Part shown: positions 1-64,000 of the stretch, one piece after another
Layout of the letters: each line of letters starts with the position of its first letter
Numbering within the stretch: the first letter of the stretch is position 1
Source: Lactobacillaceae bacterium L1_55_11
GTDB taxonomy: Bacteria; Bacillota; Bacilli; Lactobacillales; Lactobacillaceae
Length of the DNA: 64,000 nucleotides
Assembly (NCBI GenBank): GCA_029433155.1
Contig: JAQYTT010000004.1
Location: 1-64,000, forward strand
Direction: 5' to 3'
Position numbers and translations under genes: made by a program
The notes under the pieces: generated by a model
What the model was told of the DNA's origin: nothing
Database searches by the model: none
The model's input: the letters and a program-made list of their open reading frames with translations, nothing else

Positions 1-62
1 TCAAAGTTTTGTTCAGTTTTCAATGTGCTACCCGCTTCAGGTCCCCCTGAAGCAACTTTATT
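1..62 (-). promoter_or_regulatory. 5' leader of an rRNA operon running off the left edge
   Basis: Read on the minus strand, this is the transcribed leader downstream of the promoter at 63-91. It holds an 8-bp hairpin (GCTTCAGG with CCTGAAGC, 34-53) and then a CATTGAAAACTGAAC stretch of the kind found next to 16S rRNA genes in lactobacilli. No 16S sequence is inside the window, so the assignment rests on promoter strength, leader sequence and position. Confidence 0.7.
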
Positions 63-91
63 AGTCTAGCACCCTATGCCCTCCCTGTCAA
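63..91 (-). promoter_or_regulatory. Strong sigma-A promoter, probably of rrn
   Basis: On the minus strand TTGACA (86-91) and TAGACT (63-68) are separated by exactly 17 nt. The -35 is a perfect consensus. The spacer is GC-rich and no start codon with a ribosome-binding site follows, which suits a stable-RNA promoter. It lies just downstream of the cysS terminator. Confidence 0.8.
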
Positions 92-151
92 TAGGTCTGT
101 GGAGAAATATTACAAAATTGGCTTCTTTTGCACAGGCCGTTATTGATGGTA

Positions 152-178
152 ATAAAAAAACGCTATTACTAGCGTTTT
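152..178 (-). terminator. Terminator of gltX-cysS
   Basis: Inverted repeat AACGCTA/TAGCGTT (159-176), followed on the minus strand by a run of T (152-158). It begins at the cysS stop codon. Confidence 0.85.
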
Positions 179-1574
179 ACCATTGCTGGCCCTGGGGCGT
201 GTCCCGGACTAGAATTCCTTGTTCTTTGAGCTCATCACGTAACCGGTCCGATTCAGCAAAATCTTTTACCGCCCGGGCCTGGGCCCGCTGATCCAGCAAG
301 TGCTTTTGTTGGGCCGTTAGCTCCTGCTTGCGGTCCAAGTCAACAATGCCGATGATGCCGACCAACTGGGCCAAGAGGTCCGCGGTTGCAGCCAAGCTCT
401 CCTGACTAATCTTAGGGTTTAAGAGGGCCTGATTAGCCTGACCCACTAACTCATAAATGGCCGTAAGGGCATTCTCAGTATTGAAATCGTCATCCATGGC
501 CACTTCAAAGGCCACCCGTGAATCTTGATTAGCCTGGTTTAACTTTTCATCGACCGGACCACTGGGATGATTAGCAGACCGCAAACCTTGATAGGTGCGG
601 CGCAGGCGGTTCAACTCAATCTGCGCCTGTTCCAAAGTGGCCGCCGAATAATGAATCGGCCGTCGGTAGTGAGTTTTACTAAGCAGTAAACGCAAAACCT
701 CCGGGTCATCATGGTCGGCCAAAAAGTCGTGCACCGTGGTGAAGTTGCCCAGCGACTTGGACATCTTCTGGTCATCGACATTCACGAAGCCGTTATGCAT
801 CCAGTAGTGGACGAAGGGCTCGTGGTTGCGGCTTTCTGACTGGGCTAACTCGTTGGTGTGGTGGGGAAAGGTCAAATCCACCCCACCACCGTGAATGTCA
901 ATCGTCGGTGCCAGGTATTTCTGAACCATGACCGAACACTCAATGTGCCAACCCGGTCGCCCTGGTCCCCATGGGGAATCCCAGGCCGTCACACCGGGAC
1001 GGTGTTCGCCCTTCCAGAGGGCAAAATCAATTGGGTCTTCCTTGCGCTTGGCTTCCTCATCATCGAGGCGGCCAGCCGCATTCTCCTCTAACTCATCCAA
1101 ATTTTGGTGGGAAAGGTGGCCGTAGTCGGGGAACTGACGGGCACGGAAGTAAACATCCCCCTCGACCTCATAAGCCATCCCGTCAGCAACCAAGTCAGCC
1201 ACAAATTGGATAATTTCAGGCATGACATCGGTGGCCTTGGAGCGGACCGTGGCCGGCATGATGTTCAGGGCACCAGCATCTTCATCAAAAGCTTGCTCGT
1301 ATTTGTGGGCAACCTCACCCTCGCTCAAACCTTCTTTTTCACCCTGGGCGATGACCTTATCACCTAGGTCCGTGAAGTTAGAAACGTAGTCAACCTGATA
1401 ACCACGGTAGAGTAGGTAACGGCGAAGCGTGTCAAAGGCAATTGCTGAACGGGCATTACCTAAATGAATGTAGTTGTAGACCGTTGGTCCACAGACATAC
1501 ATCCGCACCTTACCATCCTCAATCGGGTGGAAAGGTTCCTTATCCAGGGTATAGGTGTTGTAAATTTGTAACAT
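177..1574 (-). CDS. cysS: Cysteinyl-tRNA synthetase
   Basis: Charges tRNA-Cys with cysteine using ATP, in the cytoplasm. The 465-residue class I synthetase is full length for the family. Visible are the HIGH-type box HLGN (residues 37-40), the KMSKS loop near residue 270, and zinc ligands: Cys28 in YVCGPTVYN and a Cys in GWHIECS near 208. The start follows AGGAGG and lies 34 nt after gltX, so the two form an operon, a common Firmicutes pairing. In many relatives mrnC and rlmB follow cysS. Here a terminator and an rRNA promoter follow instead. Confidence 0.97.
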
Positions 1575-1608
1575 CGCCGCCCTCCTGCTGGAAAACCGAG
1601 GTCTCTAC

Positions 1609-3105
1609 TTACTTCAGGTACTTATCCATGACACCAGCCATGGTGTCCAAAACCTTCTGCCGGTCCAAGAGGGTCAGCATTTCAGGCAGGTTTGGACCTT
1701 GAATCTGATGGGTTGTAACAATCCGAATTGGGTTCCAAAGCTCACGACCCTTAATGTCGAGGTCACTTTGGATTTGACGAATGGCCGCCATGTACTCGTC
1801 AGCGCTGGCATCAACCGCCAAGTTTTCGTAGGCCTGCTGCCAGGCTGGCAGCACCTTTTGACCAGCTTCTGAAGTCAGGTAAGGCACCATATCCTCGGTA
1901 ATATCACCTAACTGGAAGAAGGGTTCGCGGACCAGGTCAACGATTTGACTGGTGTGGAAAATACCATCCACCCCGGCAACTTCAATTACTTGTCGGAGCC
2001 AATCGTCGCGCTTCTGGGCCTCATCAAGTGAAATCAGGCCAGCGCCAACGATTTCGTCAAAAAGTAGGGGCATCACCCGGTCCTTATCACGGCGAATCCA
2101 CTGGTTACTAATCCACTCGAGCTTCTTCTGATCGAACTTGGCGTTGGCCTTGCTCAACCGCTTTTCGTCAAACATTTCCCGGAACTGTTCCAGGCTAAAG
2201 ATTTCATCTTCACCCTTAGGCGACCAACCCAAGAGGCCAATGAAGTTATCCAAGGCTTCTGGCAGGTAACCTAATTCGCGGTACTGCTCCATGAACTGCA
2301 GCAGGTTATTGTCCCGCTTTGACAGCTTCTTACCGGTGGCTGCGTTGATAATTAGGGCCATGTGACCGAACTTAGGCAGTTCCCAGCCAAAGGCATCGTA
2401 AACCATCATCTGCTTAGGGGTGTTAGAAACGTGGTCATCCCCACGTAGGACGTGGGAAATTTCCATCAGGTGGTCATCTATAACAACGGCGAAGTTGTAG
2501 GTTGGCATGCCGTCGGCCTTTTGAATGACCCAGTCACCGCCAATTTCCTTGGCACCAATCTCGATGTGGCCCTTGACCATGTCGTCCCAGGCATAAACCT
2601 TGTCTTCTGGGACACGAATCCGGACAACGGGCTTAAGACCTTGGGCTTCGAACTCGGCGTACTTAGCTTCCCGTTCTTCCTGGGTCATGCCTTCGTACTC
2701 ATAGACGTAGTGAGGAGCCTGCTTGGCAGCCTGCTGGGCTTCACGCTCAGCCTTTAGCTGCTCAGAAGTTTTGTAAGATTTATAGGCAACACCGCGGGCC
2801 AAAAGATCGTCGATATAGGGCTGATACATCCCCTCAACGCTTCGTTCAGACTGACGGTAAGGGCCGTACTCACCAGGCTTGTCTGGTGATTCATCCCAGT
2901 CCAAGCCTAGCCAGGCCAAATTATCCATCTGCGAAGCTTCACCATCGGCAATGTTACGAGTGGCATCCGTATCTTCAATCCGGATGACAAAGGTTCCGTT
3001 GTAGTGGCGGGCAAACAGCCAGTTAAACAGCGCAGTCCGGGCATTACCAATGTGGAGGTGTCCCGTTGGTGATGGGGCATAACGAACACGAATCTTATCT
3101 GCCAT
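1609..3105 (-). CDS. gltX: Glutamyl-tRNA synthetase
   Basis: Attaches glutamate to tRNA-Glu. In Gram-positive bacteria it usually also mischarges tRNA-Gln for later amidation, but whether gatCAB is present cannot be seen here. The protein has 498 residues, with the HIGH box HLHIGNA near residues 16-23 and KLSKRDN near 257. The start ATG follows a GAGGAG box by 11 nt. It is the first gene of the gltX-cysS operon and has its own promoter at 3129-3157 behind the radA terminator. Confidence 0.97.
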   Translation of the reverse strand: MADKIRVRYAPSPTGHLHIGNARTALFNWLFARHYNGTFVIRIEDTDATRNIADGEASQMDNLAWLGLDWDESPDKPGEYGPYRQSERSVEGMYQPYIDDLLARGVAYKSYKTSEQLKAEREAQQAAKQAPHYVYEYEGMTQEEREAKYAEFEAQGLKPVVRIRVPEDKVYAWDDMVKGHIEIGAKEIGGDWVIQKADGMPTYNFAVVIDDHLMEISHVLRGDDHVSNTPKQMMVYDAFGWELPKFGHMALIINAATGKKLSKRDNNLLQFMEQYRELGYLPEALDNFIGLLGWSPKGEDEIFSLEQFREMFDEKRLSKANAKFDQKKLEWISNQWIRRDKDRVMPLLFDEIVGAGLISLDEAQKRDDWLRQVIEVAGVDGIFHTSQIVDLVREPFFQLGDITEDMVPYLTSEAGQKVLPAWQQAYENLAVDASADEYMAAIRQIQSDLDIKGRELWNPIRIVTTHQIQGPNLPEMLTLLDRQKVLDTMAGVMDKYLK

Positions 3106-3128
3106 TAAATCTATATCTCCTCAATCAG

Positions 3129-3157
3129 AATTTAAAACTTCATAGGTCAGTATACAA
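3129..3157 (-). promoter_or_regulatory. Promoter of gltX
   Basis: TTGTAT (3152-3157), a 17-nt spacer and TAAATT (3129-3134) on the minus strand, about 24 nt upstream of the gltX start. The -10 is weak, but the spacing and position fit. Confidence 0.55.
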
Positions 3158-3190
3158 CAAAGGGCGGCCTCAAGTCAGCAAAAGCCGCCC
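3158..3190 (-). terminator. Terminator after radA
   Basis: GGGCGGC and GCCGCCC form a strong stem with a long loop. The T-run on the minus strand is short and interrupted. Confidence 0.65.
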
Positions 3191-3196
3191 CACTAG

Positions 3197-4567
3197 TTAA
3201 TTAAAGGCGACCTGGAGGGCCTCTTTAATCGTGGTAACCCCGATGGCTTTTAGGCCAGCTGGTAGGCTGGCACCTTTGAGGTTGTTCTTAGGGACAATCG
3301 CCCGCTTGAAACCAAGCTTAGCGGCTTCTTTAAGGCGACCCTCGATATCAGCCACGCTACGAATCTCGCCCGTCAGACCGATTTCGCCGATGAAAACATC
3401 GCTAGGCCGGGATTCCTGGTCCTGGTAGGAGCTGGCAATGGCAACCGCAATCGCCAGATCAATGGCCGGCTCATCCAGCTTAACGCCGCCAGCGGCCTTC
3501 AAGTAGGCATCTTGGTTCTGCAAAAGTAGGTTGGCCCGCTTTTCCAAGACCGCCATAATCAGGGAAACCCGGTTGCGGTCTAGGCCAGTGGCCGTCCGCT
3601 GAGCATTCCCAAAGACGGTCGGCGTCACTAGGGCCTGCAACTCAACTAAAATGGGGCGCGACCCTTCCATGGCCACCACGATGGCCGAACCGGTCGCGCC
3701 GGCCAGCCGTTCCTCTAAGAAAATCTCAGAGGGATTAGCTACTTCGCGCAGTCCCTGGTCCCGCATTTCAAAGATGCCCAATTCATTGGTGGCCCCGAAA
3801 CGGTTTTTAACCGCCCGTAAAATTCGGTACTTGTAATGCCGGTCCCCTTCGAAATAGAGCACCGTATCAACCATGTGCTCCAGGATCTTAGGACCGGCGA
3901 TGGCCCCTTCCTTGGTCACGTGGCCAACGATAAAAATCGTAATGTTGTTGGTCTTGGCCAGCTGCAAAAGATCGGCTGTTACTTCCCGAATCTGAGAGAC
4001 TGAGCCCACCGCGGAGCTCAAATCAGGTTCTTGCATGGTCTGGACCGAGTCAATCACCAGGAAATCCGGGTGAATTTCGTTCACCTGAGCCTTAATTGCC
4101 GCCATATCGGTTTCGGGGTATAGGTAAAAATCGTCATCCCCAACCTTTAATCGGTCGGCCCGCAACTTAACCTGGGCGGCACTTTCTTCACCAGTGACAT
4201 ATAGGACCCGGCCGTGCTTAGCCAATTGACCCGATACTTGCAGGAGCAGGGTGGACTTACCAATCCCCGGATCACCACCAATCAGGACTAAGGTCCCGGC
4301 GACGACCCCGCCGCCTAGTACTCGGTTTAATTCCTGCAGGTCAGTGGCTACCCGGGGGGTACTCTCCAGGTTAACCTCGTTAATTTTTTCAACCTTGGCC
4401 GTGCGGCCATCCAGGCCAACCCGGCTCTTGCGGTTGGTGTTAACCTCCGGTTGAATCTTTTCTTCAACAAAGGTGCCCCACTGGCCGCAGTTAGGGCAGC
4501 GGCCCAGGTAGCGGGCCGAAACAAAGCCACACTGGGAGCAAATAAATTGTGTTTTGACCTTGGCCAT
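3197..4567 (-). CDS. radA: DNA repair ATPase RadA (Sms)
   Basis: A RecA-like helicase that drives branch migration of recombination intermediates. It has 456 residues: an N-terminal zinc finger with Cys10, Cys13, Cys24 and Cys27, a RecA-type ATPase with Walker [11 protein letters not shown] near residue 100, the diagnostic KNRFG motif near 255, and a Lon-like C-terminal domain. Its start overlaps the dut stop codon (TAATG), so the two genes are translationally coupled. This dut-radA pairing is common in lactobacilli. Confidence 0.96.
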
Positions 4568-5112
4568 TAATGATCTCCGGTAGAACCAAAGCCACCGGCA
4601 CGGGTAGTCTTGGTATCGAGTTCATCCCCATCGGCTAAGAGGAAGGGCAGGAAAAGCCCTTGACCGATGCGTTCACCCTTTTTAATTTGAACGTCTTGGG
4701 TGCCGAAATTTAAATATTGGAAGAAAATTTCACCCTCGTTGCCCGTATTATTATAGTAGTCAGCATCGACAACGCCGACTCCGTTTGGCATGGTAATCCG
4801 CTTCTTAATTGGCGCACTGGAACGGGCGACCAACTGGAGGTACTCGCCCTCACCCATGTAAGCCTTGATACCGGTCGGAATCAAAACTGGCTTAAGCAGG
4901 TCCTTGGCAGCCGGACTATCCAGCAGGGAATCAATCTTGCCTAAGGAAAAAATATTAAGTTCCTTAAAAAAAGGGGCCTGCAATAAGCTTGGTAGGGTGA
5001 TATCTTCGGCCGCTTCAAAATCGTAACCGGCTGCCTGGGTAGTGCTACGCTTAGGCAGGTTAATGCCTTGCCCTTCGTACTTGCTAACCACTTCAAAGCC
5101 ACGTGTTTTCAT
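4567..5112 (-). CDS. dut: dUTP diphosphatase
   Basis: Hydrolyses dUTP to dUMP and pyrophosphate, keeping uracil out of DNA and supplying dUMP for thymidylate synthesis. The trimeric-type motifs are visible: [10 protein letters not shown] (motif 3) and the C-terminal RAGGFGSTG (motif 5). At 181 residues it is longer than the roughly 150-residue norm because of an insert of about 30 residues after the first motif, as in other lactic acid bacteria. An upstream extension of the frame to 5256 has no ribosome-binding site. The ATG at 5112 follows AGAGG by 6 nt and begins MKTRGFEV, so it is preferred. Confidence 0.9.
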
Positions 5113-5152
5113 GATGTACCTCTTGTCTCGTTTAAAAATAAGTTCTTTTCCT

Positions 5153-5158
5153 ATTATA
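5153..5158 (-). promoter_or_regulatory. -10 box upstream of dut-radA
   Basis: A perfect TATAAT on the minus strand, 40 nt before the dut start. No good -35 box was found at 16-18 nt. Confidence 0.5.
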
Positions 5159-5241
5159 CGGTAATGGTCAAGTTCTTTGGCAGCTGTTGGCATACTTTTC
5201 TGGTATCCTAGCCTATAATAAAATTTACTTTGGAGGTGCCT

Positions 5242-5523
5242 ATGGAACTCGCCCATGAACCCGGCCGTTACTATGCGGCCGATGACCAGGAACTACTGGC
5301 AGAAGTGACCTATCAAACCATCAATAATGGCCAAACTTTAGCCATCGACCACACCTACGTAAATCCCAAACTACGGGGTGGTGGCCTAGCTAAGCAGTTG
5401 GTTGACACTGTCGTTAGCCAGGCCCGGGAGAATCACCAAACGGTCCTGCCCCTGTGCAGCTTTGCTAAGATGCTCTTTGACCGCTTCCCCGACTTATATG
5501 CTGATGTCACTGCTGAAAAATAG
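5242..5523 (+). CDS. Small GNAT-fold N-acetyltransferase (YjdJ-like)
   Basis: A 93-residue protein with the minimal GNAT fold. LAIDHTYVNPKLRGGGLA carries the acetyl-CoA pyrophosphate-binding loop (R-G-G-G-L-A), and LPLCSFAK lies near the C-terminus, both typical of this small acetyltransferase family. The acceptor is unknown. The start at 5242 follows GGAGG by 5 nt. An in-frame ATG at 5230 precedes that box and is rejected. It is transcribed divergently from dut and shares a bidirectional terminator with clpL. Confidence 0.85.
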   Translation: MELAHEPGRYYAADDQELLAEVTYQTINNGQTLAIDHTYVNPKLRGGGLAKQLVDTVVSQARENHQTVLPLCSFAKMLFDRFPDLYADVTAEK

Positions 5524-5526
5524 ACA

Positions 5527-5556
5527 CAAAAAAGGACCGGTTTCCCGGTCCTTTTA
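5527..5556. terminator. Bidirectional terminator between the GNAT gene and clpL
   Basis: GGACCGG/CCGGTCC stem flanked by an A-run on the left and a T-run on the right, so it can serve both converging genes. Confidence 0.85.
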
Positions 5557-5567
5557 ATTTGAACTGA

Positions 5568-7733
5568 TTACTTGTCAGCCGTTTCAGTGTCCTTGTCATC
5601 ATCGGTAACGATGGCTGAGATAACCACCTTACCGTTGACCAAGTTAGCCTGCAACTGCTTCTCACCAGGGTTGTCCAGGTAGAAGTCCGTGACTTGGTCA
5701 CGAATCTGCTGCTCGATAACCCGGCGCAGTGGACGAGCACCCAAAGCTTCATCATAACCATCTTCAATCAGGTGGTCCTTAACGTCATCTGAAACCGTCA
5801 AGGTGATGTCCTTCTTAGCCAAGGTGTCGTTAACATCGTTTAACATCAGGTCAACAATCTGCTTCAAGTCTTCCTTAGTCAATGGGCTAAATTCAACCAC
5901 ACCGTTGAACCGGTTGAGGAATTCAGGACGGAAGTAAGGGGCCAAACGCTCCATCAAAGTCTTGCCGTCCTCTTCCTTACCGTTACCGAAGCCGGCGTTA
6001 GAAGTAGCGATGATAACCGTGTTCTTGAAGTTAACCACGTTACCTTGACCATCAGTCAGGCGACCATCATCCATGACCTGCAAGAGCAAAGTCAGAACTT
6101 GAGGGTTAGCTTTTTCAATCTCATCCAGCAAGACGATTGAGTAAGGGTTACGACGAACCTTTTCAGTCAAAGTGTTGCTGTTGTCGTTATAACCAACGTA
6201 TCCGGCAGTAGCACCAATCAACTTTGAAACGGCAGTCAGGTCAGAGTATTCACTCATATCCAAACGAATGATGTTGTCCTTGCTACCAAACATGTCCAAA
6301 GCTAACTGCTTTGCCAACTCAGTCTTACCAACACCGGTAGGTCCAACGAAGAGGAATGATCCAATTGGACGGTTTCCTTCATCAAAGCCGGCCCGGTTAC
6401 GACGGATAGCACGGGCAACCATTTCAACGGCTTCGTCTTGACCGATAACCTTACCAGCCAAACGCTTGTCGATGGTCTTCAGGCGCTCGATATCGGAGGC
6501 ACCCATCTGTGAAACTGGGATACCAGTCAAACGCTCAACTGACTGGGCAACATCGTTAGGCGTAGCCGTAACGTTGTGGTCCTGGTCAGTAGCATCGATT
6601 TGCTTCTGCACGTCGGCCATTTCGTTCTTAAGCTTCAAAGCCTTCTCGAAGTCCTGGTCGTTAGCAGCCTTGTCTTGGTCAGCCTTCAACTCTTCCAGAC
6701 GGTTTTCCAAGCTAACCCGGCTAGTAGCAGGGTTCTTAGCTGACAGGTGAGCGGCCGTCATATCAATCAGGTCGATGGCCTTATCAGGAAGACTACGCTG
6801 TGGGATGTACTGGATTGAGTAATCTACGGCAGCCTTCAAAACGTCATCTGGCAAATTAACGTTGTGGTGCTTCTCATACAAAGGTGCGATACCCTTCAAG
6901 ATTGCCAAAGTATCTTCAGGGCTTGGGGCGTTAACCTTAACCTCGTTGAAACGACGAGCCAGGGCAGCGTCCTTCATAATCGTGTTACGGTACTCATCTT
7001 GGGTAGTAGCACCAATCAAAGTGATTTCACCACGGCTCAAGGCAGGCTTGATAATGTCAGCCAGTCCCTTACCACCGTCTTCACCACCGGTGCTACCAGC
7101 ACCAAGGATTTGGTGAATTTCATCGAAGAACAAGATCACATTGCCGGCCTTCTTAACTTCATCCAGCAACTTCTGGATGTTTTCTTCGAAGGCACCACGG
7201 TACTGGGTACCGGCTTCTAGGGAACTAATGTCAATTGAGTAAATTTCCTTATCCTTAACGGCAGCTGGTACATCACCATTCACAATGGCCTGTGCCAAAC
7301 CTTCGACAACCGCCGTCTTACCAACACCGGCGTCACCAACCAGGATAGGGTTATTCTTAATACGACGACCCAAAATCTCAGCCGTCTCTTGAATTTCCTT
7401 GTTACGTCCAATCACTGGATCCAACAAGCCGTCCTTAGCTTCTTGAGTCAAATTACGACCCATCTTAGCCAAGATACTGTCATTTTTTACCTGACCAGGT
7501 TGCTGTGCTGCAGCCCGGCCATTACCGGCAACGTTAGCCTGTCCAGCGCCAGCTGCATCACTAGGCAACTTTCCAGTCTGACGGTACTCGGCGAATTCCT
7601 CAGGAGTAACCTCCCGACCATTGATTAGGTAACGGCGGTTTTCAGAATTAAAGCCATTCATGTTACCCATCATGTTGTTAAAGATATCATTCATATCTGA
7701 TCCAAATGGATTGTTAAAATCATTGTTAGCCAT
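5568..7733 (-). CDS. clpL: Hsp100 AAA+ chaperone ClpL
   Basis: An ATP-dependent disaggregase/chaperone of stressed Gram-positive cells. The 721 residues begin with an Asn/Gly/Phe-rich tail ([16 protein letters not shown]) instead of the ClpC N-domain or the ClpE zinc finger, which is the mark of ClpL. Two AAA+ modules follow: Walker A GDAGVGKT near 130 with VILFFDEIH, and GPTGVGKT near 460. A coiled middle domain lies around 340-400. The start follows GAGGAG. It lies 37 nt downstream of a small HTH gene, probably in one transcript. No CtsR heptad repeats or CIRCE element were seen upstream. Confidence 0.93.
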
Positions 7734-7770
7734 TAAATAGCCGCTCCTCTACTTTCTATAATTTCTAAAC

Positions 7771-8016
7771 TTATTCATTATCGTCGTCGCCACCAACTAG
7801 GTAGTGATTCTCGAGATCCATCAGCACCTGCCACATCTCCATATGTTGGGCCCGCGCCAGGGCATCTAAATCCCGGATATTCAAACTAGTTGATTTTGAC
7901 TGGTTCTTGTTAAAAGATCGATGAATGGTCGTGTAGCCATAACCGGAAGCTTTTGCAACCCGATAAATCGTTAGCGACCTATCATTTAAATAAGATTTTA
8001 TATCGAATTTAATCAT
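7771..8016 (-). CDS. Small helix-turn-helix protein preceding clpL
   Basis: An 81-residue protein that is almost entirely one Xre-like helix-turn-helix: SLTIYRVAKASGYGYTTIH forms the first helices, and LNIRDLDALARA resembles the following helices of the fold. No enzymatic or membrane part is present. It is the first gene of the clpL transcript and has a perfect inverted repeat over its own promoter (8082-8117), so autoregulation and control of clpL are likely by inference. The ribosome-binding site is weak (GGTGG). The exact target is untested. Confidence 0.75.
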   Translation of the reverse strand: MIKFDIKSYLNDRSLTIYRVAKASGYGYTTIHRSFNKNQSKSTSLNIRDLDALARAQHMEMWQVLMDLENHYLVGGDDDNE

Positions 8017-8079
8017 GCGTCTGTGCCACCAATCTAGCTGTTATTCACTAAATACATCTACTAGCTCTTAACAACTATT

Positions 8080-8117
8080 ATTATAGCACAATCTCGCTAT
8101 AACGCAAGTGTGCTATA
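8080..8117 (-). promoter_or_regulatory. Promoter with a perfect 9-bp inverted repeat, upstream of HTH-clpL
   Basis: On the minus strand TTGCGT (8102-8107), 16 nt, TATAAT (8080-8085). Arms TATAGCACA (8082-8090) and TGTGCTATA (8109-8117) are perfect complements. One arm covers the -10 box and the other lies just upstream of the -35 box, as expected for a repressor operator. The sequence is neither CIRCE (TTAGCACTC-N9) nor a CtsR site. Confidence 0.75.
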
Positions 8118-8180
8118 TCTATTTTCTGCTTTTTTTTATACACTTAAACCATCACTTATTAGAGTAACGGAGTACAGCGT

Positions 8181-9347
8181 GTGGCCGATGGCACCTACCA
8201 TATTACGATTCCTGACCAAGTCAGTCAGGACCTGGATTTAAAGGATGGCGAGACCTTAATCTTAACCGCCAAGGGGCGGTCTTTTAGTGTGCAGCCCGAC
8301 CAGCCAGTCAACGAGCGCCAGACCTTTTCGATTCGTCGTTTCCTGCTACCTTCCTTGCTAGCAACCCTGGCCTTTGCAATTTATTCCTTCTTTAACCACG
8401 GCGCCCTGATTCCCTTTACCGGCGATAACTCGATTGCAACGGCCATCATTATCCTGGGGGAAATCGTTGGTGTGCCGGGCTTTGTTTTCACCTACGTTGA
8501 GCAAAACCTGACCGAGCCAACCGCTAAACAGCGCAAAATTGGCTGGCGCCTTCTGCCCACGGCCACGATTGCCCTGGCAACCATCCAGGGCTTTGCCACG
8601 ATTGGTTTTTTCTGGGCCCTGGGCTACCTCTTTCAAAACGCCGCCTTTGATACCATCACCGCTACCATCCTCTTCTTTATGTTTATTAGTATCATCAACT
8701 TTTTGATGATTTACGCGGCCTTCCAACTATCAACTTCCTTTATTATGGCCCTCTTAATCGTCACCATTGTCGTGGGAGTGCTGGTATCGATGGTCACCAA
8801 CAGTAACGCCCGCTGGTGGCAGCACAACTTTAGTTTCTTAGGCACCAGTCAGGCCCAGTACGCTTGGCAGTTCAACTCAACCCTGATGATTTCTGGGGTC
8901 CTCTGGTTGGCCCTGCTAGACTACCTTTTCGTGCCCATTTCACGGCAGATGCCCCGTAACTGGCGCCTAATTATCCTGCGGACTTTTTTAATCCTAGACG
9001 CCGTGACCCTGGCCTGTCTGGGTGCCATCCCCAACAACCAGGGTACCTTCCACGTCTTACACGATGTAATTGCCAACTTCCTGATTGCCTTTACTGGGAT
9101 TCCAATGCTGGGTATCCAACTTTTACTGCCCAAGGCGCCCAAGGAATTTCTGACGATTTCTTATGTGATTGCTGGTGCCCTGGCGATAACCATGACCCTC
9201 TTTTACATCATTCCCTACCTATCATTAACGGCCTTTGAAATCATTGCCTTTGCCCTGGCGGTCAGTTGGGTGCTTCTGCTAATGCAGACCATCCACCAAC
9301 TATTCCAAAACGACATCCAAAACTACACGATTAAGGTCCAAGCCTAA
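8181..9347 (+). CDS. AbrB-like domain fused to a multi-pass membrane protein (DUF998-like)
   Basis: 388 residues starting at GTG with GGAG 9 nt upstream. Residues 1-40 (GTYHITIPDQVSQDL, then DGETLILT) look like a SpoVT/AbrB-type swapped-hairpin domain. The rest has about ten hydrophobic helices, beginning FLLPSLLATLAFAIYSFF, with the overall look of DUF998 membrane proteins. AbrB hairpins can bind DNA or only dimerise, so a membrane-tethered regulator is one possibility. The function is unknown. It is 13 nt upstream of rlmCD and probably cotranscribed with it. Confidence 0.7.
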   Translation: MADGTYHITIPDQVSQDLDLKDGETLILTAKGRSFSVQPDQPVNERQTFSIRRFLLPSLLATLAFAIYSFFNHGALIPFTGDNSIATAIIILGEIVGVPGFVFTYVEQNLTEPTAKQRKIGWRLLPTATIALATIQGFATIGFFWALGYLFQNAAFDTITATILFFMFISIINFLMIYAAFQLSTSFIMALLIVTIVVGVLVSMVTNSNARWWQHNFSFLGTSQAQYAWQFNSTLMISGVLWLALLDYLFVPISRQMPRNWRLIILRTFLILDAVTLACLGAIPNNQGTFHVLHDVIANFLIAFTGIPMLGIQLLLPKAPKEFLTISYVIAGALAITMTLFYIIPYLSLTAFEIIAFALAVSWVLLLMQTIHQLFQNDIQNYTIKVQA

Positions 9348-9359
9348 GAAAGCATTTTT

Positions 9360-10769
9360 ATGTCTCAATCCCGTCCTACTGCTAAACATGCCCAACATAA
9401 TCATCCCCGCCCAGTCAGTGTCAAGGTCGGCCAGAAATTTCCACTGACCATTAAACGTCTGGGTATCAACGGCGAAGGGATTGGTTATTTTAAGCGTAAG
9501 ATTACCTTTGTACCCGGGGCCCTCCCAGGCGAAGTCATCACCGCGAAGGTAACGGCCGTTAACCCCAAGTACTTAGAGGCCCGGCTGGTCACCGTGCGGA
9601 CTCCCTCACCAGACCGGGTCAGTGCCCCCAAAACCGAAGATGGCGTTGGTGGTTTAGAACTGGCTCACTTGGCCTATCCGGCCCAGCTAGCCTTTAAAGA
9701 GGATCTCATCCGCCAGGCACTGGAAAAGTTCCAACCACGCAACTGGCAGCCAATTCCGATTAAAAAGACCCTGGGCATGGATCAGCCCGACCACTACCGT
9801 AACAAGGCCCAGTTCCCGGTCCGCCGGGTTGGTGACCAGGTTCGGATTGGCATGTACAAGCGGGGCAGCCACGACTTGGTTGACTTAACCGACAGTCCCA
9901 CCCAGGATGCCACCACCATGGCCATCATTAACCAGATGCGGACCATTCTGACCGATTTGGATCTATCCATCTACGATGAAAAACGCAACCGTGGTGATTT
10001 AAAGGCCATCGTTGTTAGGGCCAACCAGGACGGCCAGGCACAGCTAACCCTGGTCACCAACCGGGCGGACTTCCCGGGCAGCGACCAGTTAGTCGCTGCG
10101 ATTCGGCGTGAAATCCCGACCGTAACTGGTATTTTCCAGAACATTAATCCAGGTAAGATCAGTTTGATGTGGGGTGATGAAACTCGCAAGCTCTGGGGCG
10201 CTGACTACTTAAATGAAGAAATTCTCGGTTTGAACTTTGCCCTGTCTCCCCGGGCCTTTTTGCAGCTCAACTACCAGCAGATGTTACTGACCTACGAAAC
10301 CGCCATTGCTGCCTTGGACCCCAAACCTGGTGACCGCCTGGTGGACGCCTATGCTGGCGTGGGTACCTTGGGTCTGTCAATGGCCAACTATGTCCAGGAA
10401 GTTCGCGGCATGGAAATCATCCCCGAAGCCGTGGCCGATGCCCAGCAAAATGCCCGAGACAACGGCATTGAAAACGCCCACTACGAAGTTGGTCTGGCTG
10501 AGGAGCTCCTACCGGAGTGGCAGCAGGGTGGTTTTAAACCCAACGCCCTGATTGTTGATCCACCACGGGCCGGCCTAGACAGCCGCTTGCGGCGGGCCAT
10601 CATTTACGCTAAGCCAGAAAAGTTTGTTTACATATCTTGTAACCCGGCCACCCTGGCCCGGGACTTAGTTGACCTCAGTCAGGCCTATGATGTCGACTAC
10701 ATCCAGCCGATTGACATGTTCCCCCAGACCCCACGGTGGGAAGGAGTCGTTAAGCTCCATCGGCGCTAG
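9360..10769 (+). CDS. rlmCD: 23S rRNA uracil-C5 methyltransferase (RlmCD/RumA type)
   Basis: Methylates uracils of 23S rRNA (U747 and U1939 in the Bacillus enzyme) with S-adenosylmethionine. The 469 residues show a TRAM RNA-binding domain (about 22-80), an AdoMet-binding segment DAYAGVGTLGLSMA near 328 and the catalytic Cys in FVYISCNPATLARDL near 428. The four cysteines that bind an Fe-S cluster in E. coli RlmD are not seen near residues 80-120. The ribosome-binding site is weak. It shares a transcript with the preceding membrane protein. Confidence 0.93.
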   Translation: MSQSRPTAKHAQHNHPRPVSVKVGQKFPLTIKRLGINGEGIGYFKRKITFVPGALPGEVITAKVTAVNPKYLEARLVTVRTPSPDRVSAPKTEDGVGGLELAHLAYPAQLAFKEDLIRQALEKFQPRNWQPIPIKKTLGMDQPDHYRNKAQFPVRRVGDQVRIGMYKRGSHDLVDLTDSPTQDATTMAIINQMRTILTDLDLSIYDEKRNRGDLKAIVVRANQDGQAQLTLVTNRADFPGSDQLVAAIRREIPTVTGIFQNINPGKISLMWGDETRKLWGADYLNEEILGLNFALSPRAFLQLNYQQMLLTYETAIAALDPKPGDRLVDAYAGVGTLGLSMANYVQEVRGMEIIPEAVADAQQNARDNGIENAHYEVGLAEELLPEWQQGGFKPNALIVDPPRAGLDSRLRRAIIYAKPEKFVYISCNPATLARDLVDLSQAYDVDYIQPIDMFPQTPRWEGVVKLHRR

Positions 10770-10793
10770 ACCTAGCTTTATCCCTGCAATGCT

Positions 10794-10802
10794 TGTTATA
10801 CT
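10794..10802 (+). promoter_or_regulatory. Extended -10 promoter of the YczE-type gene
   Basis: TGTTATACT: a TG dinucleotide one base before TATACT, 29 nt upstream of the start codon at 10832. No clear -35 is needed with an extended -10. Confidence 0.5.
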
Positions 10803-10831
10803 ATTAGTCGTAAATTCTATGAGGAGTCTTC

Positions 10832-11548
10832 ATGTACTATAGCGACGGACAGTTTTATCAGCTAAAAATCCAGCAAATCGTTTTTTACTTCATTGTTTCC
10901 CTGACGATTAACGCCTTTGGTAACGGGTTGAGCGTCGCCAGTAACATGGGATCAGCACCGTGGACCGCGGCTGCGGCTAACCTGGCCAACGTAACTGGGG
11001 CACCAATCGCCGTCTTCTTGCTCCTGATTAGTACTTCCGTTGCCTGTGCCAATCTGGTTATTTCTGGTAACTATAACTGGCCGCGCTTTTTTGGTAACAT
11101 CGCCTTTGGGGCCGCCTTCTCAGTCCTGGTTGGTCTCTTTGCCACTTTCTTCCGGCACCTGGGCGTGGAAAACTTGCCCATCGTTTGGCGGGTAATTGTC
11201 GATATCTTTGCCGTTACCAACGTTGGAATCGGAATTTCCATTTACCAGCGGGTCAACCTAATCATGCATCCGATTGATGACCTCACCAACATCCTGCGCT
11301 TTAAGTACTTCCACGGTAATCCTAGCAAGGCCCAGATTAGTAACTTCATCTTTGCCGTCGGCATTTCCGTGGTCTGCTTTATCTTCAGCCACAAGCTAGT
11401 AGCCCTAAACATCGGAACGGCCTTCTCCTTCTTCTGCCAAGGAAAAATCATTGGTTTCTCCGATGTCCATGTTTTCAAGCACCTGGTTCACGGTGATTTG
11501 AGTAAGATTCACAAGAGCAAGGTTCAAAAATCAAGTCAGCAACCCTAA
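10832..11548 (+). CDS. YczE/YyaS/YitT-family membrane protein
   Basis: A 238-residue integral membrane protein with five to six helices. The family signature is the stretch NGLSVASNMGSAPWTA near residues 30-45, followed by a second half with HPIDDL. Members are mostly of unknown function; Bacillus YczE is needed for surfactin production. AGGAG precedes the ATG by 6 nt. It is flanked by its own promoter and a strong terminator shared with folT. Confidence 0.75.
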   Translation: MYYSDGQFYQLKIQQIVFYFIVSLTINAFGNGLSVASNMGSAPWTAAAANLANVTGAPIAVFLLLISTSVACANLVISGNYNWPRFFGNIAFGAAFSVLVGLFATFFRHLGVENLPIVWRVIVDIFAVTNVGIGISIYQRVNLIMHPIDDLTNILRFKYFHGNPSKAQISNFIFAVGISVVCFIFSHKLVALNIGTAFSFFCQGKIIGFSDVHVFKHLVHGDLSKIHKSKVQKSSQQP

Positions 11549-11550
11549 AT

Positions 11551-11586
11551 AAAAAGCCCTCCGGCACAAACCGGATGGCTTTTTTT
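11551..11586. terminator. Bidirectional terminator between the YczE-type gene and folT
   Basis: AGCC-TCCGG stem with CCGGA-GGCT, an A-run on the left and T6 on the right. Confidence 0.88.
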
Positions 11587-12142
11587 ATGAGAAAATACGC
11601 TGACTAAAGCGGGTCACAACCGTACTATTTAGGATGAAGTAGGTTAAGAGTACTTGGATTGGATAAAAAATTACGGACTTGATCAGCCGGGGCGTGATAA
11701 AGGCCCAAAACGATGCCCAATTATGAATGCCACCATACATCCAGTAGATGCACAAGGAGTTCAAGGTCAGGTTAACAATCACTGTTATCAAGGCGGTCGT
11801 CGTTAAGACCCGGGGCCAGCTGAGATGGCTGTGGCCGTAATAAGCTAGACCATAAATCGCACCACCGATGGCGGCGACCACAGTGTAGGCCGGAAAATTT
11901 TGCCCGCCGAGAAACAAGAAGGCCTTGAGCTGGTCTAAAACCATGGCCACTAAGATTGACCAGACCGGGCCATACCATTTCCCAATCAAGGCGGTGACAA
12001 TCGAGACGAAGCTAACCTGGACTAACTGGGTGCCAAAGGTCAGCTGTCCCAAGACGATGCTCATGGCCATCAAAACGGCTAAGACAACCAGAGACTTGGT
12101 GCTAAGCGGTGGTATCAGCCCCCGCGAACTGTGCTTTTCCAT
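11585..12142 (-). CDS. folT: Folate-specific S component of an ECF vitamin transporter
   Basis: A membrane protein that binds folate and docks on a shared EcfAA'T energising module encoded elsewhere. The 185 residues have about six helices (for example SLVVLAVLMAMSIVLG and ILVAMVLDQLKAFLF), the usual size for an S component. Folate specificity is inferred mainly from the THF riboswitch in its leader. The frame extends upstream to 12292, but that part overlaps the riboswitch. The ATG at 12142, 9 nt after GGAGG, is the start. Confidence 0.88.
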   Translation of the reverse strand: MEKHSSRGLIPPLSTKSLVVLAVLMAMSIVLGQLTFGTQLVQVSFVSIVTALIGKWYGPVWSILVAMVLDQLKAFLFLGGQNFPAYTVVAAIGGAIYGLAYYGHSHLSWPRVLTTTALITVIVNLTLNSLCIYWMYGGIHNWASFWAFITPRLIKSVIFYPIQVLLTYFILNSTVVTRFSQRIFS

Positions 12143-12187
12143 GTGTTTGAACCTCCAAGGGAGTGTCCACCATGTTTTGGTGAATGC

Positions 12188-12261
12188 GGTACCTGCATCG
12201 CACGTAATCGTTTCGTTGGTGGGCCACATTCCGTGCCCACCACACTTAACGCGCAGGTACC
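12188..12261 (-). promoter_or_regulatory. THF (tetrahydrofolate) riboswitch
   Basis: On the minus strand the aptamer opens with GGTACCTGC (12253-12261) and closes with its perfect complement (12188-12196), forming P1. Between them are the conserved GCGTTAAGTGTG, GGAATGTGG and ACGAAACGA elements of this class. A short CTCC/GGAG pairing around the folT Shine-Dalgarno (12152-12156) lies downstream, so control is probably at translation. Confidence 0.9.
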
Positions 12262-12314
12262 TACCCCGTATTTTATTTTGTCTACCGACCACCCTATCGT
12301 AACACTATCCCCGA

Positions 12315-12351
12315 CAAAAAAGCCCCCGACCTAATGTGGTCGGGGGCTTTA
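12315..12351 (-). terminator. Terminator of the surface-protein gene
   Basis: AGCCCCCGACC/GGTCGGGGGCT stem with T6 on the minus strand. Confidence 0.92.
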
Positions 12352-12367
12352 ATTTAACAAATTAGAC

Positions 12368-15300
12368 TTAGTTAACCTTGTTAACGCTGTCAATCTTAAG
12401 AGTTGCCTCTTCAGTTTGGAAGTAAACCACCTGCATGGCGATATCTGACTTCAAACTGTCCTTAGGCAGGGTAACTGACCAAGACAGGCCGTTCTTAGTT
12501 GCTTGAACGCCGTTGAAGGTCCAAGTCTTTAGGATATTAGATAGCGTTTCAGCGTTTCCAAAGGCTGAGTTACCACCGAAGGTAAAGATCAGGGTCGCCT
12601 GATCACCATTAACGGTCATCTCAGCTGGCTTGCTAAACATGCCATCCATGACTGACTTAGTAGTTGAGTCATTCTTCTTCCACATGGTGAAGGCCACCTG
12701 GTAACGCCCGTCCGTTAAACCAGTTGACTCACTGGCGGAAGTGCTAGCAACCGTGCTGGCACTTTGACTGCTAGCCGTGCTAGCTGACTGACTGGCGCTG
12801 GTACTCTGACTTGCCTGGCTAGCACTGGTTGAATCAGTCGCTGAGGCCGCCGTTGAAGCAGAAGTCGAAGTTGAGGCTGCATCAGCCGTGCTTTGAGCAG
12901 CTACCGTGCTGTTGCTGGTGCTGACACTGGTTGAAGTCGACTCACTCTGCTTAATGCTGTCAGCAACCTGGCTAGCGGAAGTGCTGGCGCTAGTTGACTG
13001 GCTCTGGGATGAGCTGTCGTTTCCCTGACTAACCGAGGTACTGATACTAGTTGACTGACTCTGCGAAGAGCTGTCATTTGCCTGACTAGTTGAAGTGCTG
13101 GTACTAGTTGAAACCGAAGTGGAATCTACTGTAGTTGAGCTACTAGTGTTTTGACTGGTACTAGTCTGCGCAGCACTAGTTGATGTACTTGCGCTCGTGC
13201 TAGTCGAAGTTGAACTAGCGTCTTCGCTGTCGAGCTGGTTCAGCTCATTGGTCAGTGAATCCAACTGTGACTGTTCCGTGCTGTCAGCCGTTGAAGCGGA
13301 CTGACTCTGTGAAGTCACCGCACTATCAGTGGTTGAGGCCTGGGCACTCTGTGACTGAACCGCGCTGTCGATGGCTGCCTGTGACTGACTCTGGCTGGCC
13401 AGGATGCTGTTTTGTGCGGCAGTTGACAGGTTCTGTGAGTTGATCTGGCTAGCCGTCTGACTCTTAAAGGCTGATTCCAACTGACTCTGCGAGTCCACTG
13501 CTGAAACCGAAGTGCTCTGACTATCAGAAGTTGAGGCGCTGGTTGAAGTACTAGTTGAAGCAACTGCAGAAGCGCTTTGACTTACTGACGTAGAAGTTGA
13601 GTCGACAGCTGACTGGCTTTCACTAGCTGAAGTTGAGCCTGACGTTGATTCAGAAGCACTGGTTGAAGTGCTTGTTGAAGCGATTGCAGAAGCACTCTGG
13701 CTTACTGAAGTAGAAGTAGAGTCAACAGCTGACTGGCTTTCGCTAGCCGAAGTTGAGCTTGAAGTTGATTCAGAAGCACTGGTCGAAGTTGAAGTGCTCT
13801 CGCTTACTGAAGCTGAGGTTGACTCACTGGTGCTAGTTGAAGCTGAAGTGCTTTCGCTTACTGAAGCAGAAGTTGATTCGCTCGTGCTAGTCGAGGCTGA
13901 AGTACTTTCGCTTACTGAAACAGAAGTTGACTCGCTGGTACTAGTTGAGGCTGAAACACTCTCAGAGGCCTGGGTTGAAACGCTTTGGCTAGCGGAAGTT
14001 GACGTTGATTCGCTGGCTACCGCTGAAGTCGAAGTGCTTTCAGAGGCCTGAGTTGAGGCGCTAACACTGGTTGAAGTAGATGTGCTATTTGAAGCCTGGG
14101 TTGAAAGGCTGTTACTAGTTGAATCAGCCACACTTTGTGAGCTTGACGTTGACTGGCTCTGGCGCTCAGAACGGGCTGCGGTCAAAGAACCGACCCGGCT
14201 AGCCAGCGTTGAAATCGTCGTGCTGCGGGAGTTGCTCTGGTTCAAAGCCTCAGAAACGGCCGTGCTCCGAGAAAGGACCGTGCTTTGGTAAGTCGAAACG
14301 GCAGCACTATCAGAAGCACGTTGACTGTCACCAGCTGACAGGCTGGCAAAGCGTGAGCTGACCTGGCTCGTCAAATCAGAAGCCACCGCACTTTGTGAGA
14401 AGAGCTGGCTCAGAGTGTCAGAAGCGGTTGCTGAGGCAACCTGAGAACTACTCTGGGATGGGGCCGTAGTCGTTGAATTTGTAGCACTGTCAGAACTTGC
14501 TGAAGTTGAGCTGGCAGTCGTAGTGCTGTTGGCACTGGTTGAATTGCTATCAGCCGCCGTTGAAGTTGAAGTGCTATCTGGGTTAGTCGTGGCACCATCA
14601 ATCTTGAAGTACACGCCGTACTCGTGGTTGTAGCCCAAGCTTTGAACATTGACGTGCATCTTTTCATAGATGTTGTTAGTTGCCAAATCAGCTGACGTCA
14701 AATCAAAGCGGTAACCAATCAGGTACTGAGCACCCACGTGGGCAACACTGGTCTGCTTACCAGCCAGGTAAACAACACTGTCAGCACCATAGCTTTCCGG
14801 CACACTGACAACCGTATCCAGCTGGTACTTACCATCGCCCAGGTCAGTGAGCTTAGCATCGGGGCTCATAAAGTTACTTGCCACCGAGGCCTGGTTGCTG
14901 CCATCCCCTTTGAGAATGGCCAGCTTAACATCCTTAGTCTGACCGTTGGCGTCAGCCTGCAGGCTAACTGGCAGCGTTAAGGTACCAGTGAACCGGTTGG
15001 CAAAGTTCTGACTACCAGCATTGGCCCAGGAGAAGTAGCTGTTACCAGCAGCAGTCACGTCGGTCAGGTGGATGTTGTTGTCCCCATCAACCGTGGCCTT
15101 AACCCCGGAACTGTACTTCAAGGTTACCGGCTGACCGCTAGCATCCTTCAGCGTGATTGCCCGGACAACATCATTTTGACCCTTTGTCAACTGCAATTCC
15201 GGCAGGGTGATGTTCTGGTTACGAGCATTTAAGGTCGTCAACTGCTTCAAGTTAGCCAGTGGACTCAGGTCCATGACCTGGTTCTTCAAGACATTGAGTT

Positions 15301-16774
15301 CCTGTAACTGGGTCAACTTGGCCAATGGCGTCAAATCACTAACCTGGTTGTTGCTCAAAGTCAGGGTCTGCAGGTTGGTCAAAGATGCCAATGGACTCAA
15401 GTCCTGGATGGCATTCTTGTCCAAGTACAGGGTGGTGAGTTGCTTTAAGTTAGCCAGTGGTGACAGGTCGCTAATCTTGTAGTTGAAATCAGCGGCCAGG
15501 CTCTGCAACTTAGTCAACTGACCAATCGTCTTCAAGCTGTTGTCATCAACGTTGGTCTGACTGACTGACAAATCCGTCAGGTTTGGCAGGTTCTTCAAGA
15601 CGCTAACGTCTTGAATTGGTAGCATACCAATCCGCAGAGACTGCAGGTTAGTCAACGGTGCCAAGAAATCTAGATTACTGAAGTTGTTCTTTGACAACTT
15701 CAAATTCGTCAAAGAAGTTAACTGGCTCAGTGAGCTTGGATCAGTAATCTTGTTGGACATCAAGCTCAGTGAAGTCAACTGCTTCATCTGGCTCAGGTCT
15801 GGCACGGTCGTCAGCTTAGTGTCTTGCAAGTCCAAGTTCTGCAAGTGGGTCAAAGTTGACAAGACCTTCAGCTGGTCTGGTTGGCTGCCGTAGTTGTTGC
15901 TGGTCAGAGACAGACTAGTCAAGTTAGGCAGACTAGCCAGGGGGGTTAAGTCTGGCACCTGGTCGGACTTGTTGGCAATGAAGTCCAAGCTTTGCAGCTG
16001 GGTCAGGTTAGCCAGCGGTGCCAAGTTGGTGATGTTGTTGAAGCTAAGGTTCAAACTCTGCAAGGCCGTGGCATACTGCAAACCAGTGATATCTGAGATA
16101 CCATCCGCCCGCAAATCCAATTTCTTCAAAGTAGCCAGGTTCTGCTGGGTTAAATCGGCACCATTCAAATTGCTAGTCAGGGCCTGGCGCAACGCAGCAT
16201 CGGGTACCAACTGGGCCGCAGCGGCAACCTTAGCAGCGACTGCTGAAGTTGAGGCTGACTGAGACGCCGTCGTTGAAGCGGAAGTGCTCTGACTGTCCGT
16301 GTTGCTGGTGCTAGCCGTTTGTTGATTAGCACTCGTGCTGTCACCAGTTGACTTTGATGACTGACTATCTGACTGGGTAGTTGTGCTGGTATCAGCCGCC
16401 TTAGTGGTAGCCGTGCTATCAGCATTAGTCGTCGTGTCAGCGGCCTGGGTCGTTGAAGCCTGGCTGTCGGTAGCCGTACTAGTAGCGTTAGCCGTACTTG
16501 CCTGGTTAGTGCTGTCAGTGGTCTGAGCAGTCTGGGTTGTAGCTGCGTTGTCACTATTCGCCGTGGTCGTCAAAACTGCTGACGACTGGTTAGTCGTGGC
16601 GGCATTGCTGCCCTGGGACTGCGTACTCGTGGTGGTCTGGTCATCGGCGGCTGCCTGGTGGTTCTGAGCCACACCCACGGCCAAGGCCGCGTTTACCAAA
16701 CCAATTCCGGCAACCACCCAGTGCTTACCGGACTTATATGATTTAAAATATTTTTTTTCTTCTGAAACGCCCAT
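12368..16774 (-). CDS. Serine-rich LRR surface protein with KxYKxGKxW signal and NEAT-like domains
   Basis: A 1468-residue secreted protein. The N-terminus has the KSYKSGKHW signal motif (residues 11-19) of proteins usually exported by the accessory SecA2/SecY2 route. Next are a Thr/Ser/Gln-rich stretch (45-180), about fourteen internalin-like leucine-rich repeats (about 215-520; LSPLANLKQLTTL type), a NEAT-like beta domain (about 630-725, ending HVNVQSLGYNHEYGVYF), a long serine-rich region (about 730-1350; STSASTSTSES units) and a second NEAT-like domain (about 1351-1468; DGRYQVAFTMW, FSKPAEMTV). It ends without LPxTG or a membrane anchor, so surface retention is unexplained. Likely role: adhesion, possibly with haem or iron binding (inference from NEAT). 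No secA2 or glycosylation genes are in the window. Confidence 0.88.
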   Translation of the reverse strand: MGVSEEKKYFKSYKSGKHWVVAGIGLVNAALAVGVAQNHQAAADDQTTTSTQSQGSNAATTNQSSAVLTTTANSDNAATTQTAQTTDSTNQASTANATSTATDSQASTTQAADTTTNADSTATTKAADTSTTTQSDSQSSKSTGDSTSANQQTASTSNTDSQSTSASTTASQSASTSAVAAKVAAAAQLVPDAALRQALTSNLNGADLTQQNLATLKKLDLRADGISDITGLQYATALQSLNLSFNNITNLAPLANLTQLQSLDFIANKSDQVPDLTPLASLPNLTSLSLTSNNYGSQPDQLKVLSTLTHLQNLDLQDTKLTTVPDLSQMKQLTSLSLMSNKITDPSSLSQLTSLTNLKLSKNNFSNLDFLAPLTNLQSLRIGMLPIQDVSVLKNLPNLTDLSVSQTNVDDNSLKTIGQLTKLQSLAADFNYKISDLSPLANLKQLTTLYLDKNAIQDLSPLASLTNLQTLTLSNNQVSDLTPLAKLTQLQELNVLKNQVMDLSPLANLKQLTTLNARNQNITLPELQLTKGQNDVVRAITLKDASGQPVTLKYSSGVKATVDGDNNIHLTDVTAAGNSYFSWANAGSQNFANRFTGTLTLPVSLQADANGQTKDVKLAILKGDGSNQASVASNFMSPDAKLTDLGDGKYQLDTVVSVPESYGADSVVYLAGKQTSVAHVGAQYLIGYRFDLTSADLATNNIYEKMHVNVQSLGYNHEYGVYFKIDGATTNPDSTSTSTAADSNSTSANSTTTASSTSASSDSATNSTTTAPSQSSSQVASATASDTLSQLFSQSAVASDLTSQVSSRFASLSAGDSQRASDSAAVSTYQSTVLSRSTAVSEALNQSNSRSTTISTLASRVGSLTAARSERQSQSTSSSQSVADSTSNSLSTQASNSTSTSTSVSASTQASESTSTSAVASESTSTSASQSVSTQASESVSASTSTSESTSVSVSESTSASTSTSESTSASVSESTSASTSTSESTSASVSESTSTSTSASESTSSSTSASESQSAVDSTSTSVSQSASAIASTSTSTSASESTSGSTSASESQSAVDSTSTSVSQSASAVASTSTSTSASTSDSQSTSVSAVDSQSQLESAFKSQTASQINSQNLSTAAQNSILASQSQSQAAIDSAVQSQSAQASTTDSAVTSQSQSASTADSTEQSQLDSLTNELNQLDSEDASSTSTSTSASTSTSAAQTSTSQNTSSSTTVDSTSVSTSTSTSTSQANDSSSQSQSTSISTSVSQGNDSSSQSQSTSASTSASQVADSIKQSESTSTSVSTSNSTVAAQSTADAASTSTSASTAASATDSTSASQASQSTSASQSASTASSQSASTVASTSASESTGLTDGRYQVAFTMWKKNDSTTKSVMDGMFSKPAEMTVNGDQATLIFTFGGNSAFGNAETLSNILKTWTFNGVQATKNGLSWSVTLPKDSLKSDIAMQVVYFQTEEATLKIDSVNKVN
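13500..14070 (-). repeat. Tandem degenerate repeats coding Ser/Thr/Ala/Glu
   Basis: The densest part of the serine-rich region. Units of roughly 36-60 nt encode SESTSAS and STSTSES blocks, and two longer near-copies encode SESQSAVDSTSTSVSQSAS (about 13560-13770). Such coding repeats vary in number between strains. Confidence 0.8.
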
Positions 16775-16885
16775 ATTCTCTCCTTTTATGGCACACTACC
16801 GAATTGGTAGCCTCCAAATCAAGCCATCGTGCGGGTGAAGAAGCTTAAAATTTTCTTAAAAACTTAAGCAAATCTTTCAAGAAAT

Positions 16886-16914
16886 ATTCTAACATTTTCA
16901 CAAGGTAATCACAA
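16886..16914 (-). promoter_or_regulatory. Promoter of the surface-protein gene
   Basis: TTGTGA (16909-16914), 17 nt, TAGAAT (16886-16891) on the minus strand. The leader is about 105 nt long and contains a small CTACC/GGTAG hairpin near 16798-16812. AGGAG lies just before the ATG. Confidence 0.65.
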
Positions 16915-16969
16915 CGCCAAATCCCGCATTCTGACAGCGTTCTTAAGGGTTCAAACCTTATCACATGAT

Positions 16970-16997
16970 AAAAACCACCGGATATCGGTGGTTTTTT
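16970..16997. terminator. Terminator of prfC
   Basis: ACCACCG/CGGTGGT stem, with T-runs on both sides so it can work in both directions. On the minus strand it directly follows the prfC stop region. Confidence 0.85.
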
Positions 16998-16999
16998 AC

Positions 17000-18511
17000 T
17001 CACATTTTTGCCTCTAGGTCAACGTCAGGATACTTATCTCGGAACCAATTTAGGGCAAATTGGTTTTCAAATAAGAAGACTGGCTGATCATAACGGTCCT
17101 TGACCAGAAGGTTACGGGAAGAGGCCATTTTTTCATCCAGTTGGTCGGGTCGAATCCAACGGGCAACCTTGGATCCGATTAGTTCAAACTGGATTTCAAC
17201 GTTATATTCATTTTCCATCCGAAACTTGAAGACATCAAATTGCAGCTGTCCCACGGCTCCGATAATGTATTCATTGCCCTGCCAGGACTTGTAAAGTTGG
17301 ATGGTTCCTTCCTGAACCAGCTGTTCCACACCCTTGTGGTAGGACTTTTGCTTCATGACATCCTTGGCAATCACCCGGTTAAAGTATTCCGGCGTGAAGG
17401 TTGGCAGGTCTGGGAACTGAACCTTGCGCTTACCCGAATAAATCGTGTCCCCAATTTGGAAATTACCGGTGTCATAAACCCCGATAATATCACCGGGCAC
17501 GGCGGTTTGGACGTTTTCACGTTCTTCGGCCATGAACTGGGTCACGTTAGAGAGCCGCATCTTCTTGCCGGTCCGTTGCAGGGTCACATCCATGCCGCGG
17601 TCAAACTCCCCGGAAACAATCCGGACAAAGGCAATCCGGTCACGGTGACGGGGGTCCATGTTGGCCTGAATCTTAAAGACAAAGCCGGTAAACTGAGGGT
17701 CGTCCGGTTCAATTTCAAGGTCATCAACCGTCAAAACTGGGCCAGGTGCCGGTGCGTACTTGAGGTACTCGCGCAAGAACTCGGTCACCCCGAAGTTCAC
17801 CAGGGCGGAACCGAAGAAGACCGGTGTCAGGCGACCCTGGTCGACCGCTTTACGGTCAAACTCATTCCCAGCATCCTTGAGCAGTTCAATCTCATCCATT
17901 CCCTCAGCCATGACGGACTCATCGGCTTTGGCATTTTTAAAGGGAATCAGCTCATTATCTTGGAGGTCATAAATCCCCTGCAGGATTTGGCCGGAACCAA
18001 TTGGCCAGTTCATCGGATAGGCCTGAATGCCCAGGACCGTTTCAACTTCGTCAACCAGGTCCAAGGGTGAACGGGCATCCCGGTCAATCTTGTTAAAGAA
18101 GGTAAAGATTGGAATTCCACGCTGTGACACGATTTCAAAGAGCTTCTTGGTCTGGGGCTCGATTCCCTTGGCCGCATCGACAACCATGACCACGGAATCG
18201 ACCGCCATCAGGGTCCGGTAGGTATCTTCAGAGAAATCCTCGTGCCCGGGGGTATCCAGGATATTGATCCGCTTGCCGTCGTAATCGAACTGCAATACCG
18301 AAGAAGTAACCGAGATTCCACGCTGCTGCTCGATGGCCATCCAGTCCGAAGAGGCCAGTTTCTTAGATCCCCGGCCCTTAACAGTTCCGGCTTCACGAAT
18401 CACACCGCCGTGTAAGAGCAGTTGCTCGGTTAGGGTTGTCTTACCGGCATCGGGGTGGGAAATAATCGCAAAGGTCCGGCGATTTTTAAGTTGTTCTTGA
18501 AAGTTTTCCAT
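17000..18511 (-). CDS. prfC: Peptide chain release factor 3
   Basis: A GTPase that removes RF1/RF2 from the ribosome after peptide release. The 503 residues are slightly shorter than E. coli RF3 (529). GTP-binding motifs: G1 SHPDAGKTT near residues 18-26, G3 DTPGHEDF near 85-92, and G4 NKID near 139. The translation-factor domain 2 and an RF3-type C-terminus follow. It stands alone between two terminators. Confidence 0.96.
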
Positions 18512-18567
18512 AGCGTCTTATATTCTACCTGAAAAAGCCCCCCACCGCTACGTTTCGGCCCACAAAC

Positions 18568-18602
18568 ACAAAAGCAGTGAAAATAATTTTCACTGCTTTT
18601 GC
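18568..18602 (-). terminator. Terminator of the opp operon
   Basis: AAAGCAGTGAAAA/TTTTCACTGCTTT stem, directly after the oppF stop on the minus strand. Confidence 0.88.
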
Positions 18603-18608
18603 TTTAAA

Positions 18609-19541
18609 TTAAGGTTGATTCTGCCGGTACTCGTCTGCTTCGGCAGCCGTCGCCCAAACAAGGTGTCCCGGCTGGACTTCAACCAGCTGGCGCTCCTGCC
18701 CATCCTGTTCCCGACTAGGGTCGTAGGGCTGGATTACCCGGTTGCGTTCTACCTCAGGATCTGGCTCAGGAATGGCTGACAAGAGGCTCTTGGTGTACGG
18801 GTGCAGCGGGTGATTGTAGACCTGGTCAGCGGGACCAATCTCTAAAATCTTACCCCAGTGCATGACCCCAATCCGGTCCGAGATGTACTTGACCATCGAC
18901 AGGTCGTGGGCGATGAAGAGATAGGTCAGCGAGTGCTGGTCCTGCAGGCGCTTCATCAGGTTAACAACCTGGGCTTGGACGGAAACATCCAGGGCCGAAA
19001 TCGGCTCATCGGCGATGATAAACTTGGGATCAACCGCCAGGGCCCGGGCAATTCCAATTCGTTGCCGCTGCCCACCGGAAAATTCGTGGGGGTAACGGGT
19101 GGCGTGGTCCTTGTTAAGCCCGACTAGTTCGAGCAACTCCAAAACCTTGGCTTCGCGCTCAGCCTTATTTTTCACTAGGCGGTTGATGTCAAGGCCTTCA
19201 GCAATGATATCTTCGACCTTCATCCGGCCGTTTAGGCTGGCCTGGGGGTCCTGGAAAATCATCTGGCTGTCCTTGCGGAAATTGGCCAGTTGCTTACCCT
19301 TTAGCTTGGTCACGTCCTGACCGTCAAAGTGAATCTGACCGCTACTGGGGTCATACAACTTTAAAATCGTCCGACCCAGGGTTGTCTTGCCCGAACCTGA
19401 TTCACCGACCAGGCCAAAGACTTCCCCCTCATAAATATCAAAGGTCGCGTGGTTGATGGCCTTAACTTCCTTGGCCTTACCCGGGAAGAAGGTCAAAGAC
19501 AGGTCCTTTAGTTCCACTAATTTTTTAGGTGTTTCGGTCAT
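18609..19541 (-). CDS. oppF: Oligopeptide ABC importer, ATPase OppF
   Basis: The second ATPase of the Opp importer, which powers uptake of peptides across the cytoplasmic membrane. The 310 residues carry Walker A GESGSGKTT near 46, the signature FSGGQRQR near 156 and Walker B FIIADEP near 176, then the oligopeptide/dipeptide C-terminal extension HPYTKSLLSAIPEPDP that is diagnostic for OppD/OppF. Its start overlaps the oppD stop (TAATG) with AGGAGG upstream, so it is coupled. Last gene of the operon. Confidence 0.95.
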   Translation of the reverse strand: MTETPKKLVELKDLSLTFFPGKAKEVKAINHATFDIYEGEVFGLVGESGSGKTTLGRTILKLYDPSSGQIHFDGQDVTKLKGKQLANFRKDSQMIFQDPQASLNGRMKVEDIIAEGLDINRLVKNKAEREAKVLELLELVGLNKDHATRYPHEFSGGQRQRIGIARALAVDPKFIIADEPISALDVSVQAQVVNLMKRLQDQHSLTYLFIAHDLSMVKYISDRIGVMHWGKILEIGPADQVYNHPLHPYTKSLLSAIPEPDPEVERNRVIQPYDPSREQDGQERQLVEVQPGHLVWATAAEADEYRQNQP

Positions 19542-20593
19542 TAATGGGCCTCCTGTCCTTGCATGGCCTGCCAGCGTGCCCAGCGGCGCTGAATCTTCTC
19601 CGGTGGCGTTACCATCGGTGCCCGCTCGTCTAAGAGCCAGGTTGCGGCATAGTGGGTGTTACTGACTTTAAAGAAGGGTGGCTGGCTTTCATAGTCCACG
19701 TCTAAGGCAAACTGGTTTCGTTCCGCAAAGGCGTCACCCTTAGGTGGCTGGAGCAGGTCGGGCGGTGTACCCGGAATGGCCTGCAAACTGCCCTGGGCGG
19801 TATCAGTGGTTGGCATCGAATCTAACAGCCCCCAAGTATAAGGGTGCTTAGGATTAAAGAAGATTTCATCAACGGTGCCGATTTCCACAATCTTACCCGC
19901 GTACATGACCGCCACTCGGTCAGCGACGCCAGCCACCACACCCAGGTCGTGGGTGATAAAGATAATAGAAGAGTGCAAGCGTTCTTGCTGCTGCTTCATC
20001 ATCTTTAAAATCTGGGCCTGGATAGTCACATCTAAGGCTGTGGTCGGTTCATCAGCAATCAGCACTTCTGGGTCAGCGGCCAGAGCGATGGCAATCACCG
20101 CCCGCTGCCGCATCCCACCAGACCACTGATGGGGGTAGTCATTGAAGTGTTCCTTGGCATTGGGAATCCCGACGCCTTCCATCAACTCCAAGGCCCGCTT
20201 GTTTGCGGCTTCCTTACTAAGCTTTTGGTGCTTGATAATTGGTTCCGCAATCTGACGGCCAATCTTCATCGTTGGGTCCAAACTGGTCATCGGATCCTGG
20301 AAGACCATGGCAATCTGGTCACCCCGGATGTTTTCCCAGTCCTTTTCCTTTAGGTCCAAGAGGTTCTGTCCTTTAAACAGAAGTTCACTGGTATCCGGAA
20401 TATCAGCGTTTTCGGCATTTAAGCCCATCAAGGTCTTGGTCGTTACTGACTTACCAGAACCCGACTCGCCCACAATGGACAGGGTTTCGCCGGGCTGTAA
20501 GTCAAAGGAAACATCGCGGATGGCCTGGACCGTACCGGCGTAGGTATTAAAGTTCACTTTTAAATCTTTTACTTGTAAAACAGGTTCAGTCAT
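19541..20593 (-). CDS. oppD: Oligopeptide ABC importer, ATPase OppD
   Basis: Partner ATPase of OppF. The 350 residues have Walker A GESGSGKS near 39, the signature WSGGMRQR near 158 and Walker B VLIADEPTTALD near 178. The C-terminal extension begins HPYTWGLLDSMP. AGGGG precedes the ATG. It begins 9 nt after oppC, so oppBCDF forms a tight block. OppD and OppF form the heterodimer that hydrolyses ATP to open the OppBC channel. Confidence 0.95.
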   Translation of the reverse strand: MTEPVLQVKDLKVNFNTYAGTVQAIRDVSFDLQPGETLSIVGESGSGKSVTTKTLMGLNAENADIPDTSELLFKGQNLLDLKEKDWENIRGDQIAMVFQDPMTSLDPTMKIGRQIAEPIIKHQKLSKEAANKRALELMEGVGIPNAKEHFNDYPHQWSGGMRQRAVIAIALAADPEVLIADEPTTALDVTIQAQILKMMKQQQERLHSSIIFITHDLGVVAGVADRVAVMYAGKIVEIGTVDEIFFNPKHPYTWGLLDSMPTTDTAQGSLQAIPGTPPDLLQPPKGDAFAERNQFALDVDYESQPPFFKVSNTHYAATWLLDERAPMVTPPEKIQRRWARWQAMQGQEAH

Positions 20594-20602
20594 AAGCGCC
20601 CC

Positions 20603-21628
20603 TTAATCTTCACTAGCCCGAGGGTCAAAGGCATCGCGGAGACCGTCGCCCAGCAGAACGAAGGCCAACGATACCAAGACCAGGACCGCCGAAGGAATCA
20701 AAATTTGGTAAGGGTAGAACTGCAGCATGCTCTGGGCGTCGGCAATCAGCGTTCCCAGCGAAGCCGTTGGTGGCTTAACCCCTAGGTTAATCGCCGACAG
20801 CACGGCCTCAAACATGATGGCAGTTGGAATCGTCAGCATGATTTGGACGATAATCACCCCGGCCATGTTAGGAATTAGGTGCTTGATGGCAATCTTAACC
20901 GGCCGCTCACCTAAGGCCTTGGCCGCCAGGACAAAGTCCTGTTCTTTCAGACTCATGGTCATGTTACGGACCTGCCGGGCCATCGTGACCCAGCCAGTGA
21001 AGGCGATGGCGATAATGACCGAGGTCATCCCGGCACCCAAGTACAGGGATAGCAGAGTAACTACCACCAGATTTGGCACCGAAGAAATCACTTCGATAAT
21101 CCGCTGCAGGAGGGTATCGACCCAGCCACCCTTCCAACCGGCCCAGAGGCCGTAGGAAACCCCAATTAAGAGATCAATCAGGGTTGCCGCCAGGGCGACG
21201 AAGAGTGAAATTCGCAGCCCAACGGTGACCCGCTTGGCCTCCGAACGGCCAAGAGTATCCGTTCCAAAGAGATAGTGCTGGCTCACGCCATTAGTTTCGT
21301 AGGAATCGGTGACCGTGGTCGAACCCGGTTGAACGTTTTTACCGTCCCAGCCCGGAATGGGCAGGCCCGAGTTAGGTGGCAAGTTCTTGTACTTCCCAAT
21401 TTCATTGGGGTTAAAGCTGTTAGCCTGGTCCTGGCTCAAAAAGACCATTGAACCCAGGGCAAAGACCGCCGTCAGAATCAAAAACCAGAGGGAAACCACG
21501 GCTAGCTTGTTCTTCTTCAGACGCCGCCAAGCATCCTGCCAGAAGGACAGGGTTGGCCGGGCAATTGCCTCGTTTGCATTTTGGTTACGGATGCCCACTA
21601 GGACAAATTCTTGATCATTTCTTGTCAT
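20603..21628 (-). CDS. oppC: Oligopeptide ABC importer, permease OppC
   Basis: A membrane-spanning permease of 341 residues. After an N-terminal cytoplasmic tail and one helix (LAVVSLWFLILTAVFALG) comes a long extracytoplasmic loop, then five helices. The EAA loop is AAKALGERPVKIAIKH, which contacts the ATPases. The frame extends 12 codons upstream, but AGGAGG lies 7 nt before the ATG at 21628, so that start is chosen. It follows oppB by 10 nt. Confidence 0.94.
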   Translation of the reverse strand: MTRNDQEFVLVGIRNQNANEAIARPTLSFWQDAWRRLKKNKLAVVSLWFLILTAVFALGSMVFLSQDQANSFNPNEIGKYKNLPPNSGLPIPGWDGKNVQPGSTTVTDSYETNGVSQHYLFGTDTLGRSEAKRVTVGLRISLFVALAATLIDLLIGVSYGLWAGWKGGWVDTLLQRIIEVISSVPNLVVVTLLSLYLGAGMTSVIIAIAFTGWVTMARQVRNMTMSLKEQDFVLAAKALGERPVKIAIKHLIPNMAGVIIVQIMLTIPTAIMFEAVLSAINLGVKPPTASLGTLIADAQSMLQFYPYQILIPSAVLVLVSLAFVLLGDGLRDAFDPRASED

Positions 21629-21638
21629 GTGGACCTCC

Positions 21639-22556
21639 TTACTGCAAGCGGACGCGCGGATCAACCAGCGCCGTCAAGATATCGGTAATCAGGATGATTA
21701 CCATCAGCATTACTGAATAAACAATCGTCGTACCCATGATGACCGGGTAATCCTTAGTCGGAATCGAACTAACGAACTGCTGGCCAATGCCTGGAATCGA
21801 GAAAATCGTTTCCACCAGGACCGAACCAGTCAAAAGGTTAGCGGCCAGCGGTCCTAACAGGGTCAAAACTGGAATCATTGAATTCCGGTAGGCGTGGTGG
21901 TTCACTAGCTCGCCGGCACTCAGTCCCTTGGCCCGGGCCAATTGCATGTAATCCGAATGCAGGGATTCAATCATTTCCGAACGGACAAAGCGACTAACCG
22001 TCGCGGCTGGCAAAATCGCCAGGGACAGTACCGGCATCACGGCTTCACCAATCGAATCACCCCAACCAGAAACTGGTAGCAAGGGCCACTTATACCCGAA
22101 GAGGAAGAGCAAGACGATGGCAAAGATAAAGCTTGGTACCGCCAGGCCCAGCGTTGAAAGCAGGCTGAGTGTCCCATCAACCTTGTTGTTCTGGTTACGG
22201 GCCGAGAAGGAACCGGTAATCATCCCAAAAATCACACCGACCACCAGAGCGGCCAATCCCAACTCAGCTGAAATTGGCAGGCGCTGGGCAATCAGAGTGC
22301 TAACCGCCTGGTTCTGGTACTGGAACGAGGTCCCAAAGTCACCGTGGAGGGCATTAACCAAGTAACTCAGATACTGCTGCCAAAGGGGCTTATCTAAACC
22401 ATAGGTCTGATTTAACTGGGCAATCATGTCGCTGGTCAGCCGGGGATTGTTATAAGGCGTTCCTGGCATGGCATGCATCATAAAGAAGGTGATGGTGATA
22501 ACCACCCACAGGGTGAACACCAGGATTGCCAGACGTTTCAAAATGTATTTTGCCAT
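21639..22556 (-). CDS. oppB: Oligopeptide ABC importer, permease OppB
   Basis: The other half of the peptide channel: 305 residues and six helices, starting ILKRLAILVFTLWVVITITFF, with the EAA loop QLARAKGLSAGELVNHH. The conserved N-terminal MPGTPY segment follows the first helix, as in family members. TAGGA precedes the ATG. A hairpin in the oppA-oppB gap (22575-22605) may reduce transcription of oppBCDF relative to oppA. Confidence 0.95.
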   Translation of the reverse strand: MAKYILKRLAILVFTLWVVITITFFMMHAMPGTPYNNPRLTSDMIAQLNQTYGLDKPLWQQYLSYLVNALHGDFGTSFQYQNQAVSTLIAQRLPISAELGLAALVVGVIFGMITGSFSARNQNNKVDGTLSLLSTLGLAVPSFIFAIVLLFLFGYKWPLLPVSGWGDSIGEAVMPVLSLAILPAATVSRFVRSEMIESLHSDYMQLARAKGLSAGELVNHHAYRNSMIPVLTLLGPLAANLLTGSVLVETIFSIPGIGQQFVSSIPTKDYPVIMGTTIVYSVMLMVIILITDILTALVDPRVRLQ

Positions 22557-22574
22557 ATGTGTCTTCCTAATAAA

Positions 22575-22605
22575 TAAGAATTGACCGCAGCGCAGCCAAT
22601 TCTTA
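22575..22605 (-). promoter_or_regulatory. Hairpin in the oppA-oppB gap
   Basis: A perfect 9-bp inverted repeat TAAGAATTG/CAATTCTTA with a GC-rich loop, not followed by a T-run. It probably acts as a 3' mRNA-stabilising or leaky-termination element, giving more OppA than OppBCDF. That role is inferred from comparable operons. Confidence 0.6.
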
Positions 22606-22621
22606 CTTTCACTACTTTAAA

Positions 22622-24262
22622 TTATGAACGGTAGGCGTTCTTGACGTCTAAGGTCAGGCCGGTACCATTGACCACCAGTCCCTTGACGTTTGGACGTACC
22701 AACCAGTAATTCTTCCAGAAACCAAGTGGGTTAATGTTAGCATCGTTCTTCAAGGCTGCTTCAGCATCCTTGTAGTCCTGGTCGCGGGCACTGGCATTGT
22801 TAGCATCAGTACCCTCAGCCTTATCAATGGCAGCCGAATAGGCCTCGTTCTTAAACTTACCATTGTTCTGACCGGTGTCCGTATTCTTAAACATATCGTA
22901 GAAGGTTGAACCTTCAGGGTAATCTCCGTGCCAGCTGCTTAAGACAATGTCAAAGTTTTGATTCTGCTGATCAAGCAGGCGCTGCTTGAATGGCACGAAC
23001 TTCTCGTTAACCGTCAAGCCTTTCAGCGAACCTTCCCAGGCCTGCTTCAGATAATCCAGGTAAACCTTGTCACGAGGGGCTTCGGTAGTGCCCAAGATGG
23101 TAACTTCCATCTTAGTTTCGCCGATTTCCTTCATACCCTCTTCGAAGAGCTTAGCTGCTTCTTCCTTGTTATAGGTATAACCAGGGTTGACGTAGGTTGC
23201 CAGGTCCTCACCGTTGCTGGTCTTAGCCAGACCGGTTGGTACCAGGCCAGTGGCAGTGGCGAAAACCCCACCAGATGCCTGGTTAGTAGCCTCGGCCCGG
23301 TTTGTCGCCAGGTTCAAGGCCTGACGAATCTTAGCGTTGGCCAGGAACTTGTTCTTACCAGTCTGGTTGTACTCCAGGTAAGTTGAGGAAGGATCAGTAG
23401 CGGAGGTTACGTCCTTATTATCCTTATTAGCCTTATAAGTCTCGGCAGAATTTGAAATCAGCACACGATCCAACTGACCCTGCTTATACATCTGGATGGC
23501 CGTTTCTGGTTTCTTAACTACCTGCCAGTTAACGGTCTTAGTCTTCACATCCTTGGCATCCCAGTAGTTCTCGTTCTTGACCATCTTGAACTTACCATTA
23601 GTACCATTCCAGCCTTCAAACTTGTAAGGGCCAGAGTAGAGCTGGGTATCAGAGGTCGTACCATACTTAGAACCCTGCTTTTCCACGAAGCTTTGCTTCT
23701 GGGGCAGGAAGTTACCAAAAGTTAGGTAGTACTTAAACTGGGGAATCGGCTTGTCCAGGGTAAAAATCACCTTGTCGCCATCGGCCTTAACACCCAACTG
23801 GTCAACTGGCTTCTTACCAGCTACGATGTCATCGGCGTTTTGCACACCAGAAGTCAGGTAGGCGTACTGTGAAGCGGTTTTTGGATCAACAATCCGCTGC
23901 CAAGAATAAACGAAGTCCTTAGCAGTCAAGTCGGAACCATCCGACCACTTCAAACCAGAACGGAGCGTAGCCGTATAAGTCTTACCGTCTTCAGAAACGT
24001 CAACTGACTTAGCCAAATCCGGAACCGGGTTACCAGACTTATCCACCCGCAGGAGGTTTGACCCAGTGTTTCCAAGAATGGTTGCCGAATAAGAATCGGT
24101 ATTCTTAGAGATATCCAGGGTATTAATGTCCGTTGGCAGGGCGAAGTTCAACGTGTTCTTATCGTGGGACTTATCGTTCCCCCACCAGCCGGCGGCCCGG
24201 GTACCCCCGGCAATCACTACTACCGCAGCGACGCCCAGGGACCATTTTTGCCATGTCTTCAT
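22622..24262 (-). CDS. oppA: Oligopeptide-binding protein OppA without a lipobox
   Basis: Extracellular solute-binding protein (SBP family 5) that hands peptides to OppBC. The 546 residues show the family pattern: LPTDINTLDISKNTDS near the mature N-terminus, LKWSDGSDLTAKDFVYSW, and YSGPYKFEGW. The N-terminus KTWQKWSLGVAAVVVIAGG is a signal/anchor helix but contains no Cys, so the usual lipoprotein cleavage site is missing; anchoring by the uncleaved helix is inferred. The ATG at 24262 is preferred over the upstream in-frame ATG at 24328, which would add a Trp/Cys-containing leader without a ribosome-binding site. Confidence 0.93.
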   Translation of the reverse strand: MKTWQKWSLGVAAVVVIAGGTRAAGWWGNDKSHDKNTLNFALPTDINTLDISKNTDSYSATILGNTGSNLLRVDKSGNPVPDLAKSVDVSEDGKTYTATLRSGLKWSDGSDLTAKDFVYSWQRIVDPKTASQYAYLTSGVQNADDIVAGKKPVDQLGVKADGDKVIFTLDKPIPQFKYYLTFGNFLPQKQSFVEKQGSKYGTTSDTQLYSGPYKFEGWNGTNGKFKMVKNENYWDAKDVKTKTVNWQVVKKPETAIQMYKQGQLDRVLISNSAETYKANKDNKDVTSATDPSSTYLEYNQTGKNKFLANAKIRQALNLATNRAEATNQASGGVFATATGLVPTGLAKTSNGEDLATYVNPGYTYNKEEAAKLFEEGMKEIGETKMEVTILGTTEAPRDKVYLDYLKQAWEGSLKGLTVNEKFVPFKQRLLDQQNQNFDIVLSSWHGDYPEGSTFYDMFKNTDTGQNNGKFKNEAYSAAIDKAEGTDANNASARDQDYKDAEAALKNDANINPLGFWKNYWLVRPNVKGLVVNGTGLTLDVKNAYRS

Positions 24263-24299
24263 AGGTCTTTTCCCCCATTGCTCTTTTATCGTGTTTAAA

Positions 24300-24328
24300 A
24301 TTTTATCACAGGCCCACCACCCTGACAA
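24300..24328 (-). promoter_or_regulatory. Promoter of the opp operon
   Basis: TTGTCA (24323-24328), 17 nt, TAAAAT (24300-24305) on the minus strand, 38 nt before the oppA start. Confidence 0.7.
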
Positions 24329-24378
24329 TCAATTTATTAAAGTGGTACACCTGATATTTTAATAAAACTATCCCAAAG

Positions 24379-25038
24379 TTAGGCCAGATGACGGTCGAAC
24401 CACTTGGCAATTAATGACAGTCCATAGTTCAACAGGAAGTAAACCAGGGTCAAAACTACCAGAATTGGTACGATATAGGTCGTATTTTGCGCGTAGACAA
24501 TCTGACCACGATAAGTCAGCTCGGCCAGCACAATACCAGAAGCCAAACTCGTGTCCTTCACCAGGGAGATCAGCTGGGAGATAATTGGTGGAATCATCTT
24601 CTTGTAGGCCTGGGGCAAAACGATGTAAAACATCGTCTGACCATTGGTCAAGCCGTTAGCCCGGGCCCCTTCAAACTGGCCCCGGTCAACCGATTCCAAA
24701 CCACCACGGACAATTTCAGCCAGCATCGCCGACTCAAAGGTACTCATGGCAATCACCGTCGCCCAAAAGATGGGCAGGTGCACGCCTAAACGAGGTAGGG
24801 CAAAGTAAACAAAGAAGATAATCAACAGGAGGGGCAGATTACGAATAATGTTGTTAATCGTTGCCACAAAGGTTGAAAAATAAGGGATTTTTTCGAATTG
24901 GATAATACCAATGATCGAACCGGCCAACAGGCTCAAAATCACCGAGATAATCGAAACGCCGACGGTGATACCCAGACCACCCAGGAGGTAGTTGACGTTA
25001 TCACCGTTAAAGGCATCAAATATTCCTAAAGTAACCAT
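24379..25038 (-). CDS. Amino-acid ABC importer permease (GlnP/GlnM type), second subunit
   Basis: A polar amino-acid permease of 219 residues with the HisMQ fold. Helices include LLGGLGITVGVSIISVILSL, and the EAA loop is GARANGLTNGQTMFYIVLPQA. It starts 9 nt after the first permease. It is the last gene of a four-gene operon (ATPase, binding protein, two permeases). Glutamine or glutamate is the likely substrate by family, but I cannot decide which. No clear terminator separates it from the opp promoter. Confidence 0.9.
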   Translation of the reverse strand: MVTLGIFDAFNGDNVNYLLGGLGITVGVSIISVILSLLAGSIIGIIQFEKIPYFSTFVATINNIIRNLPLLLIIFFVYFALPRLGVHLPIFWATVIAMSTFESAMLAEIVRGGLESVDRGQFEGARANGLTNGQTMFYIVLPQAYKKMIPPIISQLISLVKDTSLASGIVLAELTYRGQIVYAQNTTYIVPILVVLTLVYFLLNYGLSLIAKWFDRHLA

Positions 25039-25047
25039 AACGCCCCC

Positions 25048-25689
25048 TTATGCTTTCCGCTTCAAGTGCCGCTCGAGGTACTGGATGTAGTAACTCAAAG
25101 GCAGAGTGATCACCAGGTAGAAGACCCCGATGATAATGTAAGTCGTAAAGGTATCAAAGGAGGTCGCCGCCACCATGTTACCCTGGTACATCAAATCCAA
25201 ACCGCCGACAAAGGCCAGGATGGAAGAGTTCTTGACCAGGTTGATGAACTGGTTACCCAAGGATGGCAGGGCCACCCGGAAGGCCTGGGGCAGAACAATG
25301 TAACGCATGGCCTGGTTAAAGCTCAGACCATTGGCCCGGGCCCCTTCCATTTGGCCATTGTCAATCGACAAAATCCCGGCTCGAACCGACTCAGCCACGA
25401 AGGCCGAAGTATAGAGCATCAGCCCGATCGTACCAGCCATGAAGCCGGTCATCTTAATCACCTTAGCAACTGCCAGGTATAAGAAGAGCGTAATAATCAG
25501 CAGTGGGATGTTACGGAAAATCTGAACGTAAACATCACCGAAGACCCGGGCCCATTTCATCGAAGAAACCTGCATGATAGCAAAGAGGGTTCCTAAAATC
25601 AGAGAGCCAACCAGGGCAATGAAACTTGCCAGGAGGGTGTAGCCAAAGCCTTGGATGAAGACAGGCCAATAATGTTGTAGTAATGTCAT
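25048..25689 (-). CDS. Amino-acid ABC importer permease (GlnP/GlnM type), first subunit
   Basis: 213 residues, five or so helices (FGYTLLASFIALVGSLILG first) and the EAA loop GARANGLSFNQAMRYIVLPQA, nearly the same as in its partner at 24379-25038. Two different permeases imply a heterodimeric channel. Its start overlaps the end of the binding-protein gene by four bases (ATGA), so translation is coupled. Confidence 0.9.
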   Translation of the reverse strand: MTLLQHYWPVFIQGFGYTLLASFIALVGSLILGTLFAIMQVSSMKWARVFGDVYVQIFRNIPLLIITLFLYLAVAKVIKMTGFMAGTIGLMLYTSAFVAESVRAGILSIDNGQMEGARANGLSFNQAMRYIVLPQAFRVALPSLGNQFINLVKNSSILAFVGGLDLMYQGNMVAATSFDTFTTYIIIGVFYLVITLPLSYYIQYLERHLKRKA

Positions 25690-26555
25690 GACTTCACCTC
25701 CAGCTCATGCCAGTCAAGACCAGGCACGTTTGAGAACCACTTCTTGATCAACTGGTTGTAAATCCCGTTCTTCTTCAAAGTGTCCAAAGCCCGGTTGGTT
25801 TGGTCAACCATTGGCTTTTGGTCGTGGTCAAAGGCAATTCCGTAAGGAGCCTTAGTAAAGACCCCACCGACCAGGTGGTAGTCAGGGTTTTCCGTGGCAA
25901 AGCCGTAGAGGATGGCGTTATCAGTTGACATCGCCTGTCCCTGACCAGCCTTTAAGGCCTGCATGGCTGAGGCATAATCTTGCAGGGCAATCACGTGGGC
26001 CTTAGGCGCAAACTGCTTGGTCATCTGTGCCGCCGTCGTTCCCACAACAACCAGGACCGTGTACTTTGAATCGTTCATGTCCTGGATGGAGTTGATGCCG
26101 GAGTCCTTTTTCACCAAAAGGGACTGACCAGCATCAAAGTAGGGCTGGGTATAGTCAACGACCTTCGCCCGCTCGGGGGTGATGGTCATGGTTGAAATGG
26201 TCCCGTCAATGTTAGTGTTTTTCAGTAATTGAATCTTAGAAGCCGAAGCCACTGGGACGAAGGAAGCCGACATCGGCACCCCCGTCTGCTTTGAAATCTG
26301 GACCGTCAACGCCTTGGCCATATCGATATCGAAGCCTTCTGGCGTAGCGGTCTTGGTGTTCATCAGGCCAAACAACTTGGTGTCAGCCTTAACACCCCAG
26401 ATAATCTGACCGCGCTTTTCAACCCGGGTCAAAGTATCCTGGTGCTTTGAATTATTAGCTGCGGTTTGCATCGCCCATGCAATGCCGAGTACAATCGCCA
26501 GGGCCAAAACGATGGTCGCGATGATACCAAACCGGCGCTTTTTTGCTTTTTCCAT
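25686..26555 (-). CDS. Amino-acid-binding protein without a lipobox (GlnH-like)
   Basis: SBP family 3 protein of 289 residues. After an N-terminal helix (FGIIATIVLALAIVLGIAW) comes IIWGVKADTKLFGL, then PEGFDIDMAKAL and the ligand-binding TMTITPERAKVVDYTQPY segment typical of Glu/Gln/Asp binders. The whole protein has no cysteine, so it cannot be a classical lipoprotein; it probably stays attached through its N-terminal helix, like OppA in this genome. An inverted repeat (TTAGCC/GGCTAA) lies in the 58-nt gap after the ATPase gene. Confidence 0.9.
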   Translation of the reverse strand: MEKAKKRRFGIIATIVLALAIVLGIAWAMQTAANNSKHQDTLTRVEKRGQIIWGVKADTKLFGLMNTKTATPEGFDIDMAKALTVQISKQTGVPMSASFVPVASASKIQLLKNTNIDGTISTMTITPERAKVVDYTQPYFDAGQSLLVKKDSGINSIQDMNDSKYTVLVVVGTTAAQMTKQFAPKAHVIALQDYASAMQALKAGQGQAMSTDNAILYGFATENPDYHLVGGVFTKAPYGIAFDHDQKPMVDQTNRALDTLKKNGIYNQLIKKWFSNVPGLDWHELEVKS

Positions 26556-26613
26556 AATGTGTGCTCACTTAGCCAGCTAAAAACGCCCGGCTAATCCCCT
26601 TTCCCTTAAAATC

Positions 26614-27351
26614 TTAGTGATGTGCCACTTGGCTCAAGAACTTTTGGGCCCGGGGCTCACTAGGATGTTCAAAGAAACTGGCCGTTGAGCTATCTTCAAG
26701 GATATGACCGTCGGCCATAAAGATAACGCGGTCGGCCACGGCCTTGGCAAAGCTCATTTCATGAGTCACGACCAGCATGGTCATTGATGAATCCTTGGCG
26801 ATGTCACGCATAACGTCCAAGACATCCCCAATCATCTCAGGATCCAAGGCTGAAGTGGGCTCATCAAAGAGCAGGGCCTTGGGCTTCATGGCCAAAGAAC
26901 GGGCAATGGCCACACGCTGGGCCTGTCCACCAGAGAGTTCGGAAGGCATGCTAGCCGCCTTATCGGCCAGACCAACTCGTTCGAGCAGTTCCATGGCCAC
27001 CTTCTTGTTTTCAGCCTCGTCGCGCTTCAAAACCAAGCGGGGTGCCAACATGATGTTTTCAAGCACCGTCTTGTTGTTGTAAAGGTTAAAGTGCTGGAAG
27101 ACCATCCCCACGTTCTTACGGATTTTGTTAATGTCCGTCTTGGGGTCGTTTAGGTCAAAACCGTCGACAGTTAGCTGCCCCGATTCAATATCTTCCAGAC
27201 CGTTAACAGTCCGAATCAGGGTAGATTTTCCAGAACCAGAAGGTCCAATTAAGACAACCGTTTCACCGGCATCGATCTTCAGGTTGATGTCATACAGGGC
27301 ATGAAAATTGCCATAGTATTTTTGGACATCCTTGAATTCAATCATCGACAT
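26614..27351 (-). CDS. glnQ: Amino-acid ABC importer ATPase (GlnQ-like)
   Basis: Energises the amino-acid importer encoded by the three genes downstream. The 245 residues contain Walker A GPSGSGKST near 34, the signature LSGGQAQR near 137 and Walker B LLFDEPTSALD near 160. The frame opens eight codons earlier, but GAGGAG lies 8 nt before the ATG at 27351. First gene of the operon. A perfect GGTTGCC/GGCAACC repeat sits in its leader (27388-27402). Confidence 0.92.
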   Translation of the reverse strand: MSMIEFKDVQKYYGNFHALYDINLKIDAGETVVLIGPSGSGKSTLIRTVNGLEDIESGQLTVDGFDLNDPKTDINKIRKNVGMVFQHFNLYNNKTVLENIMLAPRLVLKRDEAENKKVAMELLERVGLADKAASMPSELSGGQAQRVAIARSLAMKPKALLFDEPTSALDPEMIGDVLDVMRDIAKDSSMTMLVVTHEMSFAKAVADRVIFMADGHILEDSSTASFFEHPSEPRAQKFLSQVAHH

Positions 27352-27387
27352 TGCATATTCTCCTCGCCGCAACATATTTGAGGTTGC

Positions 27388-27402
27388 CGGGCAACCATTA
27401 GT
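27388..27402. promoter_or_regulatory. Palindrome upstream of glnQ
   Basis: Perfect 7-bp inverted repeat with a one-base centre (GGTTGCC G GGCAACC, plus strand), 37 nt before the glnQ start. It could be an operator or an mRNA hairpin. No convincing promoter was placed nearby. Confidence 0.4.
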
Positions 27403-27477
27403 TATTCCATCTTACGCGAACATTCCAAACCGACTGGCGAACAATGTTAGCTTTTTTAACGCTGACTACCTAATTCC

Positions 27478-28572
27478 TTAGGCAGTGGGGAACTTAGCTG
27501 CTGCCCCTTCAGGGACCCGGACCAGGTCACGATCGACCAAGGTTTGGGCAATTTCAACCGTGTTCCAGGCTGCACCCTTCAGCAGGTTATCGGAAACCAC
27601 CCACATGTGGAAGGCGTCATCGTTTTCCAAATCCGGACGAACCCGGCCCACAAAGGTATCACGCTTACCTTCAGCCGTCAGGGGCTGTGGGTAAACCTGG
27701 TTAGCAGGGTCATCTTGCAGAGTAACCCCAGCCGCATCAGCCAGGTCAGCCTGGATTGCCTTCGTCGTAGCGCCGGCACCGGCATCCGTGACAAAGTAAA
27801 CCGCTTCCCCGTGTCCAATCATGATTGGCACCCGGACAGCCGTGCCAGTTACCTTGACGGCGTCAGAGTTCTTATCACCAAACATAATCTTCTTGGTTTC
27901 GTGGATCATCTTCCACTCTTCGTGAGTGTAACCGTCGTCTTCAAAGACATCGATCTGAGGTAGTAGGTTGTAACCCAATGGATAGTGGTGGGGCTGTCCC
28001 TTAACTGGCAAAATTTCAGCCGGCGCAGTCTTACCATGGTTCATCGCCTCGGTTTGGGCCATCATCTCGTCCCAGGCTGCCTTACCAGCGCCCGAAGCGG
28101 CCTGATAAGTAGAAACAATCACCTGCTTCAGGCCGTACTTTTCCTTGATTGGCTGTAGGGCCACAACCATCTGTGTCGTTGAGCAGTTAGGGTTGGCAAT
28201 GATTCCGTTGTGGTCAGCCAAGGCATCGGCGTTAACTTCGGGCACCACCAAAGGTACATTGTCGTTCATCCGCCACTGGCTGGAGTTATCCACGACTACA
28301 GCCCCGCGCTTAACGGCCTCAGGTGCAAACTTAGCTGAAACCGAACCGCCAGCACTGGCCAAAACGATATCAACACCTTCGAAGCTTTCAGGCTTGGCCT
28401 CCTCTACCGTAATGGTCTGACCCTTAAATTCACGGGTCTGGCCTGCTGACTTAGCCGTAGCCAGCAGCTTCAGTGAAGCGACTGGAATGGTTGACTTTGA
28501 CAGCTGGTCGATTAGGCGGCTACCAACAGCACCCGTCGCTCCTAAAATTGCAATATGATATCCTTCGGTCAT
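27478..28572 (-). CDS. asd: Aspartate-semialdehyde dehydrogenase
   Basis: Reduces aspartyl phosphate to aspartate semialdehyde with NADPH, the branch point to lysine/diaminopimelate, threonine and methionine. The 364 residues have the nucleotide-binding GATGAVGSR near 10 and the active-site Cys in NPNCSTTQ near 131. The frame is open for 50 further codons upstream, but that segment is the riboswitch. AGGAGG lies 9 nt before the ATG at 28572. A lysine riboswitch with an attenuator precedes it. Confidence 0.95.
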   Translation of the reverse strand: MTEGYHIAILGATGAVGSRLIDQLSKSTIPVASLKLLATAKSAGQTREFKGQTITVEEAKPESFEGVDIVLASAGGSVSAKFAPEAVKRGAVVVDNSSQWRMNDNVPLVVPEVNADALADHNGIIANPNCSTTQMVVALQPIKEKYGLKQVIVSTYQAASGAGKAAWDEMMAQTEAMNHGKTAPAEILPVKGQPHHYPLGYNLLPQIDVFEDDGYTHEEWKMIHETKKIMFGDKNSDAVKVTGTAVRVPIMIGHGEAVYFVTDAGAGATTKAIQADLADAAGVTLQDDPANQVYPQPLTAEGKRDTFVGRVRPDLENDDAFHMWVVSDNLLKGAAWNTVEIAQTLVDRDLVRVPEGAAAKFPTA

Positions 28573-28599
28573 GGAAATCCCCCTCCTATATTTACCTAC

Positions 28600-28631
28600 A
28601 AAAAAACCATAGCGCCGGTAGGCAACTATGG
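28600..28631 (-). terminator. Riboswitch-controlled attenuator before asd
   Basis: CCATAG/CTATGG stem followed by seven T on the minus strand, upstream of the asd ribosome-binding site. Its 5' arm (CATAG) can instead pair with the 3' strand of riboswitch helix P1 (GCTATG), giving a readable switch. Confidence 0.88.
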
Positions 28632-28651
28632 CATCGAAGCTCATTCTAGTT

Positions 28652-28809
28652 ACATAGCACCCCGTTAAAACGACAGTTTGTAGGCTCTTAACCTGCAACC
28701 CAGCCAACTGATGGTACAGCACCAGCGCTTCGGCTGACCGCCCCTTTCACCTGCTTCACTGTGCCTGTAACACTCCACAGGTTACTGATGTTGGTAGCAA
28801 CCTCTATGT
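28652..28809 (-). promoter_or_regulatory. Lysine riboswitch (L box)
   Basis: P1 is ACATAG (28804-28809) with CTATGT (28652-28657). Inside, in minus-strand order, are the hallmark AGAGGTTGC, GAAAGGGGCGG, GCCGAAGC and TTGGCTGGG elements. Bound lysine should stabilise P1, freeing the attenuator stem at 28600-28631 and stopping asd transcription. Confidence 0.92.
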
Positions 28810-28826
28810 TTCATAAGTTAAATATT

Positions 28827-28856
28827 ATTATATTCTCAGATACTTCTACTTGTCAA
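28827..28856 (-). promoter_or_regulatory. Promoter of asd
   Basis: Consensus TTGACA (28851-28856), 18 nt, TATAAT (28827-28832). The -35 box abuts the stop codon of the upstream ABC-F gene. Confidence 0.85.
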
Positions 28857-30413
28857 CTAATCTTGACTGTCACGGTAGCTCAAGGCCGCCACGTTCAGGG
28901 TTTTGTCCCCCAGTCCCTCGGTGAAACTAGTTTCGTGGGAAACCATGATGACATTGCCCAGGAAGGCCTCGATTGCCCGCCGCAGGGCCTGTTTCGTATC
29001 TTCGTCTAAGTGGTTAGTCGGCTCATCTAAAATCAGGAAGTTACTTGGCTTCATTTCCATGATGGCCAACTTAACCTTGGTCTGCTCCCCTCCAGAAAGT
29101 TGGAAAAGGGGCTTGCTAGCATTTTCCGCGTTAATGCCGGCAGCAGCTAAGCGCTGGCGCAGTTCCTTGGGCTGGGTGGTGGGAAAACGGTCCTGCATTT
29201 CCTGCAAGGGGGTCTTCTGGTCATCATCCCAGGCCAAGTCCTGGTCAAAGTAGTTGACCACTGCTGATGGTGAGAACTCCGAGTCCCCAGCCAGTGGCTT
29301 CAAGTCCCCCAGGATGGACTTAATCAAAGTCGACTTACCAGCCCCGTTAAAGCCCTGGAAGACCAGCTTCTCTCCAGTGGTAACTGAGAAGGTCACCGGT
29401 GACAAAATCGGTTGGTCATAACCGACCGACAGTTCGTTAACCGTCAGGGCGTTAGCCGACTGCGAGTTCACGTAAGGGAAGTTAAACTTGGCCTTCAAGT
29501 TCTCAGCTGGCGGATCAATCTTATCCATCCGGGCCAGCATCTTTTCCCGGGAACGGGCCTGCTTAGAGGTCGAAGCCCGGGCCTTGTTCTTGGCGATGAA
29601 CTTCTCGGCCTTATTGATTTCTTCCTGCTGCTTTTCATACTCACGCAGCTGTTGCTCGGTCCGCTCTTCCTTCTGGCGCATGGCCTTCTTAAAGGAGCCA
29701 CGGTACTTGGTAATCTTACCAAAAGAGACATCAACAATGGCGTTGGTGACCTTGTCTAAGAAATCAAAGTCGTGGGAAATAATCAGGGTTGCCCCTTCAT
29801 AGTCCTGCAAGAAACCTTCCAACCACTGGATGTGGGCGACATCCAAGAAGTTGGTCGGCTCATCGAGGATAATGACATCGTCATTTTCCAGCAGGAGCTT
29901 GGCTAAGATGACCTTGGCCCGCTGACCACCAGACATGTGTTCCAATTCCCGGTCCCGGCCGATGGCTTCCAGCCCCAGCCCACTAATTACGCGTTCAATC
30001 TCAGTGTCGACATCATAAAAACCAGCGGCATCAAGCTCCTCTTGCAGGCGGCCAGCCCGCTCCAAGAGCTTGTCATCCATGGTTTCGGCGTACTTCTCGT
30101 AAAGCTCAGTGGCCCGCTTTTGCTTGTCATATAGGTCCTTGTAAGCAGTGTGCAGGAAATCCACCAGGGTCAGGCCCTCTGGAATCTCAGCATACTGGTC
30201 CAGGTAACCAATTTTTAGGCCCTTTTGCCATTCAATCTTACCCGAAAGGGGCAGGACCTGGTTGGTAATAATCTTAATCAAGGTTGACTTGCCGGCCCCG
30301 TTTTGACCGACAATCCCCATGTGCTCGCCTGGTTGTAATTCAAAGGCGGCATCTTCGTATAAAGTTTTCTCGGCATAAGCCATGCTTAAGCCGCTAACGT
30401 CTAGTAATCCCAT
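28857..30413 (-). CDS. ABC-F family ATPase
   Basis: A soluble 518-residue protein with two ABC domains and no membrane part, so a ribosome-associated translation factor or antibiotic-protection type rather than a transporter. Walker A GQNGAGKST and GFNGAGKST; signatures MSGGQRAK and LSGGEQTK; Walker B IILDEPTNFLD and LILDEPTNHLD. The charged linker (about 235-310) is the usual P-site tRNA interaction motif. The exact subfamily was not resolved. No Shine-Dalgarno precedes the ATG at 30413. Instead TGATAAACT ends 7 nt upstream, pointing to a leaderless mRNA. A 12-codon upstream extension to 30449 is the alternative. Confidence 0.88.
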   Translation of the reverse strand: MGLLDVSGLSMAYAEKTLYEDAAFELQPGEHMGIVGQNGAGKSTLIKIITNQVLPLSGKIEWQKGLKIGYLDQYAEIPEGLTLVDFLHTAYKDLYDKQKRATELYEKYAETMDDKLLERAGRLQEELDAAGFYDVDTEIERVISGLGLEAIGRDRELEHMSGGQRAKVILAKLLLENDDVIILDEPTNFLDVAHIQWLEGFLQDYEGATLIISHDFDFLDKVTNAIVDVSFGKITKYRGSFKKAMRQKEERTEQQLREYEKQQEEINKAEKFIAKNKARASTSKQARSREKMLARMDKIDPPAENLKAKFNFPYVNSQSANALTVNELSVGYDQPILSPVTFSVTTGEKLVFQGFNGAGKSTLIKSILGDLKPLAGDSEFSPSAVVNYFDQDLAWDDDQKTPLQEMQDRFPTTQPKELRQRLAAAGINAENASKPLFQLSGGEQTKVKLAIMEMKPSNFLILDEPTNHLDEDTKQALRRAIEAFLGNVIMVSHETSFTEGLGDKTLNVAALSYRDSQD

Positions 30414-30420
30414 AGAGTTT

Positions 30421-30429
30421 AGTTTATCA
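30421..30429 (-). promoter_or_regulatory. Extended -10 box for a leaderless ABC-F mRNA
   Basis: TGATAAACT on the minus strand. Seven bases separate it from the ATG, so transcription should begin at or next to the start codon. Confidence 0.5.
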
Positions 30430-30509
30430 CAGATTGGTGGTCTGGGCATGGCAGCAATGGCCTAATATCGCTATACTGAAAGGGATAAAAGACTAACCCG
30501 AGGACTCGA

Positions 30510-30839
30510 ATGAAACCACGCAAGCTCAACCACAAAACCATCCCCGCTACAGATCCCGACCGGGCCTACCGCTTCTGGCGGGACGTTTTTGACCTGCCCC
30601 AGGCCGGTGACAGCCAGCACCGGCACCTGCAACTGGACCAGAGCGAGATCACCTTTGTCCCCGGTCCAGCCAGCGACCAGCTCGAACTGCTAGTCCGCGA
30701 TCACCAAAAGGAACTGCGCCAACACCTGCGTAACAACTTCATACCGATTATTACGGAGGAGGAACGCTTTAATCACAAAATCGCCTTCACCATCCGTGAC
30801 TCCGAGGGCAACTTGGTGACCATCGAGGCCAACCAGTAA
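30510..30839 (+). CDS. Small VOC/glyoxalase-fold protein
   Basis: A 109-residue protein with the paired beta-alpha-beta-beta-beta layout of the vicinal oxygen chelate fold: NHKTIPATDPDRAYRFWRDV near the start and a closing RDSEGNLVTIEAN strand. Several His and Glu residues could bind a metal, but the substrate cannot be read from the sequence. GAGGA precedes the ATG. Single gene, divergent from the ABC-F gene, with a TATACT box near 30473. Confidence 0.75.
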   Translation: MKPRKLNHKTIPATDPDRAYRFWRDVFDLPQAGDSQHRHLQLDQSEITFVPGPASDQLELLVRDHQKELRQHLRNNFIPIITEEERFNHKIAFTIRDSEGNLVTIEANQ

Positions 30840-30888
30840 GGCGCCCCCAGTAGGCACGGCCAATAAGGCACCATTCTATAATTTCTAA

Positions 30889-30917
30889 TTGTCCCCATCC
30901 CCGCAGCGTGGTATACT
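30889..30917 (+). promoter_or_regulatory. Promoter of tRNA-Lys
   Basis: TTGTCC (30889-30894), 17 nt, TATACT (30912-30917), 16 nt before the mature tRNA. Confidence 0.75.
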
Positions 30918-30933
30918 AATAAAGTTGTCAATT

Positions 30934-31006
30934 GGTCAGCTAGCTCAGTTGGTAGAGCAACGGACTCTTAATCCGTGGGTCCAGGGTTCGAGCCCCTGGC
31001 TGACCA
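30934..31006 (+). tRNA. tRNA-Lys (anticodon CTT)
   Basis: Acceptor stem GGTCAGC/GCTGACC, D-arm with AGCTCAGTTGGTAGAGCA, anticodon stem ACGGA/TCCGT with loop CTCTTAA (CTT), and T-loop GGTTCGAGC. The discriminator is A. CCA is not encoded (CTA follows). Its own promoter and terminator flank it. Confidence 0.97.
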
Positions 31007-31008
31007 CT

Positions 31009-31036
31009 AAAAAGCACCCATCTGGGTGCTTTTTTA
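31009..31036 (+). terminator. Terminator of tRNA-Lys
   Basis: AAGCACCCA/TGGGTGCTT stem followed by T6. Confidence 0.9.
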
Positions 31037-31126
31037 TTGTCTAATTACGCGATGGTAACAGCTTGTGACAACCTTTTACCAGCCGACGTGGCATGCTGGA
31101 CTTATCAAGAAAAAAGGAGGTCCCTT

Positions 31127-31717
31127 ATGGCCACTATGGGCACCACTCTACAAGATAAGCGTTTAGCACTGGGATTAAGCCAGGCCGAGGTAGCCAATCA
31201 GCTCCACGTTAGCCGACAAACGATTTCCTACTGGGAAAACGACCGCCGCCAACCCGACATCGTTAGTCTAATTAAACTCAGCAAAATCTACCACTTGTCC
31301 TTGGACGACCTGGTGAAAAACGACCCCAAGGTCATTAAAAAAATCGAAGCTGAGCAGCGAGAACTAGCATACAGCCGGTCCACCACTCTGAAAATCTTAT
31401 CCCTGGTGAGTTTGGTGGTAGCGGTCCTCTTAATCGCCACTGTAATCAGCTTCGTCGGCCTGCACTGGCTCTCAGTAATTGAGTTCCGGATTGTCGCCAC
31501 TGGCTTAATCTTTGTCCTGACCTTCCTGGCTTCAGCACCGGTCTTCTTGGTTACGCCACCGCAAAATCCGGAACCAGTATTCATTAAACGTCCTAAACTG
31601 GGCAAAACTCACCTAGGCTATGGCACCAACGTTAATCCGCGTAACTACTGGGGCTTGGGGATTTACCTGCTCGCCTTCCTCCTAGTAACCACCGTAATCT
31701 GGATTCTGCCTCACTAA
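31127..31717 (+). CDS. Xre-family regulator with C-terminal membrane helices
   Basis: 196 residues. Residues 7-65 form a helix-turn-helix of the Cro/CI type (ALGLSQAEVANQLHVSRQ, then TISYWENDRRQPD). Three hydrophobic segments follow (about 88-110, 117-140, 173-193). HTH proteins tethered to the membrane often sense envelope stress or peptides. AAGGAGG lies 6 nt before the ATG at 31127; the upstream extension to 31037 is not used. It directly precedes a gene family of unknown function with a palindromic promoter. Confidence 0.85.
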   Translation: MATMGTTLQDKRLALGLSQAEVANQLHVSRQTISYWENDRRQPDIVSLIKLSKIYHLSLDDLVKNDPKVIKKIEAEQRELAYSRSTTLKILSLVSLVVAVLLIATVISFVGLHWLSVIEFRIVATGLIFVLTFLASAPVFLVTPPQNPEPVFIKRPKLGKTHLGYGTNVNPRNYWGLGIYLLAFLLVTTVIWILPH

Positions 31718-31718
31718 A

Positions 31719-31746
31719 CACAAAGACCCTCCACGGGTCTTTTTTG
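31719..31746 (+). terminator. Terminator of the Xre gene
   Basis: AAAGACCC/GGGTCTTT stem followed by T6. Confidence 0.88.
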
Positions 31747-31775
31747 TTTACGAAATTTCCAATTTCGACTATGCT
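31747..31775 (+). promoter_or_regulatory. Promoter with internal palindrome, before the unknown gene pair
   Basis: TTTACG (31747-31752), 17 nt, TATGCT (31770-31775). A perfect inverted repeat CGAAATT-tcc-AATTTCG (31751-31767) fills the end of the -35 box and most of the spacer, a classical repressor position. Confidence 0.55.
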
Positions 31776-31807
31776 GGACTGGACAGCAGATAGACAGGAG
31801 GTCCGCT

Positions 31808-32182
31808 ATGCCAAGTCCAGAACGTTACTACAAAATGACCGACAATGAACAGATTTTGTTCAACTCCTTGAGCGAAATCGCCCTGAAGCTAAACGATGAT
31901 AACCGCAATCCCGTCTCCCTATCGCTGTTTTTATGGGAAATGGGCTTTGACGACCCTGATGCCAAGGACAAGCTCTTTAAGGCCGCCATGGCCGTCGTCC
32001 TAAATTCGGACAATCCGCTGGAATTAAGGCGCCAAGATTTTTACCGTGAATTTGCAAAAGTATCAGATGAATTTACCGACCCTGATAAGGATAAGATCTT
32101 GATTCAGTATATTTTGCGGTGGTTTGGTTTGAACTACACACCAATCTTGTACACCCTCGCTGACAACATGCTAAAGGACTGA
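31808..32182 (+). CDS. Unknown 124-residue protein, family member 1
   Basis: Not recognised. An all-helical soluble protein with no signal peptide. It shares a pattern with the next gene and with the broken gene at 32594-32968: MT.NEQILFNS near the start, then PVSLSLFLW near residues 35-43, and a WFGLNYTP-type motif near the end. AGGAGG lies 7 nt before the ATG. Clusters of such paralogues next to a regulator can be immunity or stress proteins, but nothing here proves it. Confidence 0.75.
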   Translation: MPSPERYYKMTDNEQILFNSLSEIALKLNDDNRNPVSLSLFLWEMGFDDPDAKDKLFKAAMAVVLNSDNPLELRRQDFYREFAKVSDEFTDPDKDKILIQYILRWFGLNYTPILYTLADNMLKD

Positions 32183-32185
32183 GCT

Positions 32186-32557
32186 ATGACGATAAATGCC
32201 AACCGCTACAAAAATCTCACGGCCTACGAAAAAATCCTGTTTAATAGCGTCGATGAAACGGCTATCAAACTAGGCGATAGCAAGCGCAACCCAATATCCA
32301 TCTCCCTCTTTTTATGGAAGTTAGGCATCGACAATCCCAAAGCCAAGGACAAAATCATCCATGCCACCTTACAAATCGTGATGAATGCCGACGATAAAAT
32401 GTCATTAACTGCCCTGGATTTCGCCCGTAAATTTGCCCAACTATACGATGTCTTTACTGGCACTGAAAAAGACACCGATGCAGTCATTTACATCCTGACC
32501 TGGATGGGCCTCAATGGTTTTATCCACGTTTATGCGGTGTCACAAAATATTGTTTAA
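32186..32557 (+). CDS. Unknown 123-residue protein, family member 2
   Basis: Paralogue of the gene just upstream, only 3 nt away, so the two form an operon. Shared positions include EKILFNS, NPISISLFLWKLG near residues 35-47, and LTWMGLN near the C-terminus. Overall similarity by eye is moderate, with the N-terminal half best conserved, so the duplication is not recent. No catalytic motif or membrane segment was seen. Confidence 0.75.
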   Translation: MTINANRYKNLTAYEKILFNSVDETAIKLGDSKRNPISISLFLWKLGIDNPKAKDKIIHATLQIVMNADDKMSLTALDFARKFAQLYDVFTGTEKDTDAVIYILTWMGLNGFIHVYAVSQNIV

Positions 32558-32594
32558 ACAAAAAAGCCAAGCCCATTCGGACTTGGTTTTTTAT
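32556..32594. terminator. Bidirectional terminator, left member of a direct-repeat pair
   Basis: An A-run, a stem of CCAAG with CTTGG, and a T-run. This 39-bp stretch recurs with one mismatch at 33003-33041, bracketing the broken gene between them. Confidence 0.85.
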
Positions 32595-32968
32595 CATTCA
32601 TTTTCTATATTTTTTGCAATTGGATATGCTAGTGGATAAACATGTAGACCAAACCACGTAAGCAGCTCAATAATTAGTTGCTTATCCTGTTTTGGATTAC
32701 CAAATTCACTCGATACTTGAGCGAAAGCTTGACTAAAGTCATTAACTGCTAATTTCAATGGCTCCTCGGCCTTTAAAATTGTCCGATTAATTGCACTCAT
32801 CAATTCGTCTTTGAGTGTTGGACTATCAAATCCCAAATGTCATAAAATTAATGACGGTGATACTGGTGCACCTTCTTCACTTTGAAGATGAAGCGCAATA
32901 TCGTCCGCAATATGAAATAAAATCTGTTCATTATTAGTCATATTCTTATAACGATCTTCATTTAACAT
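32594..32968 (-). pseudogene. Third family member, interrupted by a TGA at codon 43
   Basis: Read on the minus strand from the ATG at 32968, the frame codes for MLNEDRYKNMTNNEQILF, then PSLIL, then TGA (32840-32842), then HLGFDSPTLKDEL and on to a stop at 32594. Total length is 124 codons, the same as family member 1. The TGA falls exactly where both intact paralogues have Trp43 (SLFLW), so a single TGG-to-TGA change explains it. The region is AT-richer than its surroundings. A shorter in-frame ORF (80 codons) survives after the stop but lacks the conserved N-terminus. Confidence 0.85.
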
Positions 32969-33002
32969 TTTTATACCTAATTTTCCTCGTTTCTCATGAT
33001 TA

Positions 33003-33041
33003 AAACAAAAAAGCCAAGTCCATTCGGACTTGGTTTTTTAT
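33003..33041. terminator. Bidirectional terminator, right member of a direct-repeat pair; ends the hydrolase gene
   Basis: Same 39-bp sequence as 32556-32594 with one C/T difference. On the minus strand it directly follows the hydrolase stop codon. Confidence 0.85.
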
Positions 33042-33046
33042 GTAGG

Positions 33047-34564
33047 TTAAACTTGACGGTAAACGTAAGTGTATGGCGCTTCGCCGTCGGCCTTGGCCAC
33101 CTTGTTGTAGTACTGGTCGTATGGCAGTTCACTGACGGCAGTGCCAGTAGCACCACCAGTATAGTAGCTGACCGAAATGGCCTTCGCATTTGGATCATTT
33201 GAACTAATCACTTGAACGTGACCGGCAGCACCGTTAGAAGCACCCTTTTGACCCCAAATAACGATATCACCCTTCTGGGCATCCCATGACTGGTTCTCTG
33301 CAATCAGCTTGTAACCATTCTGGGTAAGATAGCTGTGCAAGCTATCCGTATTATATAAGTAAGCAGGTTGACTAGCACCGGCCTCGTAAAGAGCCTCAGT
33401 CATGGCACCGGAACAATCAGCCGTGCCATCAGTCCCATTCCGGGAGCCGCTCATGCTATAAGTCAGCTTACCTTCATTGTTGTAGAACCAGTTGACCAAC
33501 TTGTCGTTGTCGACCTTGTGGGCACTGGCAGTAGTACTAGTCGAAACGGGTACCGCTGCGGCAGCGACCTGGCTGGCACTGGTTGACTGGCTAGCAGAAG
33601 CCGCCTGGTTCGCGGTCGTTGACTGGGCCTGGGAAGTGGCCGTAGTCTGGGCACTTTCAGAGGCATTCATCGAACCATAAATCTGGTTCAAGTCCTGGCT
33701 AACGCCGGTGTGATCAGCCGTGTCACCAACCGCCTGAGTAGTGCTCTGACTGCTTGCAACGTTAGTTACCACTGGCTTAGCAGCAGTGGACTGACTTGAC
33801 TGGCTGTTTACCACTGGCGTTACTGGGGCCTGACTATCAGCGGCACTTTCAGCCGGCAGACGGTAAGCAGGGGCCGCAGCAGCGGCAGCCTGCTGGCTAC
33901 CCTGTTGAGAAGCAGCCGCTGAGGTTGACACGGACAGGCTGCTAGCAGCCTGGTTATCAGCCGCAGTTGATGCAGCAGCACTGCCAGCCGTACTTGCACT
34001 GGCACTACCGGCGTTAGCATTGGCTGCCACCACGTCTTGCGCCTGTGGCGTTGCCTCAGTTGGGGCAGCTAGGCCCTGGTTAGGGTCAACGACTAAGAGC
34101 TTGCTGCCTTGGTCGTCACTAGCAGCGGCTGGCACCACGCTTTGGCTGCTGACCTGGTAACCGGCATCCGCCAGGCTACCCTGCGCTTGGGCCTGATCGC
34201 TGAGCTTGTAGCCCGCTAGAATCATCCCCTCGCTAGGTAGGTGGAAGCGCTGGGCCAAGTCGGCAGCAGTCGTGTCATAGTTAGCAGCGATGGTATCGAG
34301 GGTATCACCCCACTGAACCTGGTAGTCAGCCGCATCGGCCGGCTTACCCTGCTGAGCAATCTGGTCACGGACCTGGTCAGCCGTATTCTGGACCCAGTTA
34401 CTCTGTCCATCCTTTTTAGAACCGGGACGGTCATCTGCCTTAACTTGGGCAGACTGCGTTAGGAGTGATGCTGGCAGCATCGCACTAGTAACCATTAACG
34501 TTGTGGCACCCGCATTCACAAAATGTTTAGCAGCCTTCTTTTGCCGCACTTGTTTCGGCCTCAT
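33047..34564 (-). CDS. Secreted LysM peptidoglycan hydrolase (NlpC/P60-like amidase)
   Basis: 505 residues. A signal peptide (about 1-45, ending TQSAQVKAD), a LysM domain (about 80-125; YQVQWGDTLDTIAANY), a long Ala/Ser/Gln-rich linker (about 150-350), and a C-terminal cysteine-peptidase-type domain (about 360-505) with the putative catalytic Cys in GTADCSGAM and His in GAAGHVQVIS. The fold resembles bacteriophage-type peptidoglycan amidases (Amidase_5/NlpC). The ATG at 34564 is preferred over an upstream TTG inside the ribosome-binding site. A WalR box and a structured leader lie upstream, so control by WalRK is likely. Confidence 0.88.
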   Translation of the reverse strand: MRPKQVRQKKAAKHFVNAGATTLMVTSAMLPASLLTQSAQVKADDRPGSKKDGQSNWVQNTADQVRDQIAQQGKPADAADYQVQWGDTLDTIAANYDTTAADLAQRFHLPSEGMILAGYKLSDQAQAQGSLADAGYQVSSQSVVPAAASDDQGSKLLVVDPNQGLAAPTEATPQAQDVVAANANAGSASASTAGSAAASTAADNQAASSLSVSTSAAASQQGSQQAAAAAAPAYRLPAESAADSQAPVTPVVNSQSSQSTAAKPVVTNVASSQSTTQAVGDTADHTGVSQDLNQIYGSMNASESAQTTATSQAQSTTANQAASASQSTSASQVAAAAVPVSTSTTASAHKVDNDKLVNWFYNNEGKLTYSMSGSRNGTDGTADCSGAMTEALYEAGASQPAYLYNTDSLHSYLTQNGYKLIAENQSWDAQKGDIVIWGQKGASNGAAGHVQVISSNDPNAKAISVSYYTGGATGTAVSELPYDQYYNKVAKADGEAPYTYVYRQV

Positions 34565-34630
34565 AGTTCCTAAGTCCTCCAAGAAAAGTAGTGTATCTGA
34601 ATTCTATACTATCAAATCCATCAGCGAATT

Positions 34631-34647
34631 TGTAAAATAATTGTAAA
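34631..34647 (+). promoter_or_regulatory. WalR (YycF) binding site
   Basis: TGTAAA, five bases, TGTAAA: a perfect match to the WalR consensus of two TGTWAH hexamers 5 nt apart. It is 67 nt upstream of a cell-wall hydrolase, the standard WalR target class, and walR and walK are in this window. Confidence 0.75.
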
Positions 34648-34714
34648 AAATTCTTAAAATTTGTAATAAAAGGTTAAAGGCCCGGCAGCAAAACGTTGCC
34701 CTTAAGCGGTTTTG

Positions 34715-34970
34715 CTTTGCTACTAAATAGCCGACGCCCCCGGTCCAGCTTAGAAAGCCTGGCTGACATCAGTCAAAGTCTCAACCCGGACCGGATTATT
34801 ACCCATTCCCATAATCACAGGACCAAGTTAAAAAGTGGTCCCAGTTATAGCTGTCCAAATTATAGTCCGATTCTTCACAAAAATCACCCCCAAACATCTG
34901 TTCAAGGGCAGCCTTAAGCCCTTTTCACCGAATGGGATTCGGTTCAACCAGGGATAACCATGCCCTGGCA
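34715..34970 (-). promoter_or_regulatory. Structured leader, candidate c-di-AMP (ydaO-yuaA) riboswitch
   Basis: On the minus strand a series of strong stems: CCAGGG/CCCTGG, ACCGAAT/ATTCGGT, AAGGGC/GCCCTT, GGACCA/TGGTCC and CCGGTCC/GGACCGG. Pieces resembling the ydaO class are GGTTGAACCGAATCC, TTTGGGGGTGAT and GATGTCAGCCAGGC. ydaO riboswitches often precede wall hydrolases. The fit is partial, so the structure is certain but the class is not. Confidence 0.5.
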
Positions 34971-35067
34971 GCGCCTTTTTATTAGAACTTTCTATCGGCA
35001 TAATTAACGGAATTTTTTCAACCTTACCAGTTAAATAACGAACTAGAACGTTTGTTTTCCCCCGAAA

Positions 35068-35104
35068 CCAAACAAAAAACCCAGGACAATCCTGGGCTTT
35101 TTGT
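35068..35104 (-). terminator. Terminator of the aminotransferase-tautomerase operon
   Basis: GCCCAGGA/TCCTGGG stem followed by T6 on the minus strand. Confidence 0.88.
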
Positions 35105-35119
35105 GCTAGTAAAACCTCA

Positions 35120-35494
35120 CTAGTCCATCACTTCCCCACGGCCAAAGCTCCATGAGTAGGTTTCGTTAAAGGTGATGTTAATCATGACATCTTCGGGTGG
35201 GACCAACCCACTTTCCGACAAATTGGTCACAATTTCCTTATATAAGGTACGCACTGCTTCCTCGCTGCGCTTCTTACTCGTAATCGAAATCACAGTTACC
35301 TTGTCGGTCCGGGGATAACCAAGACCGGTGTCCTCGATGATCATTTCATCGGGGTCGTGCTGGGTTACCACCTGGTAACGGTCACGGTCGGGCACCTTAA
35401 AGGAAACCAAGACGGCTTCATGGATGGCATCCAAAATTCCACGGATTTCACCCTCCGTGCGGCCCTTTAAAATATCAACTTTAATTAATGGCAT
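35120..35494 (-). CDS. Tautomerase-superfamily protein
   Basis: 124 residues beginning MPLIKVDILKGR. After removal of Met, Pro becomes the N-terminal catalytic base typical of 4-oxalocrotonate tautomerase-like enzymes. The length fits the longer, two-unit members. The substrate is unknown. It begins 13 nt after a class III aminotransferase, so the pair may process a keto/enol product of transamination; this is inference. Confidence 0.82.
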   Translation of the reverse strand: MPLIKVDILKGRTEGEIRGILDAIHEAVLVSFKVPDRDRYQVVTQHDPDEMIIEDTGLGYPRTDKVTVISITSKKRSEEAVRTLYKEIVTNLSESGLVPPEDVMINITFNETYSWSFGRGEVMD

Positions 35495-35507
35495 TTATTC
35501 CTCCAAA

Positions 35508-36836
35508 TTATCCAGCAGCAATTTCATCGGCGATTGACATCACTTCGTCGAGCTTAGGGAATTCAGCCGCTAGCTCTTCACTGGTGATAATCAATGGTGG
35601 TGCCACAAAGATAACACTTTCATGAGAATAAGTCATGAAGTGCCGCTTCTTTAACTCGGCAACCAACTTCGGCATAATACCTTCCGGATCACGGCCGTAA
35701 GGTACCAATGGTTCATGAGTCTCTGGATTGCGCGTAAATTCAACCGCCGCAAAGAGACCAATCGAACGAATATCACCCACACTTGGGTGCTTTGCCTTCA
35801 AATCTTCGAGGGCAGCCTTGAGTTCCTTACCAACTTCTTGAACGTGTTCGCCAATCTTGTGGTCGTCATAGAACTTCATGCTAGCTACGCCGGCCGCACA
35901 GGCCAGTGGGTGGCCAGAATAAGTCAAACCAGTTGGCATGGGGTTGTCGTTATAGTAATCCGCAATCTTAGACTGGACCACTACGCCACCAAGGGGAACG
36001 TAACCGGAGGTAACCCCCTTGGCGAAGGTGATAATGTCAGGTACCACATCAAAATTCTGGAAGGCAAAGAGCTTACCAGTCCGGTAGAAACCAACCATAA
36101 CTTCATCACAGACCATCAAAATGTTGAACTCGTCACAGAGCTCACGAACACCCTTCAAATAACCCTTTGGTGGGATAATCACCCCGTTTGATCCGGTAAT
36201 CGTTTCCAACCAGATGGCCGCAATATCTTCGGGGCCTTCATAAATAATTTGGTCCCGCAACGTCTTTAGATAGTAGTTAGTTGCTTCTTCTTCACTGCTA
36301 AACTTCAACGGTGCGTGGTACAGATAAGGATCAAAGAACTTAACAAATCCGGGTGACAGGGGTTCTGAGAAATGCTTCCGTGGTTCACCAGTCAGACCAC
36401 CAGAACCCTGGGTTGCACCGTGATAAGAACGGTAGCGGGACAGCACTTTTTGCTTGCCAGTGTAGGCTCGGGCAATTTTCAAAGCACTTTCGTTTGCTTC
36501 AGTACCGGCGTTGGCGAAGAATACTTTACCAAACTCGTCGGGCAACTTATCGATAATTGCCTTAGCCAACTTTGAACGGGATTCAGCGGCATACACCGGT
36601 GATACAAAGGCAAATTTACTGAGCTGATCGGCAATCGCCTGATTGACCTCCTGATTATTGAAGCCAATATTATTATTGATTAGAAGAGATGACATGTCGG
36701 TGTACTTTTCACCCTTGTCATCCCAGAAGTAGACGCCTTCGCCCTTGGTAACGACCAGCGGGTCTAAGCCAGCTTGCTTAACCCACGGTTGCAACACGTA
36801 TTCCAATTGCTCTGCCTTAATATCCGATGTTGCCAT
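35508..36836 (-). CDS. Class III pyridoxal-phosphate aminotransferase
   Basis: 442 residues with the class III pattern: LLINNNIGFNNQEVNQAIAD near residue 45, FANAGTEANESALKIAR near 108, the PLP-phosphate contact VCDEVMVGFYRTG near 245, and the Schiff-base Lys in ITFAKGVTSGYVPLGG near 275. These features group it with omega-amino acid:pyruvate or related aminotransferases, but the amino donor is not predictable. AAGGAGG lies 5 nt before the ATG at 36836, which excludes a 26-codon extension. Divergent from an amino-acid permease. Confidence 0.88.
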   Translation of the reverse strand: MATSDIKAEQLEYVLQPWVKQAGLDPLVVTKGEGVYFWDDKGEKYTDMSSLLINNNIGFNNQEVNQAIADQLSKFAFVSPVYAAESRSKLAKAIIDKLPDEFGKVFFANAGTEANESALKIARAYTGKQKVLSRYRSYHGATQGSGGLTGEPRKHFSEPLSPGFVKFFDPYLYHAPLKFSSEEEATNYYLKTLRDQIIYEGPEDIAAIWLETITGSNGVIIPPKGYLKGVRELCDEFNILMVCDEVMVGFYRTGKLFAFQNFDVVPDIITFAKGVTSGYVPLGGVVVQSKIADYYNDNPMPTGLTYSGHPLACAAGVASMKFYDDHKIGEHVQEVGKELKAALEDLKAKHPSVGDIRSIGLFAAVEFTRNPETHEPLVPYGRDPEGIMPKLVAELKKRHFMTYSHESVIFVAPPLIITSEELAAEFPKLDEVMSIADEIAAG

Positions 36837-37055
36837 AGAAGCCTCCTTCGTATGCTGGCTGCCCAGCACTGAGAAATTTCGACCCAAGCCCGCACTGGTG
36901 CGCCTGGTGCGCACTGACGGATTGGATTTGACTCGAATATTAGCATGGATAAATGAGAAAAGTCTTATTAAGTTGTCATGTTTCCTGACAAAATATTCCT
37001 TGCATTCCGAATGATAGATGGTAATTTATATGTAATCTTCACATAAAGGCGAACG

Positions 37056-37077
37056 TAAATGACCGCCAGGTCATTTA
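37056..37077. promoter_or_regulatory. Perfect 9-bp inverted repeat upstream of the first permease
   Basis: TAAATGACC-gcca-GGTCATTTA, 37 nt before the permease start in a 277-bp divergent intergenic region. Either an operator serving the divergent pair or a leader hairpin. No T-run follows. Confidence 0.5.
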
Positions 37078-37113
37078 TTTTCGTTATACATATGTCCAAG
37101 GGAGGATAAGTAT

Positions 37114-38508
37114 ATGGCAGCACCAACCAACAACGTCGAGGTTAACCAAGACGGTACCCGGCGGACCCTGTCCAATCGTCATGTTCAAATGATTGCCATT
37201 GGTGGCACGATTGGCACCGGCCTCTTCCTCGGTTCAGGTAGTACCATTTCCCAATCGGGACCTTCCATTATGATTTTGTACGCCCTCTTAGGGATGGTGT
37301 TCTTCTTCATGATGCGGTCCATCGGTGAAATGCTTTACGCCCACCCCGAGCAACACACTTTCGTGGCCTTTATCACCAAATACCTAGGCATGAGCCAGGG
37401 GGTCTTTGCCGGCGTTACCTACTGGCTGGGACTAGTTTTCACCGGGATGGCCGAATTAACCGCCATCGCAATCTACGTTAAGTTCTGGTTCCCACATTGG
37501 AACAGTGCTGTAATTCAGATTGTTTTCCTGGTCGTTTTGGCCCTGCTGAACATTATGGCCGCCCGGATTTTTGGCGAAACGGAATTCTGGTTTGCCATCA
37601 TTAAAATCGTGGCCATCCTTTCGATGATTGTTACCGGGGTCTTCATGGTCCTGACTGGTTTCCGTGACCCTAACGGGGTCCAAGCCAGCTTTGGTAACGT
37701 TTTCCAAAACTTCCAGATGTTCCCTCACGGGGTGAACGCCTTTATCGGTTCGATCCCACTGGTATTCTTCTCATTGATTGCCATGGAGTTCATCGGCATC
37801 ACCATTGGTGAAACCAAGAACCCCCGTGCCGTTTTGAAGAAGGCCGTTAACCAAACGGTTTACCGGATTTTGCTTTTCTACATTGGCGCCCTGTTCATTA
37901 TCATGTCCATCACGCCATGGACCACTATCCAGCCTAACAACAGTCCCTTTGTTCAGGTTTTCAAGTTAGCTGGTCTGCCTGCTGCGGCAGCGATTATCAA
38001 CTTCGTTGTTTTGACTTCCGCCGCTTCAGCCTTGAACAGTGTCATCTTCTCCGGTGGCCGGCACCTTTATCAGATTGCTGAAGAAGTTGAGTGGAAGGCC
38101 ATCAAGCCTCTGGGTAAGATTGCGAAAAACGGGATTCCAATTGCGGCCATCCTCTTCTCAGTTGCCCTGATGTTCTTTGCACCGGTGATTTCTTCGGTGC
38201 CAGCCATCAGCAACGCCTTCCAGTTTGTTAGTGGGGCGGCTAGTGATCTCTTCCTCTTTGTCTACGTGCTTACCATGTTAGCTCACCGGAAGTTCCGTCA
38301 GTCCAGCGACTTCTTGCCTAACGGTTTCAAGATGCCTTTCTATAACATCTCCAGTCCACTGACGATTGCAGCCTTTATCGTCGTCTTCTTGACCCTCTTC
38401 ACCAACCCTAACGATGTCATCCCCGCCGTGGGTGCCGTCGCTTGGATTATCATCTTCGGTGGTTTCTGCTACCTGATGTACCGCGGTCATAACCACGAAA
38501 TCGATTAA
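37114..38508 (+). CDS. Amino-acid permease (APC superfamily, AAT type), copy 1
   Basis: 464 residues, twelve predicted helices. The N-terminal RHVQMIAIGGTIGTGLFLG is the signature of the amino-acid transporter family, and the consensus GETEFWFAIIKI appears near residue 150. Imports amino acids with protons. The specificity is open; D-alanine/glycine/serine or branched and neutral amino acids are all possible in this family. GGAGG precedes the ATG. A close paralogue follows at 38787. Confidence 0.88.
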   Translation: MAAPTNNVEVNQDGTRRTLSNRHVQMIAIGGTIGTGLFLGSGSTISQSGPSIMILYALLGMVFFFMMRSIGEMLYAHPEQHTFVAFITKYLGMSQGVFAGVTYWLGLVFTGMAELTAIAIYVKFWFPHWNSAVIQIVFLVVLALLNIMAARIFGETEFWFAIIKIVAILSMIVTGVFMVLTGFRDPNGVQASFGNVFQNFQMFPHGVNAFIGSIPLVFFSLIAMEFIGITIGETKNPRAVLKKAVNQTVYRILLFYIGALFIIMSITPWTTIQPNNSPFVQVFKLAGLPAAAAIINFVVLTSAASALNSVIFSGGRHLYQIAEEVEWKAIKPLGKIAKNGIPIAAILFSVALMFFAPVISSVPAISNAFQFVSGAASDLFLFVYVLTMLAHRKFRQSSDFLPNGFKMPFYNISSPLTIAAFIVVFLTLFTNPNDVIPAVGAVAWIIIFGGFCYLMYRGHNHEID

Positions 38509-38545
38509 CCTAGTTTTGCTAAAGTCTTAGCACCTCCATTTCCAC

Positions 38546-38585
38546 AGACGCCTAAATTGCTTGCGATTTAGGCGTCTGTTTTGTC
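38546..38585 (+). terminator. Terminator between the two permeases
   Basis: ACAGACGCCTAAAT with ATTTAGGCGTCTGT forms a long perfect stem, then TTTTG. Confidence 0.9.
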
Positions 38586-38786
38586 GTTATCATAAGTGAT
38601 TTTGATGAGACTTTGCTCATAAAGTTGTAATGTTTATTGACAAAAACAAGTGATAGCAGGATTGCCGCCATTATATTAGTAAGCAACGATTCATTTTGAA
38701 GATGGGTCGAATCTTAATTGACGAGAACCAGCCAGCCCTCAGGCCCGCTAAATTCGGCCGACTGCTTGCTAAATGGAGGAAAGCCT

Positions 38787-40175
38787 ATGGCAGATATAAC
38801 CCATAACCCCGACGTGAACCAGGATGGTACCCGGCGGACCCTCACCAATCGTCACATCCAAATGATTGCCATTGGTGGCACGATTGGTACCGGCCTCTTC
38901 GTCGGGTCAGGCACTACGATTTCGCTAGCGGGGCCCGCCATCCTGTTCCTATACGCCCTGCTCGGCATTGTCTTTTTCTTCATGATGCGAGCCATCGGGG
39001 AAATGCTTTACGCTCATCCCGAAGAGCACACCTTCGTCGCCTTTGTGACCAAGTACATGGGCTTTGGCCCAGGGGTCTTTGCCGGGGTGACCTACTGGTT
39101 AGGCCTAATCTTTTGTGGCATGGCCGAACTGACTGGAATCGCCATCATTGTCCAGTACTGGTTCCCCCACTGGAATGCCGCTATCATCCAGCTCTGTGTG
39201 CTCCTGTTCCTGGTGACCTTAAACATCTTTGCGGCCCGGGTCTTTGGTGAAACTGAATTCTGGTTTGCCATTATCAAGATTATCGCCATTGTTTCTTTGA
39301 TTGTGACCGGGCTCTTCATGGTCCTGATGAACTTCCGCGAACCATCCGGCATTCACGCTTCCTTTGCTAATGTCTTTAAGGACTTCACCATGTTCCCCCA
39401 CGGTCTGAAAGGATTCTTTGCTTCTATCTCCCTGGTCTTCTTCTCCTTGATTGCCATGGAGTTCGTCGGCATCACCATCGGTGAAACTAAGAACCCCCGC
39501 CCAGTCCTAAAAAAGGCCATTAATCAGATTGTTTACCGGATTCTGATTTTCTACATCGGTTCCCTCTTTGTCATCATGTCGGTTATGCCCTGGACTTCCG
39601 TTATTCCGGGCAAGAGTCCCTTCGTGGAAGTCTTCCAAATTGTTGGCTTCACCGCCGCTGCCACGGTGATTAACTTCGTGGTCCTAACTTCGGCTACCTC
39701 AGCCTTGAACAGTTTGATTTTCTCAGCTGGTCGGCACTTGTATCAGATTTCTAAGGAAGTGGAGCTACCCCTGGTTAAAGAAGTTGGTAAGATTGCCAAA
39801 AACGGGATCCCAATCCGCGGCGTGGTCTTCTCCGTTATCTTGCTCCTAATGGCGCCGGTGATTTCTTCCATCCCCGCCGTCAACGATGCCTTCCAATTTA
39901 TCAGCGCCGGGGCCAACGATCTCTTCATCGTAGTTTACATTTTCACCATGCTGGCCCACCGCAAGTACCGTGAATCCAGCGACTTCTTACCGGACGGTTT
40001 CACGATGCCCTTTTATAAGATTGCCAGCCCGCTGACCATCCTGGCCTTCTTCCTGGCCTACCTGTCACTGTTTACCAACGAAAACGATGTGATTCCAGCC
40101 TTCGGTGCCATTGTCTGGGTCGTGGTCTTTGGTGGCATCTGCTACCTGATTTACCGTAAAAAAGATCATAATTAG
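38787..40175 (+). CDS. Amino-acid permease (APC superfamily, AAT type), copy 2
   Basis: 462 residues, clearly paralogous to the permease just upstream over the whole length (for example RHIQMIAIGGTIGTGLFVG and GETEFWFAIIKI). The two differ most in helices 3-4 and near the C-terminus, so substrate range may differ. GGAGGA precedes the ATG at 38787; the frame remains open upstream to 38718 but that part lacks a ribosome-binding site. It has its own transcription unit after a strong terminator. Confidence 0.88.
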   Translation: MADITHNPDVNQDGTRRTLTNRHIQMIAIGGTIGTGLFVGSGTTISLAGPAILFLYALLGIVFFFMMRAIGEMLYAHPEEHTFVAFVTKYMGFGPGVFAGVTYWLGLIFCGMAELTGIAIIVQYWFPHWNAAIIQLCVLLFLVTLNIFAARVFGETEFWFAIIKIIAIVSLIVTGLFMVLMNFREPSGIHASFANVFKDFTMFPHGLKGFFASISLVFFSLIAMEFVGITIGETKNPRPVLKKAINQIVYRILIFYIGSLFVIMSVMPWTSVIPGKSPFVEVFQIVGFTAAATVINFVVLTSATSALNSLIFSAGRHLYQISKEVELPLVKEVGKIAKNGIPIRGVVFSVILLLMAPVISSIPAVNDAFQFISAGANDLFIVVYIFTMLAHRKYRESSDFLPDGFTMPFYKIASPLTILAFFLAYLSLFTNENDVIPAFGAIVWVVVFGGICYLIYRKKDHN

Positions 40176-40242
40176 CCGGGATAAATTGTGAAGGGCTTCC
40201 TCAAATTGACAGTGGGTATACACTGGAAATGAGGAGTATTAT

Positions 40243-40755
40243 ATGTCATCGCACCCGATAAGTCATTTTTTCAAAAAATTACTACATCATCCCAAAACCA
40301 TGGCCTGGATGTTCCCGGTTATCATGGTCGCCCTGATGACCAGCTACAACACCTTTATTCGCTATGGTTGGTCTGAGAAAATGTTTGCCCAGGTCTTTGT
40401 GGTTTATCCGCTGATCGTGATTTTTATTTATTACTTTCGGGCCCTGGTTACCTATCCATTAGCCCTGCGGATTCACCGTTATTTCCCGGACTTCATTTCT
40501 GACCACGTACCGGCCCGCTTCACCGTGCCGATGGTCGTGATTATGTTTAACGTTTCGGTGATGATGGTTTGGTTCACTGACATGCACCACAAGCTCTATC
40601 CCCACTTCTTACCGGGATACACCAACAACTGGTTGAAATCATACTTTGTGGCCGTGCCAATCTACCTCTTCATCGTCCGGCCGGCAGTCGCCTATCTCTT
40701 TGAGAAACTGCAGGAACGTTACCCACTAATCGAATCCACCATGGAAGCTAAGTAA
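40243..40755 (+). CDS. Four-helix membrane protein (DUF2798-like)
   Basis: 170 residues with four hydrophobic helices arranged as two similar halves: MAWMFPVIMVALMTSYNTF and PMVVIMFNVSVMMVWF each open a half. This duplicated layout resembles DUF2798 proteins, whose function is unknown. GAGGAG precedes the ATG. It lies 67 nt after the second permease and could be read from it. A strong terminator follows. Confidence 0.65.
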   Translation: MSSHPISHFFKKLLHHPKTMAWMFPVIMVALMTSYNTFIRYGWSEKMFAQVFVVYPLIVIFIYYFRALVTYPLALRIHRYFPDFISDHVPARFTVPMVVIMFNVSVMMVWFTDMHHKLYPHFLPGYTNNWLKSYFVAVPIYLFIVRPAVAYLFEKLQERYPLIESTMEAK

Positions 40756-40787
40756 AAAGCAGCTGACTTAAAGTCAGCTGCTTTTTA
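40755..40787. terminator. Bidirectional terminator; stem repeated at 41959-41996
   Basis: AAGCAGCTGACT/AGTCAGCTGCTT stem with an A-run left and a T-run right. The same arms occur again at 41964-41993. Confidence 0.88.
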
Positions 40788-40883
40788 TTGTTTATGCTGG
40801 TGAGTTAGGTACCAGACTATCATAACGATTAGCCAAACACCGCCAGTTAAAAATACCAGCAGCAGGTTAAGCAAAAATTTCAT
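40785..40883 (-). CDS. Small membrane protein, 32 residues
   Basis: A short frame: MKFLLNLLLVFLTGG, then WLIVMIVWYL and a polar tail HQHKQ. One or two tightly packed helices with a Gly-Gly turn. AGAAGGA lies 7 nt before the ATG. It follows the 279-residue membrane protein gene by 26 nt, and the gap contains a tandem 14-bp duplication of the ribosome-binding site (AAATAGAAGGAATT twice). It ends in the terminator. The function is unknown. Confidence 0.6.
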   Translation of the reverse strand: MKFLLNLLLVFLTGGVWLIVMIVWYLTHQHKQ

Positions 40884-40909
40884 ATAAATTCCTTCTATTT
40901 TAATTCCTT

Positions 40910-41749
40910 CTATTTTTCAGCTTTATAAAATCGCAATGTATCTCCAGTACCCTTACCAAACATTTGCACGTTAATGGTATCGGATTTCTTGATAGTAATT
41001 GTCTGAGGATCATCGTAGGAGATTTGAATTAGGTTGTCATTATCGTCATTAGTTGTGACCGTGGCGTAAGCATAATTCGAATCAGAACCCCTCCAGACTC
41101 CTGGTATCCATTTTAATTGATAGGTACCGTCGTTTAGTTTGGCACTGTCAGCGGTAAAACTAATTTTTCCGGCCACTGAAGATTTTCCGATGTATTCGCC
41201 GTTGCCACTATCTACCTTCACATCATTTTTACGCTTTGTTATCTTCAGGACTTCAGCATTTTCTTTTTTTGATTCGGATGATGAAGAACTGCTTGATGCT
41301 TTTCCACCTTCTGACTGGCTTTTTGATGCTTTGGACGAAAGTGAACTCTCCAATTTGGCCGAGTGTGAGCCATTGTTTCTGTTATTTAAACTAGCACCGA
41401 TTGCGATAGCGCCGCCAACAATTACGATGATTAGCAATACTAGAATTGCATAAACGCCGGATTTATAAGACTTAAAATCCTTAATGCCTGCAATCCATGG
41501 CTTCTTGTGCAACGTTTCATTCGAAGTGTCCAGCCAATACCGATTTTTGAAAAACGATTCTCTTTCATCTAAATAATGCAGATACTCTTGGATATCTTTT
41601 CTTACTTGATCAGTACCAACCCCTGTCTGATTTGAAAGTTCACCCAGAGAAAAGGCATCGCTTTTATCAATTATGGCATTATATTTTTCAAATCTTTTCT
41701 TGCGTTTACGATCGTTATTAAAATCGTTAAATTTATCTCTTAGTCCCAT
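40910..41749 (-). CDS. Single-pass membrane protein with N-terminal winged-helix-like region
   Basis: 279 residues. Residues 1-75 are charged and may form a helical DNA- or protein-binding module (DAFSLGELSNQTGVGTDQV). One membrane helix (about 100-122, YAILVLLIIVIVGGAIAIGA) is followed by a Ser/Lys-rich stalk (130-170) and a C-terminal beta-rich domain with predicted outside location. This architecture is common among Gram-positive envelope-sensing proteins, but I cannot name a family. The ribosome-binding site is weak. The gene is AT-richer than its neighbours. Confidence 0.7.
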   Translation of the reverse strand: MGLRDKFNDFNNDRKRKKRFEKYNAIIDKSDAFSLGELSNQTGVGTDQVRKDIQEYLHYLDERESFFKNRYWLDTSNETLHKKPWIAGIKDFKSYKSGVYAILVLLIIVIVGGAIAIGASLNNRNNGSHSAKLESSLSSKASKSQSEGGKASSSSSSSESKKENAEVLKITKRKNDVKVDSGNGEYIGKSSVAGKISFTADSAKLNDGTYQLKWIPGVWRGSDSNYAYATVTTNDDNDNLIQISYDDPQTITIKKSDTINVQMFGKGTGDTLRFYKAEK

Positions 41750-41958
41750 TGCCTACAGTTTTCCAAACTTGTACTTGTACCGTTGTCAAAGATTGTCCCC
41801 CTTTTTAGGAGGGGTAATTCTCTCCACGGCTTGCACAAGTTTTCATAGTTCTCTTCCTATTATTTAAGAATAATATTACTATCAATGGCTATGGTAGCCA
41901 AACCCTGTAGTTGTCCCTATGTAACAATTCTTCGTGTTCACACACACTTAAGTAGGCA

Positions 41959-41996
41959 TTAAAAAAGCAGCTGACTTTAAGTCAGCTGCTTTTTTG
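41959..41996. terminator. Bidirectional terminator; stem repeated at 40755-40787
   Basis: AAAGCAGCTGAC/GTCAGCTGCTTT. On the minus strand it lies upstream of the membrane-protein gene and ends cadD. Confidence 0.88.
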
Positions 41997-42542
41997 TTAT
42001 CCAAAGAGAACCCAAAGTCCTAATAGGAAGTAAATGACGGCCACCACAATTGAACCATGGCGTTGCACTAGGTTCCGTAGGCCCGGTGCATCCCCCAGGC
42101 GCTGACCCAGCCACCACCAAAGCGGGATGATTAGGATGAAAACGCCCACCGACAGCAGAGTTTCCACCAAGGTCTGTTGGCCAATAATCGGCACGTAAAG
42201 ACCGATATTATCCGATCCACTGGCAATCGTCAGCAGAGCCACCTGACCGGCGCTGACCTGGCTTAGTTGTTGCTGGCTGCCACCCTTTTTAGGCAGCACC
42301 TGTTTGATAGCCAGCAAAATCGGGATAACACCCAACCAACGCACCGGCAGATTGATAGCATGGACCCAGACCGTAGCCATCAGATAACTTACCAGCAGGA
42401 GCAGCAAAATACCGACATACTGGCCAATCAAGATATTTTGATTTTCTTTTTTAGATTTCGCCTGAGCAAAGAGGACGGCTAGTAAAAGCAGGTCGTCGAC
42501 GTTACTACTAACAAAGGCAATCAAACTAGTAATTAGAATCAT
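41997..42542 (-). CDS. cadD: CadD-type cadmium-resistance permease
   Basis: 181 residues and about five helices. The first helix carries the family mark SSNVDDLLLLAVLFAQ, and a second GSDNIGLYVPI motif supplies another pair of acidic/polar membrane residues. Family members export cadmium or related cations and belong to the LysE superfamily. AAGGAG precedes the ATG. No adjacent CadC/ArsR regulator is present. Confidence 0.8.
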   Translation of the reverse strand: MILITSLIAFVSSNVDDLLLLAVLFAQAKSKKENQNILIGQYVGILLLLLVSYLMATVWVHAINLPVRWLGVIPILLAIKQVLPKKGGSQQQLSQVSAGQVALLTIASGSDNIGLYVPIIGQQTLVETLLSVGVFILIIPLWWWLGQRLGDAPGLRNLVQRHGSIVVAVIYFLLGLWVLFG

Positions 42543-42561
42543 GGCTGCTCCTTAATCAAAA

Positions 42562-42604
42562 TAAAACCCCTACCAAGTTTTTACACCTGTGTAGGGGTTT
42601 TGCT
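42562..42604. terminator. Terminator of tRNA-Ser
   Basis: AAACCCCTAC/GTAGGGGTTT stem of 10 bp, directly after the tRNA on the minus strand. Confidence 0.85.
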
Positions 42605-42607
42605 GAG

Positions 42608-42695
42608 TGGAGAAGAAGGGATTCGAACCCTCGCACGCTTTAACACGTCTACACCCTTAGCAAGGGCGCCTCTTCAGCCGCTTGAGTACTTCTCC
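42608..42695 (-). tRNA. tRNA-Ser (anticodon GCT)
   Basis: Acceptor stem GGAGAAG/CTTCTCC, long variable arm typical of tRNA-Ser, anticodon stem CGCCC/GGGTG with loop TTGCTAA (GCT), T-loop GGTTCGAATCC. CCA is not encoded. Confidence 0.96.
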
Positions 42696-42746
42696 AGTTT
42701 CGCAACAAGTAATACTATATCAAAACCAACGGCCTAAAGCAACCAC

Positions 42747-43076
42747 TTAGCGGCCCACCAAGGCGCGGGCCTGGTCGTTAAAGTAGTCCCAAACCCCAGC
42801 GGCATTGTCCTTAAAATCCTGTGTCAGGCTGGCACCTTTAGGATGCAGAGTAGCCGCTGGGTCACGGTAAATATCATAAACCACTAAATTCCCGTCACTG
42901 TCCCAGGCCACGGTGTAAAAGGTCCCATCGGTCCGGTTATCTAGGATTTCTTGCAGGCCGCGCTTTAAGGTTAACGCGGCCACTTCATCAACACTGATTT
43001 CATGTCCCCGGGCATTTAGGATGGCAACCTGGTCTAATACCTGCTGCCAATCTTCAGCTACGTCTAAGCTATCCAT
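42747..43076 (-). CDS. Unknown 109-residue protein
   Basis: Not recognised. A soluble protein with a helical N-terminal half (VAEDWQQVLDQVAILNA) and a short beta-strand pair (TFYTVAWDSDGNLVVYD) near residue 65. No signal peptide, metal motif or membrane part. GGAGG is 4 nt before the ATG at 43076. Single gene, convergent with nothing and upstream of tRNA-Ser. Confidence 0.65.
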   Translation of the reverse strand: MDSLDVAEDWQQVLDQVAILNARGHEISVDEVAALTLKRGLQEILDNRTDGTFYTVAWDSDGNLVVYDIYRDPAATLHPKGASLTQDFKDNAAGVWDYFNDQARALVGR

Positions 43077-43170
43077 GAGGCCTCCCAACTGATTTGAGCG
43101 TTTTTTACGTGCATTTTTCGAACAGACTATATATAATAACTGTTATTATACAAGAAAACGGAAGGTAATC

Positions 43171-43863
43171 ATGATACAACTTGTCAGCAATGAGGAAATG
43201 CACGATTTAGAATCTTACTTACTTGATCGAATCGGCGTTCCCCAAGAAGTCCTGATTGAACGTGCTGCCCTGGCTGTGATGGAAGTCATCGGGGCCGGCA
43301 ACTTCGCCTTAGACCATGTCCTCGTCCTCGCTGGGCTAGGGAACAACGGGGCTGACGGCGTCGCCGTAGCGCGGATGTTGCACCTCCAAGGGATTCCGGT
43401 CACCCTTCAATTTGTGGGAAACCTCAACCGGGCCAAGGACAGTGTCCGCCACCAATTAGCCATTGCCCAAGAATGTGGCCTCACACCTGCTGACAAGAGT
43501 GATTTCAAGGAGGCTAGTCTGATTATCGACGCCATCTTTGGCACCGGCCTGAGCCGAGCCCTTCCCGAGGGGCTCCAAAAGATGGTCCGGGCCGCTAACC
43601 ACATTGGTAACGCCGTCGTCGCCATCGATGTACCGACAGGAATTGACGCTGACACTGGTAAAGTCCAGGGCGCAGCCCTCAAGGCCCACACCACGGTCAG
43701 CCTAGGCTTTGTCAAACAAGGCCTACACCGTCGGCCGGCCCGCGGACTGGCCGGTGATATTGTTAACAAGGATATCGGCCTGATTGTCCCACCTGAATTT
43801 GAATTCTCACTCAACCACCATGAATCCAACGCTACCCAGCCGGTAGCCGCTAACCTGGCCTAA
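43171..43863 (+). CDS. nnrE: NAD(P)H-hydrate epimerase
   Basis: Interconverts the R and S forms of damaged NAD(P)H hydrate so that a dehydratase can repair it. The 230 residues form the YjeF N-terminal domain alone: GNNGADGVAVARML near 54-67 is the nucleotide-binding loop, and VAIDVPTGIDADTG near 151-164 carries the conserved Asp. The dehydratase half (NnrD), fused in some bacteria, is absent here. AAGG precedes the ATG. The terminator lies over its last codons. Confidence 0.93.
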   Translation: MIQLVSNEEMHDLESYLLDRIGVPQEVLIERAALAVMEVIGAGNFALDHVLVLAGLGNNGADGVAVARMLHLQGIPVTLQFVGNLNRAKDSVRHQLAIAQECGLTPADKSDFKEASLIIDAIFGTGLSRALPEGLQKMVRAANHIGNAVVAIDVPTGIDADTGKVQGAALKAHTTVSLGFVKQGLHRRPARGLAGDIVNKDIGLIVPPEFEFSLNHHESNATQPVAANLA

Positions 43864-43877
43864 GCCAGGTTTTTTTA
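43852..43877. terminator. Terminator shared by nnrE and rlmH
   Basis: AACCTGGC/GCCAGGTT with seven T after it on the plus strand. It overlaps the 3' ends of both converging genes. Confidence 0.8.
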
Positions 43878-44354
43878 TTTGTGGTAGGGCGAACCGGCCT
43901 GAATCATGAAGGCCCGGTAAATTTGTTCCACTAAGACCAGGCGCATTAATTGATGAGGTAAGGTTAATCGACCAAAACTCAGTAAGAGATTAGCTCGTTT
44001 TTTAATGGCCGGATTCAAACCTAGCGAACCACCAATGACAAAGGTTAAGGTCCCATGGCCCTGTAACATGGCCTGGGACAAATCCTTGGCCAGGGCTTCT
44101 GAGCTGAGCATCTGGCCCTCAATGGCTAAGACCACGACATAGTCTCGGTCGCCAATCTTTGGCATAATCCGGGCCCCTTCCTTGGCCATAATCTGCTCAT
44201 TCTCAGCTTCACTGGCCCCTTCTGGCGTCTTTTCATCGGCCAGTTCGACCTGTTCGACCGTGGCAAAACGGTGCAGGCGCTTGACATATTCGGCTACGCC
44301 GGCCTTGAGGTATTTTTCTTTTAACTTACCAACTGTAATGATCTTAACTTTCAT
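43875..44354 (-). CDS. rlmH: 23S rRNA pseudouridine-1915 N3-methyltransferase
   Basis: SPOUT-class methyltransferase acting on the assembled ribosome. The 159 residues match the family throughout: [18 protein letters not shown] at the start, the knot-forming [12 protein letters not shown] near 104-115, and [15 protein letters not shown] near the end. GGGAAG precedes the ATG. In many Firmicutes this gene sits close to htrA and the origin, as here. Confidence 0.96.
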
Positions 44355-44879
44355 TTTTCTTCCCGTTTAACTGGACCAATTTAACCTAAAATAATTACCT
44401 GAGTTATCCACAGTTTTCCACAAGGATATCCTTCATTAGTCCCCGCTCAGGCCAATAATTACGCGGTTATGCCAAGTTGATTCTCCCTTATCCACATTTT
44501 CTGGTAATAAGTCCCGATTTTGTGGATAAGTAGAAGGGCCCAACCACTAGTCTTGACCCCTAAATGGATTTTATTAAGCACTTTATCCACATTTTTATGC
44601 ACAGCTGTGCATAAGCACATTTGTTCGTCCTCACAAGCGGCCAACTTGTTCGTCTTTGCAAAGGGCTAATCAGGCAAAACCGCTCAGTAGGCAGTTCTTA
44701 ATAATATCTTAAAATTTATTTCCGAATAAGGGACTAATAAGCGCTAAATTTGTTCCCAGTTCAGGGTTGCTAGGCGAACAAAGTTTCTATTTTCAGGCCC
44801 TAATTTTGACTGTGAAAACGGTCCCCATGGCCCCCTTATTCCAAGGAACAACTATACCAAAAAAAATAACGGCAAAGCG
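44355..44879. other. Intergenic region with DnaA-box cluster and AT-rich tract
   Basis: 525 bp without a credible gene. It contains seven DnaA boxes between 44404 and 44614, and an AT-rich tract with TTAATAATATCTTAAAATTT around 44697-44716. Weak htrA terminator at the right end. Confidence 0.8.
44404..44614. other. Cluster of DnaA boxes
   Basis: Plus strand TTATCCACA at 44404-44412, 44488-44496 and 44583-44591, TTATGCACA at 44595-44603, and TTTTCCACA (one mismatch) at 44414-44422. Minus strand TTATCCACA at 44521-44529 and TTATGCACA at 44606-44614. Six perfect matches to TTATNCACA in 211 bp is far above chance and comparable to an origin or a DnaA-titrating locus. Confidence 0.85.
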
Positions 44880-44884
44880 TTAGT
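44858..44884 (-). terminator. Weak terminator of htrA
   Basis: TAACG/CGTTA 5-bp stem followed by eight T on the minus strand. It overlaps the htrA stop. Confidence 0.5.
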
Positions 44885-46016
44885 TTTTGAGTTCTTGATT
44901 CAGTTTTACGGTAGCAGTCTTCTTGGCACCGTTGTGGTAATAGGTAATCCTAACGCTATCACCGACACTGTGCTTGTAGAGGTTCTCCCGCAGGTCAGCC
45001 TCAGACAGCACCTGCTTACCATCAATGCCAACAATAACATCGTAGTGGGCCAAGCCGGACCGACTGGCAGGACTACCATCGTTAACCTTCATAACCACGA
45101 CCCCACCACTGACACTGCTTGGCAGCTTCAAGGTCTTGGTCTGCTCGTCCCCAGGGATTTGTGACAGGTTAACCATCTCAATGCCCAGGGCTGGCCGCGT
45201 AATCTTACCGTCCTTAACCAACTTGTTAACGACATCGACAACTTGGTCGGAAGGAATGGCAAAACCAATCCCTTCCACCGAGGCCCCGGACTCAGAAGAT
45301 GACAGCTTCATCGAGTTAATCCCAATCACCTGACCGGCAAAGTTGATTAGCGGACCGCCCGAGTTTCCCGGGTTAATGGCGGCATCAGTCTGAATCACGG
45401 TCGACCCGATGCCAGTTTGACTGTTATCATTGGCCGCCGAAACTAGCCGCTTGGTGGCCGAAATGATTCCCTCAGTTAGCGTTGACGCATATTCAGATCC
45501 CAGTGGAGACCCGATGGCTAAGACCTTTTGACCCACGGCAATCTTACTGGAATCCCCAAAGGAGGCCGTGTCAGTTAGGTCAGCTGCATTAACCTTGAGG
45601 ACGGCCAAATCAGTTAGCGCATCACTCCCGACCACGGTCGCGTTCACAGTCTTACCGGCATGGGTAATGACCTGGAGCTTGCTAGCCCCGGAGATAACGT
45701 GGTTGTTGGTGACAATGAAGGTTGCCCCATCAGCCCGTTTGTAGGCCACCCCGGATCCTTCTGAGGACTCCTGGAAGTTGTTACTTGATACCTGTTTAAA
45801 GTTCAGCACGGAAACCACGGCATTAGCGACCTTGTTATAGGCCGTTGTCGCCGTATCACCACTTGGAATTTTAGCTGAATTCACCGACTTAACCCGCACT
45901 GGGCTGTTATTACTTTGGTAGTTGTCCCAGATCTGCTGGCCAACTAAGACCCCGCCCCCGCCAATCAAACCGGCGGCAGCCCCAATGGCCATGGTATTGG
46001 TTAAAGTAGTTTTCAT
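44880..46016 (-). CDS. htrA: Membrane-anchored serine protease HtrA/DegP type
   Basis: Degrades misfolded proteins outside the membrane and is typically induced by stress. The 378 residues have an N-terminal anchor helix (MAIGAAAGLIGGGGVLVG), a trypsin-like domain with His in IVTNNHVISG, Asp in LTDLAVL and Ser in NPGNSGGPL, then one PDZ domain (about 280-370). GGAG is 10 nt before the ATG. Its own promoter (46049-46076) lies in the 67-nt gap after yycI. Confidence 0.95.
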   Translation of the reverse strand: MKTTLTNTMAIGAAAGLIGGGGVLVGQQIWDNYQSNNSPVRVKSVNSAKIPSGDTATTAYNKVANAVVSVLNFKQVSSNNFQESSEGSGVAYKRADGATFIVTNNHVISGASKLQVITHAGKTVNATVVGSDALTDLAVLKVNAADLTDTASFGDSSKIAVGQKVLAIGSPLGSEYASTLTEGIISATKRLVSAANDNSQTGIGSTVIQTDAAINPGNSGGPLINFAGQVIGINSMKLSSSESGASVEGIGFAIPSDQVVDVVNKLVKDGKITRPALGIEMVNLSQIPGDEQTKTLKLPSSVSGGVVVMKVNDGSPASRSGLAHYDVIVGIDGKQVLSEADLRENLYKHSVGDSVRITYYHNGAKKTATVKLNQELKN

Positions 46017-46048
46017 GGTTACTTAACTCCGCGCATCTAGTTGTTCGT

Positions 46049-46076
46049 ATTATAGTCGTCTGGGATTAAGTTTACA
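46049..46076 (-). promoter_or_regulatory. Promoter of htrA
   Basis: TGTAAA (46071-46076), 16 nt, TATAAT (46049-46054) on the minus strand. TGTAAA resembles half of a WalR box, but no second half was found 5 nt away. Confidence 0.55.
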
Positions 46077-46083
46077 TTAAAGC

Positions 46084-46863
46084 TTAACTGACCTGCTCCC
46101 CAGTAAAGGCGTTCACCTTGAGCAGGCTCTTGTCCCCATTTTTATTGGTGTTCAAAAATAACCAAACCGGCTGGTAAATGTCCTTGCCATCATAGTGGTC
46201 GGCCACATCGTAACCCAGCTCCCCGGTCGAAAGCTTATCACCACTGTTTAAGACATTGTAACGGTACAGGTCTTCGATGGCCGCCTGCTCGGAAATCGTA
46301 TCTTCACTCTCCCGCAGCCGCTCAACAGCACTTAAACGGTGTTGAACCACGGTCCCCTGGTGGCTAGTTCGATCATAAGTCACTTCCAAGAGACCGGTCT
46401 TAGCTAAGACGGGCCACCCCAGGGCCGTCTGGCTGTAAGCAGCATAGGTCTGGCCACCGTGGACGTCCTTAGCCTGACTGAGTAAGTGGTTATACTGATA
46501 ACCCCACTTCTCAATCTCAGCCCGGTAGTAGCTATCGCCACTCTCCAGGCTGCCACGACCATCCCCACGGAAGTTCAGGTTTAAGGCCCCGTCCTTAATA
46601 TTATAGTTAAGCATTCCACCGTAGAGCCTGGCCGAACCACTCAGGTTGGTATCCGATTCGGCCGCCATGTAACTCATCTCATAGGTCTTTTGGCTGACCC
46701 GGGGCAGGGTAATATTTTGCTTTTTCATTTCCTGGATAATGTCAGAACTAGGCGCATTCACGTCGACATTATTCTGGAAACCTTGCTGCCAGGAAACATA
46801 CAAAAAGAGGTCAAGGGCGACAAAGAGCCCCAGCATTAAAATCAGCATTCGCTTGAATTGCAT
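46084..46863 (-). CDS. yycI: WalK regulatory protein YycI
   Basis: Membrane-anchored extracellular protein that, with YycH, modulates the WalK kinase. The 259 residues have one N-terminal helix (RMLILMLGLFVALDLFLYV) and an outside domain with the family-like KQNITLPRVSQKTYEMSY segment. AAGGAGG precedes the ATG. It starts 16 nt after yycH. The metallo-hydrolase gene walJ (yycJ), usual next gene in many Firmicutes, is missing. Confidence 0.9.
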   Translation of the reverse strand: MQFKRMLILMLGLFVALDLFLYVSWQQGFQNNVDVNAPSSDIIQEMKKQNITLPRVSQKTYEMSYMAAESDTNLSGSARLYGGMLNYNIKDGALNLNFRGDGRGSLESGDSYYRAEIEKWGYQYNHLLSQAKDVHGGQTYAAYSQTALGWPVLAKTGLLEVTYDRTSHQGTVVQHRLSAVERLRESEDTISEQAAIEDLYRYNVLNSGDKLSTGELGYDVADHYDGKDIYQPVWLFLNTNKNGDKSLLKVNAFTGEQVS

Positions 46864-46879
46864 GCGTCAGACCTCCTTT

Positions 46880-48163
46880 CTAATGGCTGGCATGGGTCTG
46901 ATCCAGGAACTGGGCCAGGGTGTACCAGTGCTGGTCGTTACCAGCCACCATCCAAACTGGCTTCAGCTCAACCACACCGTCCCCGAGATCCTGCCAGTGA
47001 TAAGCCATGGTTAGTTGCTGGTAATTGCTGCCTTGACCCGCCTTATCGAGCTGGGAAGCAACTGTATCAGTACTAGGCAGGGTAACCTTTTGTTGGTCAC
47101 TAGGCAGGGGCAGCCCCAGGGTCGTCAGACGGTAGGTCGCCGTGATGGCAGCATCCTTGGTATTCAGAGCGACCGTGGCCGCGGCCTGGTCTCCATCGTA
47201 GAAAACCGGCACCTGGTCGATATAGGTCCTAAAATCAAAGGCCATCCCGTTTTGCCGGGATTCAAAGAAGCTGACCTTAGGTAGAATCTGCTTAAAGAGT
47301 TTCAGTTGGTCAGCCGCCGTATCCAAGCGTTGTTGGTAAGAACTCAGCCCAGCCCCCGGCAGGTGGTCCTGGAAGGTCAGGAGCTGGTGAACACTGTCGT
47401 AGGTAGTCTTTTGACCGCCGTACTTGTGAACATACTCGGTACCACTCTCAATTTGGCGGGTTGTAAACTGGCTGGCCGTTCCCAGCAGCTGGGCGTTGAA
47501 CTGATCAACATTACCCTGCTGAGACCGGTAAACGTAGGTCTTTAAGCGAATTTCCTTGGGCAAACTCACCATTAGCTGGTTGTTTAATTTTTTAAATTCA
47601 GCCGGATACTCGTTCCCTAAATGCTGGGACAGGCGCTGGGCCTTGGCGTAGTCAAAGGAACGGAAGCCCACCGTGGTCACCGTTTGGTGGCGACTATCAA
47701 TAAATTGGGCCACGTGCCCGTGTTTTAGGGGCAGGACCACGTAGTCAAAGTTAAAACCCTTACTCAGGTTGGACCCACTAATCTTGGTAAAGTACTTGAC
47801 CGGCACCAGGTCCGCATAGCGAAGAACCATGGTATCTGGCGTCTTTAACTTATTATCAAGGGTGCTAGTACTGACCGTGGTCACTTTACCGTTGGCCAGG
47901 TCGGCGGTATTGAGCAACTGATTAACCGCCTTTAGATTGTGGGCACTGATTCCCTGAACTAAGTCGGTGTTCCCCTTACTATCATTAACCAGGTACTGGG
48001 CAGCCCAGAAGGCCTGGGGCGTAGTGACCTGATCACTGCCACGATTTGGGAGGGCCCGGCTACCCGAAGCTTTGAAAACGGCGGCAGTCAAAACGATGGA
48101 GACCAGGATACTCAGAAGCAGCAGTAAGCGGATGAGGCGTAATTGCCAGTTATCCTTCTTCAT
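46880..48163 (-). CDS. yycH: WalK regulatory protein YycH
   Basis: Partner of YycI and WalK at the membrane. 427 residues with a single N-terminal helix (LIRLLLLLSILVSIVLTAAV) and a large external domain with strands typical of the family (TPDTMVLRYADLVPVKYF). The ATG at 48163 follows GGGGAGG and overlaps the walK end by 14 nt; the frame continues 7 codons upstream inside walK without a site. Membrane-linked regulators here stay coupled to walK expression. Confidence 0.9.
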   Translation of the reverse strand: MKKDNWQLRLIRLLLLLSILVSIVLTAAVFKASGSRALPNRGSDQVTTPQAFWAAQYLVNDSKGNTDLVQGISAHNLKAVNQLLNTADLANGKVTTVSTSTLDNKLKTPDTMVLRYADLVPVKYFTKISGSNLSKGFNFDYVVLPLKHGHVAQFIDSRHQTVTTVGFRSFDYAKAQRLSQHLGNEYPAEFKKLNNQLMVSLPKEIRLKTYVYRSQQGNVDQFNAQLLGTASQFTTRQIESGTEYVHKYGGQKTTYDSVHQLLTFQDHLPGAGLSSYQQRLDTAADQLKLFKQILPKVSFFESRQNGMAFDFRTYIDQVPVFYDGDQAAATVALNTKDAAITATYRLTTLGLPLPSDQQKVTLPSTDTVASQLDKAGQGSNYQQLTMAYHWQDLGDGVVELKPVWMVAGNDQHWYTLAQFLDQTHASH

Positions 48164-50027
48164 TCCAGTCCTCCCCTGCGTCAATCAAATCATCATCAAC
48201 AATTTTCAGGGCAATGTAGAAGGTCGAACCTTGGTTTTCAACCGATTCCACCCAAATGCGACCGTTGAAGCGTTCGACCATTTCCTTGGAAATAGCCAAG
48301 CCCAAACCAGTCCCACCTTGACGGCGGGACCGGGACTTGTCCACCCGGAAGAAACGGTTGAAGACGTTCTCCAAATCCTTGGCTGGAATACCCAGCCCCT
48401 GGTCGCTAATGCTAATAATGGCTTCCTGCCCGACCCGCTTGAGGGTGACGGTAATCGTGCCACCATCAGGCGAATACTTAAGGGCATTGTTCATCAGGTT
48501 ATCGAGAACCTGGGTGAACTTGTCGGGGTCAACTTCAACCCAGATATCTTCGTTAGCAAACTTACGGACAATCCGATACGGCTTGCCTGGGCACTGACCA
48601 TCGGCGGCCTGGTTTTCCAAAATCATGTCAAAGCGGTCGAGGACAAAGCCAAATAGAGAATTCAGGTTCACTAGCTCGGAGCGAACTTCCATGGTTCCCT
48701 GGTCCAGGCGGGATAACTCTAGCAGATCGTTAATCATCCGACTCATCCGCTCGGTTTCATCCTGGACCACGGCCAGGAAGTTCTGGGCCATTCGTTTATC
48801 ATCAACGGCACCATCGGCAAGGGCATCCACGTAAGAACGCACCGACGTCAGCGGGGTCCGCAACTCGTGGGACACGTTAGAAACAAACATCCGCCGCTCG
48901 GCGTCAATCTTTTCCTGCTCGGTGATATCGTGGAGGACCATGACAATTCCGCTAATTAGGCCGGATTTACGGCGAATCAAAGAAACGTAGGCCTGAACAA
49001 TTAGGTCCCGGCCGCCGCTAGATAGGTTAATTTGAAAGTCGGTCTGGTCATCTAAGAGATCAGCCAGGGTTTTCTCGCCTGATAGACCCAGAATCTCAAT
49101 AATACTGTGATTAAGGGCCTTTTGCGGGTTAATCCCGATGAATTTGGCGGCCGACTGGTTAATAATGGTGATCTGCCCCTGGCGGTTGGCCAGCAGGACC
49201 CCATCGGCCATATGCGTTAGCACCGAAGTTAACCGGTTTCGTTCGGCATTGACCGTTTCGGTTGAATCTTCAATGCGCTGAGACAGTTCGTTCACCGAGC
49301 GTCCCAACTGACCCAATTCATCACTACCAAAAATGTGGTTAACGGTCGTATAATCCCCGGCCGCAATCCGGGTTGTCTGCTTGTTAATAATTTCAATCGG
49401 GCGGGTAATCGTGCGGGCCAGGAACAGAGCCAGCAAAATACTAGCCATCAGGGCAATCAGTCCGGCAATGATAAAGAGCCACATGATCTTGTTGATGTTT
49501 TCATAAACCCGTTTGAGGCTGGCATCGACGATGGCGACCCCAATCACTTCCCGGCCGTTGCCCTTGGTCGTAATCTCCAGGGGCGTCGTCATGATTTCCT
49601 GACGTTCACTGTCCTTGCTGACGTTACGCGTCTTTAAATAGTTCGGGTCATTGGCCAGGGCCTTTAGGGCATTGGTATCTTCTGTTTTTTGGCCCCGGGT
49701 CTGCTGGCCATCAACCAGGCTACCGCGAATATTGCCGGACTTGTCAATAATCTGGACGTTTTGAATGACGTTGTTATTATAGCCGGCTAAGATTTCTTGG
49801 ATTTTGTCATTGCCGGCAGAGGTATCTGGGTCTTCTAGGGCCTGCTTAACCCGGTCAGTCACATACTTAGGCAAGGTAATCTGATCCTGGAAGGCAATCA
49901 GGTCCTGGCGCTCCATTTGGTGCACGAAAAAGACACCCAAGGATTCGAGTGTAAACAGCAGAAACATCACGAACACAAGGGCGATTCGAAAACGGATAGA
50001 TTGGACAAACTTTGTAATGACTTCCAT
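48150..50027 (-). CDS. walK: Sensor histidine kinase WalK (YycG)
   Basis: Essential kinase of the cell-wall homeostasis two-component system. 625 residues: TM helix 1 (about 12-32), an extracellular sensor (about 35-180), TM2 (about 183-205), HAMP (about 205-255), PAS (about 265-365), HisKA with the phospho-His in VSNVSHELRTPL near 385, and an ATPase domain with DQGLGIPA and GTGLGLAI. It phosphorylates WalR. The ribosome-binding site is weak. Overlap with yycH suggests coupled translation. Confidence 0.97.
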   Translation of the reverse strand: MEVITKFVQSIRFRIALVFVMFLLFTLESLGVFFVHQMERQDLIAFQDQITLPKYVTDRVKQALEDPDTSAGNDKIQEILAGYNNNVIQNVQIIDKSGNIRGSLVDGQQTRGQKTEDTNALKALANDPNYLKTRNVSKDSERQEIMTTPLEITTKGNGREVIGVAIVDASLKRVYENINKIMWLFIIAGLIALMASILLALFLARTITRPIEIINKQTTRIAAGDYTTVNHIFGSDELGQLGRSVNELSQRIEDSTETVNAERNRLTSVLTHMADGVLLANRQGQITIINQSAAKFIGINPQKALNHSIIEILGLSGEKTLADLLDDQTDFQINLSSGGRDLIVQAYVSLIRRKSGLISGIVMVLHDITEQEKIDAERRMFVSNVSHELRTPLTSVRSYVDALADGAVDDKRMAQNFLAVVQDETERMSRMINDLLELSRLDQGTMEVRSELVNLNSLFGFVLDRFDMILENQAADGQCPGKPYRIVRKFANEDIWVEVDPDKFTQVLDNLMNNALKYSPDGGTITVTLKRVGQEAIISISDQGLGIPAKDLENVFNRFFRVDKSRSRRQGGTGLGLAISKEMVERFNGRIWVESVENQGSTFYIALKIVDDDLIDAGEDWNEEG

Positions 50028-50090
50028 AGTTTGAATCCCAACTGACTGAATGGCTCCGCCTAGTCACTTAGACCAAACGGAAAGCAACGC

Positions 50091-50801
50091 TTATGAATCT
50101 TCAGAAGCGCGCAAGTAGTAACCAACCCCACGACGGGTTACCAGCCAAGTTGGATGGCTAGAGTTATCTTCAATCTTTTCACGAAGACGACGAACGGTCA
50201 CATCAACCGTGCGGACATCCCCGAAGTAGTCATAACCCCAAACCTGCTGGAGCAGGTGCTCACGAGTCATCACCTGGCCAATGTGTTGGGCCAGGTAGAA
50301 GAGCAGCTCGAACTCACGATGGGTCAGTTCAATGTCTTGACCACCCTTAGAAACCATGTAGGCCTGAGAATGAATCGTCAAATCACCCAAGACAATGTCT
50401 TCGGTGCTAACCACTGGCTCGTCAGGGTTAGGCGAAACTACCCGCCGGCTCCGTAAATTAGCCTTGACCCGGGCTACTAGTTCCCGGTTAGAAAATGGCT
50501 TGGTGACATAGTCATCGGCTCCCATTTCCAGTCCCAGGACCTTGTCAATTTCGCTGTCCTTGGCCGTTACCATGATAATTGGTGTCTCGTTCTTTGAGCG
50601 AATTTGCCGCAAAACTTCAATACCATCCACCTCTGGCAGCATCTGATCCAAGAGGACCAGGTCCGGGTTTTCTTCGTTATATAAGTCCAAGGCCTCCTGC
50701 CCATCGGCAGCAGTAATGACATCGTAGCCTTCCTTGGTTAGATTAAATTTAATAATGTCTGAGATAGGTTTTTCATCATCGACGACTAAAATTTTATTCA
50801 T
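50091..50801 (-). CDS. walR: Response regulator WalR (YycF)
   Basis: OmpR-type regulator of wall-hydrolase genes; binds TGTWAH-N5-TGTWAH sites. 236 residues: receiver domain with [10 protein letters not shown] near 6-15 and the phospho-acceptor Asp in [10 protein letters not shown], then a winged helix ending [12 protein letters not shown] and [14 protein letters not shown] precedes the ATG at 50801; the frame is open for 7 more codons without a site. First gene of walRK-yycHI. Confidence 0.97.
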
Positions 50802-50857
50802 ATCTACTCCTATTTCACCCAATTACTCACAATAAGTATAACATACCGGCCCTGTAC

Positions 50858-50897
50858 ACACGCAAAAAAGCCGTCAACCATGGGCTGACGGCCTTGC
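50858..50897 (-). terminator. Terminator of prs
   Basis: GGCCGTCA/TGACGGC stem followed by T6 on the minus strand, just before the walR promoter region. Confidence 0.88.
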
Positions 50898-50909
50898 TTT
50901 GTCTGTTTA

Positions 50910-51893
50910 TTATGGGCGGTTGCGCCGGTGAAAGCGGTGCTTGAACAAGGGACTAATAGCCTCATTCATACTAATCCGCCGAATAGCTTCTCCAATTAGC
51001 TCGCCAACTGAAACAATCTCTAGGTTCGGGAACTTCTTGCTTTCAGGCAAGTTGATGGAGTCGGTCACAATCACCTTGGTAAAGTCTGAGTTACTGAGGC
51101 GCTCCACGGCCGGTCCAGAGAAGACCGCGTGGGAAGCTGCTACGTAAACTTCCTTGGCCCCGTGCTCCATGACTAGGCGACCACCTTGGGTAATCGTCCC
51201 AGCCGTATCGATGATGTCATCGACCATGATAGCCGTCTTACCGCGGACATCCCCGACAATGCTGCCGACTTCCGCCACGTTAGGCCGTGGCCGGCGCTTA
51301 TCAATCACTGCAACCGGTGCTTCTAAGCCGAGCATGTTGTTCAGGTTCCGGGCCCGGGTCATGCCACCGTGGTCGGGTGAAACCACCACAGCGTTCTTCT
51401 TATCGGCAATGCCTGCTTCAATCAGGTAATCAGCCAGGAGCGGTGCCCCCTGCAGGTGATCCATAGGGATATCAAAGAATCCCTGAATTTGAGCAGCGTG
51501 CAGGTCCAAGGCCATTACCCGGGTCGCCCCGGCCCGTTCGAGCATGTTGGCCACCAACTTGGCCGTAATTGGTTCCCGCGAGCGGGCCTTACGGTCCTGG
51601 CGGGCGTAACCATAGTAAGGCAGGACCACGTTAATCTGATCAGCACTGGCCCGGCGCAGGGCATCAATCATAATCAGCAGTTCCATCAAGTTATCATTCA
51701 CCGGTGAGGAAGTGGGCTGGATGACAAAGACGTCACTACCACGGACACTCTCCTCGATGTTAATTTGAACTTCCCCATCGGCAAAGCGATTCACTGAAAT
51801 ATCACTGAGGGGCACCCCGACTTCGGCAGCAATCTTTTCAGCTAACGGCCGGTTGGCACTCAGTGAAAACAATTTTAACTTTGAATTCGGCAT
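50910..51893 (-). CDS. prs: Ribose-phosphate diphosphokinase (PRPP synthetase)
   Basis: Makes phosphoribosyl pyrophosphate from ribose 5-phosphate and ATP for nucleotide, His and Trp synthesis. 327 residues of class [13 protein letters not shown] near 100-111, [12 protein letters not shown] near 135, and the PRPP loop [11 protein letters not shown] near 222-232. Full length. A TGG-preceded TATAAT (extended -10) lies about 45 nt upstream. Single-gene unit between two terminators. Confidence 0.97.
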
Positions 51894-51962
51894 ATTGACT
51901 CCAGTTCACCACATTCCCTAGTACTTTATACCCACTTATTATACCAGTAAACCTACCAAAAA

Positions 51963-52000
51963 AAGAACCGGACCAGTAATTTTACCGGTCCGGTTTTCTT
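51963..52000 (-). terminator. Terminator of the ABC exporter gene
   Basis: AACCGGACC/GGTCCGGTT stem followed by T7 on the minus strand. Confidence 0.9.
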
Positions 52001-52012
52001 TCAAAATTTTTA

Positions 52013-53653
52013 TCAGGTATTGACCGTAACGGTCCGTTCGCCTGGAATCGTTAAATCATCGTGGTCAATGTAGACCACTGTCTTGTGCCGGTCCTGGTGC
52101 AGGTAGGCCATCAAGGACATGATGATGTCCTTGGTTTGGACGTCCAGGTCGGAGGTGATTTCATCAAAGAAGTAGAAATCACAGTCAGCAATCAAGGCCC
52201 GGGCAATTGCCAGGCGCTGGCGCTGACCACCGGAGAAGTTGTCCCCGTTTTCAGCCACCTCAGTATCCAGCTGGTTGGGCAGGTCCTGGACAAACCAGTC
52301 CATCTTAACCTTATGCAGGGCATCCCAGATGTCAGCATCCGGTACCTGGTCGGGCTGATCAAAGCCTAAAAGCAGGTTATCCCGGATGGTCCCTGGCAGC
52401 AGGGAGCTGTTTTGGTCAACAAAGGCCAGGTGCTTACGGAAGGTGAAGATATTGACCTCGTTGCGGTCGATGCCGTTGATGTAAAAGTGACCGCGATTGA
52501 GGTCGTACATGCCCGATAGAATCTTTAGGATGGTCGACTTACCACTCCCGTTCTTACCACGGAGACGGACCAGTTCACCAGCACTGATTTTCAGGTGGGG
52601 AATGTAAAGGCCCTGTCCACTTGGATAAGAGAAGGAGCCGTCATCAATTTCAACGGACTCAATTTCCTTAATGTCAATCTGATCCGGCCGGGCAGTTTCA
52701 ATTGGCAAGTTAAAGAGGCGATCCAAGTTCTTAATCACGTCACGAACCTTGGCCATGTTGGTGTAGTTCCCCGTCAAACTGCTGATTGGCGAAATCAACT
52801 GGAAGGTATACATCACATAGGCCACCAGGGCCCCGACGGTCATCGACTTGTTGGCGATCGAGAGACCACCCAGGCCGATAATGGCAAAGAGGGCCATCAT
52901 CATGATGATGTTAACCAAGGGGTTTAGGAGGGCAATTAGGCGGAGCTGCTTTTGCGCCACTCGGTAAATCTTGTCAAAGATTTGGTCCCCGAGCTTAGTC
53001 GTCTTGGGCTCAGCCCCATAAGACTTAATCACGATGTCAGACTGGAGAATGCTAACAGCCATCTGGTTGGCATCGGCGGTTAGCTTTTGGGTCTGGGAGA
53101 AGTAACCCGAAATCTTCCGTGAAATCATGGCCACTAAGAAAGCCAAAATCGGAATTAAGATGATTAGGGTCAGGGTCAACTTGGCGTTGAGATAAACCAG
53201 CATGGCAAAGGATCCCACGATGGTAATCAGACCGGTGATTAATTGGGGCATCGAACTTGAAAGAACTTCGTAAATCAAATTCGTATCATTAACTAAGCGG
53301 CTAGCTAAGATACCCGAAGAGTTTTCGTTGAGGTTTTTATATGAGAAATAATTATAACGTTGCCACAATTTTTCACGGATGTGCCGGACGGCCTGGTTGG
53401 CCACGTTCCCCAGCATGTAGTAAGAGATCACACCGGTCACCAAGTCGAGGACCAGCAGAGTGATTGGCAGGGCAATCGGCAGCCCAGCCCGGTTACCGCT
53501 TAAGAAGCCGTCGACTAGGCCCTTTAGGGTTGAACTAAAAAGCAAGGCGTTTAGGGACGCAAAGACTGTCAAGAATAAGGCGAGGTAGAATTGTTTAAAG
53601 TTTATCCCCGCATATTTTTTAATAAAGGCAATTAAGCCGGATTGGTTTTCCAT
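52013..53653 (-). CDS. Exporter-type ABC transporter (membrane and ATPase domains fused) next to the peptide genes
   Basis: 546 residues. The N-terminal half (about 20-300) has six helices, starting FYLALFLTVFASLNALLF. The ATPase half has Walker A RGKNGSGKST near 369, signature NFSGGQRQR near 472 and Walker B FYFFDEITSD near 499. There is no C39 peptidase domain, so any cargo would be exported without leader cleavage by this protein. It acts as a homodimer by family. It lies directly downstream of three copies of a 40-residue peptide gene, suggesting peptide export or self-protection (inference). No Shine-Dalgarno: TGTTATAAT ends 7 nt before the ATG, so its mRNA is probably leaderless. Confidence 0.9.
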   Translation of the reverse strand: MENQSGLIAFIKKYAGINFKQFYLALFLTVFASLNALLFSSTLKGLVDGFLSGNRAGLPIALPITLLVLDLVTGVISYYMLGNVANQAVRHIREKLWQRYNYFSYKNLNENSSGILASRLVNDTNLIYEVLSSSMPQLITGLITIVGSFAMLVYLNAKLTLTLIILIPILAFLVAMISRKISGYFSQTQKLTADANQMAVSILQSDIVIKSYGAEPKTTKLGDQIFDKIYRVAQKQLRLIALLNPLVNIIMMMALFAIIGLGGLSIANKSMTVGALVAYVMYTFQLISPISSLTGNYTNMAKVRDVIKNLDRLFNLPIETARPDQIDIKEIESVEIDDGSFSYPSGQGLYIPHLKISAGELVRLRGKNGSGKSTILKILSGMYDLNRGHFYINGIDRNEVNIFTFRKHLAFVDQNSSLLPGTIRDNLLLGFDQPDQVPDADIWDALHKVKMDWFVQDLPNQLDTEVAENGDNFSGGQRQRLAIARALIADCDFYFFDEITSDLDVQTKDIIMSLMAYLHQDRHKTVVYIDHDDLTIPGERTVTVNT

Positions 53654-53660
53654 ACTATGT

Positions 53661-53680
53661 ATTATAACAGGTCAGACCTG
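53661..53680 (-). promoter_or_regulatory. Leaderless promoter and palindromic operator of the ABC exporter
   Basis: Extended -10 TGTTATAAT (TATAAT at 53661-53666) on the minus strand, 7 nt from the start codon. A perfect palindrome CAGGTC-A-GACCTG (53668-53680) sits immediately upstream in the -35/-10 spacer. Its core GGTCWGACC is shared with the gntR promoter at 58890-58902. Confidence 0.65.
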
Positions 53681-53694
53681 CTTTGAGTTTTCCC

Positions 53695-53726
53695 GTGCTA
53701 GCCTTAGGCCTGAGCCTTGCTAGCAC
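53695..53726. promoter_or_regulatory. 32-bp nested palindrome upstream of the exporter
   Basis: GTGCTAGC (53695-53702) and GCTAGCAC (53719-53726) are perfect complements, with an inner GGC/GCC pair around TCAG. No T-run follows, so it is more likely an operator or a recombination-type site than a terminator. Confidence 0.55.
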
Positions 53727-53757
53727 TGATTAAGTAAGTTAACAGGAGCGTAATTAT

Positions 53758-53800
53758 TTCAATAAAAAAAACTAACACCCGAGGGCGCTAGTTCTTTTAT
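53758..53800 (-). terminator. Terminator of peptide gene 1
   Basis: ACTAGCGCCC with GGGTGTTAGT forms a near-perfect stem with two mismatched positions, then eight T on the minus strand. Confidence 0.8.
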
Positions 53801-53826
53801 GAAGGTTCAAATCAAGAAAGTAAATC

Positions 53827-53949
53827 TTACTTGCCGAACAAACGCAGGATGAATGCACCAACGTTAGCCAATGGGGCGTTGTTTGAGTTACTTACGTGAG
53901 TAGTGTTTGATGAACCAGGCAAGATGTGCCAGAAATCAATTGAAAACAT
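53827..53949 (-). CDS. 40-residue peptide, copy 1 of three
   Basis: Frame opening MFSIDFWHILPGSS, middle NTTHVSNSNN, closing VGAFILRLFGK. AAAGGAG lies 10 nt before the ATG, and a terminator follows the stop. There is no Cys, no double-glycine leader and no signal peptide; the two ends are hydrophobic and the middle is Asn/Ser/Thr-rich. It is nearly identical to copies 2 and 3. The only central change is Gly in place of Phe in ANVGAF. Candidate secreted peptide (bacteriocin, pheromone or surface-active); function unknown. Confidence 0.82.
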   Translation of the reverse strand: MFSIDFWHILPGSSNTTHVSNSNNAPLANVGAFILRLFGK

Positions 53950-54035
53950 GTATATTTATCTCCTTTCAACAGAATATATAAAAGCTTAACATGGTAATTT
54001 ATAAAATTCAAATTACAGAATTGTTACAAAGAATA

Positions 54036-54064
54036 ATAAAAAACCGGACCCACAAAGGGTCCAG
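54036..54064 (-). terminator. Terminator of peptide gene 2
   Basis: GGACCC/GGGTCC stem with a five-base loop, then GG and T6 on the minus strand. Confidence 0.88.
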
Positions 54065-54099
54065 CATTATTAGTGTTAGTTAACACCAGTAAGTAAATC

Positions 54100-54222
54100 T
54101 TACTTACCGAACAAACGCAAAACAAATGCGAAAACGTTAGCCAATGGGCTGTTGTTTGAGTTGCTTACGTGAGTAGTGTTAGCTGAACCAGGCAAGATGT
54201 GCCAGAAATCCAATGAAAACAT
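54100..54222 (-). CDS. 40-residue peptide, copy 2 of three
   Basis: Opens MFSLDFWHILPGSA, then NTTHVSNSNN, and ends VFAFVLRLFGK. Same length as its sisters. AAAGGAG lies 8 nt before the ATG. A good promoter (54255-54284) and terminator (54036-54064) flank it, so it is a complete transcription unit. Differences from copy 3 are confined to Ala/Ser at position 14 and Val/Leu in the C-terminal helix, the pattern expected of a protein under selection. Confidence 0.85.
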   Translation of the reverse strand: MFSLDFWHILPGSANTTHVSNSNNSPLANVFAFVLRLFGK

Positions 54223-54254
54223 GTGTTTAGCTCCTTTCTCTACAAGATAGGCTA

Positions 54255-54284
54255 ATTATACCATTAAATTAGTAGAAATGGCAA
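54255..54284 (-). promoter_or_regulatory. Promoter of peptide gene 2
   Basis: TTGCCA (54279-54284), 18 nt, perfect TATAAT (54255-54260). Confidence 0.75.
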
Positions 54285-54303
54285 CACAAGGCCAATATAA
54301 TAA

Positions 54304-54335
54304 AAGAATTGGACTCAAAAAGCCCAATTCTTAAC
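54304..54335 (-). terminator. Terminator of peptide gene 3
   Basis: AAGAATTGG with CCAATTCTT, a nine-base perfect stem around a T-rich loop, then TTTTATTAT on the minus strand. Confidence 0.8.
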
Positions 54336-54361
54336 CTAGTCTTAATAACTAGAATTTAATC

Positions 54362-54484
54362 TTACTTGCCAAACAAACGCAGCAAGAAAGCAAATACGTT
54401 AGCCAATGGGCTGTTGTTTGAGTTGCTTACGTGAGTAGTGTTTGATGAACCAGGCAAGATGTGCCAGAAATCTAATGAGAACAT
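54362..54484 (-). CDS. 40-residue peptide, copy 3 of three
   Basis: Opens MFSLDFWHILPGSS, then NTTHVSNSNN, and ends VFAFLLRLFGK. AAAGGAG lies 9 nt before the ATG. Its promoter (54518-54546) has a consensus -35. At DNA level the central 60 nt differ from the other copies at only a few, partly silent, sites (AGT/AGC for Ser), while the spacers between copies do not align, which argues that the peptide is what is conserved. Encoded just downstream of the HAD phosphatase. Confidence 0.85.
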   Translation of the reverse strand: MFSLDFWHILPGSSNTTHVSNSNNSPLANVFAFLLRLFGK

Positions 54485-54517
54485 GTGAACTAGCTCCTTT
54501 CTCTACTTGATGACTGT

Positions 54518-54546
54518 AGTGTATAACGAATCCTTTTATATGTCAA
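54518..54546 (-). promoter_or_regulatory. Promoter of peptide gene 3
   Basis: TTGACA (54541-54546), 17 nt, TACACT (54518-54523). Confidence 0.75.
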
Positions 54547-54596
54547 ATATATTTCAAGGATTGCATTATTGTTACATTAGCGTTTTAAAAAATTTC

Positions 54597-55409
54597 TTAG
54601 AGGACGTACTTTTTCAAAGCTTCCGCGACCCCATCGTGGTTATTATCGGTCGTTTCGACGTCGGCTGCCGCCTTAATACCAGGAACGGCATTGCCCATCG
54701 CTACCCCAATACCGGCGGCCTCGATCATGGAATGATCGTTTTCCTGGTCACCAATGGCCAGCGTGTCCTTAGGATTAACGCCCAGTTCCTTAGCCAGGGC
54801 CATCAGGGCATTTCCCTTCGAAGCCGTCTTATTCATAAACTCCAAGTTCTGAGCGGTTGAACGGACAACGGCGACATCGTCCTTGATAGATGCAGGAACA
54901 TCAGCCTGGACCTTGTCTAAGTCATCCTTGTTAGCCATGGCAATCGCCTTAATAAACTCAACGTGGGCCATCTCATCCAGGTTTTCAAAGACTTGCAAGG
55001 GCAGGTCTACTAGGACGTTTTCGTAGCTGGCCCAGTAACCAATCTTGTGGTCAATCGTGTAGGCCCGGTCAGCGCTTTCGACTTGCACATAGGTATCGTG
55101 GGCATCCATGAAGTCCTGAATCATCTTAAACTGGGCCAGGGATAGCTCTGCCCGAAACAGGGTCCGCTTCCCACTGGCTGACTCAATCAGGCCACCGTTG
55201 TGGGTAATCACGTACTGATCATCACCATCCATGCCCAATTCGTCCAGAATCTTTTTAACACCGCTGAGGGGACGTCCAGTCGTGATAACCACCTTTACCC
55301 CCTTAGCTTCAGCGTCCGCAATGGCCTGCTTAACGGCTGGGGTAATTTCACGGTTATCGTTTAACAGGGTTCCGTCAATATCAATTGAAGCAATTTTAAT
55401 CTCACTCAT
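54597..55409 (-). CDS. HAD-superfamily phosphatase (Cof/YidA type)
   Basis: 270 residues of the Cof subfamily of sugar-phosphate and related phosphatases. The nucleophile Asp lies in ASIDIDGTLL near 10-14, the Thr in VVITTGRPL near 47, and the acidic motif in AIGDQENDHSMIEAAG near 215. The cap domain between them (about 85-190) sets specificity, unknown here. GGAGA precedes the ATG at 55409; an in-frame ATG 5 codons upstream is less well placed. Confidence 0.9.
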   Translation of the reverse strand: MSEIKIASIDIDGTLLNDNREITPAVKQAIADAEAKGVKVVITTGRPLSGVKKILDELGMDGDDQYVITHNGGLIESASGKRTLFRAELSLAQFKMIQDFMDAHDTYVQVESADRAYTIDHKIGYWASYENVLVDLPLQVFENLDEMAHVEFIKAIAMANKDDLDKVQADVPASIKDDVAVVRSTAQNLEFMNKTASKGNALMALAKELGVNPKDTLAIGDQENDHSMIEAAGIGVAMGNAVPGIKAAADVETTDNNHDGVAEALKKYVL

Positions 55410-55455
55410 TATCTTCTCCGTCACTGATTAGCTGCGGCCCTGAGACCGCTGTCTG

Positions 55456-55492
55456 ATAAAAAAAGAACCGGCCGAGGCCGATTCTTTTTCTT
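55456..55492 (-). terminator. Terminator of xfp
   Basis: AGAATCGGCC/GGCCGGTTCT stem followed by T7 on the minus strand. Confidence 0.88.
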
Positions 55493-55511
55493 CCGCTGAG
55501 GTAAGCCAAGC

Positions 55512-57965
55512 TTAACGCAGAGCAGTCCACTTCCAGTCAGTGAATTCAGGAATATCGCGTCCTTCTTCACGGGTAACCTTGAAGTGCTTTGCCAAGATAT
55601 CGTTCATCTTAGTGATGAAGGTATCAGCAGCGGCCTGATCGACAACACCGCGGTCAGCCAAAACGCTAACGGCTTCAGCAGCCTGGTGGAAGCGATCAAG
55701 GTGTGAGTAAACACGCATGTCGTAAGTAGTCGTGATGTCACCATCTTCACGGTAGCCGTGAACATAGACGTCACCGCGGAACTTACGTTCGAAGAAGAAT
55801 GACTCAACCAAGTCTTCAAAGCCGTGGTAACCAAAGATAACTGGTGTGTCAGCCTGGAAGAACTTGTCAAAGTCTTCATCAGCAAGTTCACGCTCATCGT
55901 TACCAGCAGCCTCTGACTTCTTCTGAAGACGGAGCAACTCAACGATGTTAACGTAGCGGAACTTAACTTCTGGGAACTCCTGGTTAACCAACCAAAGGGC
56001 TGCCAGCGTTTCAATCGTTGGTTCCGTACCAGCTGAGGCGAAAGTAATGTCAACCTTACCCATAGGTGCAGTTGAGGCCCAGTCAATAACCTTCAAACCT
56101 TCGCTAGCCAATTCATCGGCTTCATCAGCGTTAAACCACTGTTGACGAGGCTGCTTAGAAATAACCATGTGGTTAACCTTTGAGTGCTCGCTGAAGGCAC
56201 GTTCCATAACGGCCAAGGCTGAGTTTCCATCGGCTGGCAGGTACTGGCGAATGAAGTTAGCCTTCTTTTCAGCCAAGTGCGTCAGCATACCAGGATCCTG
56301 GTGAGTATAACCGTTGTGGTCCTGCTGGAAGGCAGTTGAAGTTGAAATCAAGTTCAGTGATGGGTAGTCATTACGCCATGGCTGTTCTGAGGCATGACGC
56401 AACCACTTGAAGTGCTGAGTGATCATTGAATCAACCACGCGCAGGAATGACTCATATGAAGCAAAGATTCCGACACGGCCAGTCAAAGTATAACCTTCAA
56501 GCCAACCTTCAGCCTGGTGCTCAGACAACTGGGCATCCAAGATCCGGCCAACTGGGGCTTCGTACTGGTCGTTAGGGTCCTTAACTTCTTCCATCCACTG
56601 ACGGTTAGTGGTGTCAAAGAGACTCCACAAACGGTTTGACATGGTTTCATCAGGTCCGAAGACACGGAATGAAGTTGGGTTCTTCTTCATGACTTCTTCA
56701 AGGTAAGTCGACAAAGTGAACATGTCCATGTTGTGGTTGGCGTCCGTCAACAAGGTACCACGGTTGTCAGGGGTAATCTTGTTGGTGTAGTCACGCCAGT
56801 TAGGCAACTCCAAGTCCTTCAGCTCTTCGCCGCGAGGACGACCACCGTTGGTAATTGGGTTAGCTGACATCCGCTTGTCACCCTTAGGGGCGATAGCCTT
56901 AACGTCATCCTTCAACGAACCATCAGCGTTAAAGAGTTCTTCTGGCTTGTATGAGTTCATCCACTCTTCAAACTCTGGCAAGGTTGACAAGTCACCCTGT
57001 GACAGAGGCAATGGTACTTGGTGAGAACGGAATGAGTTCTCGATTGGCAGACCCTTCTGGTCGAAGCGAGGTCCACCCCAGCCCTTAGGCAGGCGAGCAA
57101 TAATCACTGGCCATGGGGCAATCGTACCGTCTTGGTACTTGTTGTTTTCACGGGCATCCTTCTGGATGGCCTTGATATCTTCGATGGCCTGGTCGAAGAC
57201 CTTAGCAGCCTTCTCGTGGTAGGTCATGTAGTCATGGATGTCATCGTTTTCGATGAAGCGAGGCGTGTAGCCCAGTCCTTCGAAGAACTTTGAAATCTCT
57301 TCATCACTCATCCGTGAGAAGACCGTTGGGTTAGAAATCTTAAAGCCGTTCAAGTCCAAGATTGGCAAAACGGCACCATCGTTCTTAGGGTTGATAAACT
57401 TGATTGAGTGCCATGAACCCATTGATGGACCAGTTTCAGATTCACCATCACCAACTACCGTAAAGGCAATCTGGTCTGGGTTATCCAAGATAGCACCATA
57501 ACCGTGTGACAGTGAGTAACCTAATTCACCACCTTCGTGGAGGGAACCAGGGGTCTGAGCAGTCATGTGCGAACCAATTCCACCTGGGAATGAGAAGCGC
57601 TTGAACAAGATTGACATACCCTCCAAGTCTTGGGTAACTTCAGGATAGTCTTCAGTATACTCACCATCCAGGTAAGCGTTGGTAACCATTACCTGGCCAC
57701 CGTGTCCAGGACCACCAATGTAGAACATGTTCAAGTCATACTTGTTGATCAGGCGGTTAGCGTGAGCATACAAGAAAGTTTGACCTGAGATCGTTCCCCA
57801 GTGTCCAATTGGCTTAACTTTAACGTCTTCTGGTTGGATTGGCGTCTTAGTAACTGAGAAAAGGGGGTTGCTCTTCAAGAAGATCATCCCAGCTGACAAG
57901 TAGTTAGTAGCACGCCACCACTTGTCGACCGTTCCCAAGTACTCTTTTGAATTGTAATCAACCAT
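55512..57965 (-). CDS. xfp: Xylulose/fructose 6-phosphate phosphoketolase
   Basis: Cleaves xylulose 5-phosphate (and possibly fructose 6-phosphate) with phosphate to acetyl phosphate and a smaller sugar phosphate; the key enzyme of heterofermentation. 817 residues, full length. Visible are the family-specific [18 protein letters not shown] near 93-110, GGPGHGGQ near 124 and the thiamine-diphosphate motif [10 protein letters not shown] near 170. TAAGGAG precedes the ATG, and a good promoter lies at 58039-58067. Confidence 0.97.
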
Positions 57966-57999
57966 AAAAAATCAGTACTCCTTATCGATACTTTACAGA

Positions 58000-58016
58000 A
58001 TTCGTAAACCACGAAT
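58000..58016. promoter_or_regulatory. Inverted repeat in the xfp leader
   Basis: ATTCGT-aaacc-ACGAAT, perfect 6-bp arms, between the promoter and the ribosome-binding site of xfp. Not a good catabolite-responsive element. Confidence 0.4.
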
Positions 58017-58038
58017 CTTTCCGTTATTTACACCTCAT

Positions 58039-58067
58039 AGTATAACGAAAGCCCTGGGCTTCTTCAA
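58039..58067 (-). promoter_or_regulatory. Promoter of xfp
   Basis: TTGAAG (58062-58067), 17 nt, TATACT (58039-58044). The spacer carries the small palindrome GCCCAGGGC. Confidence 0.75.
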
Positions 58068-58094
58068 GCAAAAAGGCCCGATTGGGCCTGGTTT
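58068..58094 (-). terminator. Terminator of gntR
   Basis: GGCCCAATCGGGCC stem-loop followed by T5 on the minus strand. Confidence 0.85.
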
Positions 58095-58119
58095 ATCAGT
58101 ATTTTGGTTGCTTCCATAA

Positions 58120-58143
58120 AATAATTGGACCGGTCCAATTATT
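58120..58143. promoter_or_regulatory. 24-bp perfect palindrome over the 3' end of gntR
   Basis: AATAATTGGACC followed at once by its exact complement, covering the gntR stop codon (58139-58141). It may be an operator for a dimeric regulator or an mRNA 3' hairpin; a proper terminator lies 30 nt further on. Confidence 0.55.
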
Positions 58144-58867
58144 CGGAGTCCAAACTCACGAAAGCATTGTAGCGGAGGTAGCGATAATGCAGGCGCATCG
58201 TGGAGAATTCCAGGGGCGTGCCGTCATCCATGAAGAAGATTCCTTCCATGATACCCACCGGCTCGTTTTCTTTGAGCTTGAGTAATTCTTGGTCCTCGGC
58301 ACCACTGGGCTCGGCCATGACGGTCATAAAGGACTTGGTCACCGTGCGGGACTTGCTTTGTTCAATGTATTCATAAATTGACTTGGCAACAATTTCCCGG
58401 TTTAATCCCGGCAAAAGGCTGATGGGTACGTACCCTTTTTCAATCATAAAGGGCACATCCCCCAGACGCCGCAGGCGCTTAATCTCGTAAACAAAGTCCC
58501 CTTCGTTTAAAAAGAGGGCCTGTTGGAGTTCCGGTGTGGCTGGAATCACCTGAAAGTCTAGCAGTTCGATGCTAGGTGCCTCGCCATTAATCCGGAAGGA
58601 GTCCGAAACCCCCAGGTTAGAGCCCTCGTGCTGGAAAATGGCCTGGTTTTTTAGATAGAGCGGGTTCACGAAAGTGCCGCTGCCCCGCTTTTTAAAGATA
58701 ATTCCCTGCTGAACTAGCACATTGAGGGCCCGCTTGATTGAGGAGCGGGATACATGGTAGTGGTCGGCCAGGGTCCGTTCGTCCGGCAACTTGAGGTCGG
58801 GGAACTCACCCTGGTAAATTTTTTGTTTGATATCGGCTTGCACCGTGGCATAAATTGCTTCTGACAT
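58139..58867 (-). CDS. GntR/HutC-family regulator with UTRA domain
   Basis: 242 residues. Winged helix at 5-70 (PDERTLADHYHVSRSSIKRA) and a UTRA effector domain (about 95-235; MIEKGYVPISLLPGL). UTRA regulators respond to sugars, phosphosugars or related small molecules; the ligand is unknown. No Shine-Dalgarno: TGGTAAACT ends 9 nt before the ATG, so the mRNA is nearly leaderless. The divergent ybaK and this gene share an inverted promoter pair with a central CTGGTC-T-GACCAG palindrome, a likely self-operator. A related palindrome controls the ABC exporter. Confidence 0.88.
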   Translation of the reverse strand: MSEAIYATVQADIKQKIYQGEFPDLKLPDERTLADHYHVSRSSIKRALNVLVQQGIIFKKRGSGTFVNPLYLKNQAIFQHEGSNLGVSDSFRINGEAPSIELLDFQVIPATPELQQALFLNEGDFVYEIKRLRRLGDVPFMIEKGYVPISLLPGLNREIVAKSIYEYIEQSKSRTVTKSFMTVMAEPSGAEDQELLKLKENEPVGIMEGIFFMDDGTPLEFSTMRLHYRYLRYNAFVSLDSE

Positions 58868-58874
58868 AGTAGGA

Positions 58875-58935
58875 TCAGTTTACCACAAACTGGTCTGACC
58901 AGCTGCGTCAACCAGCAGCAATTGTGGTAAACTGA
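58875..58935. promoter_or_regulatory. Mirror-image divergent promoters of gntR and ybaK with central operator
   Basis: A 14-bp perfect inverted repeat (58875-58888 and 58922-58935) contains TGGTAAACT on each strand, an extended -10 for each gene. Between the two arms is the palindrome CTGGTC-T-GACCAG (58890-58902). One bound dimer there could block both genes. Confidence 0.65.
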
Positions 58936-58939
58936 GGCC

Positions 58940-59434
58940 ATGGCTAAGAAAAAATCTAAGAAAACCTTGCCCGAGCAGGTCTTAGACCAGCACGGGATTG
59001 CCTATACCCCCTGGTCCTTAAACGTCATGGACCAGAGTGCGGCCGAACGGGCAGCCACCCTGGCACCCTTAGGCTTAAAGGATACCGACATTTATAAGAC
59101 CTTAGCGGCGAACGGCGACAAAACCGGACCCATAGTGGCAGTCTTACCAATTACCGAGCACTTGTCACTTAAAAAATTAGCGGCGATTTCGGGCAATAAG
59201 AAGGCCCACATGCTGCCCTTAAAGGACCTGCAAAAGACCACCGGCTACATCCACGGGGCTAACAACCCAGTCGGCATTTGGCAAAACAAGAAGTTCCCTA
59301 TCTACTTGGACCAAAGCGCCGAGGACCGGGAATATTTCCTAGTCAGTGCCGGCGAGTTAAACCACTCCGATCAGGTTAACCCCCAAGACATCGCCCACTT
59401 AGTGGATGGCCATTTTGCTGATTTAACCGAATGA
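58940..59434 (+). CDS. ybaK: YbaK/EbsC-family aminoacyl-tRNA deacylase
   Basis: Hydrolyses mischarged Cys-tRNA-Pro in trans. 164 residues of the YbaK editing fold: LKDTDIYKTLAANGDKTG near 47-64, the conserved Lys in LSLKKLAAISGNKKA near 84, and GYIHGANNPVGI near 108-119. No Shine-Dalgarno at proper spacing; TAAACT ends 6 nt before the ATG, so the mRNA is probably leaderless. Divergent from gntR. Confidence 0.9.
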   Translation: MAKKKSKKTLPEQVLDQHGIAYTPWSLNVMDQSAAERAATLAPLGLKDTDIYKTLAANGDKTGPIVAVLPITEHLSLKKLAAISGNKKAHMLPLKDLQKTTGYIHGANNPVGIWQNKKFPIYLDQSAEDREYFLVSAGELNHSDQVNPQDIAHLVDGHFADLTE

Positions 59435-59462
59435 AAAAGCACCCGTTTGGGTGCTTTTTTGT
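59434..59462. terminator. Bidirectional terminator between ybaK and dnaB
   Basis: AAGCACCCG/TGGGTGCTT stem with an A-run and T6. Confidence 0.9.
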
Positions 59463-60938
59463 TTACCAGCCATTACTGATATCTGGGGTAGGTTGGGGTT
59501 GACTAGGCGCTGACAAGTATCCGGGCGCCATCGGGCTGAACTTAAAGGTCGGCTTGTTAAACATCAAGGTTGCCTTACCCCGGGCACCAGCCCGGTTTTT
59601 CTCTAAGATAACCTCAATTGGGACCGCCTCTTGTTCCGGCTCTTCCTGGCCGTACTCGCCGTCTTCCCCCTCATTGCGGTAGTAATCTTCCCGGTACAGG
59701 AAGGCCACAATGTCGGCATCTTGTTCAATCGAACCAGATTCACGCAGGTCCGAAAGTAGGGGCCGCTTATCCTGGCGCTGTTCCACGCCTCGACTCAGTT
59801 GGGCCAGGGCCACGATGGGTGTATGCAACTCCTTGGCCAGCTTCTTAATGGAACGGGAAGTTTCAGAAACTGCCTGCTGCCGGCTCTCGGTATTGTTAGA
59901 CTCAATCAGGCCCAGGTAATCAATTAGGACCAGGCCAAGGGGGTGAGGGTTCTCATCCCGTCCCTCGATCGTCATCTTACCGAGTAAGTCCTTTTCTAGC
60001 TTACGCAGCTTGGCACTAATCTGATTCATCCGGATGCCGGGTGTGTCATCTAAGTAAATTTGCATCCGCGCCAAGGATTGCATGGCCACGGTCAGTGACT
60101 GCCAATCCTCCCGATCCATTTGTCCGGTTGTTAGATGGTTGGCATCAATCCCACCTTCGGCCGCCACCAGACGGGTGACCAAATCAACGGCCCCCATTTC
60201 CAGACTGAAAACCACGACTGGTTTCTGATCATTTTTGGCGGCATTCTTGGCCACGTTTAAGGCAAAGGCCGTCTTACCAACCGCTGGCCGGGCCCCAATG
60301 ACAATCATCTGATCCTCACGGAAACCATGGGTCAACTTGTCCAACTCGGGATAGCCGGTCGCTAGGCCAACCACATCATCCTCATTGGCGGCCGCATTAT
60401 CCAGGTTTTCCTGGAATTCCTGCAGAACATCCTTGATGGCCCGCAGATCGTCATCACCACGGTTCTCAGCCAACTGGTCCAGTTGGTGACTGAGATTTTC
60501 CATTAGGTTTTCACTGTCATCACTGCTGTCATAGGCCAGCGACATCGTCTGGGTTAAGTCCCCAATCATCCGCCGCAAAGTGGCCTTTTCATGAACAATG
60601 TTGGCGTAGTGGCGCAGGTTAGCAGCCGAGGCGATTGACTCCGAAATCTCAGCCAGGTAGGCCATGCCGCCCACGTTTTCCAGCTCCTGCCTACTGTTGA
60701 GCTTGTCTTGCAGGGTCAGCATGTCGATGGGCCGCTGCTCATCAACCAGACTTTCCATGGCCTTGAAAATGGTTTGATGGGCCTGCCGATAAAAATCATC
60801 GGCACTCAAGATGGCCTGAGCAGCCACCAGGGCTGCATCCGAATTCACATCAAAGAAAATGGCACCTAAGACCGCCCTCTCGGCATCAATATCTTGCGGT
60901 GGCTGACGGTACTCATTGCCCATCAGACTATTATCCAT
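59463..60938 (-). CDS. dnaB: Replicative DNA helicase DnaB (DnaC in Bacillus)
   Basis: Hexameric helicase that unwinds DNA at the fork. 491 residues: N-terminal primase-binding domain (AERAVLGAIFFD near 19-30), linker, then the RecA-type motor with Walker A GARPAVGKTAFAL near 213 and Walker B VLIDYLGL near 336. Starts 2 nt after rplI. No intein is present. Last gene of gdpP-rplI-dnaB. Confidence 0.97.
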   Translation of the reverse strand: MDNSLMGNEYRQPPQDIDAERAVLGAIFFDVNSDAALVAAQAILSADDFYRQAHQTIFKAMESLVDEQRPIDMLTLQDKLNSRQELENVGGMAYLAEISESIASAANLRHYANIVHEKATLRRMIGDLTQTMSLAYDSSDDSENLMENLSHQLDQLAENRGDDDLRAIKDVLQEFQENLDNAAANEDDVVGLATGYPELDKLTHGFREDQMIVIGARPAVGKTAFALNVAKNAAKNDQKPVVVFSLEMGAVDLVTRLVAAEGGIDANHLTTGQMDREDWQSLTVAMQSLARMQIYLDDTPGIRMNQISAKLRKLEKDLLGKMTIEGRDENPHPLGLVLIDYLGLIESNNTESRQQAVSETSRSIKKLAKELHTPIVALAQLSRGVEQRQDKRPLLSDLRESGSIEQDADIVAFLYREDYYRNEGEDGEYGQEEPEQEAVPIEVILEKNRAGARGKATLMFNKPTFKFSPMAPGYLSAPSQPQPTPDISNGW

Positions 60939-60940
60939 TA

Positions 60941-61393
60941 TTAACCCTCACTTACATGTACCCGCAAATTGGCCGTCACCTGGTGGTGCAGCTTAACAGG
61001 CACGTCTACATAGCCCAAGGAGTGGATGGGCTGATTGAGCTCCATCTTACGCTTGTCTAACTTAACCTTGTACTGGTCCGCCAGGGCGCTGACAATTTGC
61101 TTGGTTGAAATGGCACCAAACAGCCGGCCATCGGCCCCAGACTTACCCTTGAGTTCGACCACCGTCTTCTCATCTTCAAAGAAGTCTCGGAGGTCTTTGG
61201 CCTGCTTAAGTTCCTCAGCGGCCTGCTTTTCCTCGGCCCGCTTGCGGCCCTTAACGGCACCCAAGTTTTTACCAGTGGCCGCTTCGGCCTTATGGTTTTT
61301 AATCAAGAAGTTATTGGCATAGCCATCAGGGACGTCCTTGACTTCCCCCTTCTTACCACGACCTTTAACGTCTTCTAAAAATACAACTTTCAT
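60941..61393 (-). CDS. rplI: Large-subunit ribosomal protein bL9
   Basis: 150 residues with the invariant N-terminal [18 protein letters not shown], the long central helix (about 40-75) and the C-terminal RNA-binding domain. AGGAGG precedes the ATG; it lies 9 nt after gdpP. The gdpP-rplI-dnaB order is conserved in lactobacilli. Confidence 0.97.
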
Positions 61394-61402
61394 GGTGCCT
61401 CC

Positions 61403-63436
61403 TTATTCTTCGTTTTCCGCCTGTTCAGCAATAGCCTGGACCAACTGCTCCCGGGCTTCATCGGTGGTAACATCAGTCATCTGCGTGGCAGCGTTCGATA
61501 GGTGACCGCCGCCACCAAGGGCTTCCATCACGGTCTGGACGTTACGGGTACCCGTTGAACGGGCTGAAATACCGACCCGCCCATCCTGGCGCTTGGTAAT
61601 GACAAAGGATGCATCCACGCCACTAATTTGCAAGAGCTCATCGGCTGCCTGGGCAGTAATCAAACCGGAATAAACCTCATCATTTTCACCGGTAACAATG
61701 GCGGAGTGGTGCTCGATTTCGGCCATGTTAATCAGGTGCGTCCGGGCCTTAAAGTCACTGAACTTTTCCTTCATGAAGGACTGAATCAAGTTACTATCAG
61801 CCCCGTTGGCCCGCAGGTAACTGGCCGCATCAAAGGTTCGCGAACCAGTCCGCAGGGTGAAGTTCTTCGTATCCACTTGGATACCACCCAACATGGCCGT
61901 CGCTTCAATCTTGGTAATGGGCGCATCACTCTGGTTTTGGTACTGCAGTAACTCAGTAATTAACTCAGACGTTGAAGAAGCGTAAGGCTCAATGTAGGAA
62001 AGCAGGGGCTTTTCTTCCAGACCTTGCTCTGCCAAACGGTGGTGGTCAATGACCACAATCCGGTGGCTCAGTTCTTCCAAGAGCTTAGGAGCACCCGAGA
62101 GACTGGCCTTGGCGTGATCAACCAAGACCAGCAGGGTCCGGTCATCGGCCAACTTCAGAGCTTGGGACTCATCAATTAAGGATTCCTTAATCGTGCGTCC
62201 CGGAGTTGAGTCCTCAGACTCATTCCGCCGTAACTCCGTCAGCAGCAACTTGATATCGCTGTAAACGTGGTCCTCGTCGACGATGACAAAGGCCGGCTTA
62301 TTGCGGGTTTGGGCAAAGCGCCAAATCCCAAGCGCAGCGCCAACCGCATCCAGGTCAGGCGTGCTGTGGCCAACTACCATAATCCGGTCGGACTGGTCCA
62401 TCAGCTCGGCAATCGTTTGCGAAATCACGCGGGCCCGAACCCGGGTCCGCTTTTCCATTGGGTTGGTGGTACCACCGTAGAAACGGGCCGGCGCATTCTC
62501 CGCCTTAACCACCACCTGGTCACCACCGCGACCTAAGGCCAGGTCTAGGTTGGTCTGAGCCAGGTGAATCAGCTCGTTAATGTCCTCTTCACCGTAACTA
62601 ATCCCCATCGACAGGGTCAGCGGTGAATTCTGCTGGGCAGTGGCTTCCCGAATCTTTTTAACTACGCCAAACTTACCATCTTCAGCCGACTTCAGACTGG
62701 TCTGGTAACCAAAGGCAATATATGAAACCGGGCTTAAGCGCCGCAGGTAGAAGTCGTTATCCAGGGCCCAATCAGACAATTCACTGGTCACATAGGTCCG
62801 CAGCTTAGAGGTCTCGGATTCACTCAGGCCATCGGTCACTTCTTCGTAGTTATCAACTGAAATCAGACCACCTACCAAGCGGTGGTCATCAAAGTCACGC
62901 TTAATATCAGCTGATGCCGTGACATCCAACAGGTAAATCACGTGGAGGTTTTCTTGGATGAGAATCGAAAAGGTCCGCCCCAACCAGTTAATGGTCTGCA
63001 GGGGCTCCCCTTCGGCCTCTTTTTTCATCTCGGCCTCAAACTGACCATCCAACTCGGCCAAGGGCATCCCAATGACTTCCTCTTTACCGAGGTAAGACTG
63101 CAGGTAAGGGTTGACCCAGTCAACGTGCTGCTGGTCATCTAAGAGGATGATCCCCAGGGGCATGTCAATTAAGGCCTCCTGCTCGGTCCGACCAATTCGA
63201 TAGGTCAAATCGCTCAAATAGGCTTCCATGCTCTGGGTGGTGGACTTAATATTTTGAACCGTCAAACTCAAAACAATAGCCACGATGCCCAGCCAAATAA
63301 TCCCCAGTAAGAGATTAAGGGCTAGGGCGAAAATGACACTGACAATACTAATGATAAATAAGAATAGGTGGACCGCACCAAACTGCGACCGCTTGATAAA
63401 ATTGGGTAAATGAATGGAATCCCAAAGTCGTTTCAT
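61403..63436 (-). CDS. gdpP: Cyclic-di-AMP phosphodiesterase GdpP
   Basis: Degrades c-di-AMP to pApA and so sets potassium, osmotic and cell-wall homeostasis. 677 residues: two N-terminal membrane helices (about 15-60), a PAS domain (about 85-145), a degenerate GGDEF domain (about 170-300), DHH with GHSTPDLDAVGA near 355 and VIDHHR near 455, and DHHA1 with GGGGHLSNAA near 643. GGGAGAG precedes the ATG. It begins 115 nt after the rpsR stop. A candidate c-di-AMP riboswitch is elsewhere in the window (34715-34970). Confidence 0.96.
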   Translation of the reverse strand: MKRLWDSIHLPNFIKRSQFGAVHLFLFIISIVSVIFALALNLLLGIIWLGIVAIVLSLTVQNIKSTTQSMEAYLSDLTYRIGRTEQEALIDMPLGIILLDDQQHVDWVNPYLQSYLGKEEVIGMPLAELDGQFEAEMKKEAEGEPLQTINWLGRTFSILIQENLHVIYLLDVTASADIKRDFDDHRLVGGLISVDNYEEVTDGLSESETSKLRTYVTSELSDWALDNDFYLRRLSPVSYIAFGYQTSLKSAEDGKFGVVKKIREATAQQNSPLTLSMGISYGEEDINELIHLAQTNLDLALGRGGDQVVVKAENAPARFYGGTTNPMEKRTRVRARVISQTIAELMDQSDRIMVVGHSTPDLDAVGAALGIWRFAQTRNKPAFVIVDEDHVYSDIKLLLTELRRNESEDSTPGRTIKESLIDESQALKLADDRTLLVLVDHAKASLSGAPKLLEELSHRIVVIDHHRLAEQGLEEKPLLSYIEPYASSTSELITELLQYQNQSDAPITKIEATAMLGGIQVDTKNFTLRTGSRTFDAASYLRANGADSNLIQSFMKEKFSDFKARTHLINMAEIEHHSAIVTGENDEVYSGLITAQAADELLQISGVDASFVITKRQDGRVGISARSTGTRNVQTVMEALGGGGHLSNAATQMTDVTTDEAREQLVQAIAEQAENEE

Positions 63437-63511
63437 AAAGTACTCTCCCGAATGAAGCTACCCTACATTTTACCACAGCTAGTCCTTCAATAATTGGTGA
63501 CTAGTCGATAA

Positions 63512-63545
63512 GAAAAAGGCCCAGGACTTGGTCCCAGGCCTTTGC
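63512..63545 (-). terminator. Terminator after rpsR
   Basis: AAGGCCTGGGA/TCCTGGGCCTT stem with T5 on the minus strand, separating rpsF-ssb-rpsR from gdpP. Confidence 0.88.
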
Positions 63546-63551
63546 CTCACC

Positions 63552-63812
63552 TTAATCTTCGGCAACGAATGGCAGCAAAGCCATAATCCGTGCACGCTTG
63601 ATTGCAGTGGTTACTTTACGTTGGTTCTTAGCTGAAGTTCCCGTAACACGACGAGGCAAGATCTTACCACGTTCAGAAATGAAACGCTCCAGTAATTCCG
63701 TGTCCTTGTAGTCCACGTATTCAATGTGGTTAGCAGCAATGTAGTCAACCTTACGGCGACGACGGTTACCGCCCTGTGGACGACGACGGGGACGTGAATT
63801 TTGTTCAGGCAT
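63552..63812 (-). CDS. rpsR: Small-subunit ribosomal protein bS18
   Basis: 86 residues with the bS18 core [17 protein letters not shown] near 22-38 and [18 protein letters not shown] near 48-65. The basic N-terminal tail is Arg/Gly-rich. AGAAGGGAG precedes the ATG. It follows ssb by 31 nt in the usual rpsF-ssb-rpsR operon. Confidence 0.97.
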
Positions 63813-63843
63813 AGTTCTAACTCCCTTCTATTAGAGTGATGTT

Positions 63844-64000
63844 TTAAAATGGTAGGTCGTCATCAGAAATGTCGATTTCGCCGCCTTTACCAGCCGCAAA
63901 GGGGTTGGCCGCGTTATCGTTATTCCGCGATGAAGCCTGGTTGTCACTGGCGTTTTGGTGGTTGCCCGCAGCACCATTGCTGGCAAAGGGATCAACGTTA
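63844..64000 (-). CDS. ssb: Single-stranded DNA-binding protein, C-terminal part
   Basis: The gene enters from the right edge. The 51 visible codons cover the disordered Asn/Gly/Ala-rich linker and the invariant acidic tip ending DISDDDLPF, which docks partner proteins at the replication fork. The OB-fold is outside the window. Upstream of rpsR, as in most Firmicutes. Confidence 0.93.
   Translation of the reverse strand, partial: NVDPFASNGAAGNHQNASDNQASSRNNDNAANPFAAGKGGEIDISDDDLPF

What the first reader, a model, noticed from the sequence alone, without database searches (positions are those of the whole stretch)
52013..54484. Three-copy 40-residue peptide locus with a dedicated ABC exporter
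The sequence shows three tandem minus-strand frames of exactly 123 nt (53827-53949, 54100-54222, 54362-54484). Each has AAAGGAG 8-10 nt before the ATG and a terminator after the stop. The products share MFS(I/L)DFWHILPGS, then NTTHVSNSNN, then RLFGK at the end. Substitutions are conservative and the spacers do not align. Next downstream on the same strand is a fused membrane/ATPase exporter without a C39 peptidase. No Cys, double-Gly leader or signal peptide is present, which excludes classical lanthipeptides and class IIa/b bacteriocins. By inference this is a leaderless multi-peptide bacteriocin, a pheromone or a surface-active peptide with its exporter/immunity protein. I do not recognise the family.
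Basis: partly seen in the sequence, partly recalled or inferred. Interest (0 to 1): 0.88.

Follow-up and report, generated by a model that had tools for sequence, protein, structure and literature searches.

The report
Multi-copy leaderless peptides with ABC exporter
A small group of lactic acid bacteria, including the well-studied Lactiplantibacillus plantarum group, carries 2 to 10 copies of a gene for a tiny membrane-seeking peptide, apparently made in bulk and always next to one particular kind of export pump; no paper or annotation we could search names it, so its job is still to be tested.

Summary
Three 123-nt ORFs with strong ribosome sites sit in separate transcription units and are followed by an intact C39-less ABC exporter. 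The peptides are real and under strong constraint: all three are identical to those of a sister species that differs by 4-5% in the flanking genes, and their codon usage matches that of the most highly expressed gene nearby. The same peptide family (invariant H-x-LPG core, N24, F33, L35; 70 distinct sequences, no Cys) occurs in Convivina (2 copies) and in 12 of 21 Lactiplantibacillus species (3-10 copies seen), and nowhere else in about 1,200 genomes sampled. All three genera carry it beside a member of one strongly supported ABC-exporter clade. In Lactiplantibacillus the exporter is present in exactly the 12 genomes that have the peptides. In the window lineage, sister genera show the same gene order without the cassette. 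Nothing in Pfam, NCBIfam, the PDB or open-access papers names it; one 'phage' PHROG that matches is host DNA caught at prophage edges. Net charge (-2 to +1) and high copy number fit cationic leaderless bacteriocins poorly. My best reading is a bulk-secreted amphipathic peptide that works like staphylococcal PSM-beta/SLUSH peptides but is unrelated in sequence. Export and activity are inferred, not shown.

The parts
54362..54484 (-). Peptide copy A, MFSLDFWHILPGSSNTTHVSNSNNSPLANVFAFLLRLFGK
   Evidence: identical in sister species G039
54100..54222 (-). Peptide copy B, MFSLDFWHILPGSANTTHVSNSNNSPLANVFAFVLRLFGK
53827..53949 (-). Peptide copy C, MFSIDFWHILPGSSNTTHVSNSNNAPLANVGAFILRLFGK
52013..53653 (-). 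ABC exporter half-transporter (membrane domain + ATPase, no C39 peptidase); conserved partner of the peptides
   Evidence: Pfam ABC_membrane 1.5e-35 and ABC_tran 1.8e-27; nearest solved relatives BmrA and MsbA; clade with Lactiplantibacillus peptide-adjacent exporters
54518..54546 (-). Promoter-like site of copy A (TTGACA-17-TACACT)
   Evidence: consensus match only
54255..54284 (-). Promoter-like site of copy B (TTGCCA-18-TATAAT with TG before the second hexamer)
   Evidence: consensus match only
54304..54332 (-). Terminator after copy A
54043..54065 (-). Terminator after copy B
53770..53793 (-). Terminator-like hairpin after copy C, followed by a T-run; separates the peptides from the exporter gene
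   Evidence: read from the sequence; not called by the scan
53661..53680 (-). TATAAT 7 nt before the exporter ATG, with palindrome CAGGTCAGACCTG just upstream; possible regulated, near-leaderless promoter
   Evidence: sequence; conserved in G039, not in Convivina

Best explanation
The cassette makes and exports a bulk, leaderless, amphipathic peptide. Shown: several near-identical genes encode 40-47-aa peptides with an invariant H-x-L-P-G-[ST] core, a polar Ser/Thr/Asn stretch and a hydrophobic C-terminal segment predicted to be an amphipathic helix; coding sequence and codon choice are under strong constraint; and the genes are paired with one clade of C39-less ABC exporters. Inferred: the peptides are translated in large amounts, are pumped out unprocessed by the neighbouring homodimeric ABC exporter, and act outside or on the membrane by insertion of the C-terminal helix. 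The likely effect is surface-active (spreading, cell-surface or biofilm conditioning, mild membrane activity against competitors), working like staphylococcal PSM-beta/SLUSH peptides. I put about 0.85 on 'expressed peptide family functionally paired with this exporter' and about 0.45 on the surfactant-like role.
For: Family and pairing: peptides in the window genus G000/G039 (3 copies), Convivina (2) and 12/21 Lactiplantibacillus (3-10 seen). The exporter is adjacent in the first two genera and 0.6-0.8 kb away on the same contig in 10 of 12 Lactiplantibacillus. The exporter ortholog (80-100% id) is in exactly those 12 and absent from the other 9. Peptide-adjacent exporters fall in one clade at 100/99 support. 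Empty site in G001; Tpx-like gene at the junction in G016 and G007. Bulk expression: codon index 0.71 versus window median 0.39, null 0.356 +/- 0.036, 0 of 2000; phosphoketolase 0.735. Constraint: 93-95% aa identity for the best copies versus Convivina, where the exporter has 69%, HAD 63% and PRPP synthetase 87%; synonymous change at 13-19% of conserved codons versus 32% in Xpk and 52-60% elsewhere. Amphipathic C-terminal segment: moment 0.52, 1.3% of shuffles as high; predicted helix 24-39, last ten residues pLDDT 84. Net charge -2 to +1 and no Cys in the family.
Against: No expression, secretion or activity data. The structure model is weak (mean pLDDT 65.6, pTM 0.30). In Lactiplantibacillus the exporter, peptides and an SdgA/GtfA-like glycosyltransferase are gained and lost as one island, so co-occurrence there does not single out the exporter. 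The exporter clade also contains genus g13, which has no recognisable peptide array. The exporter has no evident ribosome-binding site in the window. PSM-beta peptides themselves use a different exporter, PmtABCD (PMC5585272).
Confidence: 0.45

Rival explanations
1. Multi-peptide leaderless bacteriocin (works like aureocin A70 / garvicin KS): the peptides kill related bacteria and the ABC protein exports them and confers self-protection.
For: Same overall plan: 3-4 short leaderless paralogs near conserved accessory genes (for the known group). No leader, no Cys, amphipathic C-terminus. Gained and lost as a cassette.
Against: Net charge -2 to +1, whereas that group is cationic as I know it. No Pfam or NCBIfam match. 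No immunity gene in the window cassette. Very strong conservation, even at synonymous sites, is not typical of bacteriocins.
Confidence: 0.25
2. Precursor peptides cleaved after the invariant LPG: residues 1-12 are a recognition leader and the Ser/Thr/Asn-rich remainder is the secreted core, possibly glycosylated in Lactiplantibacillus by the neighbouring SdgA/GtfA-like enzyme.
For: H8, L10, P11 and G12 are invariant in 70 peptides. A Ser/Thr-rich stretch follows. The glycosyltransferase co-occurs in the same 12 Lactiplantibacillus genomes.
Against: The exporter has no C39 peptidase and no other protease belongs to the cassette. The glycosyltransferase ortholog is missing from the window genome and Convivina (28% partial match only). 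In Lactiplantibacillus a KxYKxGKxW/LPXTG mucin-binding protein is the more obvious glycosylation substrate.
Confidence: 0.15
3. Signalling peptide (pheromone) with its exporter.
For: Short, presumably exported peptide with a strongly conserved motif.
Against: No receptor, kinase or Rgg-type regulator within the cassette. Up to ten copies and top-level codon adaptation are not needed for a signal. WalK/WalR nearby are conserved housekeeping genes that are also present without the cassette.
Confidence: 0.06
4. Type I toxin-like small membrane proteins that stay inside the cell, each with its own control.
For: Several near-identical monocistronic copies with hydrophobic segments, as in Ldr or Ibs arrays (from memory).
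Against: Codon usage for high expression. Operon-like arrays of 8-10 copies in Lactiplantibacillus without terminators in between. The ABC exporter partner is conserved. No Rfam match.
Confidence: 0.05

Closest known systems
Staphylococcal PSM-beta / SLUSH / gonococcal growth inhibitor peptides (Staph_haemo family)
   Same: About 44 aa, no signal peptide, two to six related tandem copies, exported by an ABC transporter (PMC5585272)
   Different: No sequence match (no Pfam family at E up to 10). The exporter there is the multi-gene PmtABCD; here a single BmrA/MsbA-like protein lies next to the peptides. Here there is an invariant HxLPG core and up to 10 copies.
Multi-peptide leaderless bacteriocins (aureocin A70, garvicin KS, cereucins)
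   Same: Three to four leaderless paralogous short peptides in one locus next to conserved accessory genes (PMC6131525)
   Different: No profile match, neutral to acidic rather than cationic, no immunity gene in the window cassette, longer Ser/Thr/Asn-rich middle
BmrA / MsbA-type homodimeric ABC exporters
   Same: Domain order and nearest solved relatives (BmrA 2.6e-78, MsbA 1.5e-57)
   Different: A separate clade that is peptide-adjacent in three genera; substrate unknown
phrog_32203 (PHROGs, unknown function)
   Same: All 18 aligned family members match, best E 4.7e-34
   Different: Not shown to be a phage gene: in IMG/VR contigs the peptides lie at the contig edge beside host LPXTG, GtfB-like and MarR genes, with a prophage integrase further on in the contig examined

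Membership tests
PSM-beta / Staph_haemo | Match to the Staph_haemo sequence family | tested here: not met
   No Pfam family for any of 18 members at E up to 10
PSM-beta / Staph_haemo | About 44-aa leaderless amphipathic peptides in several tandem copies | tested here: met
   40-47 aa, 2-10 copies, amphipathic C-terminal helix
PSM-beta / Staph_haemo | Export by PmtABCD | tested here: not met
   The partner is a single-polypeptide BmrA/MsbA-like exporter; Pmt itself was not searched for elsewhere in the genome
PSM-beta / Staph_haemo | Surfactant or cytolytic activity | not testable with these tools
   Needs peptide chemistry
Multi-peptide leaderless bacteriocin | No leader or signal peptide; several related short peptides in one locus | tested here: met
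   cleavage after LPG cannot be excluded by sequence
Multi-peptide leaderless bacteriocin | Cationic peptide | tested here: not met
   Net charge -2 to +1 over 71 peptides; window copies +1. That the known group is cationic is from my own knowledge.
Multi-peptide leaderless bacteriocin | Sequence similarity to aureocin A70 / garvicin KS or other curated bacteriocin families | tested here: inconclusive
   No NCBIfam or Pfam hit; no direct alignment with those peptides was made
Multi-peptide leaderless bacteriocin | Antibacterial activity | not testable with these tools
   Needs an inhibition assay
Double-glycine class II / lanthipeptide precursors | GG leader with C39 peptidase-transporter, or Cys/Ser/Thr core with Lan enzymes | tested here: not met
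   No GG leader, no Cys in 71 peptides, no C39 domain in the transporter
Phage protein family | Encoded within phage genomes | tested here: not met
   No match in 50,697 phage records; IMG/VR hits are host flanks of prophages

The most novel reading that the evidence does not exclude
A new family of bulk-secreted, multi-copy, codon-optimised amphipathic peptides of lactobacilli with its own clade of ABC exporter: a Lactobacillaceae counterpart of staphylococcal PSMs that arose independently and shapes the cell surface or neighbouring bacteria.
Probability: 0.4. Interest if true: 0.78.

Novelty: new variant of a known kind. Interest (0 to 1): 0.62.

Why it matters
Species of the L. plantarum group are among the most used food and probiotic bacteria, yet many carry arrays of up to 10 copies of an unnamed peptide that the window lineage appears to make at the level of its central carbon enzymes. 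If the peptides are surface-active or antibacterial, this would be a major secreted product missed because its genes are only 40-47 codons long. The exporter is a single gene in a tractable organism, so peptide export by a leader-independent ABC transporter becomes easy to test.

Tried and rejected
Phage origin: phrog_32203 matches, but IMG/VR contigs show host flanks at a prophage edge. Plasmid carriage: no credible hit. Weak hits in other genera and phyla (such as L019-L032, L043-L070, L196-L199): they contain stops, or lack a start and ribosome site in those inspected, so I take them as chance. Glycosylation as a core feature: the glycosyltransferase ortholog is absent from the window genome and Convivina. 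Genus g13 exporters as further peptide loci: no array beside G107 or G080; one unrelated-looking 31-aa ORF in G012. Riboswitch or structured RNA in the spacers: none. Text search for the peptide sequences and for small multi-copy peptides in L. plantarum: nothing. LPGT as a sortase motif: considered, but the fifth residue is H or S and 12 polar residues separate it from the hydrophobic segment. A fold search was not run because the model is a single low-confidence helix.

Full report
What is there. On the minus strand, three ORFs of 123 nt (54362-54484, 54100-54222, 53827-53949) encode 40-aa peptides that are 90-95% identical to the first. AAAGGAG precedes each ATG by 8-10 nt. Copies A and B have promoter-like sites of 10 and 11 of 12 matches and called terminators; a third hairpin with a T-run follows copy C (read). 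Promoter-like sites are no more frequent in the region than in shuffles, terminator-like ones are (10 versus 3.0 +/- 1.7). A separate gene, 52013-53653, encodes a 546-aa ABC exporter with membrane and ATPase domains and no C39 peptidase; its nearest solved relatives are BmrA and MsbA. Flanks are ordinary: HAD hydrolase and phosphoketolase on one side, PRPP synthetase and WalR/WalK on the other (the names other than HAD are from my reading of the sequences).

Real genes, made in bulk. Between the window and sister species G039, flanking genes differ by 4-5% of bases, but the 369 peptide bases do not differ at all. Between the window and Convivina intestini, the best copies are 93-95% identical, against 69% for the exporter, 63% for the HAD and 87% for PRPP synthetase. 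Only 13-19% of conserved codons changed synonymously, against 32% in phosphoketolase and 52-60% in the other genes. With phosphoketolase as reference, the three peptides have a codon index of 0.71; the window median is 0.39, and random synonymous coding of the same peptides gives 0.356 +/- 0.036, with 0 of 2000 as high. I infer high expression; this is not measured. Within the window, A versus B has dN 0.027 and dS 0.60; comparisons with C are less clear (dN 0.085-0.091, dS 0.24-0.33).

A family. Searches with one peptide and then with a profile found relatives in only three genera of Lactobacillaceae: the window genus (2 of 2 genomes, 3 copies each), Convivina (2 copies) and Lactiplantibacillus (12 of 21 genomes; 3-10 matches each, some cut by contig ends). 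Samples of 395 genomes of the order and 398 of the phylum gave no further convincing case. Seventy distinct peptides share M1, H8, L10, P11, G12, N24, F33 and L35 without exception. None has Cys, and net charge runs from -2 to +1. [quoted passage not shown] AlphaFold2 gives one helix, residues 24-39, confident only in the last ten residues.

The exporter belongs with the peptides. In the window genus and Convivina it is the next gene. In 10 of 12 Lactiplantibacillus genomes it lies 0.6-0.8 kb upstream of the array on the same contig; in G311 and G341 the two are on different contigs. Within Lactiplantibacillus the ortholog (80-100% identity) is present in exactly the 12 genomes with peptides; the other nine have only 34-36% paralogs or weaker. 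If independent, that would be 1 in 293,930, but species are related and the island, including a glycosyltransferase, comes and goes together. The window exporter's best match in G257 is the peptide-adjacent one (296 bits; next best 230). A maximum-likelihood tree puts all peptide-adjacent exporters in one clade at 100/99 support. That clade also holds three proteins of genus g13, nested inside it, without a recognisable peptide array; so either the peptides were lost or replaced there, or the pairing arose twice. Outside Lactiplantibacillus the evidence is cleaner: three sister genera have the same gene order, with nothing (G001) or a thiol-peroxidase-like gene (G016, G007) in place of the cassette (the Tpx name is from my reading of the sequence).

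What it is not. No Pfam or NCBIfam model matches any of 18 members. phrog_32203 matches all of them, but no phage record does, and in IMG/VR contigs the peptides sit at the edge next to the host LPXTG, GtfB-like and MarR genes, with an integrase further along in the contig examined. It is therefore a host family caught at prophage borders. No open-access paper held contains the peptide sequences.

How it probably works. A highly expressed, leaderless, amphipathic peptide paired with an exporter suggests bulk export and action at membranes or the cell surface. The closest functional parallel is PSM-beta/SLUSH: about 44 aa, no signal peptide, two to six tandem copies, ABC-exported (PMC5585272). 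Sequence membership fails and the exporter type differs. Multi-peptide leaderless bacteriocins (PMC6131525) share the architecture, but neutral charge, extreme conservation and lack of an immunity gene in the window cassette argue against them. Processing after LPG, signalling and type I toxin readings are less likely, for the reasons given under rivals. Export, abundance and activity are all inferred and need the tests listed.

Verdict. The bacteriocin label is not supported. I rate it a new variant of a known kind (leaderless, multi-copy, ABC-exported amphipathic peptides), interest 0.62.

Noticed in passing
window 53651-53680: The exporter gene has no evident ribosome-binding site; TATAAT ends 7 nt before its ATG and a perfect palindrome CAGGTCAGACCTG lies just upstream. 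This could be a repressed promoter with a leaderless transcript; it is conserved in G039 but not in Convivina.
   Followed up: partly
L083 4616-4711: Genus g13 genome G012 has a same-clade exporter beside a convergent 31-aa ORF, MSFSNVLHFILNILGFTFGWNNGSKINGKDV, with a good ribosome site and a hairpin after it; possibly a divergent peptide.
   Followed up: partly
L164 1-8111 and L160-L168: Predicted prophage contigs of Lactiplantibacillus in IMG/VR include the host peptide island at one edge, so a host peptide family has entered a phage protein library (phrog_32203).
   Followed up: yes
L039 858-14061: In Lactiplantibacillus the array sits in an island with a MacB-like ABC protein, an SdgA/GtfA-like O-glycosyltransferase, a KxYKxGKxW/LPXTG MucBP surface protein, a 670-aa protein of no known family and a MarR regulator; the glycosyltransferase follows the peptides in all 12 genomes.
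   Followed up: partly
L157 2835-3490 and L158 2605-3236: The HAD-PRPP synthetase junction is a turnover spot: empty in G001, a thiol-peroxidase-like gene in G016 and G007, the peptide cassette in the window genus and Convivina.
   Followed up: partly
L034 12172-13374 compared with window 48150-50027: Next to a well-conserved WalR (87%), the Convivina histidine kinase is much shorter and only about 34-38% identical to the window WalK.
   Followed up: no
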